A DNA stretch of 64,000 nucleotides from Candidatus Eisenbacteria bacterium (GCA_005893305.1 VBOZ01000009.1:55303-119302); one strand, 5' to 3'. Positions 1-64,000 are shown, counted from the stretch's first letter. Translations and numbers: made by a program. Notes: a model not told the origin generated them from the letters alone.

Positions 1-1374
1 GGCATCGTCGGCTCGGGCACTGAGGCGCAGGAGCCGCTCCGCCTCGTCATACCGCTTCTGCCCGAGGCGGACCTCCGCGAGATTCGTGTAAGCGCGGAAG
101 TCCTGACAGCGAGTGATCGCATAGGTCCAAAGAGACTCCGAATCGCGCCAGACCGGCAGGCTCTCCCGAGTCCGAGCCAGGAACGCGACGAGCGGCACCA
201 AGGTGAGAGCGACCAGGGCGACGGCCCTCAGGCGTGGCCGGCCGACACGGCCGCTCAAGCCAACAATACCCGCGGCCAGGAGCCAGCAGAATCCAAGGGA
301 GGGCGCGTAGAGGTACCGGTCCGCCATGTACGTGACGAGGGGAAAGGCGAGCGCCGGCAACAGAGTGACGAAGATCCACGCGGCGCCCAGGAAGGCCGTC
401 CGGTTCCGGAATCGAAGGGCGATCCAAGCCGCCGCGGGGAGAAACGCCAGGCCGGCCATGGATACGAATACCGTGGCGAGGTCCTTGCCCAATACGGGCG
501 CGTCGTAGTCCGGGCTCCCACGCAGAACCCCAAGGAGGAGCCCCAGGTAATTCCACACGGCGTGCCCTTTGACCATCGCGTAGCTGAGCGCATCCCGCGC
601 GTAGGGCGCGGTCGCCTTGGCCTGCGCGAGGGTATTCCGCCACACAAGAAATAGACCCACGAGCGCGTATGGGATCTTGCTCGCGAGGTCTTTGACCCAG
701 GGGTTTCGCGGCTCCCCTTCCGCCTTGAAGCGATCCAGGGACAACAGGAAGAGTGGAAGAGTGGCGATGCTCACCTTGGAGAGAAGGCCCAGGGCAAAGC
801 AGACGATCGATGCCGCGTAGGAGGGCCGTCGGATCTGGGCCCCGCTCGAGGCGCGAAGGTAAAAGTACACCGTCAGGAGAGCGAACGTAGTCGAGAGGAG
901 GTCTTTCCGGATCGAGATCCACGCGACGGCTTCGACGTGCGAAGGATGCACGGCGAAGAGGAGCGCGGCGAGAAAGGCGACGACCGAGCTGCCCAGCATG
1001 CGCTTCACGACGAACATCGCCAGCGCGGCGTTCAGAGCGTGGAGAACGATCGATTGAAGGTGATAGCCCGTCGGGTTGAGCCCCCACAGACTGTAGTCCA
1101 CCATGTACGACACGAGGTGCAGGGGGAGGAAGTTCGAGTAGTAAGGCTCCGTGAAGATGTGCGCCAGATTCGCGCTCGACCACGCACGAATCCACGGATT
1201 GCTCAGGACATAGACGTTGTCGTCCCAGTTCAGGAATTGAAAGGAGAGCGCCGGAATGTACGTGGCGATCGCCGCGATCGCCACGATGAAGGGCGCCGCG
1301 AGACCCCAACCCACCGTCCGACGACGCCAGGGCGGGCGCGGGACCGTGGTCCGCTTAGTACCGGAACGGGTCAA
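1..1374 (-). CDS. Partial membrane glycosyltransferase-like TPR protein (TMTC/PMT-like), runs off left edge
   Basis: Reading the minus strand leftwards from about 1374 gives an uninterrupted frame to base 1 with no stop, so the 3' end lies outside the window. The N-terminal part is hydrophobic. It then shows 'FLNWDDNVYVLSNPWIR', 'YYSNFLPLHLVSYMVDY', 'HPSHVEAVAWISIRKDLL' and, near the edge, 'PVWRDSESLWTYAI' and the TPR-like 'LAEVRLGQKRYDEAERLL'. This order (luminal Asp-Asp motif, HPxHVE-x-VAW motif, multiple membrane segments, C-terminal TPRs) is that of bacterial TMTC/O-mannosyltransferase-like proteins, which would transfer a sugar from a lipid carrier at the periplasmic face. The start is uncertain: there is no ATG, only TTG at 1374 or GTG at 1314, neither with a clear ribosome-binding site. 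It lies 34 bases after the stop of the upstream barrel gene. Confidence 0.75.
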   Translation of the reverse strand, partial: MTRSGTKRTTVPRPPWRRRTVGWGLAAPFIVAIAAIATYIPALSFQFLNWDDNVYVLSNPWIRAWSSANLAHIFTEPYYSNFLPLHLVSYMVDYSLWGLNPTGYHLQSIVLHALNAALAMFVVKRMLGSSVVAFLAALLFAVHPSHVEAVAWISIRKDLLSTTFALLTVYFYLRASSGAQIRRPSYAASIVCFALGLLSKVSIATLPLFLLSLDRFKAEGEPRNPWVKDLASKIPYALVGLFLVWRNTLAQAKATAPYARDALSYAMVKGHAVWNYLGLLLGVLRGSPDYDAPVLGKDLATVFVSMAGLAFLPAAAWIALRFRNRTAFLGAAWIFVTLLPALAFPLVTYMADRYLYAPSLGFCWLLAAGIVGLSGRVGRPRLRAVALVALTLVPLVAFLARTRESLPVWRDSESLWTYAITRCQDFRAYTNLAEVRLGQKRYDEAERLLRLSARADDA

Positions 1375-1408
1375 GTCAGACGGCGTAGGCGGCTACAGCG
1401 GACTCGAT

Positions 1409-1978
1409 CTAGAAGTACCAGTTTAGGCCCATGGTGAAGTTGAAGTAATTCACCGAGAAATCGGTGTTCACCTTGGCGTGCGCGTAGTCGAATTGCGGAC
1501 CGAGCGCGAACTTATGACCCAATCTCCACTCGTAGCCGGTCCCGACGAGGAAGCCGAACCCGTCGTCAGATACCGAGGTCGTGACGCCACCACCTTGATC
1601 GACGCTGTAATCGGCGGTTCCGACCCCGACGCCACCCCGGACGAAGAAGCCCGTCGCGCCTGGATAGTAGGTCAGCGCGGGGCCGCCGAAGCTGAACGTC
1701 CAGGTTTCGTTGTCCACGCTCTTCGTCCACAGGTTGCCCTCGAGGCCCGCGGCAACCTGGGGTGAGAAGGCGTAGCCGACCCGGAAGTTCCCGCCGAATC
1801 CACCCTCGCGGTTGCTGTCCAAGCCGGTGGCGCTGATCCCCGCGCTACCTCCGCCCACATTGAATCCGAGGACCATGCCGTCGCGCTCGTGTGGATAGCT
1901 TCCGGCGCTGGCCCCCGTCGCCGAGAGAAGGGTCAAGAGCGCGACCGAGAGCGAGACTGCTAGCGTACGTGCGAGCAT
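1409..1978 (-). CDS. Outer-membrane beta-barrel protein, OmpW/Opacity-like, 189 aa
   Basis: A Sec signal peptide (MLARTLAVSLSVALL, ending near ATGASAG) precedes alternating-hydrophobicity strands such as 'GGFGGNFRVGYAFSPQVAAG', 'GFFVRGGVGVGTADY' and 'FGFLVGTGYEWRLGHKFALG', and a terminal strand ending in '...NFTMGLNWYF' with the C-terminal Phe typical of BAM substrates. This is a small eight-strand-type porin or adhesin-like barrel; no ligand can be inferred. The start at 1978 is chosen because GGAGGTGA lies just upstream; the open frame extends to 2143 but the added stretch is Arg-rich and lacks a signal peptide. It is last in a minus-strand series after the OmpA-type lipoprotein. Confidence 0.8.
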   Translation of the reverse strand: MLARTLAVSLSVALLTLLSATGASAGSYPHERDGMVLGFNVGGGSAGISATGLDSNREGGFGGNFRVGYAFSPQVAAGLEGNLWTKSVDNETWTFSFGGPALTYYPGATGFFVRGGVGVGTADYSVDQGGGVTTSVSDDGFGFLVGTGYEWRLGHKFALGPQFDYAHAKVNTDFSVNYFNFTMGLNWYF

Positions 1979-2090
1979 CGTCACCTCCGCGTGTCTGGAT
2001 GGGCTGGACTCCGCGACCACATCACGCCCGGATGCTTGGCCGGGCACCGTTTGGAAAGGTACGACGAATCGGACGGCGCGGGAAGGTCTC

Positions 2091-2774
2091 TCAGGGCGCT
2101 GAGGCCTGGCGTTTTGCCTCCGCCTGCCACGCCTCGCTCGCATAGATCGCTACCTCGACGCGGCGATTCTTGCGGCGCCCGGAATCCGTATCGTTCGTTG
2201 CGACCGGCTCGTCCTCGCCGAGCCCCCGGGTCGCGATGCGACGCGTGACTCCCTGGGAGTGCAGGTATCGGGCCGCGGAATTGGCGCGGCGCTCCGAGAG
2301 GTCCTGATTGTACGCGCGGGTTCCCACGTTGTCCGTGTGGCCGACGATCATCAGATCCGACTTGTCGTACTTATCCAGGCTTCTCGCGAGCGTATTCAGG
2401 TTGGTCCGCGCGTCACCCCGAACGACGTCGGAGTCGAACTCGAACATCAGCCCGGACGCGAACGTGATCTGGATCCCCTCGCCCACGCGCTCGACGACGG
2501 CTCCCGGGATGTTCTGCTTGAGCTCCTGCGCCTGCTTGTCCATCTGATGCCCGATGATCCCGCCGGCCACGCCGCCCACGACGGCCCCGATGATCGCGCC
2601 CCGCGCGGTCGATCCCGTCTGCTTTCCGATGACGCCGCCCGCGGCGCCGCCGGCGGCGGCTCCGATGATCGCGCCCTTCTGCTCCTTGGTCAGCGACGAG
2701 CATCCGGCCGCGCCCGTAACGACGAGGGCGGCTACGGACGCCCTGAGAATCGCAGAATTCAGGTGGTTTCCCAT
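2091..2774 (-). CDS. OmpA-family lipoprotein with glycine-zipper domain, 227 aa
   Basis: The signal peptide ends in a lipobox (VVTGAAGC), so the protein should be lipidated. Residues about 33-80 form a Gly/Ala glycine-zipper segment (GAIIGAAAGGAAGGVIG, then GAIIGAVVGGVAGGIIGHQM). Residues about 105-215 form an OmpA peptidoglycan-binding domain: 'FEFDSDVV', 'IVGHTDNVGTRAYNQDLSERRA', and the terminal 'SGRRKNRRVEVAI', with the Asp and Arg residues that contact diaminopimelate. It probably tethers the outer membrane to peptidoglycan. GGAGGG precedes ATG 2774. It lies 61 bases downstream of the permease pair and may share their transcript. Confidence 0.88.
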   Translation of the reverse strand: MGNHLNSAILRASVAALVVTGAAGCSSLTKEQKGAIIGAAAGGAAGGVIGKQTGSTARGAIIGAVVGGVAGGIIGHQMDKQAQELKQNIPGAVVERVGEGIQITFASGLMFEFDSDVVRGDARTNLNTLARSLDKYDKSDLMIVGHTDNVGTRAYNQDLSERRANSAARYLHSQGVTRRIATRGLGEDEPVATNDTDSGRRKNRRVEVAIYASEAWQAEAKRQASAP

Positions 2775-2835
2775 AATCCCTCCATGAGATGAGAGATCGG
2801 GATTATCGCGGGTGCGCGGGATTCAGCGCAACCCT

Positions 2836-4083
2836 CTACTCGTAGCGCAGCGCGTCGATGGGGTGCAGTCGGGAGGCGCGGATCGCGGGCAGGAGACCGA
2901 AGACGATCCCCACGGCGGAGCAGAACACCAACCCGATCACGGCCCATTGCATCGGCACGTTCACGTCGAAGTGGGCGAAGAGGGCCACGAGGTTCCCCAG
3001 CCCGAATCCCACGATCACGCCGATCACGCCGCCGATATTACAGAGGATCACGGCTTCCAGGAGGAACTGCGTCAGGATCGTGATGCCCTTGGCCCCGATC
3101 GCCTTCCGAATCCCGATCTCACGCGTCCGCTCGGTCACGGCCACCAGCATGATGTTCATGATGCCGATGCCCGCCACGAGCAGCGCGATGATCCCGATAA
3201 CGAAGGCCGCGATCTTCACGCTCATGCTCATCTCATTGAATCGCGTGATCAAGCTTTCGCTGTTGAAGAACTCGAAGTTATCGACCTCGTTGGGCTTGAC
3301 GCCCCGCTCGCTCCGCAGCACCTGGCGCGTCTGCTCGATCGCATCCCCGATCAGCTGCGGGGTTTTGGCCCGCACCGTGATGTTGACGGAGCGGGAGAAC
3401 CCGTTTCGATCCGTGAGCCCGTAGGTCTTGATGAACGTCGAAACCGGAATCAGGACGTAGTTGTCATAGCCCGCCCCGAATGCCGACTTCTTCTCGTCGA
3501 ATACGCCCACGACCTCGTACTTGCGCTTGTCGACCCGGATCATCTTTCCGATGGGATCCACGAAGGGGAAGAACTTCTTCCCCAGCGCGTAGCCGATGAC
3601 GGCCACGTTGCGCGCGCTCATGACGTCGATCGGCGAGATGTTCCGCCCGAGTCCGACGTAATGGGTATTGTTCTGGGGATACTCGGGTGTCCCGCCGCAG
3701 ATGGAGACGTTCGGATTCGTCGATTCACCGTTGTACTCCACGACGAACCCGAAGTCCCAGAGCTCGGACCCCACCAGGTCCGCGGATTCGACGTGTTCCC
3801 GGATCGCGGCGGCGTCCTTCAGCGTGAGCGGGGGCCGGCGCATGGCCCGACGGCGATCCGCGTCCGAACCGAATCCGCCCGCGGGCCACTTCTGGACCTG
3901 GAACGTCTGGGCGCCCAGGACGCTCATTTCCTTCTCCATTGTCGACTGGACGACGGATATCGCGGTCATCACGGCGATGATCGACGCCACCCCCGCGACG
4001 ATTCCCACGAGCGTGAGGATGGACCTCAGCCTGTTGCTGAGGAGGGTCCCCATCGACATGTGGAGCGTGTCACGCAGGCGCAT
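2836..4083 (-). CDS. MacB/FtsX-type ABC transporter permease (no ATPase domain), 415 aa
   Basis: The architecture is MacB_PCD plus FtsX: one N-terminal membrane helix (LRSILTLVGIVAGVASIIAV), a periplasmic domain of about 230 residues, then three C-terminal helices with the conserved motif 'MLVAVTERTREIGIRKAIGA' and a C-terminal 'LHPIDALRYE'. Such permeases transmit ATP hydrolysis mechanically to a periplasmic adaptor and export macrolides, peptides or lipoproteins. ATG 4083 has a strong GGGAGGGAG ribosome-binding site; an upstream GTG at 4107 overlaps the previous stop and is the alternative. A paralogue is immediately upstream. Neither carries the ATPase domain of true MacB. Confidence 0.88.
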   Translation of the reverse strand: MRLRDTLHMSMGTLLSNRLRSILTLVGIVAGVASIIAVMTAISVVQSTMEKEMSVLGAQTFQVQKWPAGGFGSDADRRRAMRRPPLTLKDAAAIREHVESADLVGSELWDFGFVVEYNGESTNPNVSICGGTPEYPQNNTHYVGLGRNISPIDVMSARNVAVIGYALGKKFFPFVDPIGKMIRVDKRKYEVVGVFDEKKSAFGAGYDNYVLIPVSTFIKTYGLTDRNGFSRSVNITVRAKTPQLIGDAIEQTRQVLRSERGVKPNEVDNFEFFNSESLITRFNEMSMSVKIAAFVIGIIALLVAGIGIMNIMLVAVTERTREIGIRKAIGAKGITILTQFLLEAVILCNIGGVIGVIVGFGLGNLVALFAHFDVNVPMQWAVIGLVFCSAVGIVFGLLPAIRASRLHPIDALRYE

Positions 4084-4103
4084 GAAGGCTCCCTCCCCGC
4101 GAG

Positions 4104-5339
4104 TCACTCATACCGGAGCGCTTCGATCGGATCGAGCTTGGCGCCCCGATAGGCGGGCGCCACGCCGGCGACGATTCCGACTCCCATCGACACCGTGACC
4201 GCGACGATCACGATGGGCCACGAAACCGTCGCGGGCATCAGCACGGCGTTGATGACCGCGGTCAATATCGACGCCAAGACGATTCCGATCACTCCCCCGA
4301 GAAGGCAGATGGTGCACGACTCCATCAGGAACTGGGAGAGGATCACGCGCTTGGTCGCGCCGATGGCTTTCCGCACCCCGATTTCCCGCGTCCGCTCCGT
4401 GACGGAGACGAACATGATGTTCATCACGCCCACGGCGCCGACAAAGAGCGAGATGCTGGTTACGATGAGCCCCACCACAAGCACCACGCCCATCAGGTTG
4501 CTGAACGTGCCCACGAGGGTGTCCAGCTTGTTGATCGAGAAGTTGTCGGGCTGAACCGGACGCAGCCTGCGGATCTTTCGCATCTCCCCGATGACTTCGT
4601 ACTCGGTATCCTTCAAGGTCTCCTGGCGGGGCGCCTTCACCGCCACGTTGACGTCCTGCCCGCGGCCGCCTCCGAAAGCGCCCACGAAGGAAGTGATCGG
4701 GACGAAGATCTGCCGATCGAAGTTCGGGCCTCCCATGAAACTTCCCCCCTGCTTCTCCATGACGCCGATGACGCGGAACAGGGTCCGGCCGACCTTCAGG
4801 GATTTGTTGAGGGGGTTCGTGGATCCGAACAGGGCGTCCTTCACGTCCGTTCCGATGACGCAAACGTACTTCTTGTATCGAACGTCGTACGACTGTAGAA
4901 ATCGTCCGGTCTGCGGTACGGCGCTCGACAGGATCGTCTGCTTTTCGGTGGTGCCGATGACTGGCACTCCCTCCATGGTCTCGGCCTGGTACTTCGCGTC
5001 CTGCCGCCCCTCCATGGTGGGATTGACGACGGCCCGGCCGCGCATGTTCTTCTCCAGCTCGCGCGCTTCGCGGAGATCGAGCGGCGGGCGATTGCGAAAC
5101 TGGAAGAAGTCATTCATGACGATCCAAGGCATGCGCGATACGTAGAGCACGTCCGTGCCGATGGAGGAGAAGCTCTCGCGGAATCTGTTCTGCAGACCGT
5201 TCACCGCCGTCATCGTCAGGACGACGGCGACGATGCCGATGATGATTCCCAGCGTGGTCAGGGCGCCGCGCGCTTTCCGGGCGCGGATGGCCGCGATGGC
5301 GACGTGAAACGACTCTCTTAGATCAACCGCCAGCTTCAC
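4104..5339 (-). CDS. MacB/FtsX-type ABC transporter permease (no ATPase domain), 411 aa
   Basis: This is a paralogue of the following permease, with the same layout: N-terminal helix ('ALTTLGIIIGIVAVVLTMTA'), MacB-type periplasmic domain, three FtsX helices with 'MFVSVTERTREIGVRKAIGA', and a C-terminal 'LDPIEALRYE'. The coding region overlaps the adaptor gene upstream by 17 bases and abuts the next permease, so translational coupling is likely. Two different permeases probably form a heterodimer. The ATPase (LolD/MacB-NBD type) is not encoded in this cluster and must be supplied in trans. Substrate unknown. Confidence 0.88.
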   Translation of the reverse strand: MKLAVDLRESFHVAIAAIRARKARGALTTLGIIIGIVAVVLTMTAVNGLQNRFRESFSSIGTDVLYVSRMPWIVMNDFFQFRNRPPLDLREARELEKNMRGRAVVNPTMEGRQDAKYQAETMEGVPVIGTTEKQTILSSAVPQTGRFLQSYDVRYKKYVCVIGTDVKDALFGSTNPLNKSLKVGRTLFRVIGVMEKQGGSFMGGPNFDRQIFVPITSFVGAFGGGRGQDVNVAVKAPRQETLKDTEYEVIGEMRKIRRLRPVQPDNFSINKLDTLVGTFSNLMGVVLVVGLIVTSISLFVGAVGVMNIMFVSVTERTREIGVRKAIGATKRVILSQFLMESCTICLLGGVIGIVLASILTAVINAVLMPATVSWPIVIVAVTVSMGVGIVAGVAPAYRGAKLDPIEALRYE

Positions 5340-6600
5340 TCGCCTGCGCCCCCTTGCCCGACTTTGGCTCCTTGCCGACGGTCACCACCGCTCCGTTCTG
5401 CAGGTCCTTGGAAATCGCGCGGTAGCTCCCCGTGACGACGACCTCGCCTTCCTTCAATCCGTCCACGATCTCGATCAGCGCGTCGCTCTGGATGCCGGTC
5501 TTGACCTGCTTCGCGACGGCCTTTCCCCCCACGACGGTGAATACGATCTCCACGAACCCATCCTTGTCGGGCTTGTAGCGCTTCTCCGCGTCCTTCCGCT
5601 TTTCACCCTTCATGGTCAGCTGATCCACCGTCCTGGCCGCGACCGTCTGGAGGGGGACGCTGAGCGCGTTGTCTTGAGTCTTGGTGACGATCTCGGCGCT
5701 GGCGGTCATGCCGGGCCGCAGGGTCTTGGGCGGATCGATGATGCTGATCTTGATCTCGAATTCGGTCTTCTGCTCGGCGGTGCCCTGGCCCGCGACGTTC
5801 GCGCTGTTGGAGATCTCGGAGACGACGCCCGTCAGCGGCTTGTCGAGCATCGCGTCGACCTCGATCTCGGCCTTCTGGCCGGCCGCGATCGAGACGATGT
5901 CGTTCTCGTCGACGTTCACCTGGGCTTCCATCTCCGAGAGATCGGCGACGATCATGATCACGTCCTTCTGGAATTGCGAGCCGAGCGCGATCTCGCCCTG
6001 CTCTTTGTTCAGGGCGCAGACCGTGCCCGACATCGGGGCGTAGATGGTCGTCTTGGACAGATCGTCGCGGGCCTGCTTCAACGAAGCCTTGGCCTGCTCG
6101 ACCTGATCGGTCGCGGACTTGTAGCGCGCCACTTCAACCTGATACTCAGCCTGCTTAGCCTCGAAGGCGGACTGCGATTCCAATCCTGTGGCCAAGAGCT
6201 CCTTCGATCGCGCGAACTCCTTCTCGGTCCGGTTCATGTTCTCGCGGACGAGCGTCGCGTTCGCCTGCGCCGAGCTCACGTTCGCCTCGCCGCTCTCGAC
6301 GGCCGCCACGTAGCGCTCGCGGGCCAATGCCACGAGGAGGGCGCCCTTCTCCACCCACTGCCCTTCCTTGACGGGCAGCTTGATGATCTTGGCGCTCACG
6401 TCCGCGCTGATCTCGACCTGGGTCTTCGGTTGGATCTTCCCGGTGGCGCTCACCTTCTGCACGATCTTCTGTCGATCGACCTTGGCCGTCTGAACTGCAA
6501 GGGTCTTGTCGCCGCGGCCACGGAACGCCGCGAGCGCGATGACGACGCCCACGACGACGACGGCGGCCCCGATCCAATAGTGCTTTTTCTTCAGTGCCAT
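5323..6600 (-). CDS. MacA/HlyD-type periplasmic adaptor protein, 425 aa
   Basis: An N-terminal anchor (YWIGAAVVVVGVVIALAAF) is followed by the membrane-fusion-protein layout: a lipoyl half-motif ('VSATGKIQPKTQVEIS', 'VKEGQWVEKGALLVAL'), a long coiled-coil hairpin (about residues 100-180, rich in Ala, Glu and Gln), the second lipoyl half ('TIYAPMSGTVCALN'), a beta-barrel, and a membrane-proximal domain ending in 'DGLKEGEVVVTGSY'. It would bridge the two FtsX-type permeases encoded next to an outer-membrane channel, as MacA does with MacB and TolC. It is the first gene of the minus-strand operon; no TolC-like gene is next to it. Confidence 0.88.
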   Translation of the reverse strand: MALKKKHYWIGAAVVVVGVVIALAAFRGRGDKTLAVQTAKVDRQKIVQKVSATGKIQPKTQVEISADVSAKIIKLPVKEGQWVEKGALLVALARERYVAAVESGEANVSSAQANATLVRENMNRTEKEFARSKELLATGLESQSAFEAKQAEYQVEVARYKSATDQVEQAKASLKQARDDLSKTTIYAPMSGTVCALNKEQGEIALGSQFQKDVIMIVADLSEMEAQVNVDENDIVSIAAGQKAEIEVDAMLDKPLTGVVSEISNSANVAGQGTAEQKTEFEIKISIIDPPKTLRPGMTASAEIVTKTQDNALSVPLQTVAARTVDQLTMKGEKRKDAEKRYKPDKDGFVEIVFTVVGGKAVAKQVKTGIQSDALIEIVDGLKEGEVVVTGSYRAISKDLQNGAVVTVGKEPKSGKGAQASEAGG

Positions 6601-6795
6601 TGCCCAGCTGCCTCCAGTTACTTCGGGGTCAAAGTGTTACGCGCTACTCCGATCCACGACACGAATACGGCGCGAGAGGTTAAAAGGTTACCACTCTCGG
6701 GCGAAATGTGGGGAGATCGAACGGGCGCGGGGCCTGCGACCAGGCGTAGCTTCAACCAATTGTCCAAATGAGATTTACTGGGCGCCGCGTGCCTG

Positions 6796-8665
6796 CTAGG
6801 GCAGGGTCGGTGAGGCGCTCACGTATGAATAGGCCGCCCTGAGGATTCGGACCGCGTCCGGGTCACGGAGGAAGTAGAGCGGGAACGTGAGGTGCGCCAT
6901 GCGGCCGACGGAGCGGTTCGGGTCGAATGTCTGCGCCGAACCCTGTCCGAGACCGTGCGCCTGCACCTGGACCCCGACCACCGTGCCCTCCCGTGGTGAG
7001 GGCTTTCCATCCTCGTTGATGCCAACGTTCACACCGTGATAGAGGAGGACCGGCTGGGCGATCGGCTGTGAGGGATTCTCGGGCTTGAAAACCGCGGGCG
7101 CGTTCGGCTCGCAGCCGAAGTTCTGCGCCATGATCAGGCCGTCCACCTGGGGCAGGCCGGGCGAGCTGTTGCTGTTCGGATCGCCGGAACCCGGATATGT
7201 GATCCACTTGGCCCCGCTTCCGAGCGGGCCCCGATCGACGAGCGCCGAGTCGTAGCCGGACGCAATGCCCGCGGTGGTTGGAATCGCGGCGACGAAGTCG
7301 CGGGCCCCGAGCGTGCGAAGGCCGTCCCAGTTTGCCCGCGCGCCATCAACCCCCATGAAGTTCCTGGAAAAGTATGTGAGGTTGTAGGCCTCTCCGGGCC
7401 CGAGACCGGCGCATATGCCGTTTGTGGCGTTCCCATAGAGAATGGTCAACGGCCTGCTGACGTTGCTGCCGATCGCGAACCCGGTCAGGATGAGAGTCCC
7501 TCCCCCGCGGAGGTAGGCCGCGAGGGAGCTCTGTGTGTTCTCGAATAGAGTCTTGTGAAGTCCCGTCGGAATGGGTCCATTATTGAAATCTACGTTCCAT
7601 ATCACCGTTGAGTACCTGGACAATTCGTTCAGCGGGGGCGGCTTTCTCCCCTCCACGTCACCCTGGCCGGCCAGATAGGTGTCCCATTCCGTGAAGGGGA
7701 CACGCAGGTTCGGGAGCAATGTGAGGGTCCACCAGCTCGTCTCTTCCTCATCGGAGGGGAAATTCCCGACTCTACTGGGGGTGCTGCCTGGACCGAGCGA
7801 ATCATCGACGTAGAGAATCTCCCGAGCTGCGCCGGGATCCTTGAAGGTCGGATGCACGACGAGGATCGGAATCGCCGCGTTCGTCACGAGACCCACGTCG
7901 TCGATCACCTTGATGAACAGGGTGTGTCCACCCGAGTAGAGCTGGCCGGGCGTGAGCGTCGTGCCGGTGGCGAATGGATTCGGGTTGGGCAGGTGAGTCG
8001 TGTCATCGAGGGCGTAGGCGTACCCGACCACGACCCCGCCGTAGGAATCGCTGCTTGCCGACCAGGAGAAGTAGATTGTCTCCCCCTCCAAAACCTGAAT
8101 CGCGTCCCTGGGAACGTCGATCGGGCCGGATGCGTTGATGGATCGGTTCAGCACGCTGCAAAAGATCGTTAGCCTCGGCCCGAGACCGACCACGGGCGGG
8201 CTCGCCGGGGCGACCGTAAAATGGCGAATGTTCGTCACGAACTTCAATGGCTTCTCGATCGCGCCGGCCCCGTCGATCGCGCGCTCCACGAACACGTACT
8301 CGCCGGGCCCCACATTCGAAAAGCGCTTCCCACTCGCCCGAATGCCGACCCACCTCCAGTCATCGTACGGAGCGGGAAGCGTCCTTCGCCGTGGTCGATT
8401 TCCACTCGGTGATTGGAAGCGCGGTGTCCGCGTCGACGGAGAAGTAGAACTTCACCACCTCTCCGTCGCGATCAAACCCATTCCAATAAAGTTGAACGTG
8501 GACCGACGTGGTGTCGTTTTCGACCGGCGCATAGGTCAGCTCGGTCTCGGGATCCAACGACGCGGGTTTCAGAGGGGGCTTCACGGAATTGGCGCAGCCG
8601 GCAAGGTACGCCGCACCCAGGGTGATCACGAGCGCCAAGGCTAATAGAGCGATCCGACGCGGCAT
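6796..8665 (-). pseudogene. Large surface lipoprotein gene interrupted by a +1 frameshift
   Basis: The 5' part (8665-8360) encodes a lipoprotein signal (lipobox AYLAGC) and an Ig/FN3-like strand set ('VHVQLYWNGFDRDGEV', 'DADTALPITEW') and stops early. The 3' part (from about 8385 to 6796) continues in the next frame as '...YDDWRWVGIRASGKRF', 'GEYVFVERAIDG', then a body of about 490 residues with 'REILYVDDSLGPGS' and 'LAAYLRGGGTLILTGF', resembling a flavodoxin/GATase-like domain. The two halves join naturally if one base is removed around 8376-8386. The span is 1870 bases, one more than a multiple of three. It may be a genuine frameshift or a sequencing error. Conceptual product about 622 aa, function unknown. 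Confidence 0.75.
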
Positions 8666-8816
8666 GATGTCGATTTCGCCTTCCCCTGCCCGGAGACGTT
8701 CTTACGCCAAGCTGCCGGCGAGCAACCAGCCTACGATGGAGTGTTTCGGGGACCATCCTTGGAGGACATCGGGGAGGATACCGCCAGGCCGAATGAGGCG
8801 TCTACCGAAATGCGAA

Positions 8817-8844
8817 GGCCCCGACAGCTCAAGCTACCGGGGCC
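8817..8844 (-). terminator. GC-rich hairpin 3' of the 8901-10283 lipoprotein gene
   Basis: The arms GGCCCCG (8817-8823) and CGGGGCC (8838-8844) are perfect complements around a 14-base loop. It lies 56 bases beyond the stop of the minus-strand gene and lacks a long T tract, so it is a weak intrinsic terminator or an RNA-stabilising hairpin. Confidence 0.5.
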
Positions 8845-8900
8845 CCGTCATCGAATCCGCTTGCCCCCGCGCCTACGTCTGCGGCGGGCCGCTACTCGCG

Positions 8901-10283
8901 CTAGCGCGAGGTGGCGTCGGGCTTGTCCGCGTAGAGATCGACGTCGTCGATGTCATCCAGTCGGAGCAGGTCGTCCTGGAGCGGCGCCGAGCCTCGTGAG
9001 AGCGTCGTGAGGGCGAGATCTTCGGCCGGGGGCAGATCTTCGAGGAACACGAACGCCGCGCCGGCAACGAAGCGCGGGAGCGCCTCGCGTACGTAATGCC
9101 CGGACGATCCCGCCGAGCGCCGGGCCTCGAGAACCTGGACCAGCGTCGTGGCATCGCCGCACACCGACTTCCAGCGAGTCTCGACATCCCTCGCGCGATT
9201 CGGATCCGCCGATCGAACGGTCTCCGATACGAGGGAGTAGGACGCCGGATCGCCCTCCGGCTGATACGAGGTCCACACGACGCGGGCCGATGTCGACCGG
9301 TCGACGTGCCGGCGCGCGATGGTGGCTCCGCTCCGGATGGCGATCACCTCGTAGTCGACGCCGACCGTCACGTCGCGAACGCGGGCGACCACCTCGATCG
9401 GAACGTCCACCCAGTGCGCCGACTCATGCCCGTCGGCGTCCCGAGCCATCACGCGCCGGCAGACGGTGTCCTTGAACAGATTGAGCCGCGTCGAGGACTT
9501 GACCGCGCCGATGGAGCCCCAGACCACGCGGTTGGCGCCCATCTCGTTGCCGAGGCGAACCGCTTCCTCGCGCGTCACGTCCTCGAGCTCGGAGAGCGTC
9601 ATGGTGCGCTCGATCGCGTCGCCGCCCAGAATGCGCGTGAACCGGGCCGCCGGGGGCGCGAGACCCTGGACCAGATTGTCCCGCCACGCCTGCGCGACCT
9701 GGATCCCTAGGGAGGGCTCGGCGGAGCGGGCGCGGAACGGCACAACGGCCACGCTGGTGAGCGCCTGACCGAGAGCCTTGTCCGCGCGCTTCGCCACGTC
9801 GCGATAGTCGCTGACATAGAGCTCGGCCTCGGTGAATTCGGAGTATGCCCTCTTGGGACGGCCCGAATCGGCGGCTTCCCTGCCGCGCTGGAAATGCGTG
9901 CGGGCGGCCATCTGGCGCAGGGTGCGCTCCTCGGCCGGCCATTCGGCGCCCATGGGGATGGTCGCGTACCGCGAAGCGTTCTCGCGGAATTCGGTCAGAT
10001 CCAGGACCTGCGCCGCCGCCTTCAAGCTGTCGGTTTCGGCGAGCGAATGAATGCGCCGCTGCCATTCTTGGGCGATCGCGGTGCCGGCCGCGGTCGCGGC
10101 GGCGCGGGAACGCGGGTTGCCGGGTTCCTTGTCGAGCGCACGGGTCGCGAGCTGCCAGGCGCGCCAGGCGTCGCCGCCGGCGAGCTTCTGTTCGCTCTTC
10201 TCCGTGAGCTTGGACGGACCAGAACAGCTGTTGATCAGAATTGGAATCGCCAGCAGGAACGGCGCGAGTCTTCGCAGCATCAT
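8901..10283 (-). CDS. Lipoprotein with helical repeats and CsgG/FlgO-like domain, 460 aa
   Basis: The N-terminal signal ends at the lipobox 'ILINSCS'. Residues about 20-170 are helical and TPR-like ('GGDAWRAWQLATRALDKEPG', 'GRPKRAYSEFTEAELYV'). From about residue 175, 'LTSVAVVPFRARSAEPSLG' starts a domain like those of CsgG, TolB-N and FlgO proteins, with 'EMGANRVVWGSIGAV' as the characteristic later strand. Such proteins sit at the outer membrane; the precise role here is unknown. Start 10283 (the first of two tandem ATGs) follows a G-rich Shine-Dalgarno. It lies 54 bases downstream of the VOC gene on the same strand. Confidence 0.65.
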   Translation of the reverse strand: MMLRRLAPFLLAIPILINSCSGPSKLTEKSEQKLAGGDAWRAWQLATRALDKEPGNPRSRAAATAAGTAIAQEWQRRIHSLAETDSLKAAAQVLDLTEFRENASRYATIPMGAEWPAEERTLRQMAARTHFQRGREAADSGRPKRAYSEFTEAELYVSDYRDVAKRADKALGQALTSVAVVPFRARSAEPSLGIQVAQAWRDNLVQGLAPPAARFTRILGGDAIERTMTLSELEDVTREEAVRLGNEMGANRVVWGSIGAVKSSTRLNLFKDTVCRRVMARDADGHESAHWVDVPIEVVARVRDVTVGVDYEVIAIRSGATIARRHVDRSTSARVVWTSYQPEGDPASYSLVSETVRSADPNRARDVETRWKSVCGDATTLVQVLEARRSAGSSGHYVREALPRFVAGAAFVFLEDLPPAEDLALTTLSRGSAPLQDDLLRLDDIDDVDLYADKPDATSR

Positions 10284-10337
10284 AGGGGCCCCCCTTCGTC
10301 CAACCAATATCGGCAGGGGACCAGGGAAACATGAGAT

Positions 10338-10706
10338 CTAATCCCGCGGCTCGAACAGCTCAACTACGTTGCCCACGCCATCTTCGGCGAGGATCTGGGA
10401 GCCTCCGGGGCCCGACAGCAAGGTGTTCCGGAACGTGACGCCGGCCGCCTTGAGCTCCTCGACGCGGGTCGTCAGATCCTCCACGATCACGACCGCGCGA
10501 TTCCAGCCGCCGGGCTCGGGCTTCCGGCCGTCCGGCATGGGCTTCGCCGCGGACGTCTGGGGTCCGCTCAGCCACACGGACACCCCATCGAGCTCCACTT
10601 CCGCGAAGGCCGGACCCCACTGCTTGACCAGCTCGAAACCGAGAAGCCCCACGTAGAAAGACTTCGCCCGCTCCACGTCCCTTACGAGATACCGAAACGC
10701 GATCAT
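10338..10706 (-). CDS. VOC superfamily (glyoxalase/bleomycin-resistance-like) protein, 122 aa
   Basis: It opens 'MIAFRYLVRDVERAKSFYVG', then 'LGFELVKQWGPAFAEVELDG', 'NRAVVIVEDLTTRVEELKAA', 'GVTFRN' and 'GNVVELFEP'. This is the paired beta-alpha-beta-beta-beta fold of the VOC superfamily, including the C-terminal Glu of the metal site ('VVELFEP'). A metal-dependent lyase, dioxygenase or resistance role is possible, but the substrate cannot be read. ATG 10706 is preferred because of an upstream GGAGAGG; the open frame continues to 10769 with Arg-rich sequence unlike the family. Confidence 0.85.
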   Translation of the reverse strand: MIAFRYLVRDVERAKSFYVGLLGFELVKQWGPAFAEVELDGVSVWLSGPQTSAAKPMPDGRKPEPGGWNRAVVIVEDLTTRVEELKAAGVTFRNTLLSGPGGSQILAEDGVGNVVELFEPRD

Positions 10707-10781
10707 TCGAGTGCCTCTCCTCCTCCGCGCTCGACAGAAATTTCCGTAGCTCCGGTTGCGATTCAGCATAATGCGCTCGCG

Positions 10782-11330
10782 ATGGGAATTCGAGAGTGTG
10801 TCGGTCGCAGATCGCGTCTCCGGATCCTGACGCTCGCGTCCTTCCTCGCGATTGTCGTGGCGCTCATTTCAGGATGCGGGCGCGGTGCGGGGCCGCCGAG
10901 TACGGCGCATGAGATCGGGACGCGGCGCGGGTGGAATGTGACCCTCGGGGAGCCTTGCGCCGACACGCTTCCGGCCCCGCAGAGCGTTGTCATGCCGGCG
11001 GTGGAACGAACGTTCGCGGCCGAGCAGTGGCGCATTCAGAAGAAGGATCCGCGGAACGGCGTCGTCGTCACCGAGTGGAAACCCATCCAGCACGCCTTGG
11101 TCAGGCTCGTCGCCGGCAAGATCGAGGCGCGGTGCGCCGTGATCGTTCGGCCGCTGAACGCTGATCGAACGATTGTCGTCTTCCAAGCGGGCCTCGCGTC
11201 CCGGAAGAGCATCGCGCACAACCCGGCGTTCGGTCTCGCGAAGGGCGCATCTCAAAAGGCATCGCGAAACTGGCAGGAGAAGCTCCGAGCGGACCTGATT
11301 CGCCATCACGCGTTGAGCGCGCCAAACTAG
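10782..11330 (+). CDS. Putative lipoprotein of unknown function, 182 aa
   Basis: A Sec signal with lipobox 'ALISGC' (Cys near residue 32) is followed by about 150 residues with a central 'EQWRIQKKDPRNGVVVTEWK' and 'IVRPLNADRTIVVFQAGLAS'. The pattern (a strand with W, a K-D-P turn, a TEW strand) resembles small outer-membrane-associated domains of the DUF3576/BamC kind, but I do not recognise a family with confidence. It is divergently transcribed from the VOC gene, so the 75 bases between them must hold two promoters. The start lacks an obvious ribosome-binding site. Confidence 0.6.
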   Translation: MGIRECVGRRSRLRILTLASFLAIVVALISGCGRGAGPPSTAHEIGTRRGWNVTLGEPCADTLPAPQSVVMPAVERTFAAEQWRIQKKDPRNGVVVTEWKPIQHALVRLVAGKIEARCAVIVRPLNADRTIVVFQAGLASRKSIAHNPAFGLAKGASQKASRNWQEKLRADLIRHHALSAPN

Positions 11331-11420
11331 TGCACTGCAACTAATTGTTACCGAATATGTTATACGCTCGAAACTTTCCAGGACGATTCTGGATGACTTT
11401 GGACGTTTTCCTGCTTAAAA

Positions 11421-11440
11421 ATGAGTGAGTACTTACTAAT
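11421..11440. promoter_or_regulatory. Candidate TetR operator (20-bp imperfect palindrome)
   Basis: ATGAGTGAGTACTTACTAAT is a dyad centred on AGT|ACT with two mismatched pairs, in an AT-rich stretch 35 bases upstream of the preferred GTG start of the tetR gene. GAGTGAGTACT-type dyads are typical TetR/AcrR family operators. Binding by the adjacent regulator is inferred. Confidence 0.45.
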
Positions 11441-11474
11441 CTCTGCCCGGCTGCGTTCATCGGAGACCGCCATC

Positions 11475-12125
11475 GTGACCACCAAGACGAAGGCTGGAAA
11501 GTCGCCTCGGCCCGGACGAAGGCCCAGGCTCAAGGCTCGCGATCGCCGGTCCCAGATCGTGGCCGCGGCGCTCGAGGTGGTCGCGGAGCATGGCTTCCAC
11601 GGCACTTCGACGCGCGAGCTGGCCCGCCGTGCCGGCGTGAGCGAGGCGCTCGTCTTCCGGCACTTCCCCACGAAAGAGGATCTCATCCGAGCCATCCTCG
11701 CCGACGTCGGTTTCGAGGAGCGCATCCAGTTCATGGAGTCGCACTTAGTCCACATGCCGCCCCGCCAGGCCCTGCAAGCGATCGCGGAGCATCTGCTGAC
11801 CAACCTTCGCGAGCGCCCGGACCTGTTTCGGGTCGTCTTCTTCGGAATCATGGAGACGCCCCACCTCGCGCGGGAGTTCTACCAGAAGTTTCTCTCGCGC
11901 CTACTCGCGCTCGAGACGCGCCTCTTCGAGCGCGCGTTCGCGGAGAGAAAGGATCTCCTTCCCGCGGCCGGCGTGAACCCGGCGATCGTCGCGCGCTCCT
12001 TTCACGGTTCTTTGATGTTCTACAACCTGGCCGGGGCGATCGTGCGGGTCGAGCCCCTGCCCTCCAATCCGCGCGCAACGGCCGAAGCGATCGTGAACAT
12101 CTACCTGCCTGAGGTCCCGAAATGA
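11475..12125 (+). CDS. TetR/AcrR-family transcriptional regulator, 216 aa
   Basis: After a basic N-terminal arm (PGRRPRLKARDR), the TetR helix-turn-helix is clear: 'SQIVAAALEVVAEHGFHGTS', 'TRELARRAGVSEALVFRHFP', 'TKEDLIRAI'. The C-terminal part (about 150 residues, helical) is the ligand-binding/dimer domain. GTG 11475, with GGAG upstream, is preferred; an ATG at 11421 gives 18 more residues but has no ribosome-binding site and lies inside the candidate operator. The last codons overlap the start of the tolC-like gene (ATGA), so it is the first gene of the efflux operon and probably represses it until a drug or solvent binds. Confidence 0.85.
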   Translation: MTTKTKAGKSPRPGRRPRLKARDRRSQIVAAALEVVAEHGFHGTSTRELARRAGVSEALVFRHFPTKEDLIRAILADVGFEERIQFMESHLVHMPPRQALQAIAEHLLTNLRERPDLFRVVFFGIMETPHLAREFYQKFLSRLLALETRLFERAFAERKDLLPAAGVNPAIVARSFHGSLMFYNLAGAIVRVEPLPSNPRATAEAIVNIYLPEVPK

Positions 12126-13450
12126 AGCCCCATGGACTGTTCCTGGCGTTGAGCATCGCCCTCGCGACGCCGTCGTCGGCCCAAACGCTCGACGAGTGCG
12201 TTGCGCTGGCGCGCCGGCACGCGCCCGCCATCCGCGTCGCGAACGCGGACGTCTCGCGCGCCGAGCACGGCATTCGCGAGGCCCGCGCCGCCCTCGCCCC
12301 CACGCTTCGGCTCGGCGCGAGCTACGTTCGGAACAACGAAGCGCCAAAGACCGTGTTCCCCAACCCCGTCACGGGGTCGACCACGGTCGTGCGTGTCGGC
12401 AGCGCCGGCGCCCTGGACGTGCGAACCGACGCGCAGCTCACCCTCTATTCCGGAGGGCGAAACGGCGCACTGGTGAGCGCGGCCGAGGCGTCGCGCTCGG
12501 GCGAGCTGCACGGGAGGCAGCAGGCGGACGCGGATCTCGTGCTGCGGGTCTCCCAGGCCTTCTACCGCGTCATCGCCGCCGGGCGGCTGGAGGATGCTGC
12601 CGACGACGCCTTGGCCTCGGCCGAGGCCCACCGCCGGACGAGCGCCGCCCGGGTCCGGGCCGGCGCGGCTCCTCGCCTTGACTCGCTCCAAGCCCACGTC
12701 GATCTGGCGGCGCGCACCACCGCCAAGGTGAAGGCGAGCGAGGCGGTCCATCTCGCGCGCGTCGACCTCGAGACGGCGATCGGGGTCCCGCTCGACCCGG
12801 CTGAGCGGTTGGTCGAGCCTGGCACGCCGGCGCTCGATACGCCCGCGGACTCCGCTACCGCCGAGCAAGCCCTCAGGGCGCGCCCCGAGCTGGCCGCCTA
12901 CGACGAAGCGATCCGCGAGAACGCGCATCGCGCGCGCGCCGCGCGGGCGGCCCGCAGCCCCCTGGTCAACTTGAACGCCGCGGCGGAATACCTGGGACCC
13001 AATCGCGACGACTCCTATTGGGAGCTCGATGAGCCCGGGCTCAAGACGTACAAGCTCTACGCCGGGATCGGGGTCAGCATGCCGATCCTGGACGGCGGGC
13101 TCACGAGCGCCCGCGCCGGAGCGTTGGAAGCGACAGGCCAAGGCCTTCTCGCCCACCGCCAGGAGGCGGAGCTGGAGATCCGGCGCGAGGTGAGCCGCGC
13201 GCTTTCCGATCTTCGCGTCGCGCTCACGGTCTGGCAGTCGGACAGCAGCCGGGTCGCCGCGGCGCGTGAAGCTCTGCGGACCGCGGAGGCGGGCTACAAG
13301 GGCGGCTCCTCGACGGCCACCGACGTGCGCGACGCCGAGTCGGCCCTCGCCGACGCCCGCGCCGAGGAAGCGCTATCGCTCATGGATTGCTGGATTGCAC
13401 GCGCGTCGCTCGATCACGCGACGGGCGCCACAGTGAAGAAAGGAAATTGA
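12122..13450 (+). CDS. TolC-like outer-membrane efflux protein, 442 aa
   Basis: A signal peptide (FLALSIALATPSSAQ) is followed by two repeated OEP domains: 'TLDECVALARRHAPAIRVAN' starts the first, and 'RARPELAAYDEAIRENAHRA' the second. Long Ala/Glu/Arg-rich helices and a strand segment 'KLYAGIGVSMPILDGGL' fit the alpha-barrel/beta-barrel trimer. It would form the outer-membrane duct for the HlyD and ABC components encoded downstream. It overlaps tetR by 4 bases and ends 2 bases before the HlyD start codon, so translation is coupled. Confidence 0.88.
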   Translation: MKPHGLFLALSIALATPSSAQTLDECVALARRHAPAIRVANADVSRAEHGIREARAALAPTLRLGASYVRNNEAPKTVFPNPVTGSTTVVRVGSAGALDVRTDAQLTLYSGGRNGALVSAAEASRSGELHGRQQADADLVLRVSQAFYRVIAAGRLEDAADDALASAEAHRRTSAARVRAGAAPRLDSLQAHVDLAARTTAKVKASEAVHLARVDLETAIGVPLDPAERLVEPGTPALDTPADSATAEQALRARPELAAYDEAIRENAHRARAARAARSPLVNLNAAAEYLGPNRDDSYWELDEPGLKTYKLYAGIGVSMPILDGGLTSARAGALEATGQGLLAHRQEAELEIRREVSRALSDLRVALTVWQSDSSRVAAAREALRTAEAGYKGGSSTATDVRDAESALADARAEEALSLMDCWIARASLDHATGATVKKGN

Positions 13451-13452
13451 CG

Positions 13453-14388
13453 ATGGTGGAGAGCAAGCGCTCGGGCGTTCCGGTCGGAGTGCGGGTGGTC
13501 GTGCTGACGCTCGTGATCGGGACCATTACGTATTTCGTGTGGCGGAGCGCGACACGGACCGAGGGCTACACCGGAGGCGACGTCACGACGACCGGAACCA
13601 TCGACGCGATCCACGTCCAGCTTGGGTACAAGGTCGGCGGACGGTTGGCGAGCATCCCCGTCACGGAAGGCGACAACGTTCAGCCCGGGCAGCTCGTCGG
13701 TCGGATGGAAACGGACGATCTCGATGTCCAGGTGCAGGCGGCCCGCGCGACGCTGGAGGGAGCGAGGGCGTCCCTCGCGCAAGCCCGCGCCGGCCTCGAC
13801 AAGGCGGCGCGCGACCTGGAGCGCCAGCGAGAGCTTCTGAGCAGCGACGCGACCACGCAGCAGCAGATGGACGCCGCGAAGGCCGGCGCGGACATGGCCA
13901 CGGCCCAAGTGCGCGCCGGGGACGCTCAGGTGCGCCAGGCCGAGAGCGCCCTCGCGCAGGCCGAGCTCCAGCGATCGTACGCGGAGCTACGCGCGCCCTC
14001 GGCGGGCCAGGTCTCGGAGGTGATCCACCGTCCTGGAGAGATGGTCATGGTCGGAACGCCGGTCCTGGCCCTGGCGCAGGTCGACACCGTGAAGGTGCGC
14101 GCGGCGGTGGACGAGACGCGAATCGGAGCCATTCGAATCGGGGACGGCGTGCGCGTGAAGGTCTACACGTTCGACCGGAGGGAATTCTTGGGAGAGGTGA
14201 CGGAGATTCAGCCGGCGGGCGATTTCGCGACGCGGAAGGACTGGGGCGCGGAGCGCCGCGACATCCGCACGTTCACCGTCATCGCCCGGATGCCGAACCC
14301 GGAACACTTGCTCAAGGACGGCATGACGGCCGAGGTCACGATCACGGTGAGCCCGGACGTCAAGCGGATGGCGGGGGCTCGACGGTGA
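13453..14388 (+). CDS. HlyD-family periplasmic adaptor, 311 aa
   Basis: There is one N-terminal membrane helix ('VRVVVLTLVIGTITYFVW'), a lipoyl half ('GGRLASIPVTEGDNVQPGQL'), an Ala/Gln-rich coiled-coil hairpin (about residues 85-180), the second lipoyl half ('YAELRAPSAGQVSEVIHRPG') and a beta-barrel ending 'LKDGMTAEVTITVSPDVKRM'. The arrangement matches YbhG/HlyD adaptors that work with ABC-2 permeases. ATG 13453 follows a GAAAGGAAA ribosome-binding site. Its TGA overlaps the GTG start of the ATPase gene. Confidence 0.87.
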   Translation: MVESKRSGVPVGVRVVVLTLVIGTITYFVWRSATRTEGYTGGDVTTTGTIDAIHVQLGYKVGGRLASIPVTEGDNVQPGQLVGRMETDDLDVQVQAARATLEGARASLAQARAGLDKAARDLERQRELLSSDATTQQQMDAAKAGADMATAQVRAGDAQVRQAESALAQAELQRSYAELRAPSAGQVSEVIHRPGEMVMVGTPVLALAQVDTVKVRAAVDETRIGAIRIGDGVRVKVYTFDRREFLGEVTEIQPAGDFATRKDWGAERRDIRTFTVIARMPNPEHLLKDGMTAEVTITVSPDVKRMAGARR

Positions 14389-15401
14389 ATCGGCAAGCGG
14401 GAAACGGCAAGCCCCCGGCGATCGTCGTGGAGCACCTGACGAAAAGGTTCGGAGAATTCGTCGCGGATGACGATCTCAATTTCACCGTGGCGCAGGGCGA
14501 GATCTTCGGGATCCTCGGACCCAACGGTGCCGGGAAGAGCACGCTCATTCGCATGCTCGACACGTTGATCACCCCGACATCGGGCATCGCCCGCGTCATG
14601 GGACATGACGTCGCCAAAGAGACGGCGGCGGTGCGGCAGGAGATCGGCGTGATATCGCAGGCGAATACCGTGGACCAGGACCTCTCCGCGTGGGAGAGCC
14701 TCGACATCTACGGCAAGTTCTACAGCCTGCCGCGAAAGGTGCGCCGGCAGCGCGCGACCGAGCTCTTAGAGGCGGTCGGACTCACGGAGTGGAAGGATCG
14801 GCCGGCCGGCACGTACTCGGGCGGGATGCGGCGACGGCTCGAGATCGCGCGCGGCCTCATCCACCGGCCCCATGTCTTCATTCTCGACGAGCCGACGACG
14901 GGCCTCGATCCGCAGAGCCGTCGCGTCATCTGGGAGCTCCTCGAGGGCCTGCGCTCCCAGGGGGACCTCACCATTCTCCTCTGCACGCACTACATGGATG
15001 AGGCGGACCGGCTCTGCGACCGTCTCGCCATCATCGACCACGGGAAGATCGTCGCGTTGGGGACGCCTCGGGAGCTCAAGTCGAGCGTCCCCGGTCAGGA
15101 CATCCTCACGGTGCAATTCTTTAAGGAAGTCAGCGACGAGCTGCTCGCGGCGCTCAAGGGGCTCCCCAACGTAAGGGACGCCGGACGGGAGGAGGCCCAC
15201 ACCGCGCGCGTGATTCTCGGGGGCGACGTGGTCCCTCTCGAGGCGATCGCGGAAGTCTCTCGGGCCCACGGCGACAAGGTGAAGAACATGTCGCTCCTGG
15301 AGCCGACGCTCGAGGACGTCTTCCTCCACTACACGGGTCGAGGGCTGCGGGACGCGGCGACGCAGGAATACACCTACGCCGTACCGACGATGATGCGATG
15401 A
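14385..15401 (+). CDS. ABC transporter ATP-binding protein (DrrA/YbhF-like), 338 aa
   Basis: Walker A is 'GILGPNGAGKST', the Q-loop region 'IGVISQANTVDQDLS', the signature 'YSGGMRRRLEIARGL', Walker B 'VFILDEPTTGLDPQ', and the switch His lies in 'LLCTHYMDEADRL'. The C-terminal extension (from about residue 235, ending 'EPTLEDVFLHYTGRGL') is the DrrA-type tail. GTG 14385 overlaps the adaptor's stop by 4 bases. It powers the ABC-2 permease encoded 46 bases downstream. Confidence 0.92.
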   Translation: MNRQAGNGKPPAIVVEHLTKRFGEFVADDDLNFTVAQGEIFGILGPNGAGKSTLIRMLDTLITPTSGIARVMGHDVAKETAAVRQEIGVISQANTVDQDLSAWESLDIYGKFYSLPRKVRRQRATELLEAVGLTEWKDRPAGTYSGGMRRRLEIARGLIHRPHVFILDEPTTGLDPQSRRVIWELLEGLRSQGDLTILLCTHYMDEADRLCDRLAIIDHGKIVALGTPRELKSSVPGQDILTVQFFKEVSDELLAALKGLPNVRDAGREEAHTARVILGGDVVPLEAIAEVSRAHGDKVKNMSLLEPTLEDVFLHYTGRGLRDAATQEYTYAVPTMMR

Positions 15402-15447
15402 CCGCCGCCGGCGCGGACCCGCGGCGAGACTCGTAGGGAGAATCGAA

Positions 15448-16590
15448 ATGTTCGAATTCAAACCGAGCCGAATGCTCGCCGTGGCCGAGCGGGACCTGCG
15501 GCGATTCCGAAGAAACAGCGCGTTTCTCGTCCCCATGGTCCTGATGCCCATCACCTATCTCGTGATCCTGGGCAAGGTGATGGGTGGAGATCTGCACGAC
15601 CTCCCGGTCGCGATCGTGGATCAGGACCGCGGCTCCTCCGCGGTGGTGGTCCGCGACAGGCTCCGCACGCTCGAGCAGAGCCGGGAGCTATTCCGCCTCT
15701 CGGACGAGCTCGATCCGAGCACCGCCGTCGCGAAGCTCCGGCAAGGGCACTACCGCGCCGTGGTCATCCTACCTCCGGAATTCAGCGCGGACGTGTCCAA
15801 GGGGACACGGGCATCGCTCGGGATCGTGGTGGACAACACCGACAACACCACCGCGAACGTGATCGAGGCCGAGCTGCGCCGCGCGTTTGGCGGCCCCGGC
15901 TACGGCGGCCCCTCGAACGCCGGGACCGAGCTCGCCGCGATCCCCGGGATCCAGGTCGAGCGGGTCGATGTCTACGGGCACCGGGACTTCATGCAGTACC
16001 TCGTGCCCGGCGTCATCGCTCTCTCGCTCTTCTTTGTCGCCATGCTGGCCGGAGGGATCATCCTCGTGGACGACCGCGCCCGCGGGATCCACGAAGGCTA
16101 CTTCGTCACGCCTCTCTCCGCGCTCGACGTGATCGGCGGGCTCACCCTATCGGCGGTCACGCTCTCGATGATCATCGGCACCGTCGTCCTGAGCTCCTCG
16201 ATCCTCATCGCGCAGTTGCACCTTCTGGGGGGATTCCGAACCATCGCCCTGGCGGGGGCGGCGCTCTTCCTGCTTGCCTTGGGCCTCATTCTCTTCGTCT
16301 TCACGCTGATGGCGCGTGTGTCGAATCCGCTGATGCCTCGCGCGCTCTTCGGAATTCTGAACGTCGTCACCTTCTTCCCCAGCGGCGCGCTCTATCCGAC
16401 GGAGAGCTATCCCCAATGGCTCAGCGCGCTCTCGGCGATCTTCCCGATGCGCTACGCCGTGAACGCGCTCCGGAATCTCCTGCTAAAGGGGGTCGGTCTC
16501 CATGCGGTCTTGCCCGATTTCGCGGCGATGGCCATCTTCGCGATGATCATGCTGGCACTGGCGTCGCTTCTCTTCAAGCGAACGCTCTGA
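15448..16590 (+). CDS. ABC-2 type transporter permease, 380 aa
   Basis: One N-terminal helix ('FLVPMVLMPITYLVILGKVM') is followed by a periplasmic domain of about 140 residues ('LPVAIVDQDRGSSAVVV') and five C-terminal helices, including 'YLVPGVIALSLFFVAMLAGG' and 'GIHEGYFVTPLSALDVI'. This is the YhhJ/DrrB-like ABC-2 fold. It closes the TetR-TolC-HlyD-ATPase-permease operon, a complete three-component exporter. The presence of the regulator suggests inducible export of a toxic small molecule. A Shine-Dalgarno GGGAG precedes ATG 15448. Confidence 0.9.
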   Translation: MFEFKPSRMLAVAERDLRRFRRNSAFLVPMVLMPITYLVILGKVMGGDLHDLPVAIVDQDRGSSAVVVRDRLRTLEQSRELFRLSDELDPSTAVAKLRQGHYRAVVILPPEFSADVSKGTRASLGIVVDNTDNTTANVIEAELRRAFGGPGYGGPSNAGTELAAIPGIQVERVDVYGHRDFMQYLVPGVIALSLFFVAMLAGGIILVDDRARGIHEGYFVTPLSALDVIGGLTLSAVTLSMIIGTVVLSSSILIAQLHLLGGFRTIALAGAALFLLALGLILFVFTLMARVSNPLMPRALFGILNVVTFFPSGALYPTESYPQWLSALSAIFPMRYAVNALRNLLLKGVGLHAVLPDFAAMAIFAMIMLALASLLFKRTL

Positions 16591-16621
16591 GGCGGAGGAG
16601 GATCTGGAGAGGGGCGGCCCG

Positions 16622-18820
16622 CTACAGGCTGGGCCCCGACTTCCCCGCCGATTGCTTGCCTTGAATCGGCTGGTACTTCACGCCGAGGCGATCCAAGAGG
16701 AAGAGGAGCGCGTCGGCCTGCTGCTGGTCGCGCTCGGAGAGCGCGGTTCCGATACCGTGGCCTGAGTCGTAGCTCACGCGCATCAGGACCTTGTTGGGCG
16801 ATCCGCTGGCTTGCAGCCGGGCGACCATCTTGTAGGTGTCCCACGAGGGAACGCGCGGGTCGTTCACGCCCGTGAGCGCCAGGATGGAAGGGTAGGTCTT
16901 GCCGTTCTTGACGTGGTGGTAGGGAGAGTAGCCGTACATGCCGCGGAATTGGACCGAGTCCTTCACCGTTCCAAATTCCGTCGTGTTGAACTCACCGTTG
17001 GGCGCAAGCTCGGTGCGAAGAACATCGCCGTAGCCCACGTGCGCGATCGCGGCTTCCATCACGTCCGGGTAGTGGACGACGGTTCCGTAGACGAGTAGCC
17101 CGCCCGCGCTTCCCCCTTCGATCGCGAGCCGCTCCTTCTTCGTATATCCCTCTCTGACGAGATACCGGGCGCACGCCGCAAAGTCATCCATCGAGACCTT
17201 CTTCGTTCCAAGCCGGGCGGCTTGGTGCCACTCCTCCCCGAACTCTCCCCCGCCCCGAACGCTCGCGTCGGCGTAGATGCCGCCCTGCTCGATCCAGGCC
17301 TTGAGGTCGGGTTGAAAATAGGGCTGCTCGCTGATTCCGTAGCTCCCGTAACCGTAGAGCAGCGTCGGGGACTGTCCATCGAGCTTGGCGCCCTTCTTTA
17401 TGATGATGTTGATCGGGAGCTTCGTGCCGTCGTCGGCGGGAGCGAAGACGCGGCGCACTTCGCAATCGCTGAAATCGGCGGGAGACGATTGCGCGAGCGC
17501 GGTCGGCTTCAACTGGGTGTCGTTGGGGCCGAGCCGGTAGTAGGCCGGTGGATGCGTGTAGCTCTGGCTCCGGACCAGGACGTCATCGCCCGTCGTGCGC
17601 GCCGCCTGTCCGACCAGGGAGATCTCCGACATCGTCACGAGCCCCATCGCATTCCCGGACAGATCGTACACGCGGATCTGCGTCGGTCCTCCGATCATCT
17701 CGGTGACGTAGAGCCTGGAAGCGGTCGGCGTGTATCCCTCGATCGCGTTCTCCGTCTCCGGGACCAGGACCTTGGCGGCACTGAGCGTCGGCGTCGAGAG
17801 CGGGAGGCGCAGGATCTTCCTTCGGGGTGCGCCGGCTCGGGACAGCAGATAGAGCGCGTCATCCATCCCGAACTTCCCCTGCACGATGCCGTCCTCGAAC
17901 CGCGTGACCTGGGTCCATGCCGCTCCCGGAGCGAGGAGCCAGTAAGAATGCTCGCCTCCGTCCCCATTGAACACGTCGGCGAGGATGGACCGGCCATCCG
18001 GGCTCGTGGACAGCTGGATCTCGGCGATCTTGGGGAATTCCTTCCCCAGCACGTACGGGTCCGCGCTGACCTGCGTTCCCAGCTTGTGAAAATAGATCTG
18101 CAGGTAGAACGGCAGGTCCGCCGCCGGACGCTCTCCCTCGCGCGGATACCGCGTGTAGTACACCCCGCTCCCGTCGGCGTTCCACGTCGCGCTGCCTCCC
18201 GCCGTGCCGCCGTTCACTCGGGGAATCACCTCGTCCAGGCGACGGCCCGTCGCGGTCTCGTAGAAGTAGAGCGTTCCGTCCTCGCTGCCCCCCTTGGAAA
18301 GGGAGACCGCGACGTACTTGCCATCCAGGGAAGCGGAATAGAAATCGATCGACGTTCCGCCCGTGGGGTCGATCGTGTTCGGATCCACGACCGGCCGCTC
18401 GGAGGCCACATCGCTCACCGATGTGAGGACGACCAACGACGGCTGCTGCTTCGGCGGCTGGTCCTTCATGAAAAAGTAGAGGCCGTTTTGGTACGTGACG
18501 GAGTAGTACCTGGGCGACTCGGAGTGGGTCAACGCCACGATGCGGTCCAGGATCGCCTTCCGCTCGGGGTGGCCGTCGAGCCAGGCGCGCGTGTAGGCGT
18601 TCTGGCCCTTCACCCACTTCGCCACCGGCGGATCGCTGACGTTCTCCATGTATTGGTAGTCGTCGGTGACCTTCTCGCCCCAATAGGTGTCGACCATCGG
18701 GTGCTTCGGCGCCTTGGGTGGCTCTGGACCGGCGGACTTCGCCGTACCGGCGACCGCGGAATTGAAGAGGCAAAGGAAGAGTAATGCCGAAAGCGCGGTG
18801 GACCCGAGTCGACGGGGCAT
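16622..18820 (-). CDS. Prolyl oligopeptidase family serine peptidase (S9A), exported, 732 aa
   Basis: A signal peptide (residues 1-25, FNSAVA|GTA) precedes the S9A layout: an N-terminal segment with 'HPMVDTYWGEKVTDDYQYME', a seven-bladed propeller, then an alpha/beta hydrolase. The triad is visible as Ser571 in 'EGGSAGG', Asp654 in 'GVNDPRVPSW' and His688 in 'YDSGHGIG'. Family enzymes cleave short peptides after proline. Length (about 730) is normal for the family, and export suggests periplasmic peptide turnover. It is convergent with the efflux operon, with only 31 bases between the stops. Confidence 0.93.
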   Translation of the reverse strand: MPRRLGSTALSALLFLCLFNSAVAGTAKSAGPEPPKAPKHPMVDTYWGEKVTDDYQYMENVSDPPVAKWVKGQNAYTRAWLDGHPERKAILDRIVALTHSESPRYYSVTYQNGLYFFMKDQPPKQQPSLVVLTSVSDVASERPVVDPNTIDPTGGTSIDFYSASLDGKYVAVSLSKGGSEDGTLYFYETATGRRLDEVIPRVNGGTAGGSATWNADGSGVYYTRYPREGERPAADLPFYLQIYFHKLGTQVSADPYVLGKEFPKIAEIQLSTSPDGRSILADVFNGDGGEHSYWLLAPGAAWTQVTRFEDGIVQGKFGMDDALYLLSRAGAPRRKILRLPLSTPTLSAAKVLVPETENAIEGYTPTASRLYVTEMIGGPTQIRVYDLSGNAMGLVTMSEISLVGQAARTTGDDVLVRSQSYTHPPAYYRLGPNDTQLKPTALAQSSPADFSDCEVRRVFAPADDGTKLPINIIIKKGAKLDGQSPTLLYGYGSYGISEQPYFQPDLKAWIEQGGIYADASVRGGGEFGEEWHQAARLGTKKVSMDDFAACARYLVREGYTKKERLAIEGGSAGGLLVYGTVVHYPDVMEAAIAHVGYGDVLRTELAPNGEFNTTEFGTVKDSVQFRGMYGYSPYHHVKNGKTYPSILALTGVNDPRVPSWDTYKMVARLQASGSPNKVLMRVSYDSGHGIGTALSERDQQQADALLFLLDRLGVKYQPIQGKQSAGKSGPSL

Positions 18821-18952
18821 GGCGGTTCTCCGAGGTTATGCGTGGGGGGTTCTGCTCAGGGAGGTAATGCTAGCAGACTCGGGCGGCCCCGACGGCGTTA
18901 TCTCAGCACGACCGTCCGGCGGCCGCTCTCGAAGCGAAAGGCAAAAACAGAA

Positions 18953-18980
18953 GACCCCGGCAACGCTTGTCGCCGGGGTC
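18953..18980 (-). terminator. Intrinsic terminator of the vWA gene
   Basis: On the minus strand the stem GACCCCGGC/GCCGGGGTC, extended inwards by three weaker pairs, closes an AAGC loop and is followed by TTCTGTTTTTG. It starts 25 bases after the stop of the von Willebrand A gene. Confidence 0.75.
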
Positions 18981-19004
18981 CCTTGCAGCCTATGTGCTAT
19001 CGCG

Positions 19005-19796
19005 TTAGTTCACGCGGCGCAAACGCGGCTGGAAGTCGACGTTGTCCTTGACCCACGAGAAGAACCTCTGCTGCTCGGCCGGCGATCTGCCCGGAACGAG
19101 CGTCTTCGGGCTGTTCCATTCGGTCATCACGATCGCGTCCTGCGTCCAGACCTTGACGCGCTTGCGCGGCACTTCGTCCCGCCAGCTCTTCGCCGTGACC
19201 GCGTCCGTGTAGAGGACGCGGAGCGTGATATTTCGGGAGAGGTTCTCGAGCGGCTTGAGCTTGATGCTCCGGAACTTCGCCGACCGGCTCATCCCGCCCA
19301 GGTCGGGCTGGCCGTCGGTGATCAATACGATCGATATCGGCTTCAGGATGAGCTTCTTCGCGTCGACCATCTCGGCGACCTGCGCGAAGTAGGCGTTGAA
19401 ATCCGTGAACGGATTCTCCTGCTTCCTCGGGAAGAGGACTCGCAGCTGCGCGTCGATCTCCTCGATGCTGCGGTCCTGGAATGTCTGGATCGGGAAGAGG
19501 GTCTTCGCTTCGCCCTTCGTCACGCCGCCGATCGATCCGACGAACAGGGCATTCGGAATCTCCATGCCGCCGAGCCCGTTCAGGTGCGCGTGGATGTAAT
19601 GCGCGAGGAATTCGATCGAGTTATCGAAATTCTTGCTGCTCATGAATGAGCCGCTGATGTCGACCCCGATGAACATGACGAGCCGGCCGGCCTTCGGGGC
19701 GTCCGCCGCGTCCTTGATGCCGGCGGGGACGTCCGCCGCCAAGCACGCCGGCGCCAGAAGCATCGCGATGAGAACCGCTATGGATACGCCGCGCAT
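19005..19796 (-). CDS. Exported von Willebrand factor A domain protein, 263 aa
   Basis: A signal peptide (about 21 residues, ending ACLA|AD) leads to a vWA domain. The metal-ion-dependent adhesion site is intact: D46-x-S48-x-S50 in 'FIGVDISGSF' and the later Asp in 'VLITDGQPDLGG'. Such domains bind ligands through Mg2+ and often scaffold complexes. No other domain is present. ATG 19796 begins one base after the stop of the preceding membrane-protein gene, so the two are coupled and probably act together. An ATG at 19853 would add a basic stretch lacking a signal. Confidence 0.8.
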   Translation of the reverse strand: MRGVSIAVLIAMLLAPACLAADVPAGIKDAADAPKAGRLVMFIGVDISGSFMSSKNFDNSIEFLAHYIHAHLNGLGGMEIPNALFVGSIGGVTKGEAKTLFPIQTFQDRSIEEIDAQLRVLFPRKQENPFTDFNAYFAQVAEMVDAKKLILKPISIVLITDGQPDLGGMSRSAKFRSIKLKPLENLSRNITLRVLYTDAVTAKSWRDEVPRKRVKVWTQDAIVMTEWNSPKTLVPGRSPAEQQRFFSWVKDNVDFQPRLRRVN

Positions 19797-19797
19797 G

Positions 19798-20994
19798 TCA
19801 GGCCGCCTTCCTGGGGCGCGCGGTGCTGAGCTCCACGGCCAGGGATCGCGCATCCTTGAAGTCCTGAACGGAATGGAGCGGCAGCTCGAGGAGATGTCGA
19901 TTGCCGACGAGGAGCGTGACGAAGTTGATCGCGGCCGCGACGACCTGCATCGGCGGCACGAGGAACGCGTCCAGGAGGCGCTGCCCTTCCGCGCCGACCC
20001 ACTGGAATTCCTTCTGGAGCTGCCCCGTGAAGGTCTCGGAGAAGAACCTGAACCCGGGCTGAGCCTGGCCGACGATGTCCCGGTTCCCGACTCCCTGGCC
20101 CTGAATGATCGCCATCATGGTCGGGGTCCCGGCGGAGGCGAACAGGAACCAGGTCAAGCTGCGGAGGCCGAGCCAGGTGACGCCCGCGATCCCCAGCGTG
20201 CCGGCGATCCCGAGGTCGAAGTTCCCGTTGGCGTGCTGGGCGAACCAGGGCACCAGGGCGTCGACGAATTCCCGATACAGGAAAACAACCTCGACGAACA
20301 TGGCGACCAGCTCGACGATGCCGATCTTGATGATCGTGGGCCAATCACGGCTTCGGAGCGCCGCTGCCCACGTCGATAGCACCGCGTAGCTCCCGAGCAC
20401 GATGAACAACATGAAGAGGAAGAGCGGGATCCGCACCGCGGTCTCGGTCATCTCCGTTCCCGCGAGATTCGAGAGCGTATCGATGACGAGGGACGTCATC
20501 ACGTAGGTGAAGATCGTCGCTTCGAACACGCACCAGAAGAAGGTCATCGCCACCGCGATCCAGGGAACGCCCGGATTGAGCACGTTGCTGCCGACGCTCC
20601 GGATCATGCGGATGGGCAACGCGATGATCTCCTGGATGATTGCCCAGGTGCCGACCAGGAGAACTTGAACCAGGCCCAACACCGAGACGACCAGCTGCAT
20701 CAGGTAGCGGAACACGCCACCCCAGAAGGTGAAGATGGCCCGCGCCAGATCCCACCACGTGACGAGAAGGAGGCTGACGAAGGTACGCCGCTTGTGGCGC
20801 ACGATGATTGTGGGTAGGCTGAGGACACTGGTCCAGTAGCCCAGGACGATAGCGCCGAGCGGCATGAGGAGAAAGATCCGCTTCAACACCTGAAGCCAGA
20901 GCGGGTCGCCGGCTCCCCAGGCGAAGAGAAACGCGATCTTCACCGGCTGCCAAAGCGCGATGGTCTCGATCCAGAATTGTGTCTCTAGGCTCAT
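19798..20994 (-). CDS. Polytopic membrane protein of unknown function, paired with vWA protein, 398 aa
   Basis: About six hydrophobic segments are visible, among them 'IFLLMPLGAIVLGYWTSVL', 'VVSVLGLVQVLLVGTWAII', 'WIAVAMTFFWCVFEATIFTY', 'FLFMLFIVLGSYAVLSTWAA' and 'IKIGIVELVAMFVEVVFLY'. The C-terminal 90 residues are mostly soluble ('FFSETFTGQLQKEFQWVG'). I do not recognise the family. The stop codon is one base from the start of the exported vWA gene, which suggests a two-component membrane/periplasm unit. ATG 20994 follows AGGAAATTCC, a moderate ribosome-binding site. Confidence 0.7.
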   Translation of the reverse strand: MSLETQFWIETIALWQPVKIAFLFAWGAGDPLWLQVLKRIFLLMPLGAIVLGYWTSVLSLPTIIVRHKRRTFVSLLLVTWWDLARAIFTFWGGVFRYLMQLVVSVLGLVQVLLVGTWAIIQEIIALPIRMIRSVGSNVLNPGVPWIAVAMTFFWCVFEATIFTYVMTSLVIDTLSNLAGTEMTETAVRIPLFLFMLFIVLGSYAVLSTWAAALRSRDWPTIIKIGIVELVAMFVEVVFLYREFVDALVPWFAQHANGNFDLGIAGTLGIAGVTWLGLRSLTWFLFASAGTPTMMAIIQGQGVGNRDIVGQAQPGFRFFSETFTGQLQKEFQWVGAEGQRLLDAFLVPPMQVVAAAINFVTLLVGNRHLLELPLHSVQDFKDARSLAVELSTARPRKAA

Positions 20995-21205
20995 GGAATT
21001 TCCTTTCCGGTAAGGGCCCCCGATACCTTGGCCTTATCGGCGAGGCGCGGCAGTCTCTTTAGCGTTCCGCCGTCCGATTTAGAACGCCGGTTCCGCGGCC
21101 CCGGTACGTTACTTGCGCCTTTTTGTCGCGACTTTGGTGGTCCAGGAAGGTTCCGAAGCCGCCAACCGACTCGAAATCCGTCGGGTGGCCACTCAGGGGG
21201 GAATC

Positions 21206-21814
21206 ATGAAAAAGGCAATCATCGTTCTAGCCGTCTTCGTGTTTTGCATCGCGTCTTCGCAGAATGCATCGGCCACTCCGGCCAAGACGACCAAACCGGC
21301 CAAGGCCGCCAAGCCGGCCAAGGTCCACAGGGAATCCAATTCTTCGGGCCTTGGATTGACCGCGCTCGGCGTGGAAGCCGGCCTGGTCGACCCCGAAGCG
21401 GCCGGCAGCACGATCGGCTTCGGCGCGTTCGCAAACCTCGGGAACATCGCGCGCGACGTCCGGCTCTCCTCGCACCTGGGATATTGGTCCAAGTCGGAGA
21501 ACGCGTTCGGCGCGGAAGCTTCGATCCGGGACATCTCCCTCGGCGCGCGGGCCAAGTACATGTTCCACGTTTCCTCGCCGAAGCTGCAGCCCTACGTGGG
21601 TACGGGCCTCGGGCTCCACTTCTTCCACATGAAGGCGGGGATCCCTGGTTTCACGGTCGAGGATACGGTGACGAAGCTTGGCTGGGATCTGGGCGGCGGC
21701 GTGCTCACGCCGGTGAGCCCGAAGGCCGACTTGTTCGGTGACATGTGGTACACCGTCGCCGACATCAATGAGTTCACGATGAAGGTCGGGCTGGCGTTCC
21801 GGATGAATCGGTAG
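21206..21814 (+). CDS. Outer-membrane beta-barrel protein, 202 aa
   Basis: The signal peptide (MKKAIIVLAVFVFCIASSQN) is followed by a short Lys/Ala/Pro-rich linker (TKPAKAAKPAKVH) and a barrel with strands such as 'GSTIGFGAFANLGNIARDVR', 'LGARAKYMFHVSSPKLQPYV' and 'GTGLGLHFFHMKAG', ending in '...MKVGLAFRMNR'. This is an OmpW/OprF-like eight-strand pattern with an unusual basic terminus. Function unknown. ATG 21206 follows a GGGGG ribosome-binding site; an upstream in-frame ATG at 21113 is rejected because it would bury the signal peptide. Confidence 0.78.
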   Translation: MKKAIIVLAVFVFCIASSQNASATPAKTTKPAKAAKPAKVHRESNSSGLGLTALGVEAGLVDPEAAGSTIGFGAFANLGNIARDVRLSSHLGYWSKSENAFGAEASIRDISLGARAKYMFHVSSPKLQPYVGTGLGLHFFHMKAGIPGFTVEDTVTKLGWDLGGGVLTPVSPKADLFGDMWYTVADINEFTMKVGLAFRMNR

Positions 21815-21857
21815 GGCGCCTCGCGGCAAGGCAAGACCTGACACTCGCAAATGAGGG

Positions 21858-21895
21858 ACCCCGGTGGCAGCAAGCCGCCGGGGTTTCCCCTTTCT
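21858..21895. terminator. Intrinsic terminator between convergent barrel genes
   Basis: The arms ACCCCGGTGGC (21858-21868) and GCCGCCGGGGT (21874-21884) form an 11-bp stem with one G-U pair and an AGCAA loop, followed on the plus strand by TTTCCCCTTTCT. It sits 43 bases after the plus-strand stop and just before the minus-strand stop, so it may serve both. Confidence 0.7.
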
Positions 21896-21900
21896 GACGG

Positions 21901-23853
21901 CTAGAGGGGCCGGGCCGCGCCCGAGGGTGCGTGGCCGAAGTAGATCGTGAGCCCAGCCTTGCTCATGAATCCGCTCCAGTCGATCTGTGACTTGGAGCCG
22001 TCGGCATTGTGGAGCGTGGCGCCCGCAAGCTCGACGTCCGTGGTCTTCGCGCGGCGGTAGCCCGCCCCAATTTCGGCGTGAAGCCGGTGCGTCAGTGGGA
22101 TGTCGGCGACCCCGAGGGCGTGGAAGCCCAGGCCCGATCCATTCAATTCGGAGCTGTAGGCCTGGCCGGAGCCGGTCGCTGTCGCCTTCCCGCTGGAGAC
22201 GTAGTAGCCCCCGCCGGCTCCCACCCCGAGTCCTAGCCGGTCACTGACGGGGAAAATGTAGCTTACCGTGCCGGTTATCGCCGTGGCGGGAACGCTCAAT
22301 TCCCCGCCGTACGGAGTCCCCGCGAATACGGCCGACCCCGTGGTCTTGGCAAGCAATCGCGACCCGTCGAATGACAGCAAGATCCGCTCTGATGGCCAGA
22401 GGCGAAGGCCGAGGCCATATCCCCCGCCACCCTTGATATCGTCGGTCTCCGCTGTGCCACCCGGGAAGAAGTTGCCAGGGCTCGCGATCGCCTCGTTCAC
22501 GTCGGACATGGAATACGTTTGGTAGCCTCCGAACGTCGCCAGTCCGACGCGCGCCGGCCCCCTCGATGAAGGCTCCCCTGTCGGTCGAATCTTCTGTCTG
22601 AGCCGGATCGGATCCGCGTAGACCGTGAGCCCGTCCCGATCGATCGTCGTTAGGAAGTCCGACTGAGGCACGGTCGCTCGGTCGAAGCGGACCCCAGCCG
22701 CGTCCCCCCAGTTCAACCCCAATCCCCAACCGGAGGTGCGGCCATGAATCGCGTTCTCCGGGTCGTCCACGCGGCCGCGCCGGATCGAAACGCTGTTCGC
22801 GATCGCGAGCTCCCACCCGGTACGGACCACCCTCGTCCTTTCCATGCGTGATCCGGTGCCAAGATCGTGCACTGTGGGGACCATTCGGTCCCAAGCTTTG
22901 CTCCATGAAATCAGGGGCGTCACGAAATCGAGTGCCCACCCAAACACTCCCGCCCGAAGGTGGCGGCGCAGCTCCCCCGGAAGGTCCAAGGCCATACGAG
23001 ATGCCCATCCGCGCCGCGAGATCCTCGCCACCGGATCGGCCTGGGTTGGATCGCTGTAGGAAATCCTCGCGTCGTTATAGTTTTGCGTCGATCTGCCGTG
23101 GGTCACGTCCACTCTGACGGCAGCGATCCGATCTACCCCCGGGATGATGCCCGGATAGTCGATCGAGTTGTAAGGGGTGGCTCGGAAGAGGACTCCCGAG
23201 TCGTAGGTCGTTACCTTCGCGCGCGCGTCGCGACCGTCGAGCGTGACCGAAGCCGGTGCGAGAAAGACATCCGTGGTCTTCGTGGTCCGACCGATGGAAA
23301 CGTCGCCGTATCGGGTAATGGAGCTGAAGCCCGGAATTCCAAAGGCCAGCCCGACAGTCCGCGCCATTTCGAGTGGGCTCAAGCCGATCCCGAACGATTC
23401 GATGTCTTCGTAGGACGTGAACGTTCCGATCGGATTCCCATCCACGTCGGTCGCCTCGCTGGTGCCGTAATTGAGTCGCTGGCTACCGACGCCACCAAGA
23501 GGCTTTCCGGCGAGGGAGATCGTCACGCCGCCGTACCCCACGAGTAGTCGCTTCGTCTTGAAGGACACCTTGGGAGAGAGGTCCGGAACCAAGTGCGTGC
23601 GGCCCCGCTCATAGCGGATGCCGTGTTGGTAGGGGAGGAGAGCGGGGTTCGCCCAGTAGTTCGGGTCCCCTCCCCAGATGACCGCGGTCGAAGCGCCGCC
23701 CATCGCCGATGCGCGGATGGAGGGATCGATCAGGAGCGATTGCGCGCCGCTCTCGGACTGTGCGGAGGCGCGCCTTGGTGATCCGCCGATCGAGAACAGC
23801 ATGAATGCGGCGGTGCAGACGGTGATCGCCGATCGCATCGCTGAAGCGGTCAA
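21901..23853 (-). CDS. Large outer-membrane beta-barrel, PorV/FadL-like, 650 aa
   Basis: After a signal peptide ending near 'RRASAQ' comes 'LIDPSIRASAMGGASTAVIW' and 'GDPNYWANPALLPYQHG', the N-terminal signature of PorV/PorQ and FadL-like barrels ('R..AMGGA...' then 'NPA'). The rest is strand-rich ('YGLGLRLWPSERILLSFDGS', 'GVGAGGGYYVSSGKATATGS') and ends in 'FMSKAGLTIYFGHAPSGAAR'. PorV-type proteins shuttle cargo in type IX secretion, but this one is longer than PorV and the role is not proven. The TTG start at 23853 is preferred because AGAGGGG precedes it; an ATG at 23838 is the alternative. It is 12 bases downstream of the FlgD-domain lipoprotein. Confidence 0.7.
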   Translation of the reverse strand: MTASAMRSAITVCTAAFMLFSIGGSPRRASAQSESGAQSLLIDPSIRASAMGGASTAVIWGGDPNYWANPALLPYQHGIRYERGRTHLVPDLSPKVSFKTKRLLVGYGGVTISLAGKPLGGVGSQRLNYGTSEATDVDGNPIGTFTSYEDIESFGIGLSPLEMARTVGLAFGIPGFSSITRYGDVSIGRTTKTTDVFLAPASVTLDGRDARAKVTTYDSGVLFRATPYNSIDYPGIIPGVDRIAAVRVDVTHGRSTQNYNDARISYSDPTQADPVARISRRGWASRMALDLPGELRRHLRAGVFGWALDFVTPLISWSKAWDRMVPTVHDLGTGSRMERTRVVRTGWELAIANSVSIRRGRVDDPENAIHGRTSGWGLGLNWGDAAGVRFDRATVPQSDFLTTIDRDGLTVYADPIRLRQKIRPTGEPSSRGPARVGLATFGGYQTYSMSDVNEAIASPGNFFPGGTAETDDIKGGGGYGLGLRLWPSERILLSFDGSRLLAKTTGSAVFAGTPYGGELSVPATAITGTVSYIFPVSDRLGLGVGAGGGYYVSSGKATATGSGQAYSSELNGSGLGFHALGVADIPLTHRLHAEIGAGYRRAKTTDVELAGATLHNADGSKSQIDWSGFMSKAGLTIYFGHAPSGAARPL

Positions 23854-23865
23854 GTCATTGCCCCT

Positions 23866-24252
23866 CTACCGTGCGAGTACCAATCTCCCCACGATCACTT
23901 CTCCACCTGGCATCACGAGCTGGTAAACGTAGACCGAGCTCCCGACCGGGAATCCGGCGTTGTTTCGGCCATCCCATGTCAGCTCTTGCGTGCCAGCCCC
24001 AAGGGTCACTGTGATGACTCGAACGACGTGACCTTCCATGTTAAAAATCCGCAGCGTCAGGGAGCCAGGATCCGGCAGCACAACTGGAAGGCTCAAGGAG
24101 ACATCGGGAGTGACGGGAGCTGGGGCCTTGTCGACTTCGGAAGTGCTGGGGGATGGTTTTGTAATGTCGCCGGCGCCACAACCGGCCTGGAAGAGGACTA
24201 TCGGAGCCAATAACGCAAGCGCTCGGCATAAGCCAGCGCAGGTGGCACGCAC
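23866..24252 (-). CDS. Small lipoprotein consisting of a FlgD-like Ig domain, 128 aa
   Basis: A lipobox 'LFQAGC' is followed by a Pro/Ser linker and one C-terminal domain: 'LTLRIFNMEGHVVRVITVTL', 'GAGTQELTWDGRNNAGFPVG', 'SSVYVYQLVMPGGEVIVGRL'. This is the FlgD/T9SS type A-like sandwich that elsewhere in the window is the tail of large secreted proteins. Here it is the whole mature protein. GTG 24252 has GGGGGG five bases upstream. It forms an operon with the PorV/FadL-like barrel 12 bases downstream. Confidence 0.72.
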   Translation of the reverse strand: MRATCAGLCRALALLAPIVLFQAGCGAGDITKPSPSTSEVDKAPAPVTPDVSLSLPVVLPDPGSLTLRIFNMEGHVVRVITVTLGAGTQELTWDGRNNAGFPVGSSVYVYQLVMPGGEVIVGRLVLAR

Positions 24253-24441
24253 GGAGCCCCCCTTCCAACGACACCAGACGGTCAACGTAGAGTGTACATC
24301 CGGGGTCTCCCCCTCAGCAATGACCTGTTCCGCTGTCGCCCCGCTGGGGGTAGAATGGGGGTTCAGGGAGCCATCCCGCTTGCTCCCTCGCCACTCGATT
24401 CTCTACCCTGTCGTCGCCCGAAGGTCACATAGGGAGCCACC

Positions 24442-24480
24442 ATGCTGCGTCGTTTGACAATTCGGAATCGGTCGTTCTAG
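24442..24480 (+). CDS. Possible 12-codon leader ORF in frame with rho
   Basis: ATG 24442 has a good ribosome-binding site (GGGAG, six bases upstream) and reads MLRRLTIRNRSF then TAG. It is in the same frame as the rho reading frame, and the TAG stands 30 bases before the only available rho start (GTG 24511). It could be a leader peptide, like the small ORF before E. coli rho, or the true rho start interrupted by an amber codon. Confidence 0.4.
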   Translation: MLRRLTIRNRSF

Positions 24481-24510
24481 GAGTCCAGCGGCCAAGCTAC
24501 CCCGCGCCCC

Positions 24511-25605
24511 GTGCCCGCGACTGCATCCGGAGTTCTCGAAGTAATCAATCGGAGTGGCGGCTACCTCCGCGACCCGGCCCGTTCTTTCGAGCCTGGGCCG
24601 GCGGATGCATTTGTCCCCGACCTGATCATCAAACGCTTCGCCCTGCCGGCCGGCGCCCTGGTTTCCGGCCCCGTCCAACCGGGAAAGCAGGGCCCTCGCC
24701 TCGAAGACGTGGAGTCGATTTGTGGACTCTCGCCCGAGGCGTATCGCCAGCGCACGCCGTTCGCCGATCTCGTGGCCACGAACCCCGACCGGCGCTTCCG
24801 CCTGGGCGGAGGTGGAAACGTCTCGATGCGGATCGTGGATATGATCGCGCCGATCGGCCGCGGAACACGTGGACTCATCGTGTCGCCGCCCAAAGCCGGG
24901 AAGACGCAGCTGCTCGAGGACCTCACGATCGCGATCCACGCGGACGCGCCCGAGAATCGCGTCGTGGTCCTGCTCATCGACGAGCGGCCCGAAGAGGTGA
25001 CGCATTTCCGGCGCAGGGTTCCGGCGACGGTGTTGGCCAGCAGCAGCGATCAATCCCTGTCCGACCACGTCCGCGTCGCGAACATGTGCATGGCCCAGGT
25101 GCGGTGCGAGCTCGAGTGCGGCCATGACCTGGTGGTGCTCGTGGACAGCATTACCCGCATGGGCCGGGCATTCAACTCGCATGGAACCGATTCGGGCCGA
25201 ACCATGAGCGGCGGATTGGACTCCCGCGCGCTGGAAATCCCGCGTAAATTTTTCGGGATGGCGCGGAAAGTCGAGAACGGCGGATCGGTCACCGTCTTGG
25301 CGACGGCGCTGGTCGAAACCGGGTCGCGGATGGATGACATGATCTTCGAGGAGTTCAAGGGAACCGGGAACAGCGAGATCGTGCTGGATCGATCGTTGGC
25401 GGATCAGCGGGTGTTCCCGGCGATCAATATCGCCAAGACCGGCACTCGTCGCGACGAGCTTCTCTATTCCAAGGAGGAGAACGCCGCGATCAATCGCCTG
25501 CGCCGCCGGCTGCTGGACATGCCGCCGAGGCAAGCCATCCAAGACTTGCTGAAGGCGCTGGAGCGGTGGCCGACGAACGAGGAGCTACTGCAGCACATCG
25601 AATGA
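24511..25605 (+). CDS. rho: Transcription termination factor Rho, lacking the N-terminal helical domain, 364 aa
   Basis: The protein starts directly in the cold-shock-type RNA-binding domain ('GVLEVINRSGGYLRDP', 'VPDLIIKRFALPAGALVSGP'). Then comes the RecA-type ATPase: 'APIGRGTRGLIVSPPKAGKT' with Walker A at about 125-132, Walker B 'VVVLLIDERPEEVTHFRR', 'LVDSITRMGRAFN', 'GTDSGRTMSGGLDSRALE' and 'ETGSRMDDMIFEEFKGTGNS'. Catalytic and R-loop segments are intact. Typical Rho is about 420 residues; the N-terminal three-helix bundle (about 45 residues) is missing. The start is GTG 24511 without a clear Shine-Dalgarno. Divergence at conserved positions (for example RMGRAFN where most have RLARAYN) leaves open that this is a second Rho copy. 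Confidence 0.9.
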   Translation: MPATASGVLEVINRSGGYLRDPARSFEPGPADAFVPDLIIKRFALPAGALVSGPVQPGKQGPRLEDVESICGLSPEAYRQRTPFADLVATNPDRRFRLGGGGNVSMRIVDMIAPIGRGTRGLIVSPPKAGKTQLLEDLTIAIHADAPENRVVVLLIDERPEEVTHFRRRVPATVLASSSDQSLSDHVRVANMCMAQVRCELECGHDLVVLVDSITRMGRAFNSHGTDSGRTMSGGLDSRALEIPRKFFGMARKVENGGSVTVLATALVETGSRMDDMIFEEFKGTGNSEIVLDRSLADQRVFPAINIAKTGTRRDELLYSKEENAAINRLRRRLLDMPPRQAIQDLLKALERWPTNEELLQHIE

Positions 25606-25610
25606 GCGCG

Positions 25611-25631
25611 GGCCCCTGCGCCGCCGGGGCC
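25611..25631. terminator. Hairpin between convergent rho and exonuclease genes
   Basis: GGCCCC (25611-25616) and GGGGCC (25626-25631) pair across a 9-base loop just after the rho stop and 8 bases from the stop of the convergent gene. No T tract directly follows, so it is a weak candidate. Confidence 0.4.
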
Positions 25632-25638
25632 GTCTCGG

Positions 25639-26502
25639 TTACCCGCTTTTGGCGATGGCTTCGGCGCGGGCGAATAGCTTTGGCCGGCCCCATTCCGACG
25701 CGAGCGCTTCGAAGCCCGGCTTGGGCCCGCGATACTGCAAGTCGTCCACCTTCACAACGGGCTGGTCCGTCCGGAGCGTCGCGAGCGTCCGGAAAAGGAA
25801 GGCATCGTCCCGCCGCTCGCGAAGGGTTTCGGCAAGCCGCTCCGCGCCGCGCATCGTCACCTTCCAGTCGGCGGCCGACGCGGGAATCTTCTCGAGGCGC
25901 TGATACTTCGCGAGGACCCCGGAAGCAGCCTTGGGTCCCCAGCCCGGCAGCCCGGGATAACCGTCGGCGCTATCGCCCACGAGGGCGAGATAGTCGGGGA
26001 TGGAGGCCGGTGGCACGCCGAATTTCTCCATGACGCCGCTCTCGTTCCGGACCTCGCCGGTTCGCCGGTCGAGCTGCACGACCCGATTGCCGCGAACGGA
26101 TTGCGCGAGGTCCTTGTCCGGCGTGCAGAGGAACACCTGCTTGACCCGCGTGTCTGCCGCGGCAGCGGCGGCGGCCGCGGCGAGGGCGTCGTCCGCCTCC
26201 ACCTCCACCATGGGCCACACCACGACTCCGAGCGCCGCGAGGGCGGCTTCCAGCGGCTCGAACTGCGCCCAGAGCAAGGGGTCGATGCCCTCTCCGGTCT
26301 TGTACCCCGCGTAGAGGCCGTTCCGGAAGGACTCGATGACGTGATCGGTAGCGACGCCGACGTGCGTCGCGCCTCCTTCGAGCATTCCGATGATGGATTG
26401 CACGACACCGATCACGGCGGCGGGCTCGCTCTTCCTCGCGTCCGGGCCGCCGTAGAAATGCCGAAAGAGCTCGTACGTGCCGTCGACCAAGTGGACGCGC
26501 AT
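25639..26502 (-). CDS. 5'-3' exonuclease / flap endonuclease domain protein (Pol I N-terminal type), 287 aa
   Basis: It opens 'MRVHLVDGTYELFRHFYGG', with the first metal-binding Asp in 'VDGTYELFR'. It continues with 'ATHVGVATDHVIESFRNGLY', 'VEVEADDALAAAAAAAAADT', 'FLCTPDKDLAQSV' and the helix-hairpin-helix DNA-binding stretch 'LVGDSADGYPGLPGWGPKAA'. These are the acidic clusters of the FEN/Pol I 5'-nuclease family. At 287 residues it is a stand-alone nuclease, not attached to a polymerase. The role would be RNA primer or flap removal. An Ala9 run at about residue 110 looks like a helix extension and is unusual. Confidence 0.88.
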   Translation of the reverse strand: MRVHLVDGTYELFRHFYGGPDARKSEPAAVIGVVQSIIGMLEGGATHVGVATDHVIESFRNGLYAGYKTGEGIDPLLWAQFEPLEAALAALGVVVWPMVEVEADDALAAAAAAAAADTRVKQVFLCTPDKDLAQSVRGNRVVQLDRRTGEVRNESGVMEKFGVPPASIPDYLALVGDSADGYPGLPGWGPKAASGVLAKYQRLEKIPASAADWKVTMRGAERLAETLRERRDDAFLFRTLATLRTDQPVVKVDDLQYRGPKPGFEALASEWGRPKLFARAEAIAKSG

Positions 26503-26606
26503 GGCGGAAGATCATAGACGAAAATGCGCCGGCGCCGGGAATTGGCCCCGGCAACCGGCGCTCGTGCCGAGCAAGGCGCCCGGCATTGCTCTGCTTGTTC
26601 GCCTAC

Positions 26607-27125
26607 TTATCTATCGTGCTTGCCGTGGTGCCGCTCGTCGCGGCGAGCATCTCTCCGGTCCTCGCGGCGGTCTTCGCGCCGATCCTCGCGACGATCGTGG
26701 CGGTATTCATGGATCGCCTCGCGCCGCTCGGACTTGTAGTGGCCGTACGCGTGTCCCGGGGGCCAATCTCTCCAATGCCGGCGGTACCGGACCGGAACCG
26801 TGTAGACCGCCCTGGGCACATTCGAGTACTGGATGAAGAAAAATGGGCCGTTGTACGATCGCGCGCGATACCAGTTCACGCCGTCGCAGTAGTACCAGCG
26901 GCTCCCATAGCGATAGAGATCGTGGTCATAGTCGCGGACGTAGTAGACCCGGCTGTCCGGGACCACAACGACGTCCGGCTCGCGATGGAACACGATGTCG
27001 GTGCCGGGATATCGATCGCCGACGTGCAACTGGACGTCGACGCTCGTCCCCGCGCGGGCCGGCGCGACGGCCGCGAGCGAGCACGCGGCGACGAGCCCGG
27101 CGATGCAAATGGGCAAGCGTTTCAT
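26607..27125 (-). CDS. Exported Tyr/Trp-rich protein with charged RRED-repeat tail, 172 aa
   Basis: A signal peptide (MKRLPICIAGLVAACSLAAV...ARA) precedes a domain of about 100 residues rich in aromatics ('DSRVYYVRDYDHDLYRYG', 'WYYCDGVNWYRARSYNGPFF'). The tail is very polar, with four near-repeats of RRED/RRDA and then His-rich 'DERHHGKHDR'. The aromatic motif Y-x-Y-G-x-x-W-Y-x-x-x-G-x-W-Y is common in small exported proteins of unknown function. The His/Asp/Glu-rich tail could bind metal ions (inference). ATG 27125 follows GGGAGGAACCC. It is divergent from the TonB receptor gene. Confidence 0.72.
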   Translation of the reverse strand: MKRLPICIAGLVAACSLAAVAPARAGTSVDVQLHVGDRYPGTDIVFHREPDVVVVPDSRVYYVRDYDHDLYRYGSRWYYCDGVNWYRARSYNGPFFFIQYSNVPRAVYTVPVRYRRHWRDWPPGHAYGHYKSERREAIHEYRHDRREDRREDRREDRRDARRDERHHGKHDR

Positions 27126-27432
27126 GGGTTCCTCCCTGGTTGGTTTCATGTCGATTTTGGACCCCCTGCCACCTTCCCAAATACGCAACACGCGTGCCAG
27201 CACGTCCAGCTGGAATCGAGCCGTTAAGTTATTGCCAATGTGTTTGTTATAGAGCGACCCGCTCCCCACCGGCGTGCCATCAGTGCGGTTCGCTGTCCCC
27301 ACCTGTGGCGGACCGGCACCTTTCAGATCGCGGCCGTATGAAACTCACGCGGCCCGGCTGCCCCACTGGATGTACTCTGGCGCTGTCAGGGCTACCGTCG
27401 TCCTCAGCCAACACCGCTCATCGCAGGGGGGC
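27126..27432. other. Divergent intergenic region
   Basis: About 307 bases between two divergent genes. It contains a locally AT-rich stretch (about 27220-27250, with TTATTGCCAATG and TTTGTTATAGAG) where promoters for one or both genes probably lie. I could not place -35/-10 elements with correct spacing, and saw no recognisable riboswitch core. Confidence 0.4.
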
Positions 27433-30201
27433 ATGATGAAGCTCGTGTGGTGCATTGCAGGAATCGTCCTTTGGGTCTCGATGCCGTTCGCGGCTCCCAT
27501 CGCATCGGCACAGTCGGCGACGATCACCGGTACGATCGCCGACAGCACCGGTGAAGCGCTTCCGTCCGCGGTGATCCGCGTCGACGACACCTCCCTCAGG
27601 GCCACGAGCGGCGCCTCCGGTTTCTACCGGATCGAGGGAGTCCCCGCGGGGACGCACACGCTGCGCGCGGTCCTGATCGGATACAAGCCCGCGAGTCGTG
27701 AGGTCACCGTCGGCCCGGGCGAAACCGTGACCGCGGACTTCGCCCTTTCGCGCGCGCCCATCCTCATCCCGGCGACCGAGGTCGTGGTCGGATCGCGCGC
27801 CCCGCACACGGCCGCGGATGAGCTGGCGGTGCCTGTCGACGTCTACAATTCGGAAGAGATCGTGAAGCAGGGCGCGAGCGAGACGACTCAAATCCTACAG
27901 TCCCTGTCGCCGTCGATCAACTTCCCCCGCCAGAGCGTCACCGATGCGACCGACGTGGTGCGGCCGTTCACGCTGCGGGGCTTGAGCCCGGATCATACGC
28001 TGGTCCTGATCAACGGCTCGCGGAGGCACCAGACCGCTCTCGTGAACACGTTCGCCTACGGCACCGGCGCGGGGTCGAGTGGCGTCGACATGAACGCGAT
28101 CCCGGCGAGCGCCATCGACCGGATCGAGGTCCTGCGGGACGGGGCGTCCGCCCAGTACGGCTCCGACGCCATCGCGGGCGTCGTGAACGTGGTCACGAGG
28201 AAAGGGCAATTCACGCCCTTCGTGAACGTGGCCGCGGGGCGATACACGCCGAAGGATTACCCGGATGACGGGACGACGGTGGACGTAAACGGCGGGTGGG
28301 GTCTGGCCCTCGGGTCCGGCTCGCTCGCACTCTTCGGAGAATTTCTCGACCGGCAGCCTACCAATCGCGCCTGGGCGGACCGCTTTGACACGAGCGGGAA
28401 CGGCCTCGCCGATTCCGTCAACAGCGACGGGCAGGTCGTCATCAAGCGAAACCCCGTTCCCCAGCCAAACTATCACTGGGGAGACGGCCTCGAGAAAGAC
28501 GTGCTCACCTACGGCGACCTTCTCTTGCCGCTGAATGGCGTTGCCTCGAGCCAGTTCTACGCCCACGGGGGGTACAGCTTCCGCAAGGGGACGGGTGACG
28601 GGTACAGGCGCTACGCCGACAGCGATCGGAACTGGCCCCAGATTTATCCGCTGGGCTATCTGCCGGAATTCGATCCGAACGTGAGGGACTACTCCGCCGT
28701 GACCGGAATCCGGGCTCGACCCGCGGGTTGGGCTGTCGATGCGGGCGCCTCGTTCGGGCACAACGATTTCGAGTACAACTTGCGTAACACCCTCAACGTA
28801 TCCCTTGGACCGTGCCTCGACGCACCGTGCGCACCGGGAGCGGACAGCATCCTGGGCACCGCGGACGACCCGGGCATCCCGAACAAGACTTCATTCTTCG
28901 CCGGGCGATTGAAGCGTGACGAAACCATAGGGTCCGTAAACGCATCCCGCGCCATCAACATTGGACTCCCTTCCGCGCTCAACGTCGCTGTCGGCGCCGC
29001 CTATCGCCACGAGAAGTACCAAATCCAACGCGGAGAGTTCGCGTCCTATGTCGACGGCGGGGACACCACGCAATTCGGCGGGGACGCGCCTGGGGGCTCG
29101 CAGGTCTTTCCGGGTTTCGCGCCCTCCGACGAGGCGAAGGCGAGTCGAAATAACGTCGGCGTCTACACGGACCTCGAAACCAACCTCACGCCCAAACTCC
29201 TCGCGAACGCCGCGGGGCGGTTCGAGAACTACAGCGACTTCGGCTCGGTGGTCACCGGAAAGCTGGCAGCGCGCCTTCAGCCCTCGGAACGAATCACGCT
29301 TCGCGCGGCGGCCAGCACCGGATTTCGAGCGCCCGGCCTCGGCCAGATTCACTTCAGCAAGGTCGTGACCAATTTCATCGGCGGCGTCCCCGAGGAGATC
29401 GGGATCTTCCCGGTCGATCACCCCGCCTCGCGCCTGCTCGGCTCCAAACCGCTCAAGGAGGAGACCTCGGTGAACCTGAGCGCGGGCCTCGCCGTGAGCC
29501 CGCGTAACAACCTCACGATCACAGCCGACTATTTCAATATCAAGATCAACGACCGGATTCTGCTCGGAGCCACATTCGACGACGACTCGACGCTCGCGAT
29601 CCTGGGGCGCGGCGGTTACTCCGGTATCGCCGGCGTCCAGTATTTTACGAACGGCCTGGACACCCGCACCCAAGGCGTCGACGTGAACGCCGATCTCCAC
29701 CTCCCCCTAGGCGGGACCAAGAAGCTCGGGATCGCGGCCGGCGCCAACTACACGAAGAACAAGATCACCCGCGTCGATCCGCTTCCCGCCGTTCTCGCGA
29801 ATTCGGCGGAAACCGGGCTGCTGGACGTTGTGACGCGTGTCGCGATCGAAGAGGAGCGGCCGGACTGGAGAGGAACGCTGACGGCCGACTTCTCGGACGG
29901 AGAGTTTCATGCGCTCGGACGGGGCTCCTACTACGGCCGCTTCGCCTCGGCGCAGCCAGGCTATTGCGACGATTGTCGCGAGACGTACGGAGCCAAGACG
30001 CTTGTCGACGCGGAGGTGGGATACAAATTCAGCTCGATGGATCTCTCGATCGGAGCGCGCAACCTCTTCGACACGTATCCGGACCATCCCCTGGACGACG
30101 CCAACAACAATGGCGGCACGTTCCCGTGGGCGGCGGCCTCGCCCTTCGGATACAACGGCCGCTACGTCTACGTTCGATCCGCGATCCCGTTGACGCGGTA
30201 G
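27433..30201 (+). CDS. TonB-dependent receptor with N-terminal carboxypeptidase-like domain, 922 aa
   Basis: A signal peptide (ending 'APIASA|QS') is followed by a carboxypeptidase regulatory-like domain ('ATITGTIADSTGEALPSAVI', 'GFYRIEGVPAGTHTLRAVLI'). The plug follows ('VYNSEEIVKQGASETTQILQ', 'PFTLRGLSPDHTLVLINGSR', 'EVLRDGASAQYGSDAIAGVV'), then a 22-strand-type barrel ending in 'GRYVYVRSAIPLTR'. It would import a large substrate with TonB-ExbBD energy. 'SLGPCLDAPCAPGADSILGT' is a Cys-containing loop. The substrate is unknown, with no neighbouring SusD or siderophore gene. ATG 27433 follows a G-rich ribosome-binding site. Confidence 0.93.
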   Translation: MMKLVWCIAGIVLWVSMPFAAPIASAQSATITGTIADSTGEALPSAVIRVDDTSLRATSGASGFYRIEGVPAGTHTLRAVLIGYKPASREVTVGPGETVTADFALSRAPILIPATEVVVGSRAPHTAADELAVPVDVYNSEEIVKQGASETTQILQSLSPSINFPRQSVTDATDVVRPFTLRGLSPDHTLVLINGSRRHQTALVNTFAYGTGAGSSGVDMNAIPASAIDRIEVLRDGASAQYGSDAIAGVVNVVTRKGQFTPFVNVAAGRYTPKDYPDDGTTVDVNGGWGLALGSGSLALFGEFLDRQPTNRAWADRFDTSGNGLADSVNSDGQVVIKRNPVPQPNYHWGDGLEKDVLTYGDLLLPLNGVASSQFYAHGGYSFRKGTGDGYRRYADSDRNWPQIYPLGYLPEFDPNVRDYSAVTGIRARPAGWAVDAGASFGHNDFEYNLRNTLNVSLGPCLDAPCAPGADSILGTADDPGIPNKTSFFAGRLKRDETIGSVNASRAINIGLPSALNVAVGAAYRHEKYQIQRGEFASYVDGGDTTQFGGDAPGGSQVFPGFAPSDEAKASRNNVGVYTDLETNLTPKLLANAAGRFENYSDFGSVVTGKLAARLQPSERITLRAAASTGFRAPGLGQIHFSKVVTNFIGGVPEEIGIFPVDHPASRLLGSKPLKEETSVNLSAGLAVSPRNNLTITADYFNIKINDRILLGATFDDDSTLAILGRGGYSGIAGVQYFTNGLDTRTQGVDVNADLHLPLGGTKKLGIAAGANYTKNKITRVDPLPAVLANSAETGLLDVVTRVAIEEERPDWRGTLTADFSDGEFHALGRGSYYGRFASAQPGYCDDCRETYGAKTLVDAEVGYKFSSMDLSIGARNLFDTYPDHPLDDANNNGGTFPWAAASPFGYNGRYVYVRSAIPLTR

Positions 30202-30700
30202 ACGGCGCGTTCTCCGGCGGTCACTGACCCAGCTATGTGATGCTCCGTCTGACGGCGTGATCTTTCGACACCCGACGCGGAGACAATTTCTCTGAATCGC
30301 CGCACCGCGGCCGGCGCGAACCCCGCGGGAGCGACCCGAGTTCCCGATCATTTTCGTACGTGCGCGACCCTGCTCGCGCGATCGCTCGCGCTTCGAGGAT
30401 GATCGCGTTTCCTTCCAGTAGGAATCCGGAAACGTGCGGACGCGGACGCGTGCGTCGTCGCGACGGATCGATCATTCGCGTACACTCTTCATCGCCGCAT
30501 CACACCCACCGCTTCGCCGGGCGCTAATCCTTCCACATATATACGCGAACGTTTTTCCGCGCGGCACGACGTTTGCAAAGTCCACGCCCCGGAACTCGCG
30601 GGCTCCGATCTCGCGGACTCACGAGGTTCCGATCGACGAAAGGCCGCTGAACCCGGCGTAATCATTCGATCGAGAAGATCGGTTGGTTCAAGGAGGAACA
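30202..30700. other. Intergenic region upstream of the CHRD gene
   Basis: Nearly 500 bases without a convincing gene. Open frames here show no family-like sequence. Around 30534-30546 a short AT run (CACATATATACG) is the likeliest promoter region for the CHRD gene, but no consensus pair is clear. Confidence 0.35.
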
Positions 30701-31213
30701 ATGTCTCGAATCCGCAATCTCGGTTTGGTAGTTGCAACCTTGCTCTTGGTTGGTGTGCCGCTCATGGCTCATGCCGAAACGAAGGTGTTCAGGGCTCACT
30801 TAACCGGAGACCAAGTGGTGCCGGCGAGGGTGACCCAGGCCAACGGGCAGGCACACTTCGCGGTCAGCCAGGATCAGGCTCAGGTGGAGTTCCGCGTCAC
30901 CGTGACGAACATTGAGAACGTTGTTGCGGCTCACATCTTCCTCGGCGCGCCCGGAGAGAATGGGGCGATCGTCGCGACCCTCTACGGGCCCGTTGCGCCA
31001 GCCGGCGGCAAGAAGACCGGCGTTCTGGCAACGGGAACGATCACCGCTTCGAACCTCGTCGGCAGCCTTGCTGGCCGGCCGATGTCCGAGCTGATCGCCG
31101 CTATGAAGGCCGGCACCGCGTACGTGAGCGTTCTCACGGACGACGGCCAGGGAGCGCCGGATGAGAAGCCGGGCGATTTCTCGACCGGAGAGATCCGCGG
31201 TCAGATCCAGTAA
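30701..31213 (+). CDS. Exported CHRD-domain protein, 170 aa
   Basis: The signal peptide (about 25 residues, ending 'MAHA|ET') precedes a single CHRD domain: 'FRAHLTGDQVVPARVTQANG', 'VTNIENVVAAHIFLGAPGEN', 'GTAYVSVLTDDGQGAPDEKP', 'FSTGEIRGQI'. CHRD domains were first described in chordin; bacterial versions are exported beta-sandwiches of unknown function. ATG 30701 follows a perfect AAGGAGG. It is monocistronic, closed by a strong hairpin 76 bases downstream. Confidence 0.87.
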   Translation: MSRIRNLGLVVATLLLVGVPLMAHAETKVFRAHLTGDQVVPARVTQANGQAHFAVSQDQAQVEFRVTVTNIENVVAAHIFLGAPGENGAIVATLYGPVAPAGGKKTGVLATGTITASNLVGSLAGRPMSELIAAMKAGTAYVSVLTDDGQGAPDEKPGDFSTGEIRGQIQ

Positions 31214-31288
31214 GTAGGAGCGAGCTGAAGTTGCAGCGATCAGCAGCCAACTGAAGTAAGACAGATACTCTTCCGGGTTCGAAGGCCA

Positions 31289-31328
31289 CCCAGCTCCGGC
31301 GGCGTATGCCGTCGGGGCTGGGCTTTTG
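31289..31328 (+). terminator. Intrinsic terminator of the CHRD gene
   Basis: A 15-bp stem (31289-31303 with 31308-31322, two G-U pairs) has a GTAT loop and is followed directly by CTTTTG. It is the best terminator in this part of the window. Confidence 0.8.
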
Positions 31329-31334
31329 CTAGAT

Positions 31335-31389
31335 CCCGCAGGCCCACAAATGCTGCGGGGCGGTCACCAGAACTTCCGGTGACCGCCCC
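31335..31389. repeat. Two overlapping inverted repeats (mutually exclusive hairpins)
   Basis: GGGGCGGTCACC (31357-31368) pairs perfectly with GGTGACCGCCCC (31378-31389) across a 9-base loop. CCCGCAG (31335-31341) pairs with CTGCGGG (31353-31359), which shares bases 31357-31359 with the first. Only one hairpin can form at a time. No T tract follows on either strand. Confidence 0.6.
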
Positions 31390-31632
31390 ACCATGCGCCA
31401 CAGCCGACATCGTCGCCGGTTCGACCCGTTGCACGGTTCGTTCGCATAGCAGGACAATCCGTCTTCCCGTGTTTGCGTCGCCCCATGCGAGCGTGCCAGG
31501 GGTGGGTATGGCCTTAGTCATCCCCAACCCCTCGATGATGATAAATCGTCTTGGATTCCGGCGCCATCGGTGCGACTCGGATTCCCGAGTAAGAGAATCA
31601 CCTACTGGAGCGCTGCGGGGTCCCCCGCCTGG

Positions 31633-32664
31633 TCACTCCCCGTAGACGAGCAACACGAAGCTCCCCGGCAAGACAGGGCCCCGCGGATGGGGGCGCTCCG
31701 GCGTGGGCGCGGGCGGTGGACCGAAATTCGCGCTCACCAGGAGCACGCGGTGCGACTTCTCATCCAACGCCATGGTCCGCGCGCCGGGCTGGGTTGCCAC
31801 GTTTTCGAGGACGCGGATACTGTCCGGGCTCTCTTCCTGAACCACCGTCAGGCTACCCACGCCGTTTGAGCTGTATGCCCTCCGCGTCGCCGGATCGAAG
31901 CCCGCCGCGTCCACGCCGCGCCCGATCGGCAACGATGCGATCACCCGGCCGTTCTCCGAGTCCATGACGATCATCAGACTGTCGGCGCACACCGCGAACA
32001 GCCTGTGGCGCTCCCGGTCGATCGCGAGCCCTGTGGGCTCTGTGCCGGGCCAGAGGGGCCAGCGCGCGACCGGCTTCAGGGTACGGGTGTCCAGGACCTG
32101 GACGGCGGAGCTGTCCTCGAGGTTGACGAACAAGCGGCCCCGGCCGTCGGTCACGGCGAACTCGGGGCGTCCACCGAGGGGAACGGTGCCGACAACCTTG
32201 CCCTGTGCCGCATCGATCGCCGTGGCGTCGTCACTACCGACGTTCATGGTGAAGACACGGCCGGACGCCGAATCGTACGCGATGGCGTCCGGACGAATGC
32301 CGGTTACGACCCGGCCGATTTGCCTGAGCGTTCGGATGTCGAAAATCGTAGCGCTGGTGTCGCCTCCATTTGTGGTGAATCCGCGCCCCAGGTCATGGGC
32401 GATGGCGACGCCGTGCACGCCCGGCGTGTTGGGGATCTCGGCGATGAGCTTGTAGCTATCCGCATCGATCACCATGACCCGGTTGGACCGGGCGACGTAG
32501 AGTCTCCGGCCGTCCCCGTCGAGCGAGAGCAGATCCCACCCTCCTTCTCCCCCGAGGACGACCCTCTGGAGCAAGTGCGTGGCTGAGGCGGCCGCCGCCG
32601 GGCCAGAGAGCAGAGCGAGAGCAGCGATGATCGCGAATCGGGTGCGCCAAGCCGGAACCCGCAC
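31633..32664 (-). CDS. Exported YVTN-type beta-propeller protein, 343 aa
   Basis: A signal peptide ('FAIIAALALLSGPAAAASA') is followed by repeated propeller blades of about 42 residues: 'GDGRRLYVARSNRVMVIDAD', 'DSASGRVFTMNVGSDDATAI', 'DGRGRLFVNLEDSSAVQVLD', 'DRERHRLFAVCADSLMIVMD'. It is a YNCE/YVTN-like periplasmic propeller, often a binding or scaffold protein. GTG 32664 has AGGAGG six bases upstream; the frame remains open upstream, but that part lies antisense within the kinase gene's own codons. It begins 11 bases after the kinase stop, so the two form an operon. Confidence 0.82.
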   Translation of the reverse strand: MRVPAWRTRFAIIAALALLSGPAAAASATHLLQRVVLGGEGGWDLLSLDGDGRRLYVARSNRVMVIDADSYKLIAEIPNTPGVHGVAIAHDLGRGFTTNGGDTSATIFDIRTLRQIGRVVTGIRPDAIAYDSASGRVFTMNVGSDDATAIDAAQGKVVGTVPLGGRPEFAVTDGRGRLFVNLEDSSAVQVLDTRTLKPVARWPLWPGTEPTGLAIDRERHRLFAVCADSLMIVMDSENGRVIASLPIGRGVDAAGFDPATRRAYSSNGVGSLTVVQEESPDSIRVLENVATQPGARTMALDEKSHRVLLVSANFGPPPAPTPERPHPRGPVLPGSFVLLVYGE

Positions 32665-32675
32665 GAAATACCTCC

Positions 32676-34916
32676 TCAGACGGCGTCGAGTCCTACCCGC
32701 CGCACCAGGGCCTTGAAGCGCGGGTCCTGACGGATCGGATCGATGCGCGGGTGGACACGAAGGAAAATGAGCCCGGTGGCGTGCTCCTCGACCGCCACAT
32801 CGAGCCACCGGTAGGCCTCGTCCACGTCGCCCAGGCTCGAGTGGAGCGCGGCGATGCCCCACGCCGAAACCACGCGGTGCGAGCGAGCCTCGATCAGCTC
32901 TTGGAGGATGCGTCGCGCCGCGGCCGCGTTTCCGCTGCTCGCCTCGAGGTGGGCGAGACCGAACGACGGTCCCGCCACGCCGCCGCTCAACCGCCGGCCC
33001 TCCTCGTACTCCTTGCGGGCCTCGTCGAACCGACCAAGCGCTTCGAGAGTGCGGGCAAGATCGGTGTGGGCGCCGTCGAAGCGGGGATCGAGCTCGACCG
33101 CCTTTCGGTAGTAGACGAGCGAGCGCTCGTATTCGCGTGCGTAGTAATAGGCGTCCCCGACCGTCGTGTGTATCAGCATCGACAAGGGGTCGAGGCTGAG
33201 CGCCTTGAGCATTGCCTCCTGCGCCTCGCGATGGCGCTCCACGCAGTAGTAGACGCGACCGAGGCCGGTGCACGCGCTCGTCAGGCCGGGATTCACCTCG
33301 ACCGCGCGCTGCCAGGAACGGATCGCGGCGGGGAGATCCATCTCGTTCGCCGCGATGGAACCCAGCGCCGCATGGGCCTCGGCGAGAGAATCATCCAGCT
33401 CGAGTGCCTTCATCGCGGCCTCCCGGGCTTGCGCATTCGCCTCGACGGGCAGAGCCATGCCTCGGTTGGCGCGAACCATGTGGCAGCCCGCGATCCCCGC
33501 CCACGCGGGAGCGTAGATCGGGTCCAACTCCAGCGCGCGATGGTAGTACCGCAGGGCCAGCTCGATCGCCTGCGGGGAGGCGGCAGCGGCCGTGTGGCGG
33601 CCTCTCAGGTACTCGACATGAGCCTCGGGGTTCACCGGGCGTCGTTTCGCGAGCTGCGTTGCCTCGCGCGGCGTCACCTGGACCGCGATCTCCTTCGCCA
33701 CGCTCTCCGCGACACGGCTCTGCAGATCGAGCACGTCCTCGATCTCGCCGTCATAGCGGTCCGCCCACAGCGTCTCGTCCGCCCTGGCCGAGACGAGCCT
33801 CACCGAGACGCGCACTCGCTTGCCGACCAATAGCGCCGATCCCTCGAGGATCGCGTCCACGCTCAGCTCACGCGCGATCTCGGGAAGCGCTTTCTGGATC
33901 CCCTTGTACTTCATGGCCGACGTGCGCGAGATCACCCGCAGCGCCTTGAGTCCCGCGAGCTCCGAGATCAGCGCCTCGGTCATGCCGTCGGCGAAGTACT
34001 CCTGGGCCGGATCGCGGGAGACGTTCTCGAGCGGTAGCACGGCCAGCGAGCGGATGACCTGCCGCGCCGGCTCCGCATCGACGCCGCGCGCCGCCGGCTC
34101 GCGGACCCGTCGCAGCATCTGGCCCACGGCCCCCGCGGAGGCGGGACGCAGCGCGGGGTCCTTGCTCAGGCAACCCTCGATCAGGCGGTCGAGCTCCGTC
34201 GGCGCGTCGGAGCGAAGCGAGCGCACCGGGCGCGAGGCCCCGTGCAGGATCTCGAACATCAACGCCTCGGGCCGATCCCGCTCGAAGGGCCGCCGTCCGG
34301 TGGCCATCTCGTAGAGCAACACCCCGAACGAATAGATATCCGTGCGGGAATCGTCCGCGTCGCCGCGCAACTGCTCGGGCGCCATGTACGAGAGCGAGCC
34401 GAAGATCGTGCCCGCCTTCGTCAGGTTGGTCACGGTGTTCGATGCGTTGAGGAGACCCGCGAGGCCGAAGTCGAGGATCTTCGCGGTTCCGGAGGTGGTC
34501 AGCACGATGTTGCCGGGTTTCAGGTCGCGGTGCAGAATCCCGCGCCGGTGGGCGTCGTCAAGGGCATCGGCGATCTCCGCTCCGATTCGGATCACCTCGT
34601 CGAGATCGAGCGGGCCTGTTCGTAGCCGCGACTCGAGCGTCCCGCCCGGGACATATTCCATGACCAGGAAGTCCACGCCGTCCTGGGTGTCGAAATCGAA
34701 GATTGTCGCGACGCCGGGGTGGGACAGGCGGGAGAGGGCGTGCGCCTCGCGGCGAAAACGCTCGCGAGCGGCCGGGTCCGCGAGCGAGCCGCGCAGGAGC
34801 ACCTTGACCGCTACGTCGCGGTCGAGGTGGAGGTCGTGCCCGCGGTACACCTCGCCCATGCCGCCGGCCCCAAGCGGCTCGAGAATGCGGTAGTGGGAGA
34901 GCTGTTGGCCGATCAC
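32676..34916 (-). CDS. Serine/threonine protein kinase with TolB/FlgO-like and TPR domains, 746 aa
   Basis: The kinase domain (about residues 8-265) has the Gly loop 'LGAGGMGEVYRGHD', Lys in 'DVAVKVL', the catalytic loop 'HRDLKPGNIVL', 'DFGLAGLL' and 'APEQLRG'. No membrane helix follows. A TolB-N/FlgO-like module comes next (from about 290: 'RSLAVLPLENVSRDPAQEYF', 'MTEALISELAGLKALRVISR'). Then at least six TPRs run to the end ('ALRYYHRALELDPIYAPAWA', 'SLVYYRKAVELDPRFDGAHT'). This is the cytoplasmic PknB/adenylate-cyclase-associated architecture. The kinase would phosphorylate partner proteins recruited by its TPRs; its target is unknown. Confidence 0.92.
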   Translation of the reverse strand: MIGQQLSHYRILEPLGAGGMGEVYRGHDLHLDRDVAVKVLLRGSLADPAARERFRREAHALSRLSHPGVATIFDFDTQDGVDFLVMEYVPGGTLESRLRTGPLDLDEVIRIGAEIADALDDAHRRGILHRDLKPGNIVLTTSGTAKILDFGLAGLLNASNTVTNLTKAGTIFGSLSYMAPEQLRGDADDSRTDIYSFGVLLYEMATGRRPFERDRPEALMFEILHGASRPVRSLRSDAPTELDRLIEGCLSKDPALRPASAGAVGQMLRRVREPAARGVDAEPARQVIRSLAVLPLENVSRDPAQEYFADGMTEALISELAGLKALRVISRTSAMKYKGIQKALPEIARELSVDAILEGSALLVGKRVRVSVRLVSARADETLWADRYDGEIEDVLDLQSRVAESVAKEIAVQVTPREATQLAKRRPVNPEAHVEYLRGRHTAAAASPQAIELALRYYHRALELDPIYAPAWAGIAGCHMVRANRGMALPVEANAQAREAAMKALELDDSLAEAHAALGSIAANEMDLPAAIRSWQRAVEVNPGLTSACTGLGRVYYCVERHREAQEAMLKALSLDPLSMLIHTTVGDAYYYAREYERSLVYYRKAVELDPRFDGAHTDLARTLEALGRFDEARKEYEEGRRLSGGVAGPSFGLAHLEASSGNAAAARRILQELIEARSHRVVSAWGIAALHSSLGDVDEAYRWLDVAVEEHATGLIFLRVHPRIDPIRQDPRFKALVRRVGLDAV

Positions 34917-34961
34917 CCTTCGAGGATACGACGAACCCGAACGAACGTCTTTAGTCTCGAG

Positions 34962-36974
34962 CTACGATGCCTGCGGGCCTGCCGTCCCGGACCGGGTGCC
35001 GGATGAGGCAGCGACGGGAGCCTCCAGAACCTCGCGGACGCGCATGGCCAGAGCGCCGGGTGAAAAGGGCTTTTGGAGGTGCGCCGCCTCGGATCGTGGG
35101 AATTGACCGGGAAAGAGCGCCTTGTCCGAGTAGCCGGACATGTAGAGCCCCTTGCACCCCGGATGCTCCTGACGGATCCGGCTCAGAAGCTCCGGACCGC
35201 TCATCCTCGGCATCACGATGTCGGTGACGACCAGATGAATGCGTCCGGGGCGCTCCTTGAGGATATCGAGCGCCTCCTGCCCATCGGCTGCGGAAAGCAC
35301 CGTGTACCCGACGGCCTCGAGGACGCGTTGAACGAGCTCGCGCACCCTGGCGTCGTCTTCGACGATCAGGATCGTCTCTGTCCCCCGCGCGTGGGCCGGG
35401 GTCCCGTCTTGGCGGCGCTCCGCTACCGGCGTGCTCTCGATCCTCGGAAGGTAAACCCGGAACGCCGAGCCGGAGCCAATCTCGCTATGGACCCCGACCG
35501 CGCCGCCCGACTGGTTCACGATTCCGTAGACCGTCGAGAGCCCTAGGCCCGTTCCCTTTCCGACTTCCTTCGTGGTGAAAAAGGGCTCGAAGATCCGCGC
35601 CTGGGTCTCGGCGCTCATTCCGGAGCCGGAGTCGCTGACGGTCAGCACGACGTACGGACCGGCAGAGACCTCGGCGTGCGTTTGACGATACGTTTCGTCC
35701 ACGTCGATGTTGGCGGTCTCCACGATCAACCGCCCTCCCTCCGCCATGGCGTCTCGGGCGTTGACGACCAGATTGAGGAGGACCTGCTCGACTTGGCCCG
35801 GGTCGGCCTTGATCCGGCCCAGCTCCTTGCTGAGCGATGTCACGAACTCGATGTTCGCGGGGAGGAGTCGGTGGAGCATCCTCTCCATGTCGGAGACGAT
35901 CTTGTTGAGATCGAGAACCTTGGGCTCGAGCACCTGTTGCCGGCTGAAGGCGAGAAGCTGCCTCGTCAGGGCCGCCGCGCGCTCCGAAGCTTTCGAAATC
36001 TCCTCCACGCTCACATACTTGGGATCGTCCCGGGACATCTGCTGCAGGATCATCTGACTGTACCCGCCGATCACCGTCAGCAGATTGTTGAAATCGTGCG
36101 CGACGCCCCCCGCGAGGCTCCCGACCGCTTCGAGCTTCTGAGACTGGCGGAGCTGGTCTTCGAGCAATTTCCGCTCCGTGATGTCATGGAGCGCAATGAC
36201 GGCTCCCAGGGTCTGCCCATGAATGCCAAGAATCGGCTGTCCGCTCGCCAGGACCATCCGCGCGTGCCCGTCGCGCCGGCGGATCAGGACCTCGACATCC
36301 CGGACCTTCTCACCGCAAAGCGCGCGGTACAGCGGAAGGGCCTCCTTCTCAAACAGCCGTTTTCCGTCCGGGTGATAGAGGTTGTAGTGCTGGGCCCACT
36401 GTTCGGGCGGGATAGCCGTTTCCGCCAGGCCAACCATGTCGCGGGCGGCACGATTGAACATCGTCAGCACGCCGGCGGCATCACACGCCATGATGCCGGC
36501 ATCCAGGCTGTCCAACATGGCGTTCATGAACCGCTGACGGTTGGCGGCGGCCTCTGCGGCTTCGAGGCGCGTCTGACGCACCGCGACGTCTTCGAGGGCC
36601 CGGCGCACCGCGGGCCCGAGCCGCGACAGTCGCTCTTTCAAGACGTAGTCGGTCGCCCCCCGACGGAGACTCTCGATGGCCGCCTCCTCACCCATCGTCC
36701 CGGAAACGAAAATGAATGGGAGGTTCGGTTTCTCCTTCTGCACGATGTCGAGCGCTGAGAAACCGTCGAAGTGGGGTAACGCGAAGTCGGAGAGGACCAG
36801 CGCGACGCTGCCGCTGGCGAGTGCTGCCTCGAACTCCGCTTTGCGGTCCACCTGGACAAGCTCGAGCGGGATTCCTTCGGCCCCCAGCGCCTCGCGAATC
36901 AGCTCGCGATCGGCGGGATCATCCTCGAGGTGAAGTATCCGAGGCTTGACCTCGGCTTCGTCTCGATCGCTCAT
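34962..36974 (-). CDS. Hybrid sensor histidine kinase (REC-PAS-HisKA-HATPase-REC), 670 aa
   Basis: An N-terminal receiver (phosphoacceptor Asp63 in 'LVLSDFALPHFDG') is followed by a PAS domain (about 145-270, 'GIMACDAAGVLTMFNRAARD'). Then come HisKA (His293 in 'AGGVAHDFNNLL'), an HATPase with 'NLVVNARDAM', 'DSGSGMS' and 'GKGTGLGLSTVYGIV', and a C-terminal receiver (Asp585 in 'LVVTDIVMPRMSG'). No membrane helix is present, so it is a cytoplasmic phosphorelay kinase that may receive signals from the response regulator encoded 36 bases upstream. It is the last gene of the TonB-YfiR-kinase cluster. Confidence 0.9.
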   Translation of the reverse strand: MSDRDEAEVKPRILHLEDDPADRELIREALGAEGIPLELVQVDRKAEFEAALASGSVALVLSDFALPHFDGFSALDIVQKEKPNLPFIFVSGTMGEEAAIESLRRGATDYVLKERLSRLGPAVRRALEDVAVRQTRLEAAEAAANRQRFMNAMLDSLDAGIMACDAAGVLTMFNRAARDMVGLAETAIPPEQWAQHYNLYHPDGKRLFEKEALPLYRALCGEKVRDVEVLIRRRDGHARMVLASGQPILGIHGQTLGAVIALHDITERKLLEDQLRQSQKLEAVGSLAGGVAHDFNNLLTVIGGYSQMILQQMSRDDPKYVSVEEISKASERAAALTRQLLAFSRQQVLEPKVLDLNKIVSDMERMLHRLLPANIEFVTSLSKELGRIKADPGQVEQVLLNLVVNARDAMAEGGRLIVETANIDVDETYRQTHAEVSAGPYVVLTVSDSGSGMSAETQARIFEPFFTTKEVGKGTGLGLSTVYGIVNQSGGAVGVHSEIGSGSAFRVYLPRIESTPVAERRQDGTPAHARGTETILIVEDDARVRELVQRVLEAVGYTVLSAADGQEALDILKERPGRIHLVVTDIVMPRMSGPELLSRIRQEHPGCKGLYMSGYSDKALFPGQFPRSEAAHLQKPFSPGALAMRVREVLEAPVAASSGTRSGTAGPQAS

Positions 36975-37010
36975 CCCCTCATACCCCCGGTCTGCTCGAT
37001 GGGTGGTCCG

Positions 37011-37472
37011 CTACGCCAACGAAGGCGACCGATGTTTGTCGGGCGGCGGCTCGTTCAAGACCGCCCAAAAGAGGCCGAGGTTTCGAACGGCCTGCATGAA
37101 TTCCTCGAACGCAACGGGCTTGACGACGAACGCGTTGACGCCAAGTTGGTAGCTCTGGACGATGTCCGACTCCTCGCGCGAGGAGGTCAGCACCACCACG
37201 GGAACCGTCCGGAATCGCTGGTCCTCGCGCATCCGCCTGAGAAGCTCCAGGCCGTCCACTTTCGGCATCTTCAGGTCGAGAAGGACGACGGCCGGATTTC
37301 CCCCATTGCGGCTCGCGAAGGCTCCTTCGTGGCACAGGAACTCCCAGGCCTCCGCACCGTCTCTCACGACAACGACTTCGTTGGCCAGATTGTTCTCGGC
37401 CAGAGCCGTCATCGTGAGCTCCACGTCGTTTTCATTGTCTTCTGCGAGCAAGATTCGCTTCAGCGTGGTCAT
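37011..37472 (-). CDS. Single-domain response regulator (Rcp1/CheY-like), 153 aa
   Basis: A receiver domain only: acidic pocket 'LLAEDNENDVELT', phosphoacceptor Asp66 in 'VVLLDLKMPKVDGLELL', 'VVLTSSREESD', and Lys in 'AFVVKPVAFEEF'. The 'EDNENDVELT' start and the insert between strand 2 and 3 ('CHEGAFASRNGGNPAVV') are typical of phytochrome-type Rcp1 regulators. No output domain exists, so it must pass phosphate on, probably to the hybrid kinase next door. It begins 15 bases after the membrane kinase stop. Confidence 0.9.
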   Translation of the reverse strand: MTTLKRILLAEDNENDVELTMTALAENNLANEVVVVRDGAEAWEFLCHEGAFASRNGGNPAVVLLDLKMPKVDGLELLRRMREDQRFRTVPVVVLTSSREESDIVQSYQLGVNAFVVKPVAFEEFMQAVRNLGLFWAVLNEPPPDKHRSPSLA

Positions 37473-37487
37473 GAGAGCACCTCGTTT

Positions 37488-38924
37488 CTATTTAGGAAGG
37501 GAAAAGTAGAAGGTTGCGCCCTGGCCGATCGCTCCCTCGGCCCAGGTCCTTCCACCGTGGCGACTGACGATTCGACGTACGTTGGCGAGACCAATCCCGG
37601 TTCCTTCGAATTCCGTCGGCCCGTGCAGCCGTTGAAACACTCCGAACAGCTTGTGCGCGTACGTCGGGTCAAACCCGACGCCGTTGTCGCGCACGGAAAC
37701 GACGATCTCCCCGTTCTGAGGTTGGGCATCGACCTCGATCCGCGCAGCGTCCCTGGGGCCGGAGTACTTGATCGCGTTCGAGAAGAGATTCTGAAAAACA
37801 AGGCGCAGCATGGCGGGATCGCCGTGCACGGTCGGTAGCGGGCCGAATTTCCAGTCCACGCGGCGGTCCTTTGCGTCGACCTTGAGATCCTGGACGACTT
37901 CCTCCGCGAGCGAGGCCAGGTTCACCGAGGTCTTGCGCATTTCCGCCCGTCCCATGCGGGAGAACGCGAGGAGATCATCGATCAGGGCTCCCATCTTCCG
38001 CGCGGCGCCGGAGATGGTCGCGAGGTGACGGCGCCCCTTCTCGTCCAACGTCGAGCTCGCATGCTTGGTCAAGAGCTCGACGAAGCCGTCGATGTGCCGC
38101 AACGGAGCACGGAGGTCGTGGGACACGGAATACGAAAAGGCCTCGAGCTCCTTGTTGGCTGCCTCGAACTCAGCCGTGCGCGCGACCACCCGCCGCTCCA
38201 GATCCGCGTTGAGCAGTCGGATCTCTTTGTCCCGTGTTTGAATCTCCTGGAGCATCTCGTCGAATGCCTCCGCCAAGACACCGACCTCGTCGTCCCCGAC
38301 ACCCTTCGAGCGGATCGAGTAGTCCTTGTGCTCGGAGACGCTCTGCACCACGTTTGCGAGGGCGAGCACCGGGTGCGCGATCCGGCGCTGCAGCCACGTC
38401 GAAAGAGCGAACGCGACGCCGATGGAGCCGAGGACCGCAAGAAGCACGACCATCACGTCGACGCGAACGCGGTCTTCGAGCTCCCGCAGGTCGGATTTGA
38501 GATAGATCGCTCCCACGGGCCGCCCCTCCTCGGCGACGGGCTGGGAGACGATGAGATCCGACTTCTCGAAGCGATGACCGGTTGGACCCGCTTCCGATGG
38601 GGCCGTCCCGGACGGGGCGCCTGCGGGATAGATCGCGAAGAGATGTCCCCGCTCGTCGTACAACGCGGCCGCGATCATCCGAGGGTCGGTCTTGAGAGCG
38701 TCCAGGACTTGCGTCGCGTCCTCGAGGTTTCGGAACGCGAGCGCTGCCGTCGAGTTGGCCGCCAGGATGTTCGCCCGCGTGACGAGGGCGTCAACCAAGA
38801 GCCGGCGAAAGCTGACGATGTCGTGCGCGACGAACAGTCCACCCATGAGCAGGAGGACCGTGGTGCTCGTCAACATCATCGCCTTGACGAGCTTGTTCCG
38901 GATGGTGGTCCGCGGGGCTTTCAT
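37488..38924 (-). CDS. Membrane sensor histidine kinase (CHASE8-like, HAMP), 478 aa
   Basis: TM1 (about 12-34) and TM2 (about 156-176) enclose a small periplasmic sensor of about 120 residues ('LVTRANILAANSTAALAFRN', typical of CHASE8). HAMP follows (about 178-230), a short coiled coil, HisKA with His269 in 'FSYSVSHDLRAPLRHIDGF', and an HATPase with 'NLFSNAIKYS', 'DNGVGFDPTYAHKLF' and 'EGTGIGLANVRRIV'. This phytochrome/bacteriophytochrome-like kinase type usually pairs with an Rcp1-like regulator, which is encoded next. It overlaps the yfiR-like gene by 4 bases. Confidence 0.92.
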   Translation of the reverse strand: MKAPRTTIRNKLVKAMMLTSTTVLLLMGGLFVAHDIVSFRRLLVDALVTRANILAANSTAALAFRNLEDATQVLDALKTDPRMIAAALYDERGHLFAIYPAGAPSGTAPSEAGPTGHRFEKSDLIVSQPVAEEGRPVGAIYLKSDLRELEDRVRVDVMVVLLAVLGSIGVAFALSTWLQRRIAHPVLALANVVQSVSEHKDYSIRSKGVGDDEVGVLAEAFDEMLQEIQTRDKEIRLLNADLERRVVARTAEFEAANKELEAFSYSVSHDLRAPLRHIDGFVELLTKHASSTLDEKGRRHLATISGAARKMGALIDDLLAFSRMGRAEMRKTSVNLASLAEEVVQDLKVDAKDRRVDWKFGPLPTVHGDPAMLRLVFQNLFSNAIKYSGPRDAARIEVDAQPQNGEIVVSVRDNGVGFDPTYAHKLFGVFQRLHGPTEFEGTGIGLANVRRIVSRHGGRTWAEGAIGQGATFYFSLPK

Positions 38925-39481
38925 TCCCGTACCGGTGCGGGGCCGACGATCTCCGACTGTCGCAGAAGCTTCGAGCTGATCGTGAGCTTGGCGGCGCTGG
39001 CTGCCGCGAGATTGATCACGAGGCGCAGCCGCTTGTCGGAGATGACGAAGCCGATGATCCCGGAGCGCAGAGCGAAATCTCTGCTATCACCCACCGTGAG
39101 CACGCTACGGCGGTTGAGGTGCGAGAGAAGCTGGTCCAAGCGTTTCGCCTCCGACGGAGCGATAAACAGGATCTGGCACGAGTCGATCTGGCTGACGTCT
39201 TGGAAGCGGCGGATCACGAGCTTGTGACCCTCGATGGTCTCGTTCGCAACGATCTCATCGAGGCTCTTGCCGAAGGGGTCATTGCCGATGATGCCGATCG
39301 TGAACGGCGCCTTGTCGGGCAGGGTCTCGGCGGGCCATTCCACGAATTGGGCGAAATGGAAGAGGAACGTCGCCTTGAGATCGTACTCCTGCGTGAGCTT
39401 GGCGCCGGCGCCGAACGCCGTCGAGGAGTTGAGGACGGCGATGAGCGCCAGGATCAGAACGCGGCGGGCTAGAACCAACAC
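38921..39481 (-). CDS. YfiR-family (DUF4154) periplasmic protein, 186 aa
   Basis: A signal peptide (ending 'NSSTAFG|AG') is followed by the family signature: 'EYDLKATFLFHFAQFVEWPA', 'FTIGIIGNDPFGKSLDEIV', 'CQILFIAPSEAKRLDQLLSH', 'SVLTVGDSRDFALRSGIIGF'. In Pseudomonas YfiR is a periplasmic repressor of the diguanylate cyclase YfiN. In other bacteria the family often sits beside TonB receptors and CHASE8 kinases, as here, and probably controls the kinase's periplasmic sensor. It overlaps its neighbours at both ends (13 and 4 bases), so expression is tightly coupled. Confidence 0.9.
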   Translation of the reverse strand: MLVLARRVLILALIAVLNSSTAFGAGAKLTQEYDLKATFLFHFAQFVEWPAETLPDKAPFTIGIIGNDPFGKSLDEIVANETIEGHKLVIRRFQDVSQIDSCQILFIAPSEAKRLDQLLSHLNRRSVLTVGDSRDFALRSGIIGFVISDKRLRLVINLAAASAAKLTISSKLLRQSEIVGPAPVRE

Positions 39482-41376
39482 GAGAGCTTGCCGTAGATGC
39501 TGCGCCCGACCTCGCGGCGCGTTCTTGGCATACCGAACTCGGGATGCCTGGAGTCGAAGATCCCCTGCCCCACGACGGCGAATTCGGCGGTCTTGGTCGG
39601 CTGCCAGGCGAGCCGGGCGTCACAGATCGTGTTTCCGGGGACGTTCTGATTGGGGATCCTATCCACGAAGCGTGCCGACGCATCGAAGGTCAGTGCATGC
39701 GGCAGCTTGAGCGAGGATCGAAGGAACGCTTGGTGGCGCGGGGAATCCCCTTCCTGCCTCTCCTGCTGCGTGTCCGTGCTCGTGGGATCAACGTCCAGAA
39801 TGAGCCTCAAGAATGTATAGCCGGCGCTCAGGCGCCAGCGGCTGACCACCTGGCAGGTGGCCTCCGCCTCGACGCCGTACGTGCGACCCTCGAGGCCGTT
39901 GCCCAGGAGAAGAGGGAGGCTCGCCATCTCGAGGCTCCTCAACTTGTCGTAGGTGTTGTAGAAGGTCGAGACGGAGGCCGTCAGATCGCTCGTGGGCTGC
40001 GCCTTGTACCCGAGCTCGTAGGCTATCAACACTTCGGATACGAACGAGGAGTCGCCCGCCAGGAAGTAAGGCGGCTGGCTCGGCACGAAAAGATCGCGGT
40101 CGATGCGCGACGGCGCCCGCACCGCCCGCGACGCGGCGCCCCAGATGGTCTGCGTCGGGGTCGGCGTCCATGCGAGGCGAACGCCGGGCTGATATTCGAA
40201 GTCCGTATAGTCGTTGTGCTCGATTTTCGAGCCCACGGTCAGAAAGAGCCGGTTCGCGGACAGGGTGACCTCGTCCTGAACGAAGCCCGTGTACAACCGG
40301 TGTGTCAGCCTTGGAGGAAGAAACGCCAAACCGGGGGAGTTGCGCACGTCGTCGCTCGTCAGCCTGTACCCGAGCCCCCACACCACGTCGTGACGCGCTG
40401 CCGCAGCGAAGCGGTGGTTCAGGGTCAGATCGTAGCTGTCGAGCGTCTCGCCGAAAACGGAGGGGACGTCTCGCTTGGTGCGATCATAGTAGGCTTGGAC
40501 TTGGAAGCTGGAACGCTCCGAGAAGCGCCTCGTCCAGTGCGCGAGAGCGTTTCCGCCTGACATCTCCGTCGCGTCGCGGTTCCGTTGATCGATGGAGCTC
40601 CCGTAGATATCCCCTTGGACGGTGACGCCGTCGGCCGGAGTCGGAGCCCAATCGGTCCGAAGGCCCCCTTGCCACAGCCGGGATGCATCGCCCGCTTCGT
40701 CGCCGTTCGGACGCAGCGAGGGTCCGCGGTCATAATCCTTGCCGTAGACGCGGAAGAAGGCCTTCGGGCCGAGGGTCCCGCCGTAGCGGGCGCCTCCGAA
40801 GCCTCGCTCCCTGTTGCCCCCGCCTCCGGTAACCAGAAATCCCTGCGTGCTGGCCGCGCTCTTGGAGATGATGTTGATGACCCCGTTGACCGCGTTGGCC
40901 CCCCACACCGTGGCGCCCGGGCCCCGGATCACCTCGATCTGCTCGATGTCCTCCATGAACGCGTCCTGGACATCCCAGAAGACCCCCGAATAGAGCGGCG
41001 TATAGACACTTCGCCCGTCCATGAGGACCAGCAGTTTGTTCGCCACGGTGCCGTTGAAGCCGCGGGCGGTGATTGCGTAGCTCCGCGAGTCGACGCGGGC
41101 CACCTCGACGCCCGGGATGTATCGCAGCGCCTCGGGAATGCTGACGACGCCCATCCGACGCAGATCGTCAGCGGTAACCACGTGTACGGCGGCCGCCGTC
41201 TTGGAGACCGGCTCCGGCTTCTGCGAAACCGAGGTCACCTCCAGGTCGAATAGCTCGTCGAGGCTCAGCTGCTTGAGTGCCTCGGGAGGTTCCGCGAGCG
41301 TTTCCGCCCGCGAGGCGGCTGGGAGCGTCGCGAGCGCGAGCGCAGCGACGACGAGAATCTCTCGGATTTGTTTCAA
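39469..41376 (-). CDS. TonB-dependent receptor, first gene of the sensory operon, 635 aa
   Basis: A signal peptide ('ILVVAALALATLPAASRAE') leads to 'SLDELFDLEVTSVSQKPEPV', the linker typical of receptors in TonB-YfiR-kinase loci. The plug follows ('HVVTADDLRRMGVVSIPEAL', 'NKLLVLMDGRSVYTPLYSGV', 'IEVIRGPGATVWGANAVNGV'), then a barrel ending in 'GRSIYGKLSCWF' with terminal Phe. The start is TTG 41376 with GGAGG five bases upstream; the frame stays open to 41442 without a better codon. It could either import a ligand or work as a signal-sensing receptor for the four genes that follow. Confidence 0.9.
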   Translation of the reverse strand: MKQIREILVVAALALATLPAASRAETLAEPPEALKQLSLDELFDLEVTSVSQKPEPVSKTAAAVHVVTADDLRRMGVVSIPEALRYIPGVEVARVDSRSYAITARGFNGTVANKLLVLMDGRSVYTPLYSGVFWDVQDAFMEDIEQIEVIRGPGATVWGANAVNGVINIISKSAASTQGFLVTGGGGNRERGFGGARYGGTLGPKAFFRVYGKDYDRGPSLRPNGDEAGDASRLWQGGLRTDWAPTPADGVTVQGDIYGSSIDQRNRDATEMSGGNALAHWTRRFSERSSFQVQAYYDRTKRDVPSVFGETLDSYDLTLNHRFAAAARHDVVWGLGYRLTSDDVRNSPGLAFLPPRLTHRLYTGFVQDEVTLSANRLFLTVGSKIEHNDYTDFEYQPGVRLAWTPTPTQTIWGAASRAVRAPSRIDRDLFVPSQPPYFLAGDSSFVSEVLIAYELGYKAQPTSDLTASVSTFYNTYDKLRSLEMASLPLLLGNGLEGRTYGVEAEATCQVVSRWRLSAGYTFLRLILDVDPTSTDTQQERQEGDSPRHQAFLRSSLKLPHALTFDASARFVDRIPNQNVPGNTICDARLAWQPTKTAEFAVVGQGIFDSRHPEFGMPRTRREVGRSIYGKLSCWF

Positions 41377-41558
41377 TGGGCCTCCGCGAAATTCAGGACC
41401 CGAGCTCACGCGGACGTCCCTGTCGCCGCGAGCCCCGGCCACTTCGGGTAACAGTGTGGTGGATCGGCATTTCGAGGCCGGTCCTTTATGCCGATTCGCG
41501 GGCGCATCTGGAAGCAGCCGCGTTACTTGACGCCCGTGTCGAGGTAGGCGAATCTCGG

Positions 41559-43181
41559 ATGCACGTGCTCGCCGATATCCCGAAATCCCGAAAGCTCCTC
41601 GTCATGCTGGGCGTCATGTTGGCGCTCTTCCTGGCGGCGCTCGATCAGACCATCGTCGCCACCGCGCTCCCCCGCATCGTTCAGGAGTTCCACGGCCTCG
41701 AGCACTTGAGCTGGGTGATCGCCGCCTATCTTCTCGCCTCGGCGGTCGTGGTTCCGATCTACGGCAAGCTCTCCGACATTTACGGTCGCAAGCCCTTCAT
41801 TCTCTCCGCGATCGTGTTGTTCCTCGTCGGCTCCGTGCTCTCCGGAATGTCTCAGAACATGCTCCAGCTGGTCATCTTCAGAGGGATCCAAGGACTGGGC
41901 GGGGGCGCCATCTTCGCGAACGCGTTCGCGGTGGTGGGAGATCTGTTCGCACCGGCCGAGCGCGGACGATGGCAGGGCCTCCTCGGCGGTGTGTTCGGCG
42001 TTTCTTCCATTATCGGCCCAACGCTTGGCGGCTGGCTGACCGATCACGCCTCGTGGCGGTGGAATTTCTTCATCAATATCCCGACCAGCATCCTGGCGTT
42101 CGTCGCGGTCGCCTCGCTGCTCCCCCACATCGCGCCGGACCGGAAGGACCGATCGATCGATTACGCCGGTGCTGTGCTCTTGACCGCAGGTCTCGTCTCG
42201 CTTCTCTTGGCGCTGATCTGGGGAGGCGCCCAGTATCCGTGGAGCTCACCGGTCATCCTGGGCCTCTTCGCGGCCGCCCTAATGAGCCTCGTCGCCTTCG
42301 CCTTCGTGGAGACCCATGCGGCGGACCCGATTCTTCCGTTCTCCCTGTTCACCAACCAGATCTTCTCGGTCTCGATGGCCGCTGTCTTCCTGGTTGGAAT
42401 CGGGATGTTCGGCGCCATCGTCTTCATCCCGCTGTTCGTGCAGCTCGTTCTGGGAATCACCGCGACAAGCTCCGGGGCGATTCTCACGCCGCTCACGCTC
42501 GCGTTCGTGGCAGGGAGCGTTACCGCCGGGCAGATGTCTTCACGTACGGGACGCTACAAGACGCTGGCGGTCGTCGGTCTCGCCATCGCGACGATTTCGC
42601 TGTTCCTCATGTCGCGAATGACCGCCTCGACGTCCCAGGCATCGCTCATCGTGCGGATGGTGGCGACCGGGCTCGGAATCGGCGCCTCGCTACCCATCTT
42701 CACGCTCGCGGTACAGAACGCGTTCGACCACTCGAAACTTGGGATCGCGACCGCATCGTCGCAGCTGTTTCGAACGATTGGTGCCACGGTGGGAACGGCG
42801 GTGTTAGGCAGCGTGCTCAATGCTCGCCTCGCGCGCGAGCTCGGGAACCTCGCGGCCGACCCTTTCGTCCGCCTGGCGGCCCGCGTCTCCCCTCAGATCC
42901 ACCTTGAGAACGCGGACGCGAATTCGTTGCAGGGAATTCTCACGCAGCCTGGGCGCGGGGCCCTCGAGGCCCAACTCGCGCACCTCCCGACTGGGCTGCA
43001 GCCGCAAGCGCAAGCCGCGTTTCAAGCATTCGTCACGCGGGCTCGGGCCGCCTTCGCCGTCTCGATCGCCGAGACGTTCCTTATCGCGGGCGTGCTCATG
43101 GGGATCGCGTTTCTGGTGTCACTCTTCTTGAAGGAAATCCCACTTCGAAAGACGCACGCAGAGGGCGGCCTCTCGCACTAA
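41559..43181 (+). CDS. MFS transporter, DHA2 (14-TM) multidrug family, 540 aa
   Basis: Motif A and C elements of DHA2 exporters are visible: 'LFLAALDQTIVATALPRIVQ', 'LSWVIAAYLLASAVVVPIYG', 'KLSDIYGRKPFIL', 'GRWQGLLGGVFGVSSIIGPT', 'GGWLTDHASWRWNFFINIP'. About 14 hydrophobic helices are spread over the length. Asp in helix 1 (LDQT) is the usual proton-coupling residue. It would extrude drugs or other amphiphiles by proton antiport. ATG 41559 follows GAGGTAGG; the frame stays open to 41277 but that part is Arg/Pro-rich and antisense to the receptor gene. A 96-residue extracytoplasmic insert near the C-terminus is longer than usual. Confidence 0.92.
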   Translation: MHVLADIPKSRKLLVMLGVMLALFLAALDQTIVATALPRIVQEFHGLEHLSWVIAAYLLASAVVVPIYGKLSDIYGRKPFILSAIVLFLVGSVLSGMSQNMLQLVIFRGIQGLGGGAIFANAFAVVGDLFAPAERGRWQGLLGGVFGVSSIIGPTLGGWLTDHASWRWNFFINIPTSILAFVAVASLLPHIAPDRKDRSIDYAGAVLLTAGLVSLLLALIWGGAQYPWSSPVILGLFAAALMSLVAFAFVETHAADPILPFSLFTNQIFSVSMAAVFLVGIGMFGAIVFIPLFVQLVLGITATSSGAILTPLTLAFVAGSVTAGQMSSRTGRYKTLAVVGLAIATISLFLMSRMTASTSQASLIVRMVATGLGIGASLPIFTLAVQNAFDHSKLGIATASSQLFRTIGATVGTAVLGSVLNARLARELGNLAADPFVRLAARVSPQIHLENADANSLQGILTQPGRGALEAQLAHLPTGLQPQAQAAFQAFVTRARAAFAVSIAETFLIAGVLMGIAFLVSLFLKEIPLRKTHAEGGLSH

Positions 43182-43194
43182 GCGTCGGCCACGT

Positions 43195-43719
43195 TCAGCG
43201 GCGACGATACTGGCTACCGACGGCGCCCGCGTCGGGCCGCCGGCCGCCTCCGTACGAGCCGCGGTAGCGGGAATTGCCGTAATTCCCGGAGTTGCCAAAA
43301 TTCCCAGTGTACGGATGACCGTAATACGAGCGGTACCGGGGAAACCGGTAGTCGCGGTAATACGGGCTGTAGTAATTGCGGTAGCCGAACCCTAGAAACA
43401 CGTGCGAGTAAGGATAGGGGTAGGGGTAGTAATAGTAGTCCCCACGCTCGTAGTAATCCTGGCCCCGATCCCGGCCCTCGGTGCGGAGCATTGCCGAGAT
43501 TACTTCATTCGATACTCCTGCCTGGTGCAGGGCGTGCATGTCGTCGGCGTCCAAGTGAAACGTCTTCCCGCTGTTCTCAATTTTCAGAACGATAAGCGAG
43601 TCGGCGACTCCATCCTCGTTCATCTTGAGGACGTCCTTCACGCCGAATGCTGACGCTCTCGGGGCTCCGAAGAGGAGCAGCAGGAGGCAGGTTACGGTGA
43701 AGAGCGCGATGCGTTTCAT
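43195..43719 (-). CDS. Exported Tyr/Arg/Gly-rich protein, 174 aa
   Basis: A signal peptide (ending 'APRASA|FG') is followed by a helical segment 'VKDVLKMNEDGVADSLIVLK' and 'DDMHALHQAGVSNEVISAML', which resembles the short helical domain found N-terminal in many exported proteins that have a repeat tail. The C-terminal 80 residues are Tyr-rich low complexity ('YYYYPYPYPYSHVF', 'NYYSPYYRDYRFPRYRSYYG', 'GNFGNSGNYGNSRYRGSYGG'). Function unknown; surface or matrix association is possible. ATG 43719 follows AAGGAAGG. The stop is 13 bases from the convergent MFS gene's stop. Confidence 0.75.
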   Translation of the reverse strand: MKRIALFTVTCLLLLLFGAPRASAFGVKDVLKMNEDGVADSLIVLKIENSGKTFHLDADDMHALHQAGVSNEVISAMLRTEGRDRGQDYYERGDYYYYPYPYPYSHVFLGFGYRNYYSPYYRDYRFPRYRSYYGHPYTGNFGNSGNYGNSRYRGSYGGGRRPDAGAVGSQYRRR

Positions 43720-43868
43720 TGTAAGCCTTCCTTTCGCGCGGATGGATCGCGGGCCGGACGGGCTGGCAACCATGGACACCCACGGCGCCACCTCCGCGTC
43801 TCCGTGCAACCATCATCCTCAAGCATATCACTTTATCAATCTGGCGCGACCCCTCTGACACTCCACTG
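43720..43868. other. Divergent promoter region
   Basis: About 150 bases between the Tyr-rich gene's start (minus) and the promoter at 43869 (plus). The minus-strand promoter must lie here; the AT-rich part at 43820-43840 (ATATCACTTTATCAATC) is the likeliest place. Confidence 0.35.
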
Positions 43869-43897
43869 TTGACGTGTCCTTCCCCATGGTATATAAT
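43869..43897 (+). promoter_or_regulatory. Sigma-70-type promoter for the 44231 gene
   Basis: TTGACG (43869-43874), 17 bases, then TATAAT (43892-43897): near-consensus -35 with a perfect -10 and ideal spacing. Transcription would start near 43904, leaving a leader of about 325 bases before the start codon at 44231. Confidence 0.75.
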
Positions 43898-44230
43898 CCT
43901 TTACGAGTGCAGGCTTCAATCGGCCGCGCACTCACGCCAGGGCTCGGGGGGGCCGGGGCATCCCGCACACAGCAAACCACCCCAATATCGTCATGGAAGA
44001 CGAAGCAGCGCGTTCCGGGGCTGAGCCGGTTCCGCCTTCATTTGCCCTGTGGAGGCCAGCTTGCGCTTGAGGGCCATTTCCATGGGTCTTCGGAAAGGAG
44101 GTCTTCTCAAAACTGCTTCCCCGCGCGGCGCAGGAGTTCCGGACCACGGTCGTGCGCATTCGTGAAAATACCCGGATGGAGACCCTTGCATCCCATCTTG
44201 AAACCACGCCATTCATCTAGGAGGCAATCG
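43898..44230 (+). other. Long 5' leader of the 44231 gene
   Basis: A transcribed leader of about 325 bases with a stray strong Shine-Dalgarno (AAAGGAGG near 44094-44101) not followed by ATG, GTG or TTG at a useful distance, and a 25-codon ORF at 43993. No known riboswitch core was recognised. Confidence 0.4.
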
Positions 44231-45481
44231 ATGAGAACACTTTTGAAAGGCGCCTTGATCGCAACGACGTTGCTCGTCGCGGTCGCCGCGCAGGCATTCG
44301 CCTGGCACGTGTCGGGGCGCGTTTTCTGTGAAGGAAACGGTCTGCCGGCCGCGGGCGTCGAGATCAGCGTCGCTTCGACGGACGGGGCGGCATTTACCAA
44401 TTCGGCCCTGACCGACAACGACGGTTCCTTCTATGTCGGCCTGACTGATGTTCCGCAGTGCTTCCGCGCGACGATCGTCCTTGGCTCCGGCCAGACGCCC
44501 GTGAATCCGGCGTCCGGCTACATCGATTTCTGCACCACCTTGTCCGGAGCGGACCCGGTGCTGACCTTCGTCATCGCGAGCCCGACGTGCTCGGCACCGT
44601 CAGGCGCCTGCTGGCTCACCGGTGGCGGCGCCAAATTCAGCTCGATCACCGGCACCAAGCTCGGCGAGCATGGTCCGGCGCACAACTGGGGCGGCAACGT
44701 CAACCCCGGGTGCAGCCCGACCGCAGGCGACGGCGGCAGCTGGAACCACATCGACCGTGATCTGAGGCTGCACTTCCACGGCCAAGCCATCACCGTGGTT
44801 CGCTGCGGCAACGTGGAAGGCATTCCTCCGGGCTCGACGTCGCCCCGCACGCCGTTCAACTTCATCGAGTTCACGGGAACCGGGACACTGAAGGGCATCA
44901 ACGGAAACAAGGCGGACTACGGCACCGTGAACTTCTTCGCGCGTTGCGAGGATCGCAACGAGCCGGGAAGCAGCGGCGAGACCGACGGCAGCATGAAGGA
45001 TCGCTATTTCATTCGTGTCTACGACAACTCAGGCAACACGCTGTTGCTCCTCGATCAAGACGGCGACCCTTCGACAGTGGATCCGGTGATCATCACCAAG
45101 GGCAACATGCAGATCCACGTGAGCAGCTGCGACGTTCCTGCTGCCACTTTGGCGGGGACCGCCCCATCCCGTGCCTCCATCCAGCCGGCGGGGAAGGCCA
45201 CGTTCGAGGGCATCTCGTTCGTCGCGGGACCGAACCCGACCCGCGGCGTGTCGCTCATGCGCTTCGCGCTGCCGCGTGAGGCCAACGTGAGGATCGCGGC
45301 GTTCGACGTCTCGGGCCGCTTGGTGCGGCAGATCCTGACGAGCCGCGTATCCGCGGGTGAGCACTCGGTGAGCTGGAACCTCCGCGACATGAATGGCCGG
45401 CAGGTCGGCACCGGAGTGTATTTCGTTCGGATGATCGTGGACGGCCGGGCCTACGGCCGCGCCGTAACGGTCATGCCGTAA
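44231..45481 (+). CDS. Exported protein with C-terminal FlgD-like sorting domain, 416 aa
   Basis: A signal peptide (ending 'QAFA|WH') precedes a carboxypeptidase-regulatory-type beta-sandwich ('VSGRVFCEGNGLPAAGVEIS', 'NDGSFYVGLTDVPQCFRATI'). A Cys-containing domain of unknown fold follows ('CWLTGGGAKFSSITGTKLGE', 'DGGSWNHIDRDLRLHFHGQA'), and from about residue 335 the FlgD/T9SS-A-like module 'VRIAAFDVSGRLVRQILTSR', 'HSVSWNLRDMNGRQVGTGVY', 'FVRMIVDGRAY'. The middle domain resembles post-COAP-1-like domains of exported proteins. It is likely surface-exposed or secreted. ATG 44231 has AGGAGG at ideal distance; an upstream extension of the frame is rejected. It has its own promoter and terminator. 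Confidence 0.8.
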   Translation: MRTLLKGALIATTLLVAVAAQAFAWHVSGRVFCEGNGLPAAGVEISVASTDGAAFTNSALTDNDGSFYVGLTDVPQCFRATIVLGSGQTPVNPASGYIDFCTTLSGADPVLTFVIASPTCSAPSGACWLTGGGAKFSSITGTKLGEHGPAHNWGGNVNPGCSPTAGDGGSWNHIDRDLRLHFHGQAITVVRCGNVEGIPPGSTSPRTPFNFIEFTGTGTLKGINGNKADYGTVNFFARCEDRNEPGSSGETDGSMKDRYFIRVYDNSGNTLLLLDQDGDPSTVDPVIITKGNMQIHVSSCDVPAATLAGTAPSRASIQPAGKATFEGISFVAGPNPTRGVSLMRFALPREANVRIAAFDVSGRLVRQILTSRVSAGEHSVSWNLRDMNGRQVGTGVYFVRMIVDGRAYGRAVTVMP

Positions 45482-45505
45482 GCGTTCCGCAGCATCGGTT
45501 GAATC

Positions 45506-45543
45506 GCCGGCCCGCGAGGCATTCGCGGGCCGGCGCTCTTTTT
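45506..45543 (+). terminator. Intrinsic terminator of the 44231 gene
   Basis: A perfect 12-bp stem GCCGGCCCGCGA/TCGCGGGCCGGC with a GGCAT loop is followed by GCTCTTTTT. It begins 25 bases after the stop codon. Confidence 0.88.
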
Positions 45544-45595
45544 GGTGGGATCTCGATTATCGGACGAAACTCGGTGGGGACTCGGCCGCGGCTAA

Positions 45596-47767
45596 CTAGC
45601 GGGCGATTACGACCTTCAATGCGGACCCGTTCGACAGATCCTCCCGGCGAACGAGATAGATTCCAGAGCTGACCCTGCGTCCGTCCGACGCGCGACCGTT
45701 CCACGTGACGATTCCGCCCGCGCCCGGCGTCGTCCGCCAGCGCGTCACGAGACGGCCCTGCACGTCATAGACGGCGAAGGTCCGCGCCTGCGTTCCGGCG
45801 CCTCCGGGCCCTCCCACCGCCAACACCACCGGGATCGCTCCCGGAGCGGAGACGGCCCGGAGCGTACCCACGAGCACCTTGGCCTTGTCCGATGGAAATA
45901 GACGGACCTCTGAGGATCCACGGAAGATTTCCCCGGTCTGGAGCGATCCGCTCACCTCTACTCGATTCAGCCCAATTGCGAGGAGAGGTACGACCCGATC
46001 ACGCGCGAACTTCGCCTTCAGGCCAACAATGCTATCCATTTTGGCGCCGTCGTACAGCACCAGCACCGATTCCGCGGGGACCGTCCCGTTGAATCGGACC
46101 GTCGAGGGCTTCACGTCCACGATCGAGAAGCTTGCCGCCTCCGGCCGGATCTGCGCTGAGATCGAGCCTCCATTCGAGTCCATGTTGAGCGTTCCGGGAT
46201 TCATCGCGACGGTCGCGGGCTTGACCGGCGGCCATTCGAACCGGAAGGCCCGATACGATCCAATGCCCGATTCGAATGAAAGCTCGGAAACAAGCGATCC
46301 GTCCGGCGCCACCTCCGTGAGAGTCGGCGTCGACGTACCCCAGCCGATCAGCGTGTTCCCGTTGGAGAGCCGCTGGACCGAGCCGGCCGCGACGGTAAAG
46401 ACATCCGGGTTGAGGCGGTACTGCCACACGAGCGTCGCGGTCTTCTGCACCTCGTCGATCGCGTACTCCACCGCCCTCGAAAATTCCGGCGTCCGGAAGT
46501 TGCCGTTGTCGAACAGGGTGATGTGCCCGTTCGGGAGGCGGCGGGCGCAGTGCTGGTGGGAAAATGCGATCGGCTCGTTGATAAAGGTGAACTGATTATT
46601 CCTTCCGCCTAGCCTCCAGAGAATGTCTCCGGTGGCCAAGCTGATCTTTGTAATTTCGTTCATGTGGCGGCTGGAGAGGATGAGGTTCCCGTCCGGATCG
46701 ACGTCGATCGAGTTGCCGTGGACGTAGTCCACCGTCTTCGCGGTGAGGTCATGCGAAACGATGTCCGTGATCTGGAAGTGGTCCCAGCTGCGCCACTGGA
46801 ACACCACATTCTTGTCGCGATCCAGCTCTTGAATGATGAGGCCGACGACCCTCGCGTCGATCCTGCCTCCCGGCACGACCTGGCTCAGGTCCATGATCTG
46901 GCGGTCGTAGCTCATCAAGACGGCGTGACCGTTCGGAAGGAGGGCCAAGTCGTGCGCGTCGGTCGAATAGCCGTTTCCGCAGGTGAAACTGTCGACCACG
47001 TCGTAGCGGGCATTCAGGGCGTAGAAGCGCCCGGCGGCCGAGTCGAAATAGGTAAGCCGGCCGTCCGGCTGCATCTTGAAATCGAGCGACGGCCCCCGGA
47101 TCTGACGATGGAAGAACGGGGTGCCGTCGTTCTCCAGAATCATGATGTAAGAGGAGATGGGAACGCCCAAGCGGAAGTCGGCGACAAACAGTCGCCCCGG
47201 CGCCGTCTTGCCGTACACCGCGGACCGGATAATGGGGAAATCCGGCGGCAGCGAATCGGCCGCCAGGGTCGCGCTTAGACCGATCTCCCGCGTCGGCCCC
47301 ACGGCGGGCGGAGGCGGAGGGATCTCGCCATCGTCCGCGAGAAAAGGAACGTCGCCCAAAGTCTCGCGCTCGGGCCCCGCGACCGTGAACGTAAACGAAG
47401 CCGGCGGGACCACGCCGCGAGTGTCGGTTGCGAGGCCCGACCCGACTTGGCACATCACCGTCTCGCCATAGGTGAACGGGGCGCTGGGCTGGAACGTCAG
47501 GGTCTGGCGGTCGTCGGACAGGCGAAGCTGCCCTCCGTGCGCGCCGGAAATCGAGCCACTGACCGTGACGAGCGGGCCCCCGACGGACGCCCCGTCCACG
47601 ATTCCGCCCGGGCGAAGGATGATGTTCGTCTCTGGAAGAACCATCCCGGAGCCGGGGATCGGTGAGATGAACTCGTAGGAGGGCGCGTCCGCGACGGCCG
47701 GGGCATGGCGGAGGCACAACAGCGCTGTGACCAGCGTCAGAGCAAGCAACCTTGTAAAACGGGTCAT
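45596..47767 (-). CDS. Arylsulfotransferase (ASST)-like exported protein with FlgD-like C-terminal domain, 723 aa
   Basis: After a signal peptide ('HAPAVADA') comes an Ig-like domain ('SYEFISPIPGSGMVLPETNI') and a six-bladed propeller of the ASST kind: 'GTPFFHRQIRGPSLDFKMQP', 'DAHDLALLPNGHAVLMSYDR', 'YVHGNSIDVDPDGNLILSSR', 'FSHQHCARRLPNGHITLFDN'. The His in 'SHQH' and the His of 'HGNSID' fit active-site positions in known ASSTs, though this is not proof of activity. The last 90 residues are a FlgD-like module ('FAVYDVQGRLVTRW', 'GRASDGRRVSSGIYLVRRED'). It would act on aryl sulfates in the periplasm or on the cell surface. Confidence 0.82.
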   Translation of the reverse strand: MTRFTRLLALTLVTALLCLRHAPAVADAPSYEFISPIPGSGMVLPETNIILRPGGIVDGASVGGPLVTVSGSISGAHGGQLRLSDDRQTLTFQPSAPFTYGETVMCQVGSGLATDTRGVVPPASFTFTVAGPERETLGDVPFLADDGEIPPPPPAVGPTREIGLSATLAADSLPPDFPIIRSAVYGKTAPGRLFVADFRLGVPISSYIMILENDGTPFFHRQIRGPSLDFKMQPDGRLTYFDSAAGRFYALNARYDVVDSFTCGNGYSTDAHDLALLPNGHAVLMSYDRQIMDLSQVVPGGRIDARVVGLIIQELDRDKNVVFQWRSWDHFQITDIVSHDLTAKTVDYVHGNSIDVDPDGNLILSSRHMNEITKISLATGDILWRLGGRNNQFTFINEPIAFSHQHCARRLPNGHITLFDNGNFRTPEFSRAVEYAIDEVQKTATLVWQYRLNPDVFTVAAGSVQRLSNGNTLIGWGTSTPTLTEVAPDGSLVSELSFESGIGSYRAFRFEWPPVKPATVAMNPGTLNMDSNGGSISAQIRPEAASFSIVDVKPSTVRFNGTVPAESVLVLYDGAKMDSIVGLKAKFARDRVVPLLAIGLNRVEVSGSLQTGEIFRGSSEVRLFPSDKAKVLVGTLRAVSAPGAIPVVLAVGGPGGAGTQARTFAVYDVQGRLVTRWRTTPGAGGIVTWNGRASDGRRVSSGIYLVRREDLSNGSALKVVIAR

Positions 47768-47916
47768 CGGGTCAACTCTTTCGGGACCACGCGCACGACA
47801 ACACCGCCACCCGACGCCCTACACCCCTGCGAAGCGGCCGTGATTATAGCCCATTTGCCCCACAAATGCCAGCAGCGCAATGGATTCTCGTGTTTTCGGC
47901 AAGGCTGGGCCCTCTT

Positions 47917-48801
47917 TCATTTCTGGGGCAATTCCGGCGGCCCGAATTGGACGCGCACGACCAGGTAGTCGGGCACTGACCGGCCGCGAGCCTGCGCGGG
48001 CGCGAAGCGCCAACGCTCGATCGAGCTCCGCGCCGCCTCAATTACCTGCGGATCGTAAGTTGGTCCCTCGGGCGCTTCGAGCAATTCCGCCCCCAACAGG
48101 CGACCGTCCTTCGCCACCAGCGCGACGAACGGCACTCCTCCGGCAGGGAGCGCCGATCCCCGCGGCCTCGGCGCCACCGCCGAGGAGAGGACCCGGGGCT
48201 TTACCGCGATATCGGATTCCAGGAACGCCTCGGTCGTATCGATGGGGACCAGGAAGCCATCGGCGAGGCGATACCGTTTCCCTTCCCGGACACGCTCCAA
48301 CCGAATCGAGTGGGGCGGCTGAACAACCCGCACGGAATCCGTCCGAACCTCCATCGGCATCACGAACTCCGTCTCGTCCACCCCTTGCTTCGGTCCCCCG
48401 TCGATCCGAAGCTTCAGCTTCACCTCCTTGTGCCCGGTCTGCTCGGGCCGAATCGTCACCACCCACCGGAGGTCCGACATCGGCCGCCGCGAGTATGGGG
48501 AGATCAAGACGTGCCGCAGCGTGTCCCCGGAGACCAACGCGAACCCGGATGGGAGCTCGACCTGCACATCCCCGACCGCCAAGGAGTCATACTGCGGCGC
48601 ACCCCATACCATTACGAGTATCGAGGTATTGGTCAGATAGCGCGGCGTGTCCATGAATTCGGCCGAAATGCCGAACTCCGGCCCCGATCCAAGTCGGGGC
48701 TGCGGGATCGCCAGCGCCCCCTGCTCCACGAGAAGGGACGCGAGACCCACCAGAACCAGGGGAATGCATACCGCGCGGCGCCTTCTGTCGACGGGGTTCA
48801 C
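47917..48801 (-). CDS. Exported protein with C-terminal TonB-like domain, 294 aa
   Basis: A signal peptide (around residues 10-31) is followed by an Ig-like region ('TSILVMVWGAPQYDSLAVGD') and, at about residues 215-290, a TonB C-terminal fold: 'GGVPFVALVAKDGRLLGAEL', 'YDPQVIEAARSSIERWRFAP', 'VPDYLVVRVQFGPPELPQK'. In real TonB proteins an N-terminal anchor connects this domain to ExbBD; here it is attached to an exported module with a cleavable signal, so direct energy coupling is doubtful. GTG 48801 has AGAGGT upstream. Function unknown. Confidence 0.72.
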   Translation of the reverse strand: MNPVDRRRRAVCIPLVLVGLASLLVEQGALAIPQPRLGSGPEFGISAEFMDTPRYLTNTSILVMVWGAPQYDSLAVGDVQVELPSGFALVSGDTLRHVLISPYSRRPMSDLRWVVTIRPEQTGHKEVKLKLRIDGGPKQGVDETEFVMPMEVRTDSVRVVQPPHSIRLERVREGKRYRLADGFLVPIDTTEAFLESDIAVKPRVLSSAVAPRPRGSALPAGGVPFVALVAKDGRLLGAELLEAPEGPTYDPQVIEAARSSIERWRFAPAQARGRSVPDYLVVRVQFGPPELPQK

Positions 48802-48899
48802 ATCTACCTCTGTACACCCGTCGCGGCCATTCTCTGCATGGCGCCGGCGAGAGCTGGAAGTTGCGGAGGGCGGGAACCATTGCTAGGATTGTGCCCGCG

Positions 48900-50939
48900 A
48901 TGAACGTCCTCAAGATCTCTGCGGCAGTCCTCTGCGCAATCGCCCTCGCCGTCACGGCCTCAGCCGCCCCTCGGGTGCAGCCATGGGGGCTCCACCTCGA
49001 TTACCTGGATCAGGCCGCGAAGCCCGGAGACGACTTCTACGTCTACGCGAACGGTGGCTGGCTCAAGACGGCCGAGATTCCTCCGGACCGTCCTGGCGCG
49101 GGCGTAGGGCTCGAGATGAGCAAGGCGAACGAGGAGCGTCTCAAAGCCATCATCGACGAGCTGCACACCCGGGCGAATCTCACCGCGGAAGAACAGAAAC
49201 TTCGCGACCTCTATGATGCCTTCATGGACGAAGGGCAAGTTGAGGCGAATGGCTTGAAGCCGGCCGAAAAGGATCTCGCGGAGATCGCTTCGCTCCGCAC
49301 GCTGGATGACGTGGCCCGCGAAATGGCCCTGCCCTCCCTTCGGCTCGGCGGACCCTTTGAGATGTTCATCGCCGCGGACGACAAGCATCCCGATGCGTAC
49401 ATCGTCAAGTTGGGGCAATCGGGCCTCGGTCTTCCGGATCGCGACTACTACCTGCGCGACGACAAGGAGATCGTCTCGACCCGCGAGGCATACAAGAAGC
49501 ACCTCGCCCAGAGTCTCAATTCGGTGGCCGCGGAGGACGCCGAAGCGCGTGCCGCCGCCGTCTATGAGCTGGAGCACCAGATTGCCGTGGTCTCATGGGC
49601 TGCCGCCGACCGTCGAGACGCCGAGAAAGTCTACAATCCGATGACGATACCCAAGCTGAGGAAGCTTGCGCCCGGATATCCCTGGGACACCTTCTTCAAA
49701 TGGGCGGGCATTTCCCCGAAATCGCACGGCGTGGATCGCACCGTTGTCGTAGGCGAAAGCACCGCATTCCCCAGAATCGCGAAGATTTTCGCGGACACGC
49801 CCGTGCCCGTCTGGCGGGACTTTCTGACGATCCGATACGTGCACACCTTCGCTCCCTACCTGCCCCGCCGCTTCAACGACGCGGATTTTGCCTTTTACGG
49901 AACGGTGCTTCAGGGCCGCGCGCGCCAGCTCGATCGCCCGACCCGTGGAGCGCGTCTGCTCGACAACCGAGTGGGGGAAGCGCTTGGGAAGTTGTACGTC
50001 GGAAAATACTTCCCGGCCGAATCGAAGGCCAAGGTGCGGGCGCTCGTCGACAATCTGCTCCAGGCCTATGAGCAGGACCTGAAGACGCTGCCGTGGATGA
50101 CCCCGGAGACCCGCCAGAAGGCTCTCGAGAAGCTCCATCAGTTCACCGTCAAGGTCGGCTACCCAGACCACTGGCGCGACTACTCCACGCTCCAGATTCG
50201 ACGCGATGATCTGGTCGGAGACGTCAAGAACGCCATCGCCTTCGAATGGAATCGAAACCTCAAGCGCATCGACGACCCGGTGGACAAAACGGAATGGGGA
50301 ATGACCCCGCCGACGGTCAACGCCTATTACAACGAGACCGTCAACGAGATCGTCTTCCCTGCCGGCATCCTCCAGGCTCCCGACTTCGACCCGGCAGCGG
50401 ACGATGCGGTGAACTATGGTGGCATTGGAGCCGTGATCGGGCACGAGATCAGCCACGGCTTCGACGATCAGGGCTCGAAGTACGACGGCATGGGCGTGAT
50501 GCGGCAGTGGTGGGTGGACGCCGACCGCAAGAATTTCGACGAGCGCACGACCGCGCTCGCCAACCAATACGATCAATACGAGCCGCTATCGGGAATTCAC
50601 ATCAACGGACGGCTCACGCTTGGCGAGAACATCGCCGACCTCGCGGGCCTCGTGATCGCGCATAAGGCCTACCGCATCTCGCTCGGGGGGAAGGACGCGC
50701 CGGTTCTCGACGGCCTCACGGGAGATCAACGCTTCTACCTCGCGTTCGCCCAGGGTTGGCGATCGAAAGTGCGCGATGAAACCACACGCCAGCGCCTGCT
50801 CTCCAATCCACACAGCCCTCCCCCGTACCGGGTCAATGGGGTCGTGCGCAACGACGATGGTTGGTACGAGGCGTTTCCGAACGTCACGCCGCAGGACAAG
50901 TTCTACCTGGCGCCGGAGCAGCGCGTGCGGCTGTGGTGA
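48900..50939 (+). CDS. M13-family (neprilysin-like) zinc metallopeptidase, exported, 679 aa
   Basis: A signal peptide (ending 'TASA|AP') is followed by 'AKPGDDFYVYANGGWLKTAE', the start of the M13 N-terminal domain. The substrate-binding 'NAYYNETVNEIVFPAGILQA', the zinc motif 'VIGHEISHGFDDQGSKYD' (about residues 513-530), and the third ligand Glu in 'LTLGENIADLAGL' (about 575) are all present. The end 'FYLAPEQRVRLW' replaces the family's usual C-terminal W motif. It should degrade peptides in the periplasm or extracellularly. ATG 48900 gives the signal peptide. The stop lies 7 bases from that of the convergent GNAT gene. Confidence 0.95.
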   Translation: MNVLKISAAVLCAIALAVTASAAPRVQPWGLHLDYLDQAAKPGDDFYVYANGGWLKTAEIPPDRPGAGVGLEMSKANEERLKAIIDELHTRANLTAEEQKLRDLYDAFMDEGQVEANGLKPAEKDLAEIASLRTLDDVAREMALPSLRLGGPFEMFIAADDKHPDAYIVKLGQSGLGLPDRDYYLRDDKEIVSTREAYKKHLAQSLNSVAAEDAEARAAAVYELEHQIAVVSWAAADRRDAEKVYNPMTIPKLRKLAPGYPWDTFFKWAGISPKSHGVDRTVVVGESTAFPRIAKIFADTPVPVWRDFLTIRYVHTFAPYLPRRFNDADFAFYGTVLQGRARQLDRPTRGARLLDNRVGEALGKLYVGKYFPAESKAKVRALVDNLLQAYEQDLKTLPWMTPETRQKALEKLHQFTVKVGYPDHWRDYSTLQIRRDDLVGDVKNAIAFEWNRNLKRIDDPVDKTEWGMTPPTVNAYYNETVNEIVFPAGILQAPDFDPAADDAVNYGGIGAVIGHEISHGFDDQGSKYDGMGVMRQWWVDADRKNFDERTTALANQYDQYEPLSGIHINGRLTLGENIADLAGLVIAHKAYRISLGGKDAPVLDGLTGDQRFYLAFAQGWRSKVRDETTRQRLLSNPHSPPPYRVNGVVRNDDGWYEAFPNVTPQDKFYLAPEQRVRLW

Positions 50940-50946
50940 CGGGGGT

Positions 50947-51420
50947 TCAGCCCAATTCGAGGGTGTAGAACCTCGTAGAGTCCTCGTGGCGGACGTATCC
51001 GAGATCCTCGTAGAGTGTCCAGGCGGATCGATTTTCCGTCACCGTCTCGAGGGTCAACCTCCTTGCTCCCGTCTGAATCGCGTGCCGGCGAGCCTCCTCC
51101 ATGAGTGCCCGACCCACCCCGTGCCGGCGAGCGGTCGGAGCTACAAATAGATCGTTCAGCACCCAAATCCGGCACGCGGCCACCGACGAAAACGAGGGGT
51201 AGAGCTGAACGAAGCCAAGAACCTCTCCCGAACCATCTCCCCCCGCCTCAGCGAGGAAAATCACGCTCTCATTTGCCTGGAGGCGATCGCGAATGAAGGC
51301 GGCGGCGAGCTGGGGCTCAGGCGGCTTGTCATAGAACTGACGATACGAATCGAAGAGCGGTGCGATGAGGCCGACGTCTCGCTCGCCAGCGCCGGCTCGT
51401 CTTATGGTGAACGGGTTCAT
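50947..51420 (-). CDS. GNAT-family N-acetyltransferase, 157 aa
   Basis: The acetyl-CoA motif is visible as 'NDLFVAPTARRHGVGRALME', followed by 'RRLTLETVTENRSAWTLYED', 'LGYVRHEDSTRFYTLELG', the normal GNAT ending. The N-terminus 'MNPFTIRRAGAGERDVGLIA' and 'QFYDKPPEPQLAAAFIRDRL' fit the substrate side. The acceptor is unknown; the family includes polyamine and protein acetyltransferases. ATG 51420 is preferred because the sequence starts as other GNATs do; 24 further residues to 51492 look unrelated. Confidence 0.88.
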   Translation of the reverse strand: MNPFTIRRAGAGERDVGLIAPLFDSYRQFYDKPPEPQLAAAFIRDRLQANESVIFLAEAGGDGSGEVLGFVQLYPSFSSVAACRIWVLNDLFVAPTARRHGVGRALMEEARRHAIQTGARRLTLETVTENRSAWTLYEDLGYVRHEDSTRFYTLELG

Positions 51421-51548
51421 GGCGTTGGTTATACCTTGGGCACACGTCTTGCGTCCACATAGGGATCGGGGTCGCACCCGAAATACTGACAACTAGTTGC
51501 CGCCGCGACTCACGCAGGAGCAGTGCTTCTTGCAAGCGGGAGGTCCCA

Positions 51549-51950
51549 TTGGCGAAGACGCCCAGCACGAGCAAAGCCAGCCGCGTTGGAGGCACGACCA
51601 TGGAGCCCAGCGACGCAGTGCGAGCAGCGCAGGCCGAAATCCAGAAGGATCCCTCCCTGCCCGAGAACTACACCATGCTCGCCGGGGCCCTGCGCACGCT
51701 CGCGCAATCCCTGCGGGAACGAGATCCGCAGAGCTCCGACCGTCTCCTCCATCTCGCATGCGCCGCCGTTTGGGAGGCGAAGAACAGATCCGGGCCGGGG
51801 CTCACCTCCGGACGCACGAAACAGGAGGTCAAGATCCTGATCGCCTGGCTTCGTACCAGGAACCACGTGGGGCCCGAGGCCTCCGAGAGCCTCATGGATC
51901 AGATCCGTTCTGATTACCTGGATCGGGCCCTCGACAGCACGGGCCGATGA
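51549..51950 (+). CDS. Small hypothetical helical protein, 133 aa
   Basis: Helical throughout: 'SDAVRAAQAEIQKDPSLPEN', 'YTMLAGALRTLAQSLRERDP', 'SSDRLLHLACAAVWEAKNRS', 'KQEVKILIAWLRTRNHVGPE'. The pattern is TPR-like but too short to call. Codon third positions are GC-rich, as in real genes here, and the other frames look worse. TTG 51549 has GGGAGG five bases upstream; ATG 51600 has GGAGG seven bases upstream and is equally possible. No signal peptide. It converges on proC with 5 bases between the stops. Confidence 0.5.
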   Translation: MAKTPSTSKASRVGGTTMEPSDAVRAAQAEIQKDPSLPENYTMLAGALRTLAQSLRERDPQSSDRLLHLACAAVWEAKNRSGPGLTSGRTKQEVKILIAWLRTRNHVGPEASESLMDQIRSDYLDRALDSTGR

Positions 51951-51955
51951 ACCGC

Positions 51956-52777
51956 TTACCCATCTCCTGATCGATACAGCTTGCTCGCCTTCTCTGCCGA
52001 AGCCACGATTCCCCGGATCATGGCCGAGGAAAAGCCCTCGTGCTCCATCACGTTGAGGCCCGTGATGGTGCACCCTCTCGGCGTTGTCACCCGGTCGATC
52101 TCGCGCTCGGGGTGACCCTCGCGACTCAGGAGCAGGGACGCGGCGCCGCGCGCGGTCTGTGCTGCGATCAGGAGCGCCTCGTCGGTTTGAAGACCGACTT
52201 CGATCCCGCCTTGGGACGCCGCTCGGATGGCGCGCAGGAAGAACGCAACCCCGCAGGCGCCGAGCGCCGTCGCGGCGACCATTTGCTCCTCGTCGATTAC
52301 GAGCGTCTTTCCGACCGCGTCGAAGAGCGACCGGGCGGCGGTGACCGCGCCGCCCGTCGAGTCGTCGGAGGTGATGCATGTCATGGAGTCCCTGATTCCG
52401 ATCGCCGTGTTGGGCATCGCACGCACGACGGCAAGTTGAGTGCCGACGATTGCACGGATCTGCGCGATGCTCACGCCTGAAACCACCGAGATCAGCGTGT
52501 GCGCCCCGGGCTTCAGGTCCGGAGCAATTTCGCGCAGCAGCCCATCGATCTGCTGGGGCTCGACAGCGACCAGAACCATGACGGCACCTCGAACCGCTTC
52601 ACGGTTGTTTCCCGAAACCGTGAAGCCGCGCCCGCGGAACGACTCGAGAAGCTCCGTCTTGCGTCGAGTGACCGTGATGTCCGCCGGCGAGCGGCCGCCG
52701 GCCTGAACGAGGCCCTCGGCGATGGCGGCTCCGATGTTGCCAGCTCCAAGAATTGCCAATCGGGTCGTTCGAGGCAC
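51956..52777 (-). CDS. proC: Pyrroline-5-carboxylate reductase, 273 aa
   Basis: An N-terminal NAD(P)-binding Rossmann motif 'LAILGAGNIGAAIAEGL' is followed by 'VLVAVEPQQIDGLLREIAPD', 'LISVVSGVSIAQIRAIVGTQ', 'VRAMPNTAIGIRDSMTCITS' and the signature region 'VTTPRGCTITGLNVMEHEGF', near the ProC pattern of TSPGGTT. The enzyme reduces 1-pyrroline-5-carboxylate to proline. 'TPRGCT' differs from the usual TSPGGTT, so specificity could be shifted. Length is normal. GTG 52777 has AGGAGG four bases upstream. Confidence 0.9.
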   Translation of the reverse strand: MPRTTRLAILGAGNIGAAIAEGLVQAGGRSPADITVTRRKTELLESFRGRGFTVSGNNREAVRGAVMVLVAVEPQQIDGLLREIAPDLKPGAHTLISVVSGVSIAQIRAIVGTQLAVVRAMPNTAIGIRDSMTCITSDDSTGGAVTAARSLFDAVGKTLVIDEEQMVAATALGACGVAFFLRAIRAASQGGIEVGLQTDEALLIAAQTARGAASLLLSREGHPEREIDRVTTPRGCTITGLNVMEHEGFSSAMIRGIVASAEKASKLYRSGDG

Positions 52778-52936
52778 ACTTCCTCCTGTCGAGGGCAGCT
52801 ACGCGAAAGTCCCGGCGACCTGCGCCGCGGGGCTTCGCAACTATCGCATGCCACTACCAAACCCTGGTAGCCCTCCATCGCCGGCCGGATTACTTCGCTC
52901 TGGCGGACCCCCGATCGAATGTAATAAGTTCCGCAC

Positions 52937-54943
52937 GTGACGCCTTTGAAGCCCAGAGAGCTCACGATACGCGGCCTCATCCTCGGCGCGCTCATCACCA
53001 CGATCTTCACGGCGGCCAACGTCTACCTCGGCCTCAAGGTTGGCCTCACCTTTGCTTCATCGATCCCCGCCGCGGTGATCTCGATGGCCATCCTGAGCGC
53101 CGTGAAGGATTCGTCGATCCTCGAGAACAACATTGTCCAGACCGTCGCCTCCGCCGCAGGGACGCTCTCGGCGATTATCTTCGTTCTACCAGGACTCGTG
53201 ATCGTGGGCTGGTGGACGGGTTTCCCCTTCTGGCAATCATTTCTCATCTGCGTGAGCGGCGGGGTGATCGGGGTGCTGTTCACGATCCCGCTTCGACGCG
53301 CCCTCGTGACGACCTCTGACCTGCCCTACCCTGAAGGTGTCGCGGCGGCAGAGGTGCTGAAGGTCGGATCCGGCACGCGTGGCGAAACGAAGGACGAAAC
53401 GGGCGAGGCCAGAGAGGGGCTCGTCGCTGTGATCCTCGGCTCTGTCGCCTCGGCAGGGCTCGCCATCGTGACGGCGACGCGCGTCGCCGCCGCGGAGGTG
53501 GCAGGTTTCTTCCGTGTCGGGACCATGGCCTCGAGCGGGTACAACATTGCCTGGTCCCTCGCGCTGCTCGGCGCGGGGCATCTGGTCGGGTTATCGGTCG
53601 GGATGGCGATGCTGACGGGCCTGGTGATCTCGTGGGTGATCGCTGTGCCGATCTTGACCTCGATGCAGCCCGCGGCCGATGCCGTGACGCTCGCCGCGCA
53701 CACCCTTGCGATCTGGCGGACGCAGGTGCGGTTCATCGGCGCCGGCGCAATCGCCGTTGCGGCGATCTACACGCTGGCCAGGCTTGCGAAGCCGGTGGTG
53801 GGCGGGCTCGTAAGCACGCTCGCCGCCTCCCGGGCCAGGGGCTCCGGGGACGACCTCGACCGCGATCTCTCACCCCGGTGGATTATCGCGCTCACCGCCG
53901 CGTGCCTCGGGGTCGCCGCGTACCTCGCCTTCACCTTCGCGCGGTCGACGGCGCTCGCGCCAAGCGCGCTGGCGCTCACCTTGATCGCCGTACCGTTCGT
54001 CCTGCTGGGCGGCTTTCTCATCGCCGGGATCTGCGGCTACATGGCGGGCTTGATCGGCGCCTCGAACAGTCCGATCTCGGGCGTCGGAATCCTGTCGATC
54101 GTGCTCTGCGCTTCGGTAATCACCCTCGCCGTGTCGCCGACTCCGGAGACGCGGCCGGCGCTAGTCGCCTTCGCTCTCTTCGTGACCGCGATTGTTTTCG
54201 CGTGCGCCACGATCTCGAACGACAACTTGCAGGACTTGAAAACCGGCCAGCTCGTCGGCGCCTCACCGAGGCGTCAGCAGATCGCGCTCATCGTGGGAGT
54301 GGCCGCCGGCGCTTCCGTGATCCCTTCCGTGCTGAACCTGCTCGCTAAGGCCTACGGGTTCGCCGGGGCCGCGAACATCGGCGTGCTCGCGCCAAACCCT
54401 CTCCCCGCGCCGCAGGCGACGCTCATCTCCGCCCTCGCGCAGGGCGTAATCGGCGGCAACCTCGAATGGAGGATGCTCGGCATCGGCGCGCTCGTTGGTG
54501 TCGGGCTCATCCTGCTCGATGAGGCGCTTGGCGCCACGAAGAAGCTGCGCGTTCCGCCGCTGGCTGTCGGCATCGGGATTTATCTCCCGATGTCGGCGAC
54601 CTTCGCGGTCGTCGTCGGCGCCGTGATCTCTCACTGGTATGACCGACGCGCCCGCTGGATGCCAAACCCAGGCCGGGCGGAGCGACTGGGCACGCTCGTC
54701 GCGTCCGGATTGATTGTCGGCGAAAGCTTGTGGGGCGTGATCAACGCAGGCCTCATCGTCGGCTTCTCGAAGGACGCGCCGATAGGCCTCGTACCCGAGA
54801 ACTTTGCGCCCGCCCCGTGGCTCGGAATGCTCGCCTTCGTGGGGGTGATCATCTGGCTATACGGATGGATGCTCCGGCGGTCGGCCGCGGCGCGGCAGAC
54901 TCCGCCAGGCAGCGAAGGTCCTAGCCAAGCCCCATCTTCGTGA
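52937..54943 (+). CDS. OPT-family oligopeptide/metal-chelate transporter, 668 aa
   Basis: It begins 'ELTIRGLILGALITTIFTAA', then 'NVYLGLKVGLTFASSIPAAV', 'ILENNIVQTVASAAGTLSAI', 'DLPYPEGVAAAEVLKVG' and 'GFLIAGICGYMAGLIGASNS'; 14 or so hydrophobic segments follow. These are conserved motifs of the prokaryotic OPT superfamily, proton-coupled uptake systems for oligopeptides or metal chelates. GTG 52937 is used because nothing better lies upstream; no clear ribosome-binding site is seen. It is divergent from proC. Confidence 0.92.
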   Translation: MTPLKPRELTIRGLILGALITTIFTAANVYLGLKVGLTFASSIPAAVISMAILSAVKDSSILENNIVQTVASAAGTLSAIIFVLPGLVIVGWWTGFPFWQSFLICVSGGVIGVLFTIPLRRALVTTSDLPYPEGVAAAEVLKVGSGTRGETKDETGEAREGLVAVILGSVASAGLAIVTATRVAAAEVAGFFRVGTMASSGYNIAWSLALLGAGHLVGLSVGMAMLTGLVISWVIAVPILTSMQPAADAVTLAAHTLAIWRTQVRFIGAGAIAVAAIYTLARLAKPVVGGLVSTLAASRARGSGDDLDRDLSPRWIIALTAACLGVAAYLAFTFARSTALAPSALALTLIAVPFVLLGGFLIAGICGYMAGLIGASNSPISGVGILSIVLCASVITLAVSPTPETRPALVAFALFVTAIVFACATISNDNLQDLKTGQLVGASPRRQQIALIVGVAAGASVIPSVLNLLAKAYGFAGAANIGVLAPNPLPAPQATLISALAQGVIGGNLEWRMLGIGALVGVGLILLDEALGATKKLRVPPLAVGIGIYLPMSATFAVVVGAVISHWYDRRARWMPNPGRAERLGTLVASGLIVGESLWGVINAGLIVGFSKDAPIGLVPENFAPAPWLGMLAFVGVIIWLYGWMLRRSAAARQTPPGSEGPSQAPSS

Positions 54944-54950
54944 CTCGCCC

Positions 54951-56066
54951 CTACAGACGATCGAAATTGACCAGGCAGCGGTTCCCGAATGTGAACGAAT
55001 TGACGGCTAGCCCCGGCGCGGTCGCGAAGAGTCGGAGGTCGTGCTCGTTCTCGTCCTCGCCCCGCACCACGTAGTACATGCGGCCTTCCTTAACGTCGAT
55101 GTAGGTGCGCCCACGGGCGTCCTCGACCATGTCCACTCCGCGTTGCGCCGCGGGCAAGGGCTTCCCGTCGCGCGTCACGTACACGCGGGCGGCTGATACG
55201 CTCCGCAGATTCATCACGGCGTAGACCTCACGACCGTGGTAGCGAATCCCAATGTAGTCCTCCGGGGACGGGGTGGCGCGGGCGTGTTCGAAAGCATCGG
55301 GCTCGTTCTTCCAGAGCCCATGGGCGTAGAACCCGCGAGGCACCGTGCGCGGCAGGCTGGCGTAAAGCACCGTCTTTCCCGGTTGGAACCCCTCCCGGTT
55401 CGCAATTGCCCCACCCCATTGCGATCCTCGCGCCGTGCCGATGTACGTTTCCTCCGACGTAGTCCCACAGCGGCTCGGGTCGAAGTCGTTCGTGTCGGGC
55501 GGAATCCGCCACGGCGACGGGAAGACCGCCTTCGGGTTCGTTTTCAGGAGCTCGCTCCGAATGAGCCGCTCCAGGTCTCCGTATCCACCCTCGCCCGCGT
55601 GTTGAAGGACGATGATTCCGTTCGCACCGATAAGGAACTTGTTCGGCCACGAGTTGCTGTCGTACGCGCGCCAGGTCGAGAAGTCGCTATCCACGATCAC
55701 GGGCCAGGGGATGCGCTGCCGCTTTACGCCCGTGGCCACGTTCTCCGACCTGTAAGCGAAATCAAACTCCGGCGCGTGATCGCCGATGATCTCGAACCCA
55801 TAGGGCTTGTATCGCTCGTAGATCCGCTTCAGCGTGGGGAGCGTGCGAATGCAGTTGATGCAGGTGTACTCCCAGAAATCGACGAGCACGACCCTCCCCT
55901 TCAGCTCCCGCTTGAGCGAGAGGGGCTTGCTGTTGATCCAAATCCGCTGGCCCGTGAAGTCCGGGGCGGGCGTGCCGGGTGTCAACTCGGCGCACGAGGG
56001 CGTCGGCGAGATCGCGGCAATGAGCGCGACCGCGAGAAGAAGAGCCAAGGCTCGGAGCGGGGACAC
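54951..56066 (-). CDS. Exported thioredoxin-fold protein (TlpA/DipZ-C-like) with Cys-x-x-Cys, 371 aa
   Basis: A signal peptide (ending 'TPSCA|EL') is followed by a thioredoxin fold: 'APDFTGQRIWINSKPLSLKR', 'VVLVDFWEYTCINCIRTLPT' with the redox pair in C-I-N-C, 'GFEIIGDHAPEFDF', and the cis-Pro region 'WPNKFLIGANGIIVLQHAG'. The C-terminal half (about 170 residues) is the DipZ-type carbohydrate-binding-like domain ('DYIGIRYHGREVYAVMNLRS'). It would transfer electrons to periplasmic disulfides; the membrane DsbD part of DipZ is absent. GTG 56066 follows GGAGGT; the frame remains open to 56222 without a signal peptide. Confidence 0.85.
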   Translation of the reverse strand: MSPLRALALLLAVALIAAISPTPSCAELTPGTPAPDFTGQRIWINSKPLSLKRELKGRVVLVDFWEYTCINCIRTLPTLKRIYERYKPYGFEIIGDHAPEFDFAYRSENVATGVKRQRIPWPVIVDSDFSTWRAYDSNSWPNKFLIGANGIIVLQHAGEGGYGDLERLIRSELLKTNPKAVFPSPWRIPPDTNDFDPSRCGTTSEETYIGTARGSQWGGAIANREGFQPGKTVLYASLPRTVPRGFYAHGLWKNEPDAFEHARATPSPEDYIGIRYHGREVYAVMNLRSVSAARVYVTRDGKPLPAAQRGVDMVEDARGRTYIDVKEGRMYYVVRGEDENEHDLRLFATAPGLAVNSFTFGNRCLVNFDRL

Positions 56067-56305
56067 GGCACCTCCGCGTTCAAGGGTGAAAGGACTGCGA
56101 TCTTCTATTCTGGAGTATACGCTGTGGCGGAACGCCGGCGCTAAAAGCGCTGAGGGCGAGTGCGCGTCTAACTCCAAGTGGATACTCACCGCCACGGGAA
56201 TCCACGCCTTTTGGTGCCACACGATCCGGGTACCGGTGTAGTTCCTAGTGGAGGAGTTCCATCTGTCGTGAAGAAAGGGTTACGACCACGGTGGAGGAAT
56301 GGGTC

Positions 56306-57535
56306 ATGAAGGGACGCAGGCTTCTACTTCTGTTGTTCACGGCGTCGATGGCGTCGTTCTGCGCGTGTGCCGGCTCCCAGCCCGATTCCTACTATTCGGG
56401 CAGCGATGCATCCGGGGACGTCGGCCTTTATACGGAGATCTCGAGGTACGGCACCTGGGTGGACGTAGCGCCGTACGGGAGCTGCTGGGTCCCTCTCGAC
56501 GTGCCGGTCGGTTGGCGACCGTACACCCAGGGCTACTGGGTAGACACCGATTATGGATGGATGTGGATCAGTCAAGATCCATGGGGAGCAATTCCCTACC
56601 ACTACGGGCGTTGGGCGCTTGACGACTCTTACGGCTGGCTTTGGGTACCGGATGACGACGAGGTCTGGGCGCCCGCGTGGGTATCCTGGCGCTACGGGGA
56701 CGGCTATGTAGGATGGGCACCGCTCCCGCCCGACGTCGGGTGGCAAACGGGATCTGGGCTCACGGTGAGCGCGGCCGTCCTCGATCAGCGAATCACCCGT
56801 GACAGCTGGTCTTTCGTTCCGACCCGCGCTTTCGGAACTACGAGGATTCGCGCGAGCGTGCTGCCGCCGAGCCGGAACGTGACGTTCATTTCGCGGACAC
56901 AGAATGTGACACAGTATGGCGTGGTCAACTCACGCCCCGCGGAGCGCGGCCTCGATCTGGTCCTCGAGCACGATACAGGTCGCACCTTTCAACGCTATCA
57001 GGTCCTGGATTCGAGCTCACCGGCGAGTCTGCGGGGGGACAAGATCCTCGGTCGGACGATCGAAGCCTATCGCCCGTCAGTTTCCGGTTCAAAGAATCCG
57101 CCCGTCAGGCCCACCACCCAGGAGCAATCGGCACCTACGAGGGCGGTGATCCAGCGCCTGGACACGCAGGAGCGCCGGTTTGATCAACGCATGCGTAGGG
57201 AGCGCGCCGAGCTTGACCGCGAACAACAGCGCGAGCTCAAACGGCAGAGCCAAGACCGCGCCTCGACGGAAGAGATCCGACAACGCCATCAGGCCGAGAT
57301 GCAAGCACAGCAAGAGCGCGAGGCGAAGGAGCGACGCGCTCTCGACCAGCGGCGCAGGATCGCCCAGGATATGCGGAGCAACAAGGGCCAAGGCAAGGAG
57401 CAGAGCCAAGGCAAGGAGCAGAGCCAAGGCAAGGGGCAGGGCCAAGGCAAGGGGCACGACAAGCAGAAGCGCGACCGCGGCAACTCGAAGGACAAGGGGC
57501 AAGCCGAGGGCGAGGGATCGCGCAACCCCGGCTAG
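56306..57535 (+). CDS. Lipoprotein/exported DUF6600-type Trp-rich protein with repeat tail, 409 aa
   Basis: A signal (MKGRRLLLLLFTASMASF) ends at a 'CACAG' lipobox-like site. The core (about 45-175) has the WY-rich repeats 'YGTWVDVAPYGSCWVPLDVP', 'GWRPYTQGYWVDTDYGWMWI', 'GAIPYHYGRWALDDSYGWLW', 'PDDDEVWAPAWVSWRYGDGY' and 'VGWAPLPPDV', as in DUF6600. The C-terminal 130 residues are a charged coiled coil ending in (GKEQSQ)-type repeats. Function of the family is unknown; a cell-envelope role is inferred. ATG 56306 has GGAGG at eight bases. Confidence 0.8.
   Translation: MKGRRLLLLLFTASMASFCACAGSQPDSYYSGSDASGDVGLYTEISRYGTWVDVAPYGSCWVPLDVPVGWRPYTQGYWVDTDYGWMWISQDPWGAIPYHYGRWALDDSYGWLWVPDDDEVWAPAWVSWRYGDGYVGWAPLPPDVGWQTGSGLTVSAAVLDQRITRDSWSFVPTRAFGTTRIRASVLPPSRNVTFISRTQNVTQYGVVNSRPAERGLDLVLEHDTGRTFQRYQVLDSSSPASLRGDKILGRTIEAYRPSVSGSKNPPVRPTTQEQSAPTRAVIQRLDTQERRFDQRMRRERAELDREQQRELKRQSQDRASTEEIRQRHQAEMQAQQEREAKERRALDQRRRIAQDMRSNKGQGKEQSQGKEQSQGKGQGQGKGHDKQKRDRGNSKDKGQAEGEGSRNPG
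57387..57458 (+). repeat. Four tandem 18-bp units inside the DUF6600 gene
   Basis: Units GCCAAGGCAAGGAGCAGA (57387, 57405) and two variants with GGGGCA endings (57423, 57441) encode GlnGlyLys-type hexapeptides. A whole-unit change keeps the frame. Confidence 0.85.
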
Positions 57536-57568
57536 TTGGTGATCTTCGCGTGAACCTCGCCTGCATGA

Positions 57569-57604
57569 GAAGGCCCCGATCCGAGGAATGGACCGGGGCC
57601 CTTC
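57569..57604. terminator. Hairpin between convergent genes at 57.5 kb
   Basis: GGCCCCGATCC (57572-57582) pairs with GGACCGGGGCC (57590-57600); the one mismatch on the plus strand becomes G-U on the minus strand, so it is more stable there. TTCTC follows on the minus strand. Confidence 0.55.
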
Positions 57605-57629
57605 GCGTGGCCGGGAGGTGTGTCCGTCT

Positions 57630-58037
57630 CTATTGGTTAACTGCGGCGCACGCCTGCAGCGAGAAATCGCTTGCGAGCCGGACCGAGACCGAGTGGATCT
57701 CGTCCAGGTCGTCGTGCAGCTTGCTGGTGACGGTCGCTTCCCCGTCCGCGTTGGCGGTGTAGTGACCGATAACGTCATCGGCCGAGTAAGGCTCGAGCTC
57801 ACAGGTGCCGTTGTCGTAATAGAGCGACAGGTAGTTCGTACCTGGGTGAAGCCCCTTGGCCACCACTGTGATCAAGGTGCCGCCCTTGGGGAGTGCGGTG
57901 AGTTCCACGCGGCCGCTGACTCCCGATCCGCCGATAGGCAGAAGGGTTGCATTTACGTGATGCGCGGTAGACGCCATGGCGACACCGGCTAAGAGAACCG
58001 ATGCGAGAGCTAGGGGAAAGACGCGCTGCTTGAGCAT
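57630..58037 (-). CDS. Small exported CHRD-like beta-sandwich protein, 135 aa
   Basis: A signal peptide (ending 'AMA|ST') precedes one domain: 'HHVNATLLPIGGSGVSGRVE', 'GTLITVVAKGLHPGTNYLSL', 'YYDNGTCELEPYSADDVIGH' and 'LHDDLDEIHSVSVRLASDFS'. The layout resembles CHRD or Cu-Zn SOD-like sandwiches ('GLHPGTNYLS'), with two Cys residues (in 'NGTCELE' and 'QACAA') that may form a disulfide. Function unknown. ATG 58037 has GAGGAG seven bases upstream. Confidence 0.75.
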   Translation of the reverse strand: MLKQRVFPLALASVLLAGVAMASTAHHVNATLLPIGGSGVSGRVELTALPKGGTLITVVAKGLHPGTNYLSLYYDNGTCELEPYSADDVIGHYTANADGEATVTSKLHDDLDEIHSVSVRLASDFSLQACAAVNQ

Positions 58038-58399
58038 GATGAACTCCTCTTCAGTTCCCCCGGGTGTTTGGGTCGATGTGCTCCCCGACCCACGTAGCGC
58101 CCAACCGTCACCGGGGGAAATCCCGGTCCGGCGCAAATGCTGGGGAGTCTTCGCCTTCGCTTAAGCATTGACACATCGAGGATTGGCCACGCGCGGGTCC
58201 CCGACCTCTAGGGAACCCGCCCAGTGGGCGGCGGTTCCGAGGTCCGGAGAAGACTCGCACGGCGCGAAGTCTCGAGTTCGCACTCTCGAAAGAAGCCTAC
58301 TTGATATCTGAGGCGCTTAGGTAGCCCTCTTCCCGCCGGGAAGCCGGACCTTTACCCATCCGGGGCACGAGATCTTCACAGCGCCGTTCTCGGCGGTCG
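58038..58399. other. Intergenic region between minus-strand genes
   Basis: About 360 bases downstream of the DHFR-like gene and upstream of the small sandwich protein. The promoter for the latter lies here; I see no consensus on the minus strand. A 61-codon minus-strand frame at 58317-58502 overlaps the DHFR-like gene and is not credible. Confidence 0.35.
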
Positions 58400-59047
58400 T
58401 CAGCCGCGGTCGCGCCGTGTGAGGAATACGTGGGTGACCCCGTTCGGCGAGGTCACCGAGGAGGTGCCGAAGCGCTCGTGGAGTCCGCCGAGGCCGTTCC
58501 ACAGAGGCACGCCACGCCCGAGGACGATCGGCACGACGACGATGTGTAAGTAGTCGACGAGATCGGCCCTGAGGAACTCGTTGACCGTCGTCGGTCCGCC
58601 ACCGATGCGCACGTCGAGACCGCCAGCGGCATCCCGTGCGAGCTCAAGAATCTCTGCGGGCGTACCCCCGACGAAGTGGAACGTCGTCCCGCCCCGCATC
58701 TCCATGGGGTCGCGAGGGTGGTGGGTCCACACGAAGCAGGGCGTGTGGAACGGGGGGTCGTCGCCCCACCAGCCCCGCCAACCGTCTTCTGGCCATGGGC
58801 CGGTTGTGGGGCGGAACTTGTTGCGCCCCATGATCTCGGCCCCGATGCCGGCTCCCCAGGCCGACGCGATCGCCTCGTCGAGGCCGAACTTGCCGTCGGG
58901 TTGCAGGCCCCGCCAGATCCTGATCTCGCCGAACCAGTGCAGGAACTCCTTGTGGGCGTGCCCGAAGGCGGCGTCAAGGCTCTGGCCCTCGCCGCTGGCG
59001 TAGCCGTCGAGCGACACCACGAAGTTGTGCACGCGTACCTTCGACAT
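58400..59047 (-). CDS. Dihydrofolate reductase-like / RibD C-terminal family reductase, 215 aa
   Basis: It starts 'MSKVRVHNFVVSLDGYASGE', the family opening. It then has 'GLDEAIASAWGAGIGAEIMG' and 'RNKFRPTTGPWPEDGWRGWW', and the NADPH-loop region 'GGLDVRIGGGPTTVNEFLRA', 'LVDYLHIVVVPIVLGRGVPL'. These are stand-alone relatives of RibD-C and DHFR, presumed NADPH reductases of unknown substrate in most bacteria. ATG 59047 has GGAGGAGA upstream. Confidence 0.88.
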   Translation of the reverse strand: MSKVRVHNFVVSLDGYASGEGQSLDAAFGHAHKEFLHWFGEIRIWRGLQPDGKFGLDEAIASAWGAGIGAEIMGRNKFRPTTGPWPEDGWRGWWGDDPPFHTPCFVWTHHPRDPMEMRGGTTFHFVGGTPAEILELARDAAGGLDVRIGGGPTTVNEFLRADLVDYLHIVVVPIVLGRGVPLWNGLGGLHERFGTSSVTSPNGVTHVFLTRRDRG

Positions 59048-59148
59048 CTGTCGATCTCCTCCTGAGTGGCAACGGGCGTCCAAGCTGTTCCCCGTGACTG
59101 GGCAACGCGGTACGCGGAGCCTCCGCCGCCCCTACCGCCCCAAACAAT

Positions 59149-59179
59149 CAGGCCCCGATGGTGAATCCACCGGGGCCTG
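59149..59179 (-). terminator. Terminator-like hairpin 3' of the first six-Cys peptide gene
   Basis: CAGGCCCCGATGG (59149-59161) and CCACCGGGGCCTG (59167-59179) pair fully on the minus strand with one G-U; ATTGTTTGG follows. It lies 53 bases after the stop of the 59232-59513 gene. Confidence 0.6.
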
Positions 59180-59231
59180 CGCTCATGAGCGTTCGAGAGC
59201 GGCGGTGCCACCGACCCGAGGCCCTAGCGAT

Positions 59232-59513
59232 TTACGGGCATCCGCTACCAGTGCATCTGCCGTTGACGATCTTACAGTCGTCCGTTGCGCCCTCCGACCG
59301 GCAGAAGTAAAGAGCTTGAAGAACCTCGCACGTGCGGTGATTGCAGCCATGCGACGCAGCCACGGCCGTACCGACGGCGAGATCGGACAGCGCCGAGACA
59401 TAAGGCGATTTCGCGGGCGCCCTCGATGTCTTGGGTGACGCAGTCCCGAGCACGATCAGAGATATGGTGAGAATGGCGGCGAGTCCGATTGCTAGCTTGA
59501 GGTGTTTTGTCAT
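59232..59513 (-). CDS. Exported six-cysteine peptide, copy 1, 93 aa
   Basis: It has an N-terminal membrane/signal segment (MTKHLKLAIGLAAILTISLI) and a linker with 'SPYVSALSDLAVGTAVAASH'. The Cys-rich tail has spacing C-x4-C-x8-C-x8-C-x6-C-x4-C ('GCNHRTCEVLQALYFC', 'CKIVNGRCTGSGCP'). The same spacing, and the linker motif SPY(I/V)SALS-(N/D), recur in a second gene 3.2 kb away. Three disulfides are possible outside the cytoplasm. I do not recognise the family. AAGGAG precedes ATG 59513. It is downstream of, and on the same strand as, the cytochrome fusion gene. Confidence 0.75.
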   Translation of the reverse strand: MTKHLKLAIGLAAILTISLIVLGTASPKTSRAPAKSPYVSALSDLAVGTAVAASHGCNHRTCEVLQALYFCRSEGATDDCKIVNGRCTGSGCP

Positions 59514-59573
59514 CGTGGACTTCTCCTTCCTCGACCATCCGAACACGCCGAGCGAGAGTCGAGTCCCACCCGG

Positions 59574-59592
59574 GGCTGGCGGCACCGCCAGC
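59574..59592. repeat. Short palindrome (GGCGGCACCGCC core)
   Basis: GCTGGCGGCACCGCCAGC, an 8-bp dyad around CA, lies between the cytochrome fusion stop and the copy-1 peptide start. Its core recurs at 62630 and 63007. Confidence 0.6.
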
Positions 59593-59647
59593 GGACATTA
59601 AGGATAGCATCTCTCGGGCCCTCGACCCAGGTCCGGCTGATCCCCGC

Positions 59648-62479
59648 TCACCTGGTGCTCGCAGGCGACAGAGGGGCGGACCCCTCCTCGAAGTAGTCAT
59701 GGCGGACCTTCGGGAGCTTTTCCGCGTATACGAAGTGGTCCGAATGATCCGGGTTGTGGCATTCGAGGCAGACCTTCTCGGGAACGACCCGGTGAATATT
59801 GGATCGTGATGGCGCCGCTACGTGCCGGCCTCCCGGGCCGTGGCAGATCTCACATTGGACGTTGCCAAGCGGCTCCTCCGGCGCCCCGATCCTGTACCCA
59901 TGAGGCGTCCCGTACCCGACGACGTGGCATGAAATACATCGCGGCTGATAGTGCCGGTGCACGTCCAGCAGCGTCTTGTAGGCGGCCGCGTGTCTCGTCG
60001 TTTTCCATTGGGCGTATTCGGCCTGATGACAGTTCTCGCATTGGGCGGCACCCACATAGCGACCTTCGAGGCGTGCGGGATCGTCCTGGAAGAGCGGCTT
60101 TACGCTCGCCTGCGCCGCGTCGAGCTTCCCCACTTCGTCGTAGAACCGGTTCAGCCGGTCCCGAACCACCGGATCGTCCTTCACGTCCTTGTACAGCATG
60201 TGCCTCTCCACGGCCGCGGAAGTGATCCTCCCCTCTCGATCAAGACCCAGCCTCGCGCTGCTGAACCCGTAATTTCTCAGAGGTGTGTAGAGAACCAGCG
60301 TTCCACCGAGAAATCCGGGAGGATCTTCCTTGCTCAGCTCCCAACCGCCGGCCCCCTTGTGGAAGCTGGGGGCATCGCTGTCGGTCGAGATGATGACGTC
60401 CAGGCCCGGACATGCCGCGACCAAACGACGGATCGTGGCTGGGGTGAGGCGTCCCATGGCGAAGACGAGGTCCGCCTGCCGGCGAAGTGCCGGCAGCGAT
60501 CTCCTCAAAGGCTCGAGCGGATCTTCGATCGTCAGCGAAGACGTGTGCGCCTCGAAGAGAGGATCCGCGCTCTTCCCCCGCAGCGGGTCGAAAAGACCGA
60601 TCACGGCGACGCGGAGCCCGTCCGCGTGGAGAATGATCCACGCGGGAGCGATCGGCTTTCCGCCCTCTGCAATGTTTGCGGAGAGATACGGCGTTCGGAG
60701 CCCTTGGGTCATTTCTCGGAAGTGGTCGAGGCCAAAGGAGAGCTCGGTGGTTCCCACCGCGGCGGCGCCGTAGCGCATGAGGTCCATGAGCCGGAGATAG
60801 AGGCTCTGCTCTCTCCGCGAGAAGAAATCCGGCTTGTCCTGTTTCTCCGGCCGGATGAACGCGCTTCCCGCATCGAGCAGGAGGAGCTCAGGGTCTCGTT
60901 CGCGCATTTGGCGGAGCACCGTGGCCCTGCGCGCGACGCCTCCGGACTGATTCACCTTACAGCCGCAGTTCTCGAGGTAGCCGAAGGTCTCGCCGGTGTA
61001 GGCCAAGTTCAACTCCCGGACAGCCCTGCCGCGAGAGGGCTCGGGCTTGGCCTGCGTGGGCTTGAGGGCGAAGTAGGCTTCCACCGGCGCGAGCGTGGTG
61101 CCTCGAACGAACAAGGCTCGGAAGTTCTGCCACAGACCGGGGCGGGCCTTGGGCAAGGAGGACCAGAGCGAAGGGGCCGTCCGGCCGTGGAACATGCGAG
61201 CGAGAACTGAGTCGAAGCCGCCCCTGCCCCCCGGCGTGGACCGCAGTGTGCGGTCGAGATGGAGCAGGACAAAAGGCGCCAGGGTCTCGCGACCCAAACG
61301 GCTGCTTTTCGTGGTCGCGTACAGATTCTCGAGATTGCGCTCGATGCCCTCGGCGCTGAAGGCAGAGACGTAGCCAGCGGCGAGCGACCGGTTCAACTCG
61401 TCCTCGCTGACGAGCCCCGCGGCGGTGACCGCGCGCCAGGCGTAGAGGTTCGTTATCCCGTCGACCAGCCAGTATTCCCCCGGGGCCCGAACCTCGGTGC
61501 GGTACGGGGCGTACCGGATGTAGGCGTCGATCAGCCGGGCCGCGAAATCGTGCAGCCGGTTGCCTGTGAGCGGGGAAAAGGTTTGACCTTGTCCCGTCGC
61601 GCTTCCCTCGCCGGCGATCTCGTCACCGGACGGGGCGGGGGGTACGATGATGGTCACGTACGAGGGCCCGAGGTCCCGGTCAAAAAGACCGTGAACGTAT
61701 CGCGCGACGCGCGTGAGTTGCGTCACCGCCTGTTCCTCCTGAGACGGCGGAATGCCGGAGTGGAAAGCCAGGGTGAATCGAGTCTCTCCGAGACGGAATG
61801 TCCGCTCGTGGAAAGGTCCGAGCCCCACGGTGGCCGAGATCATCTGCTCGGCGGGGGAAGAACCACGAAGGTCCGCCAGTCGGTTACCTCGTCCGGCTTC
61901 CCAGGTCGTGACCGCCTTCCAACCGCTCGGAAGGGAGAACCGAACCGCGATGTGACGTAGCATCTCGGCGCCGGGGTCCGGCAAGAGGAAGAGATCCCGC
62001 CCCGACACCAACGCAAAGTTGTCTCCTACGTAGCCGAAGCAGCGGCCCGTGAAGCCCATGTGACTGTCCCCTTCCCGCCTGCCCGGGGTGACCCGGTAAC
62101 GCACGGTGAGTGACCGGGGCAGCGGTCCCCGAAGGGTGAAGCGCGGAACGTCGACACGCAGGCCTTCGAGGAGCACCGTGTCGACCCGAGCGTCCACTGC
62201 GATGCGCGCGCCCCGAGGGCCGACGGCTTGGAAGTCCGAGACCCGGAGAATCTCGTCGGAGGCGTACCCTTTGAGAACGAGGGAATCGCGGGAGACGCCG
62301 TTCAGCGCGAAGGTGACTGCAAGCTGATCTGGATTTCCCGGGGCAGGGGAAACGTTGTAGGTGAGACTCGTGGATGGGGCGCAGGAGCAAGTGAGCACGG
62401 ACGCTACAGCGGCAGAAACAGCAAGCCGGTAGGCCGCTTGATGCGGGAAAAGGAGTCTCACCCTAGTGCGATTTGGCAC
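59648..62479 (-). CDS. Lipoprotein fusion: degenerate M1/M61-like peptidase, degenerate metallophosphatase, tetraheme cytochrome c; 943 aa
   Basis: The signal ends near 'SVLTCSC', a likely lipobox. Residues about 130-470 resemble M1/M61 aminopeptidases ('PGEYWLVDGITNLYAWRAVT') but the zinc motif HExxH is replaced ('LHDFAARL'). Residues about 488-770 follow the UshA-type metallophosphatase pattern ('LNLAYTGETFGYLENCGCKV'), yet the metal ligands are missing: the GD and GNHE positions read 'LLLDAGSAF' and 'VGTTELSFG'. The C-terminal 138 residues carry four heme motifs CxxCH at about 814, 848, 876 and 904 (CENCH, CISCH, CEICH, CLECH), like cytochrome c554. Start GTG 62479 is uncertain. Function unknown; an outer-membrane electron-transfer role is inferred. 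Confidence 0.85.
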   Translation of the reverse strand: MPNRTRVRLLFPHQAAYRLAVSAAVASVLTCSCAPSTSLTYNVSPAPGNPDQLAVTFALNGVSRDSLVLKGYASDEILRVSDFQAVGPRGARIAVDARVDTVLLEGLRVDVPRFTLRGPLPRSLTVRYRVTPGRREGDSHMGFTGRCFGYVGDNFALVSGRDLFLLPDPGAEMLRHIAVRFSLPSGWKAVTTWEAGRGNRLADLRGSSPAEQMISATVGLGPFHERTFRLGETRFTLAFHSGIPPSQEEQAVTQLTRVARYVHGLFDRDLGPSYVTIIVPPAPSGDEIAGEGSATGQGQTFSPLTGNRLHDFAARLIDAYIRYAPYRTEVRAPGEYWLVDGITNLYAWRAVTAAGLVSEDELNRSLAAGYVSAFSAEGIERNLENLYATTKSSRLGRETLAPFVLLHLDRTLRSTPGGRGGFDSVLARMFHGRTAPSLWSSLPKARPGLWQNFRALFVRGTTLAPVEAYFALKPTQAKPEPSRGRAVRELNLAYTGETFGYLENCGCKVNQSGGVARRATVLRQMRERDPELLLLDAGSAFIRPEKQDKPDFFSRREQSLYLRLMDLMRYGAAAVGTTELSFGLDHFREMTQGLRTPYLSANIAEGGKPIAPAWIILHADGLRVAVIGLFDPLRGKSADPLFEAHTSSLTIEDPLEPLRRSLPALRRQADLVFAMGRLTPATIRRLVAACPGLDVIISTDSDAPSFHKGAGGWELSKEDPPGFLGGTLVLYTPLRNYGFSSARLGLDREGRITSAAVERHMLYKDVKDDPVVRDRLNRFYDEVGKLDAAQASVKPLFQDDPARLEGRYVGAAQCENCHQAEYAQWKTTRHAAAYKTLLDVHRHYQPRCISCHVVGYGTPHGYRIGAPEEPLGNVQCEICHGPGGRHVAAPSRSNIHRVVPEKVCLECHNPDHSDHFVYAEKLPKVRHDYFEEGSAPLSPASTR

Positions 62480-62629
62480 AGACCCACGGGCGGCTTGTTC
62501 GCGTACCGGAACCCGTTCACGCGGAAGAGCACCGCGAAAGCATACGCCTGGGGCGGGCGTCTCGTCATCAAGGTGCGAAAACTCTTATCCACTCTTGTAC
62601 CGGACGAAGTAGGATTAAGGTCCTCATCT

Positions 62630-62649
62630 GGCCGGTGGTGCCGCCGGCC
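62630..62649. repeat. Short palindrome (GGCGGCACCGCC-type core)
   Basis: GGCCGGTGGTGCCGCCGGCC: a 9-bp dyad with one G-U, in the region upstream of copy-2 peptide gene. Read on the minus strand it is a one-base variant of the palindrome at 63007. Confidence 0.6.
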
Positions 62650-62653
62650 TTGA

Positions 62654-62677
62654 CCGAGCGGGCCGGCCACCGCTCGG
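62654..62677 (+). promoter_or_regulatory. Hairpin in the 5' region of the copy-2 peptide gene
   Basis: CCGAGCGG (62654-62661) and CCGCTCGG (62670-62677) pair across an 8-base loop, 33 bases upstream of the start codon. It may lie in the 5' UTR; a regulatory role is only inferred. Confidence 0.4.
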
Positions 62678-62710
62678 CAATAGGCTCATCGGCCGAGAAA
62701 GGGGTTCTCC

Positions 62711-62995
62711 ATGACGATTCGTATCAACTTGGTTCTCGGTCTAGCGGCGATAATCTTCGTCCTTGCCCTCGTGGCTGGCACCGCGGGGCACCAGGCGATG
62801 AACGCGTCAACGCATTCTCCTTATATCTCCGCGCTCTCCAACGCTGCCGTCGCGACGGCGGAGGCCTCAAATTCCCACAGGTGCCAGAATCGCAGCTGCG
62901 GCAACCTCCAAGGAATCGTGACCTGCACGGAGGAAGCGCTCGGGACCAACTGCGCCGTCTCGAACGGCGTCTGCACCCTGACTGCTTGCCGATGA
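62711..62995 (+). CDS. Exported six-cysteine peptide, copy 2, 94 aa
   Basis: A signal/membrane segment ('LVLGLAAIIFVLALVAG') is followed by 'HSPYISALSNAAVATAEASN' and a tail with six Cys at exactly the spacing of copy 1 ('CQNRSCGNLQGIVTC', 'CAVSNGVCTLTACR'). Identity is highest in the SPYISALS linker and around the Cys residues (NR-x-C, LQ, NG-x-CT). The gene is convergent in layout with copy 1 only through the cytochrome gene between them. AAGGGG precedes ATG 62711. A palindrome follows 12 bases after the stop. Confidence 0.78.
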   Translation: MTIRINLVLGLAAIIFVLALVAGTAGHQAMNASTHSPYISALSNAAVATAEASNSHRCQNRSCGNLQGIVTCTEEALGTNCAVSNGVCTLTACR

Positions 62996-63006
62996 GATAG
63001 TCCCGG

Positions 63007-63026
63007 GGCCGGCGGCACCGCCGGCC
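63007..63026. repeat. Short palindrome (GGCGGCACCGCC core), copy-2 3' side
   Basis: GGCCGGCGGCACCGCCGGCC is a perfect 20-base dyad 12 bases beyond the copy-2 stop, followed by TTCGCG. It could stop transcription or be a REP-like element; cores of the same sequence are at 59577 and (reverse) 62633. Confidence 0.65.
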
Positions 63027-63154
63027 TTCGCGTATTTCGAGACCGACCCGGCGTATGTGTCCTCGTTGGCCCGAGTTCGCGATTCGTTTTTTGGCTCCCC
63101 GAACGTAACCCTGTTCGAACCAGCCGCTCACCCCAACCGACCACCAGGTTCCCC

Positions 63155-63515
63155 TCAGTGGCCGGTGGCTTTCGCCTTAGCATTCGTGCGAACCTTCCGC
63201 GCCTCTTGCTTCTCCTGGCGCGCTTCCTTCCGCTCGGCCTTGGGGCTCTCGTGGGCCATCGAGATGACTTCGCCCTTGATCGCGTCGACTTGAACTTCCT
63301 CGATTCCAGACTTGCCCGGCACGGGATATCGAAGGAATAGATGAGCTTTCCGTGCTCGCGCTCCAGCTCGGCCCCTTGGCGAGCGCGGTCGCTCGAGCCG
63401 TTTTCATGCTCACCTTGGCTTGCGAGGCCAGGTTCGCTTTCGCGGGCGCGTGGGAGGGCGCGGCGGCCGCGACTCCGAGAGTAGCGACCAGCGCGAGCGC
63501 AACGACGGCTTTCAT
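63155..63515 (-). pseudogene. Decayed PepSY-domain exported protein gene (two frameshifts)
   Basis: The start (63515) gives a signal peptide (MKAVVALALVATLGVAAAAP) and 'MKTARATALAK'. A shift near 63371-63378 is needed to read 'AELEREHGKLIYSFDI', and another near 63320-63325 to read 'PGKSGIEEVQVDAIKGEVIS' and the basic tail ending at TGA 63155. The joined sequence has the PepSY pattern (G-K-x-x-Y-x-x-x-I then V-x-V-D-A-x-x-G-x-V). Family members are small exported protease-inhibitor-like domains. The length, 361 bases, is not a multiple of three. Decay or assembly error cannot be told apart here. Confidence 0.72.
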
Positions 63516-63573
63516 GCGCGACAGTGGGTTCTCCTTTCCATACTGCGTTTCCCGGCACCTCACAGTGGCGAAG

Positions 63574-64000
63574 TTAAGGGCTTGATGCTAGAGGGTTCCC
63601 GAGGCTTTTCAGAGTTCGGTAGTGGGATCGGATTGCGGCACGGATCGTCTCATGGTGGTGATACGGCACGCCGTGCTTCGCCGCCATCTGGCGAACAATC
63701 CGGCTGAGGGCGGGATAATGAGCGCTGCACACCTTGGGAAACAGATGGTGCTCGACCTGATAGTTCAGCCCACCGACGTACCAGGAAAGGATTCGATTCG
63801 ACATGGCGAAATTCGATGTCGTTTCCATTTGATGAATCATCCAGGCGTTATCCATCTGTCCGTTCGACTCAGGGCTGGGATGTTCCGTGTCTTCGACGAC
63901 GTGCGCGAGTTGAAATACGATGCCCAGGATGAGTCCCGCCGTCAGGTGCATGACGAGGAGTCCGATCAGAAACTGCCACCAGGCGACCTTCAAGACCATG
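63574..64000 (-). CDS. Fatty-acid (acyl-CoA) desaturase, C-terminal part, runs off right edge
   Basis: It contains membrane helices ('FLIGLLVMHLTAGLILGIVF', 'QLAHVVEDTEHP') and the last histidine box 'NYQVEHHLFPKVCSAHYPAL' of front-end acyl-lipid/CoA desaturases. The Q-x-x-H-H form is typical of delta-5/6-like or cytochrome b5-type 'front-end' enzymes. The first two histidine boxes lie beyond base 64000. It would introduce a double bond into membrane fatty acids using a di-iron centre. Met at 63999 is likely internal. Confidence 0.9.
   Translation of the reverse strand, partial: MVLKVAWWQFLIGLLVMHLTAGLILGIVFQLAHVVEDTEHPSPESNGQMDNAWMIHQMETTSNFAMSNRILSWYVGGLNYQVEHHLFPKVCSAHYPALSRIVRQMAAKHGVPYHHHETIRAAIRSHYRTLKSLGNPLASSP

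Follow-up and report, generated by a model that had tools for sequence, protein, structure and literature searches.

In a genome of Candidatus Eisenbacteria, two short open reading frames encoding cysteine-rich peptides lie on opposite strands, one on each side of a gene for a tetraheme cytochrome fusion protein. This arrangement raises the question of whether the peptides and the fusion protein work together, or whether they are neighbors for some other reason. The first-pass annotation of the window, which is the whole stretch of 64,000 nucleotides analyzed here, had described two paralogous peptides on opposite strands with the same cysteine spacing, and both ORFs are indeed found in these positions:

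59232..59513, minus strand: P0001, six-cysteine peptide, predicted to be exported, 93 aa ORF (alignment, dN/dS)
62711..62995, plus strand: P0002, paralogue of P0001, divergent from the fusion gene, 94 aa ORF (alignment, dN/dS)

P0001 has a hydrophobic N-terminus, an SPYVSALS linker, and the residues AVA immediately ahead of the cysteine domain. The two peptides are 43% identical across their full length, and P0002 used as a query retrieves P0001 at E = 1.7e-17. They have in common the spacing C-x4-C-x8-C-x8-C-x6-C-x4-C, an identity that is far beyond chance. When compared with their orthologues, both peptides show dN/dS values of about 0.1-0.4, with most of the changes held by third codon positions; they are therefore real, constrained genes under purifying selection, in agreement with the selection initially proposed. 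The structure predicted for the peptide from 3 sequences, which is of low confidence (pLDDT 56), consists of an amphipathic helix and a small beta domain.

A profile of the peptide was searched against 47 genomes of the phylum and 338 of other phyla (385 in total) and additionally against 68 genomes of one further phylum, covering about 450 genomes, all of them species representatives. Twelve copies were found in 7 of the 47 phylum genomes, which belong to 5 genera and 2 families, so that homologues with the six-cysteine pattern are present in relatives of the organism. The 338 genomes outside the phylum contain no genuine peptide, the single match being spurious and interrupted by two stops, the profile found none in the 68 genomes of the further phylum, and a search for carriage on plasmids gave no match. 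Residues P37, Y38, L42, V47, A50, and A52, together with the six cysteines, are invariant or nearly so, and A-x-A precedes the cysteine domain in all 12 copies. The exact spacing of the cysteines is kept among close relatives only, most gaps in distant members being longer or shorter by one or a few residues. Comparison of 10 peptide homologues with Pfam, NCBIfam, and PHROGs gave best E-values of 0.015-0.036, reached by scattered single or double members and none above chance, and the PDB returned no match. NVEALA (PF14055) is a family of small exported peptides of Bacteroides with a hydrophobic start, a conserved alanine-rich motif, and a cysteine-containing tail, but the spacing of its motif differs from that of the six-cysteine peptides. 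This candidate was rejected, as its model matches neither any peptide described here nor the 385 genomes, while the Bacteroides control was positive. The suspicion that the cysteine spacing belongs to no known family is thus borne out in all these libraries, and a search of one literature library found no paper joining a cysteine-rich peptide with a multiheme cytochrome.

The gene located between the two peptides encodes a protein composed of several recognizable parts:

59648..62479, minus strand: tetraheme fusion gene, 943 aa, GTG start, with a lipoprotein-type N-terminus, a degenerate M61-like domain, a UshA-like domain, and a cytochrome c554-like tetraheme
61025..62374, minus strand: M61-like N-terminal domain of the fusion, residues ~36-485 (Peptidase_M61_N, 5/6 members, best 3.7e-7)
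60959..60967, minus strand: CGC motif at residues 505-507 of the fusion, opposite the selenocysteine motif CGU in alignments with UshA-like proteins
59756..60040, minus strand: tetraheme region of the fusion (CxxCH at residues 814, 848, 876, and 904)

Cytochrome c554 (PF13435) matches the C-terminus of the fusion at 1.2e-14, in a region with four CxxCH motifs, but accounts only for this last module of a far longer, lipoprotein-like protein; a lipobox-like N-terminus is found in most fusion homologues. The middle and C-terminal parts resemble the UshA-like proteins of NF041198 (UshA_like_PCGU), with a score of 252.3 bits (E 8e-75) that does not reach the curated cut-off of 275 bits. The likeness includes the C-terminal c-type haem region, where residues 762-919 of the fusion match positions 357-519 of the model, and the CGC motif, which is aligned with CGU or CGC of the standalone UshA-like proteins. 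Apart from its score below the cut-off, the fusion differs from these proteins in that it bears an additional, M61-like domain of about 450 aa at its N-terminus, carries cysteine at the motif in every copy (CGC in 9/9, never Sec), and has a six-cysteine peptide alongside. It is a variant of the UshA-like proteins not described before. Records of UshA-like selenoproteins carrying a CxU motif go back to at least 2008 (PMC2398784, PMC13188914), the family having been counted in ocean data (PMC2398784) and NF041198 catalogued with this motif in a selenoproteome review (PMC13188914). In our sample, relatives of the fusion, mainly in the standalone form, are present in 45 of the 47 phylum genomes at E <= 1e-20, and many of the standalone proteins of the phylum need TGA to be read as selenocysteine (CGU). 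The genome of the window also encodes a standalone UshA-like protein (L061, G000:C10:134816-136033), in which an in-frame TGA is required for the PCGU motif; therefore, selenocysteine is probably used in it.

The additional N-terminal domain is weakly similar to Peptidase M61 and the gluzincins. Peptidase_M61_N (PF17899) is matched by 5 of 6 members of the fusion family, with a best E-value of 3.7e-7, the window's own fusion being sub-threshold (17.1 vs 23 bits). HExxH with a downstream Glu is nevertheless absent from the M61-like part of every homologue that covers the region, so zinc catalysis by this domain appears unlikely, and an active M61 protease was rejected. The AlphaFold model of the fusion, built from 2 sequences, is of very low confidence (pLDDT 31).

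These features bear on a first explanation of the locus, namely that the peptide is a secreted, disulfide-rich mini-protein (antimicrobial, signal, or toxin-like) acting outside the cell, which the fusion would mature or export, with the M61-like domain docking the leader and the CGC-haem part forming the disulfides. A hydrophobic N-terminus followed by a conserved linker and an AxA boundary, a short, cysteine-rich tail of about 35-40 residues, and the occurrence of paralogues within one genome, with tandem copies in genome G037, are all consistent with such a product. However, no conserved export ABC transporter, immunity gene, or modification enzyme adjoins the peptide, selection among orthologues is purifying and not diversifying, and the M61-like domain, which would be the candidate for cutting the leader, appears to be catalytically degenerate. 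We therefore consider this explanation unlikely.

The distribution of the two genes is more informative about their relationship. The full-length fusion, searched for with a profile of its N-terminal part and with the whole protein, is found in the same 7 genomes as the peptide and nowhere else among the 385. Co-occurrence in 7 of 47 genomes would arise by chance once in 6.3e7 if the genomes were independent, a figure that their kinship weakens. The distribution is patchy, as peptide and fusion alike are absent from two genomes of the genus to which the window belongs, including one that is 96% complete; the assembly that contains the window comprises 2.75 Mb and is 96% complete. Eleven of the 12 peptide copies adjoin a full-length relative of the fusion and, conversely, a six-cysteine peptide is located 7-240 nt away from each of the eight fusion copies with a readable neighborhood. 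The position of the peptide varies: it lies downstream of the fusion in G006, at both G028 copies, and in G037, where there are two in tandem; G004 and G007 have it upstream with the same orientation as the fusion; and the window and G003 carry a peptide on either side. No similar peptide was found within the flanks searched at 23 standalone UshA-like loci, most of which have Sec (CGU). Homologues of the peptides are thus tied to the tetraheme fusion and not scattered, and the functional unit envisaged by the first-pass annotation gains support from both the shared genomes and the adjacency. Because the peptide adjoins the fusion in each phylum genome that has the fusion, the two are probably working partners of some kind. 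Across 8 loci, the divergence of the fusion follows that of the peptide (r = 0.93), which fits a partnership, yet similar divergence is expected for any linked genes.

Some copies depart from the common arrangement. The second fusion of G028 (L057:6516-9671, G028:C220) is a divergent paralogue of 926 aa with no clear lipobox, and 93 nt downstream of it there is a divergent peptide with the spacing C-x3-C-x8-C-x8-C-x7-C-x4-C, which was missed by the first profile and located by its position. The second fusion of G007 (G007:C10) ends at a contig edge, and its readable side has no peptide. An orphan, P0001-like peptide (L024:4733-5014, G007:C95), with both of the palindromes described below, adjoins cysteine synthase-like and transporter-like genes with no fusion nearby. 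In the window itself, positions 54951-56222, about 3 kb from P0001, encode an exported thioredoxin-like protein (AhpC-TSA and a Thioredoxin_10 domain), a gene for which no counterpart was seen next to the fusions of relatives, and positions 57630-58136 contain a 168-aa ORF for a probable exported protein without a Pfam match.

Strict adjacency and co-inheritance are also what would be expected of a small subunit with a structural or assembly role in the cytochrome, such as a membrane anchor or stabilizer, in which the disulfides would be merely structural. The single hydrophobic helix of the peptide would be suited to this role, as would the amphipathic helix and small beta domain of the low-confidence prediction. 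Most fusions, on the other hand, have a lipobox-like anchor of their own, one fusion is flanked by two different paralogues in two genomes, and an orphan copy of the peptide exists, all of which makes a subunit of this kind rather improbable.

The peptide genes are accompanied by a set of palindromes and predicted hairpins:

62630..62649, plus strand: upstream palindrome (hairpin 1) of P0002, ~62 nt before the ATG
62654..62677, plus strand: hairpin 2 of the P0002 leader (folding)
63007..63026, plus strand: palindrome 11 nt past the stop of P0002, inverted relative to the upstream copy
59575..59592, minus strand: upstream palindrome (hairpin 1) of P0001, 61 nt before the ATG
59548..59573, minus strand: hairpin 2 of the P0001 leader (folding)
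59201..59217, minus strand: degenerate downstream palindrome of P0001
59149..59179, minus strand: predicted intrinsic-terminator-like hairpin after P0001

Sites of the GGCCGGYGGTGCCGCCGGCC type are present on both sides of both peptide genes in the window. With up to 2 mismatches allowed, GGCCGGYGGTGCCGCCGGCC has six matches in the window vs 0.6 expected, corresponding to four places, three of them by the peptide genes, and the site at 59201-59217 is a further, more degenerate one. The related palindromes reported near the peptides are therefore in excess of expectation, and they are conserved in relatives. Within the window's family, each peptide ORF, the orphan included, stands between the two members of an inverted pair: upstream, a GGCCGGYGGTGCCGCCGGCC-like palindrome 61-65 nt before the ATG, and downstream, a GGCCGGCGGCACCGCCGGCC-like one, whose start is some 11-30 nt past the stop. 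All nine leaders also fold into a second hairpin, in the same position but with differing sequences, and the changes observed in hairpin 1 (C-G to U-A and C-G/U-G) preserve the pairing. Since the folding z-scores of individual sequences are only modest (-0.4 to -2.2), it is position and compensation, and not energy, that point to a possible RNA element; the palindrome may alternatively act in the DNA, through inversion or binding. The leader model used for searching, in which only hairpin 1 is paired, has nine strong matches in the 47 genomes, each at a peptide gene; among these genomes, the leader is private to the peptide genes. A known RNA element was rejected, as Rfam 15 contains no match to the leader, its one sub-threshold match being elsewhere, in the fusion gene. 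A genome-wide, REP-type repeat was also rejected, given 70 matches vs 115 for a reversed control pattern and strong leader matches only at peptide genes. In the libraries searched, there is no description of either the peptide family or its leader. At L059:76-324 (G003:C57), a palindrome is joined in frame to what is left of a third fusion paralogue, truncated to its last ~75 codons with two CxxCH; the join may be a deletion junction or a contig-edge artefact.

Paired inverted palindromes that enclose the ORF, even in the orphan copy, might also be taken to mean that the peptide gene moves or inverts as a cassette, with the neighborhood of the fusion as its landing place and no functional link between the two. 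The P2-type cassette upstream of the fusion has opposite orientations in the window and G003 vs G007, which inversion between the palindromes would fit. In G028, the fusion ORF contains a palindrome at its 3' end, 67 nt ahead of the ATG of one of the peptides, and another lies at the truncation junction in G003:C57. A free mover would, however, be expected beside other genes, yet 11 of the 12 copies adjoin the fusion, the leader is not dispersed across the genomes, and there is no linked recombinase. Moreover, the peptides of G037 and G028b have no palindromes and are still linked to the fusion. A cassette lacking any functional tie to its neighbor thus seems highly improbable.

The partnership of peptide and fusion is well supported by their co-occurrence, their adjacency across a patchy distribution, the conserved architecture, purifying selection, and the private leader. 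We infer export, the redox nature of CGC, and electron transfer by the haems from the families involved, and three disulfides in the peptide are putative. These features suggest a tentative model, which we rate a little short of evenly balanced, wherein the peptide would be the dedicated thiol/disulfide partner of a haem-coupled CGC-tetraheme lipoprotein, the two making up one exported thiol-redox unit. The peptide would be exported via its hydrophobic N-terminus and would be released or anchored around the invariant AxA ahead of the cysteine domain. The fusion would be a lipoprotein of the periplasm or the cell surface; its M61-like domain, catalytically degenerate, may hold the peptide, and the CGC pair, as the counterpart of the Cys-Gly-Sec redox center of UshA-like selenoproteins, would swap dithiol and disulfide with the cysteines of the peptide. 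The four haems would take electrons away or bring them in, and the peptide would be either a substrate or a shuttle of a haem-coupled thiol oxidoreductase. Against this model, the orphan peptide in G007:C95 adjoins a cysteine synthase gene instead of a fusion, and CGC is shared by standalone UshA-like proteins lacking a peptide; therefore, the motif itself needs none.

To our knowledge, no substrate has been established for the UshA-like selenoproteins. If the tetraheme CGC protein used the linked six-cysteine peptide as an electron-exchanging substrate, with the peptide gene, together with a two-hairpin leader of its own, housed in a cassette enclosed by palindromes, this would be the first concrete clue to the role of these selenoproteins, a proposal that in its entirety we regard as doubtful. 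The strictly linked cysteine peptide provides a specific, testable candidate partner for the cysteine variant of this family that is fused to haems and to a peptidase-like domain.
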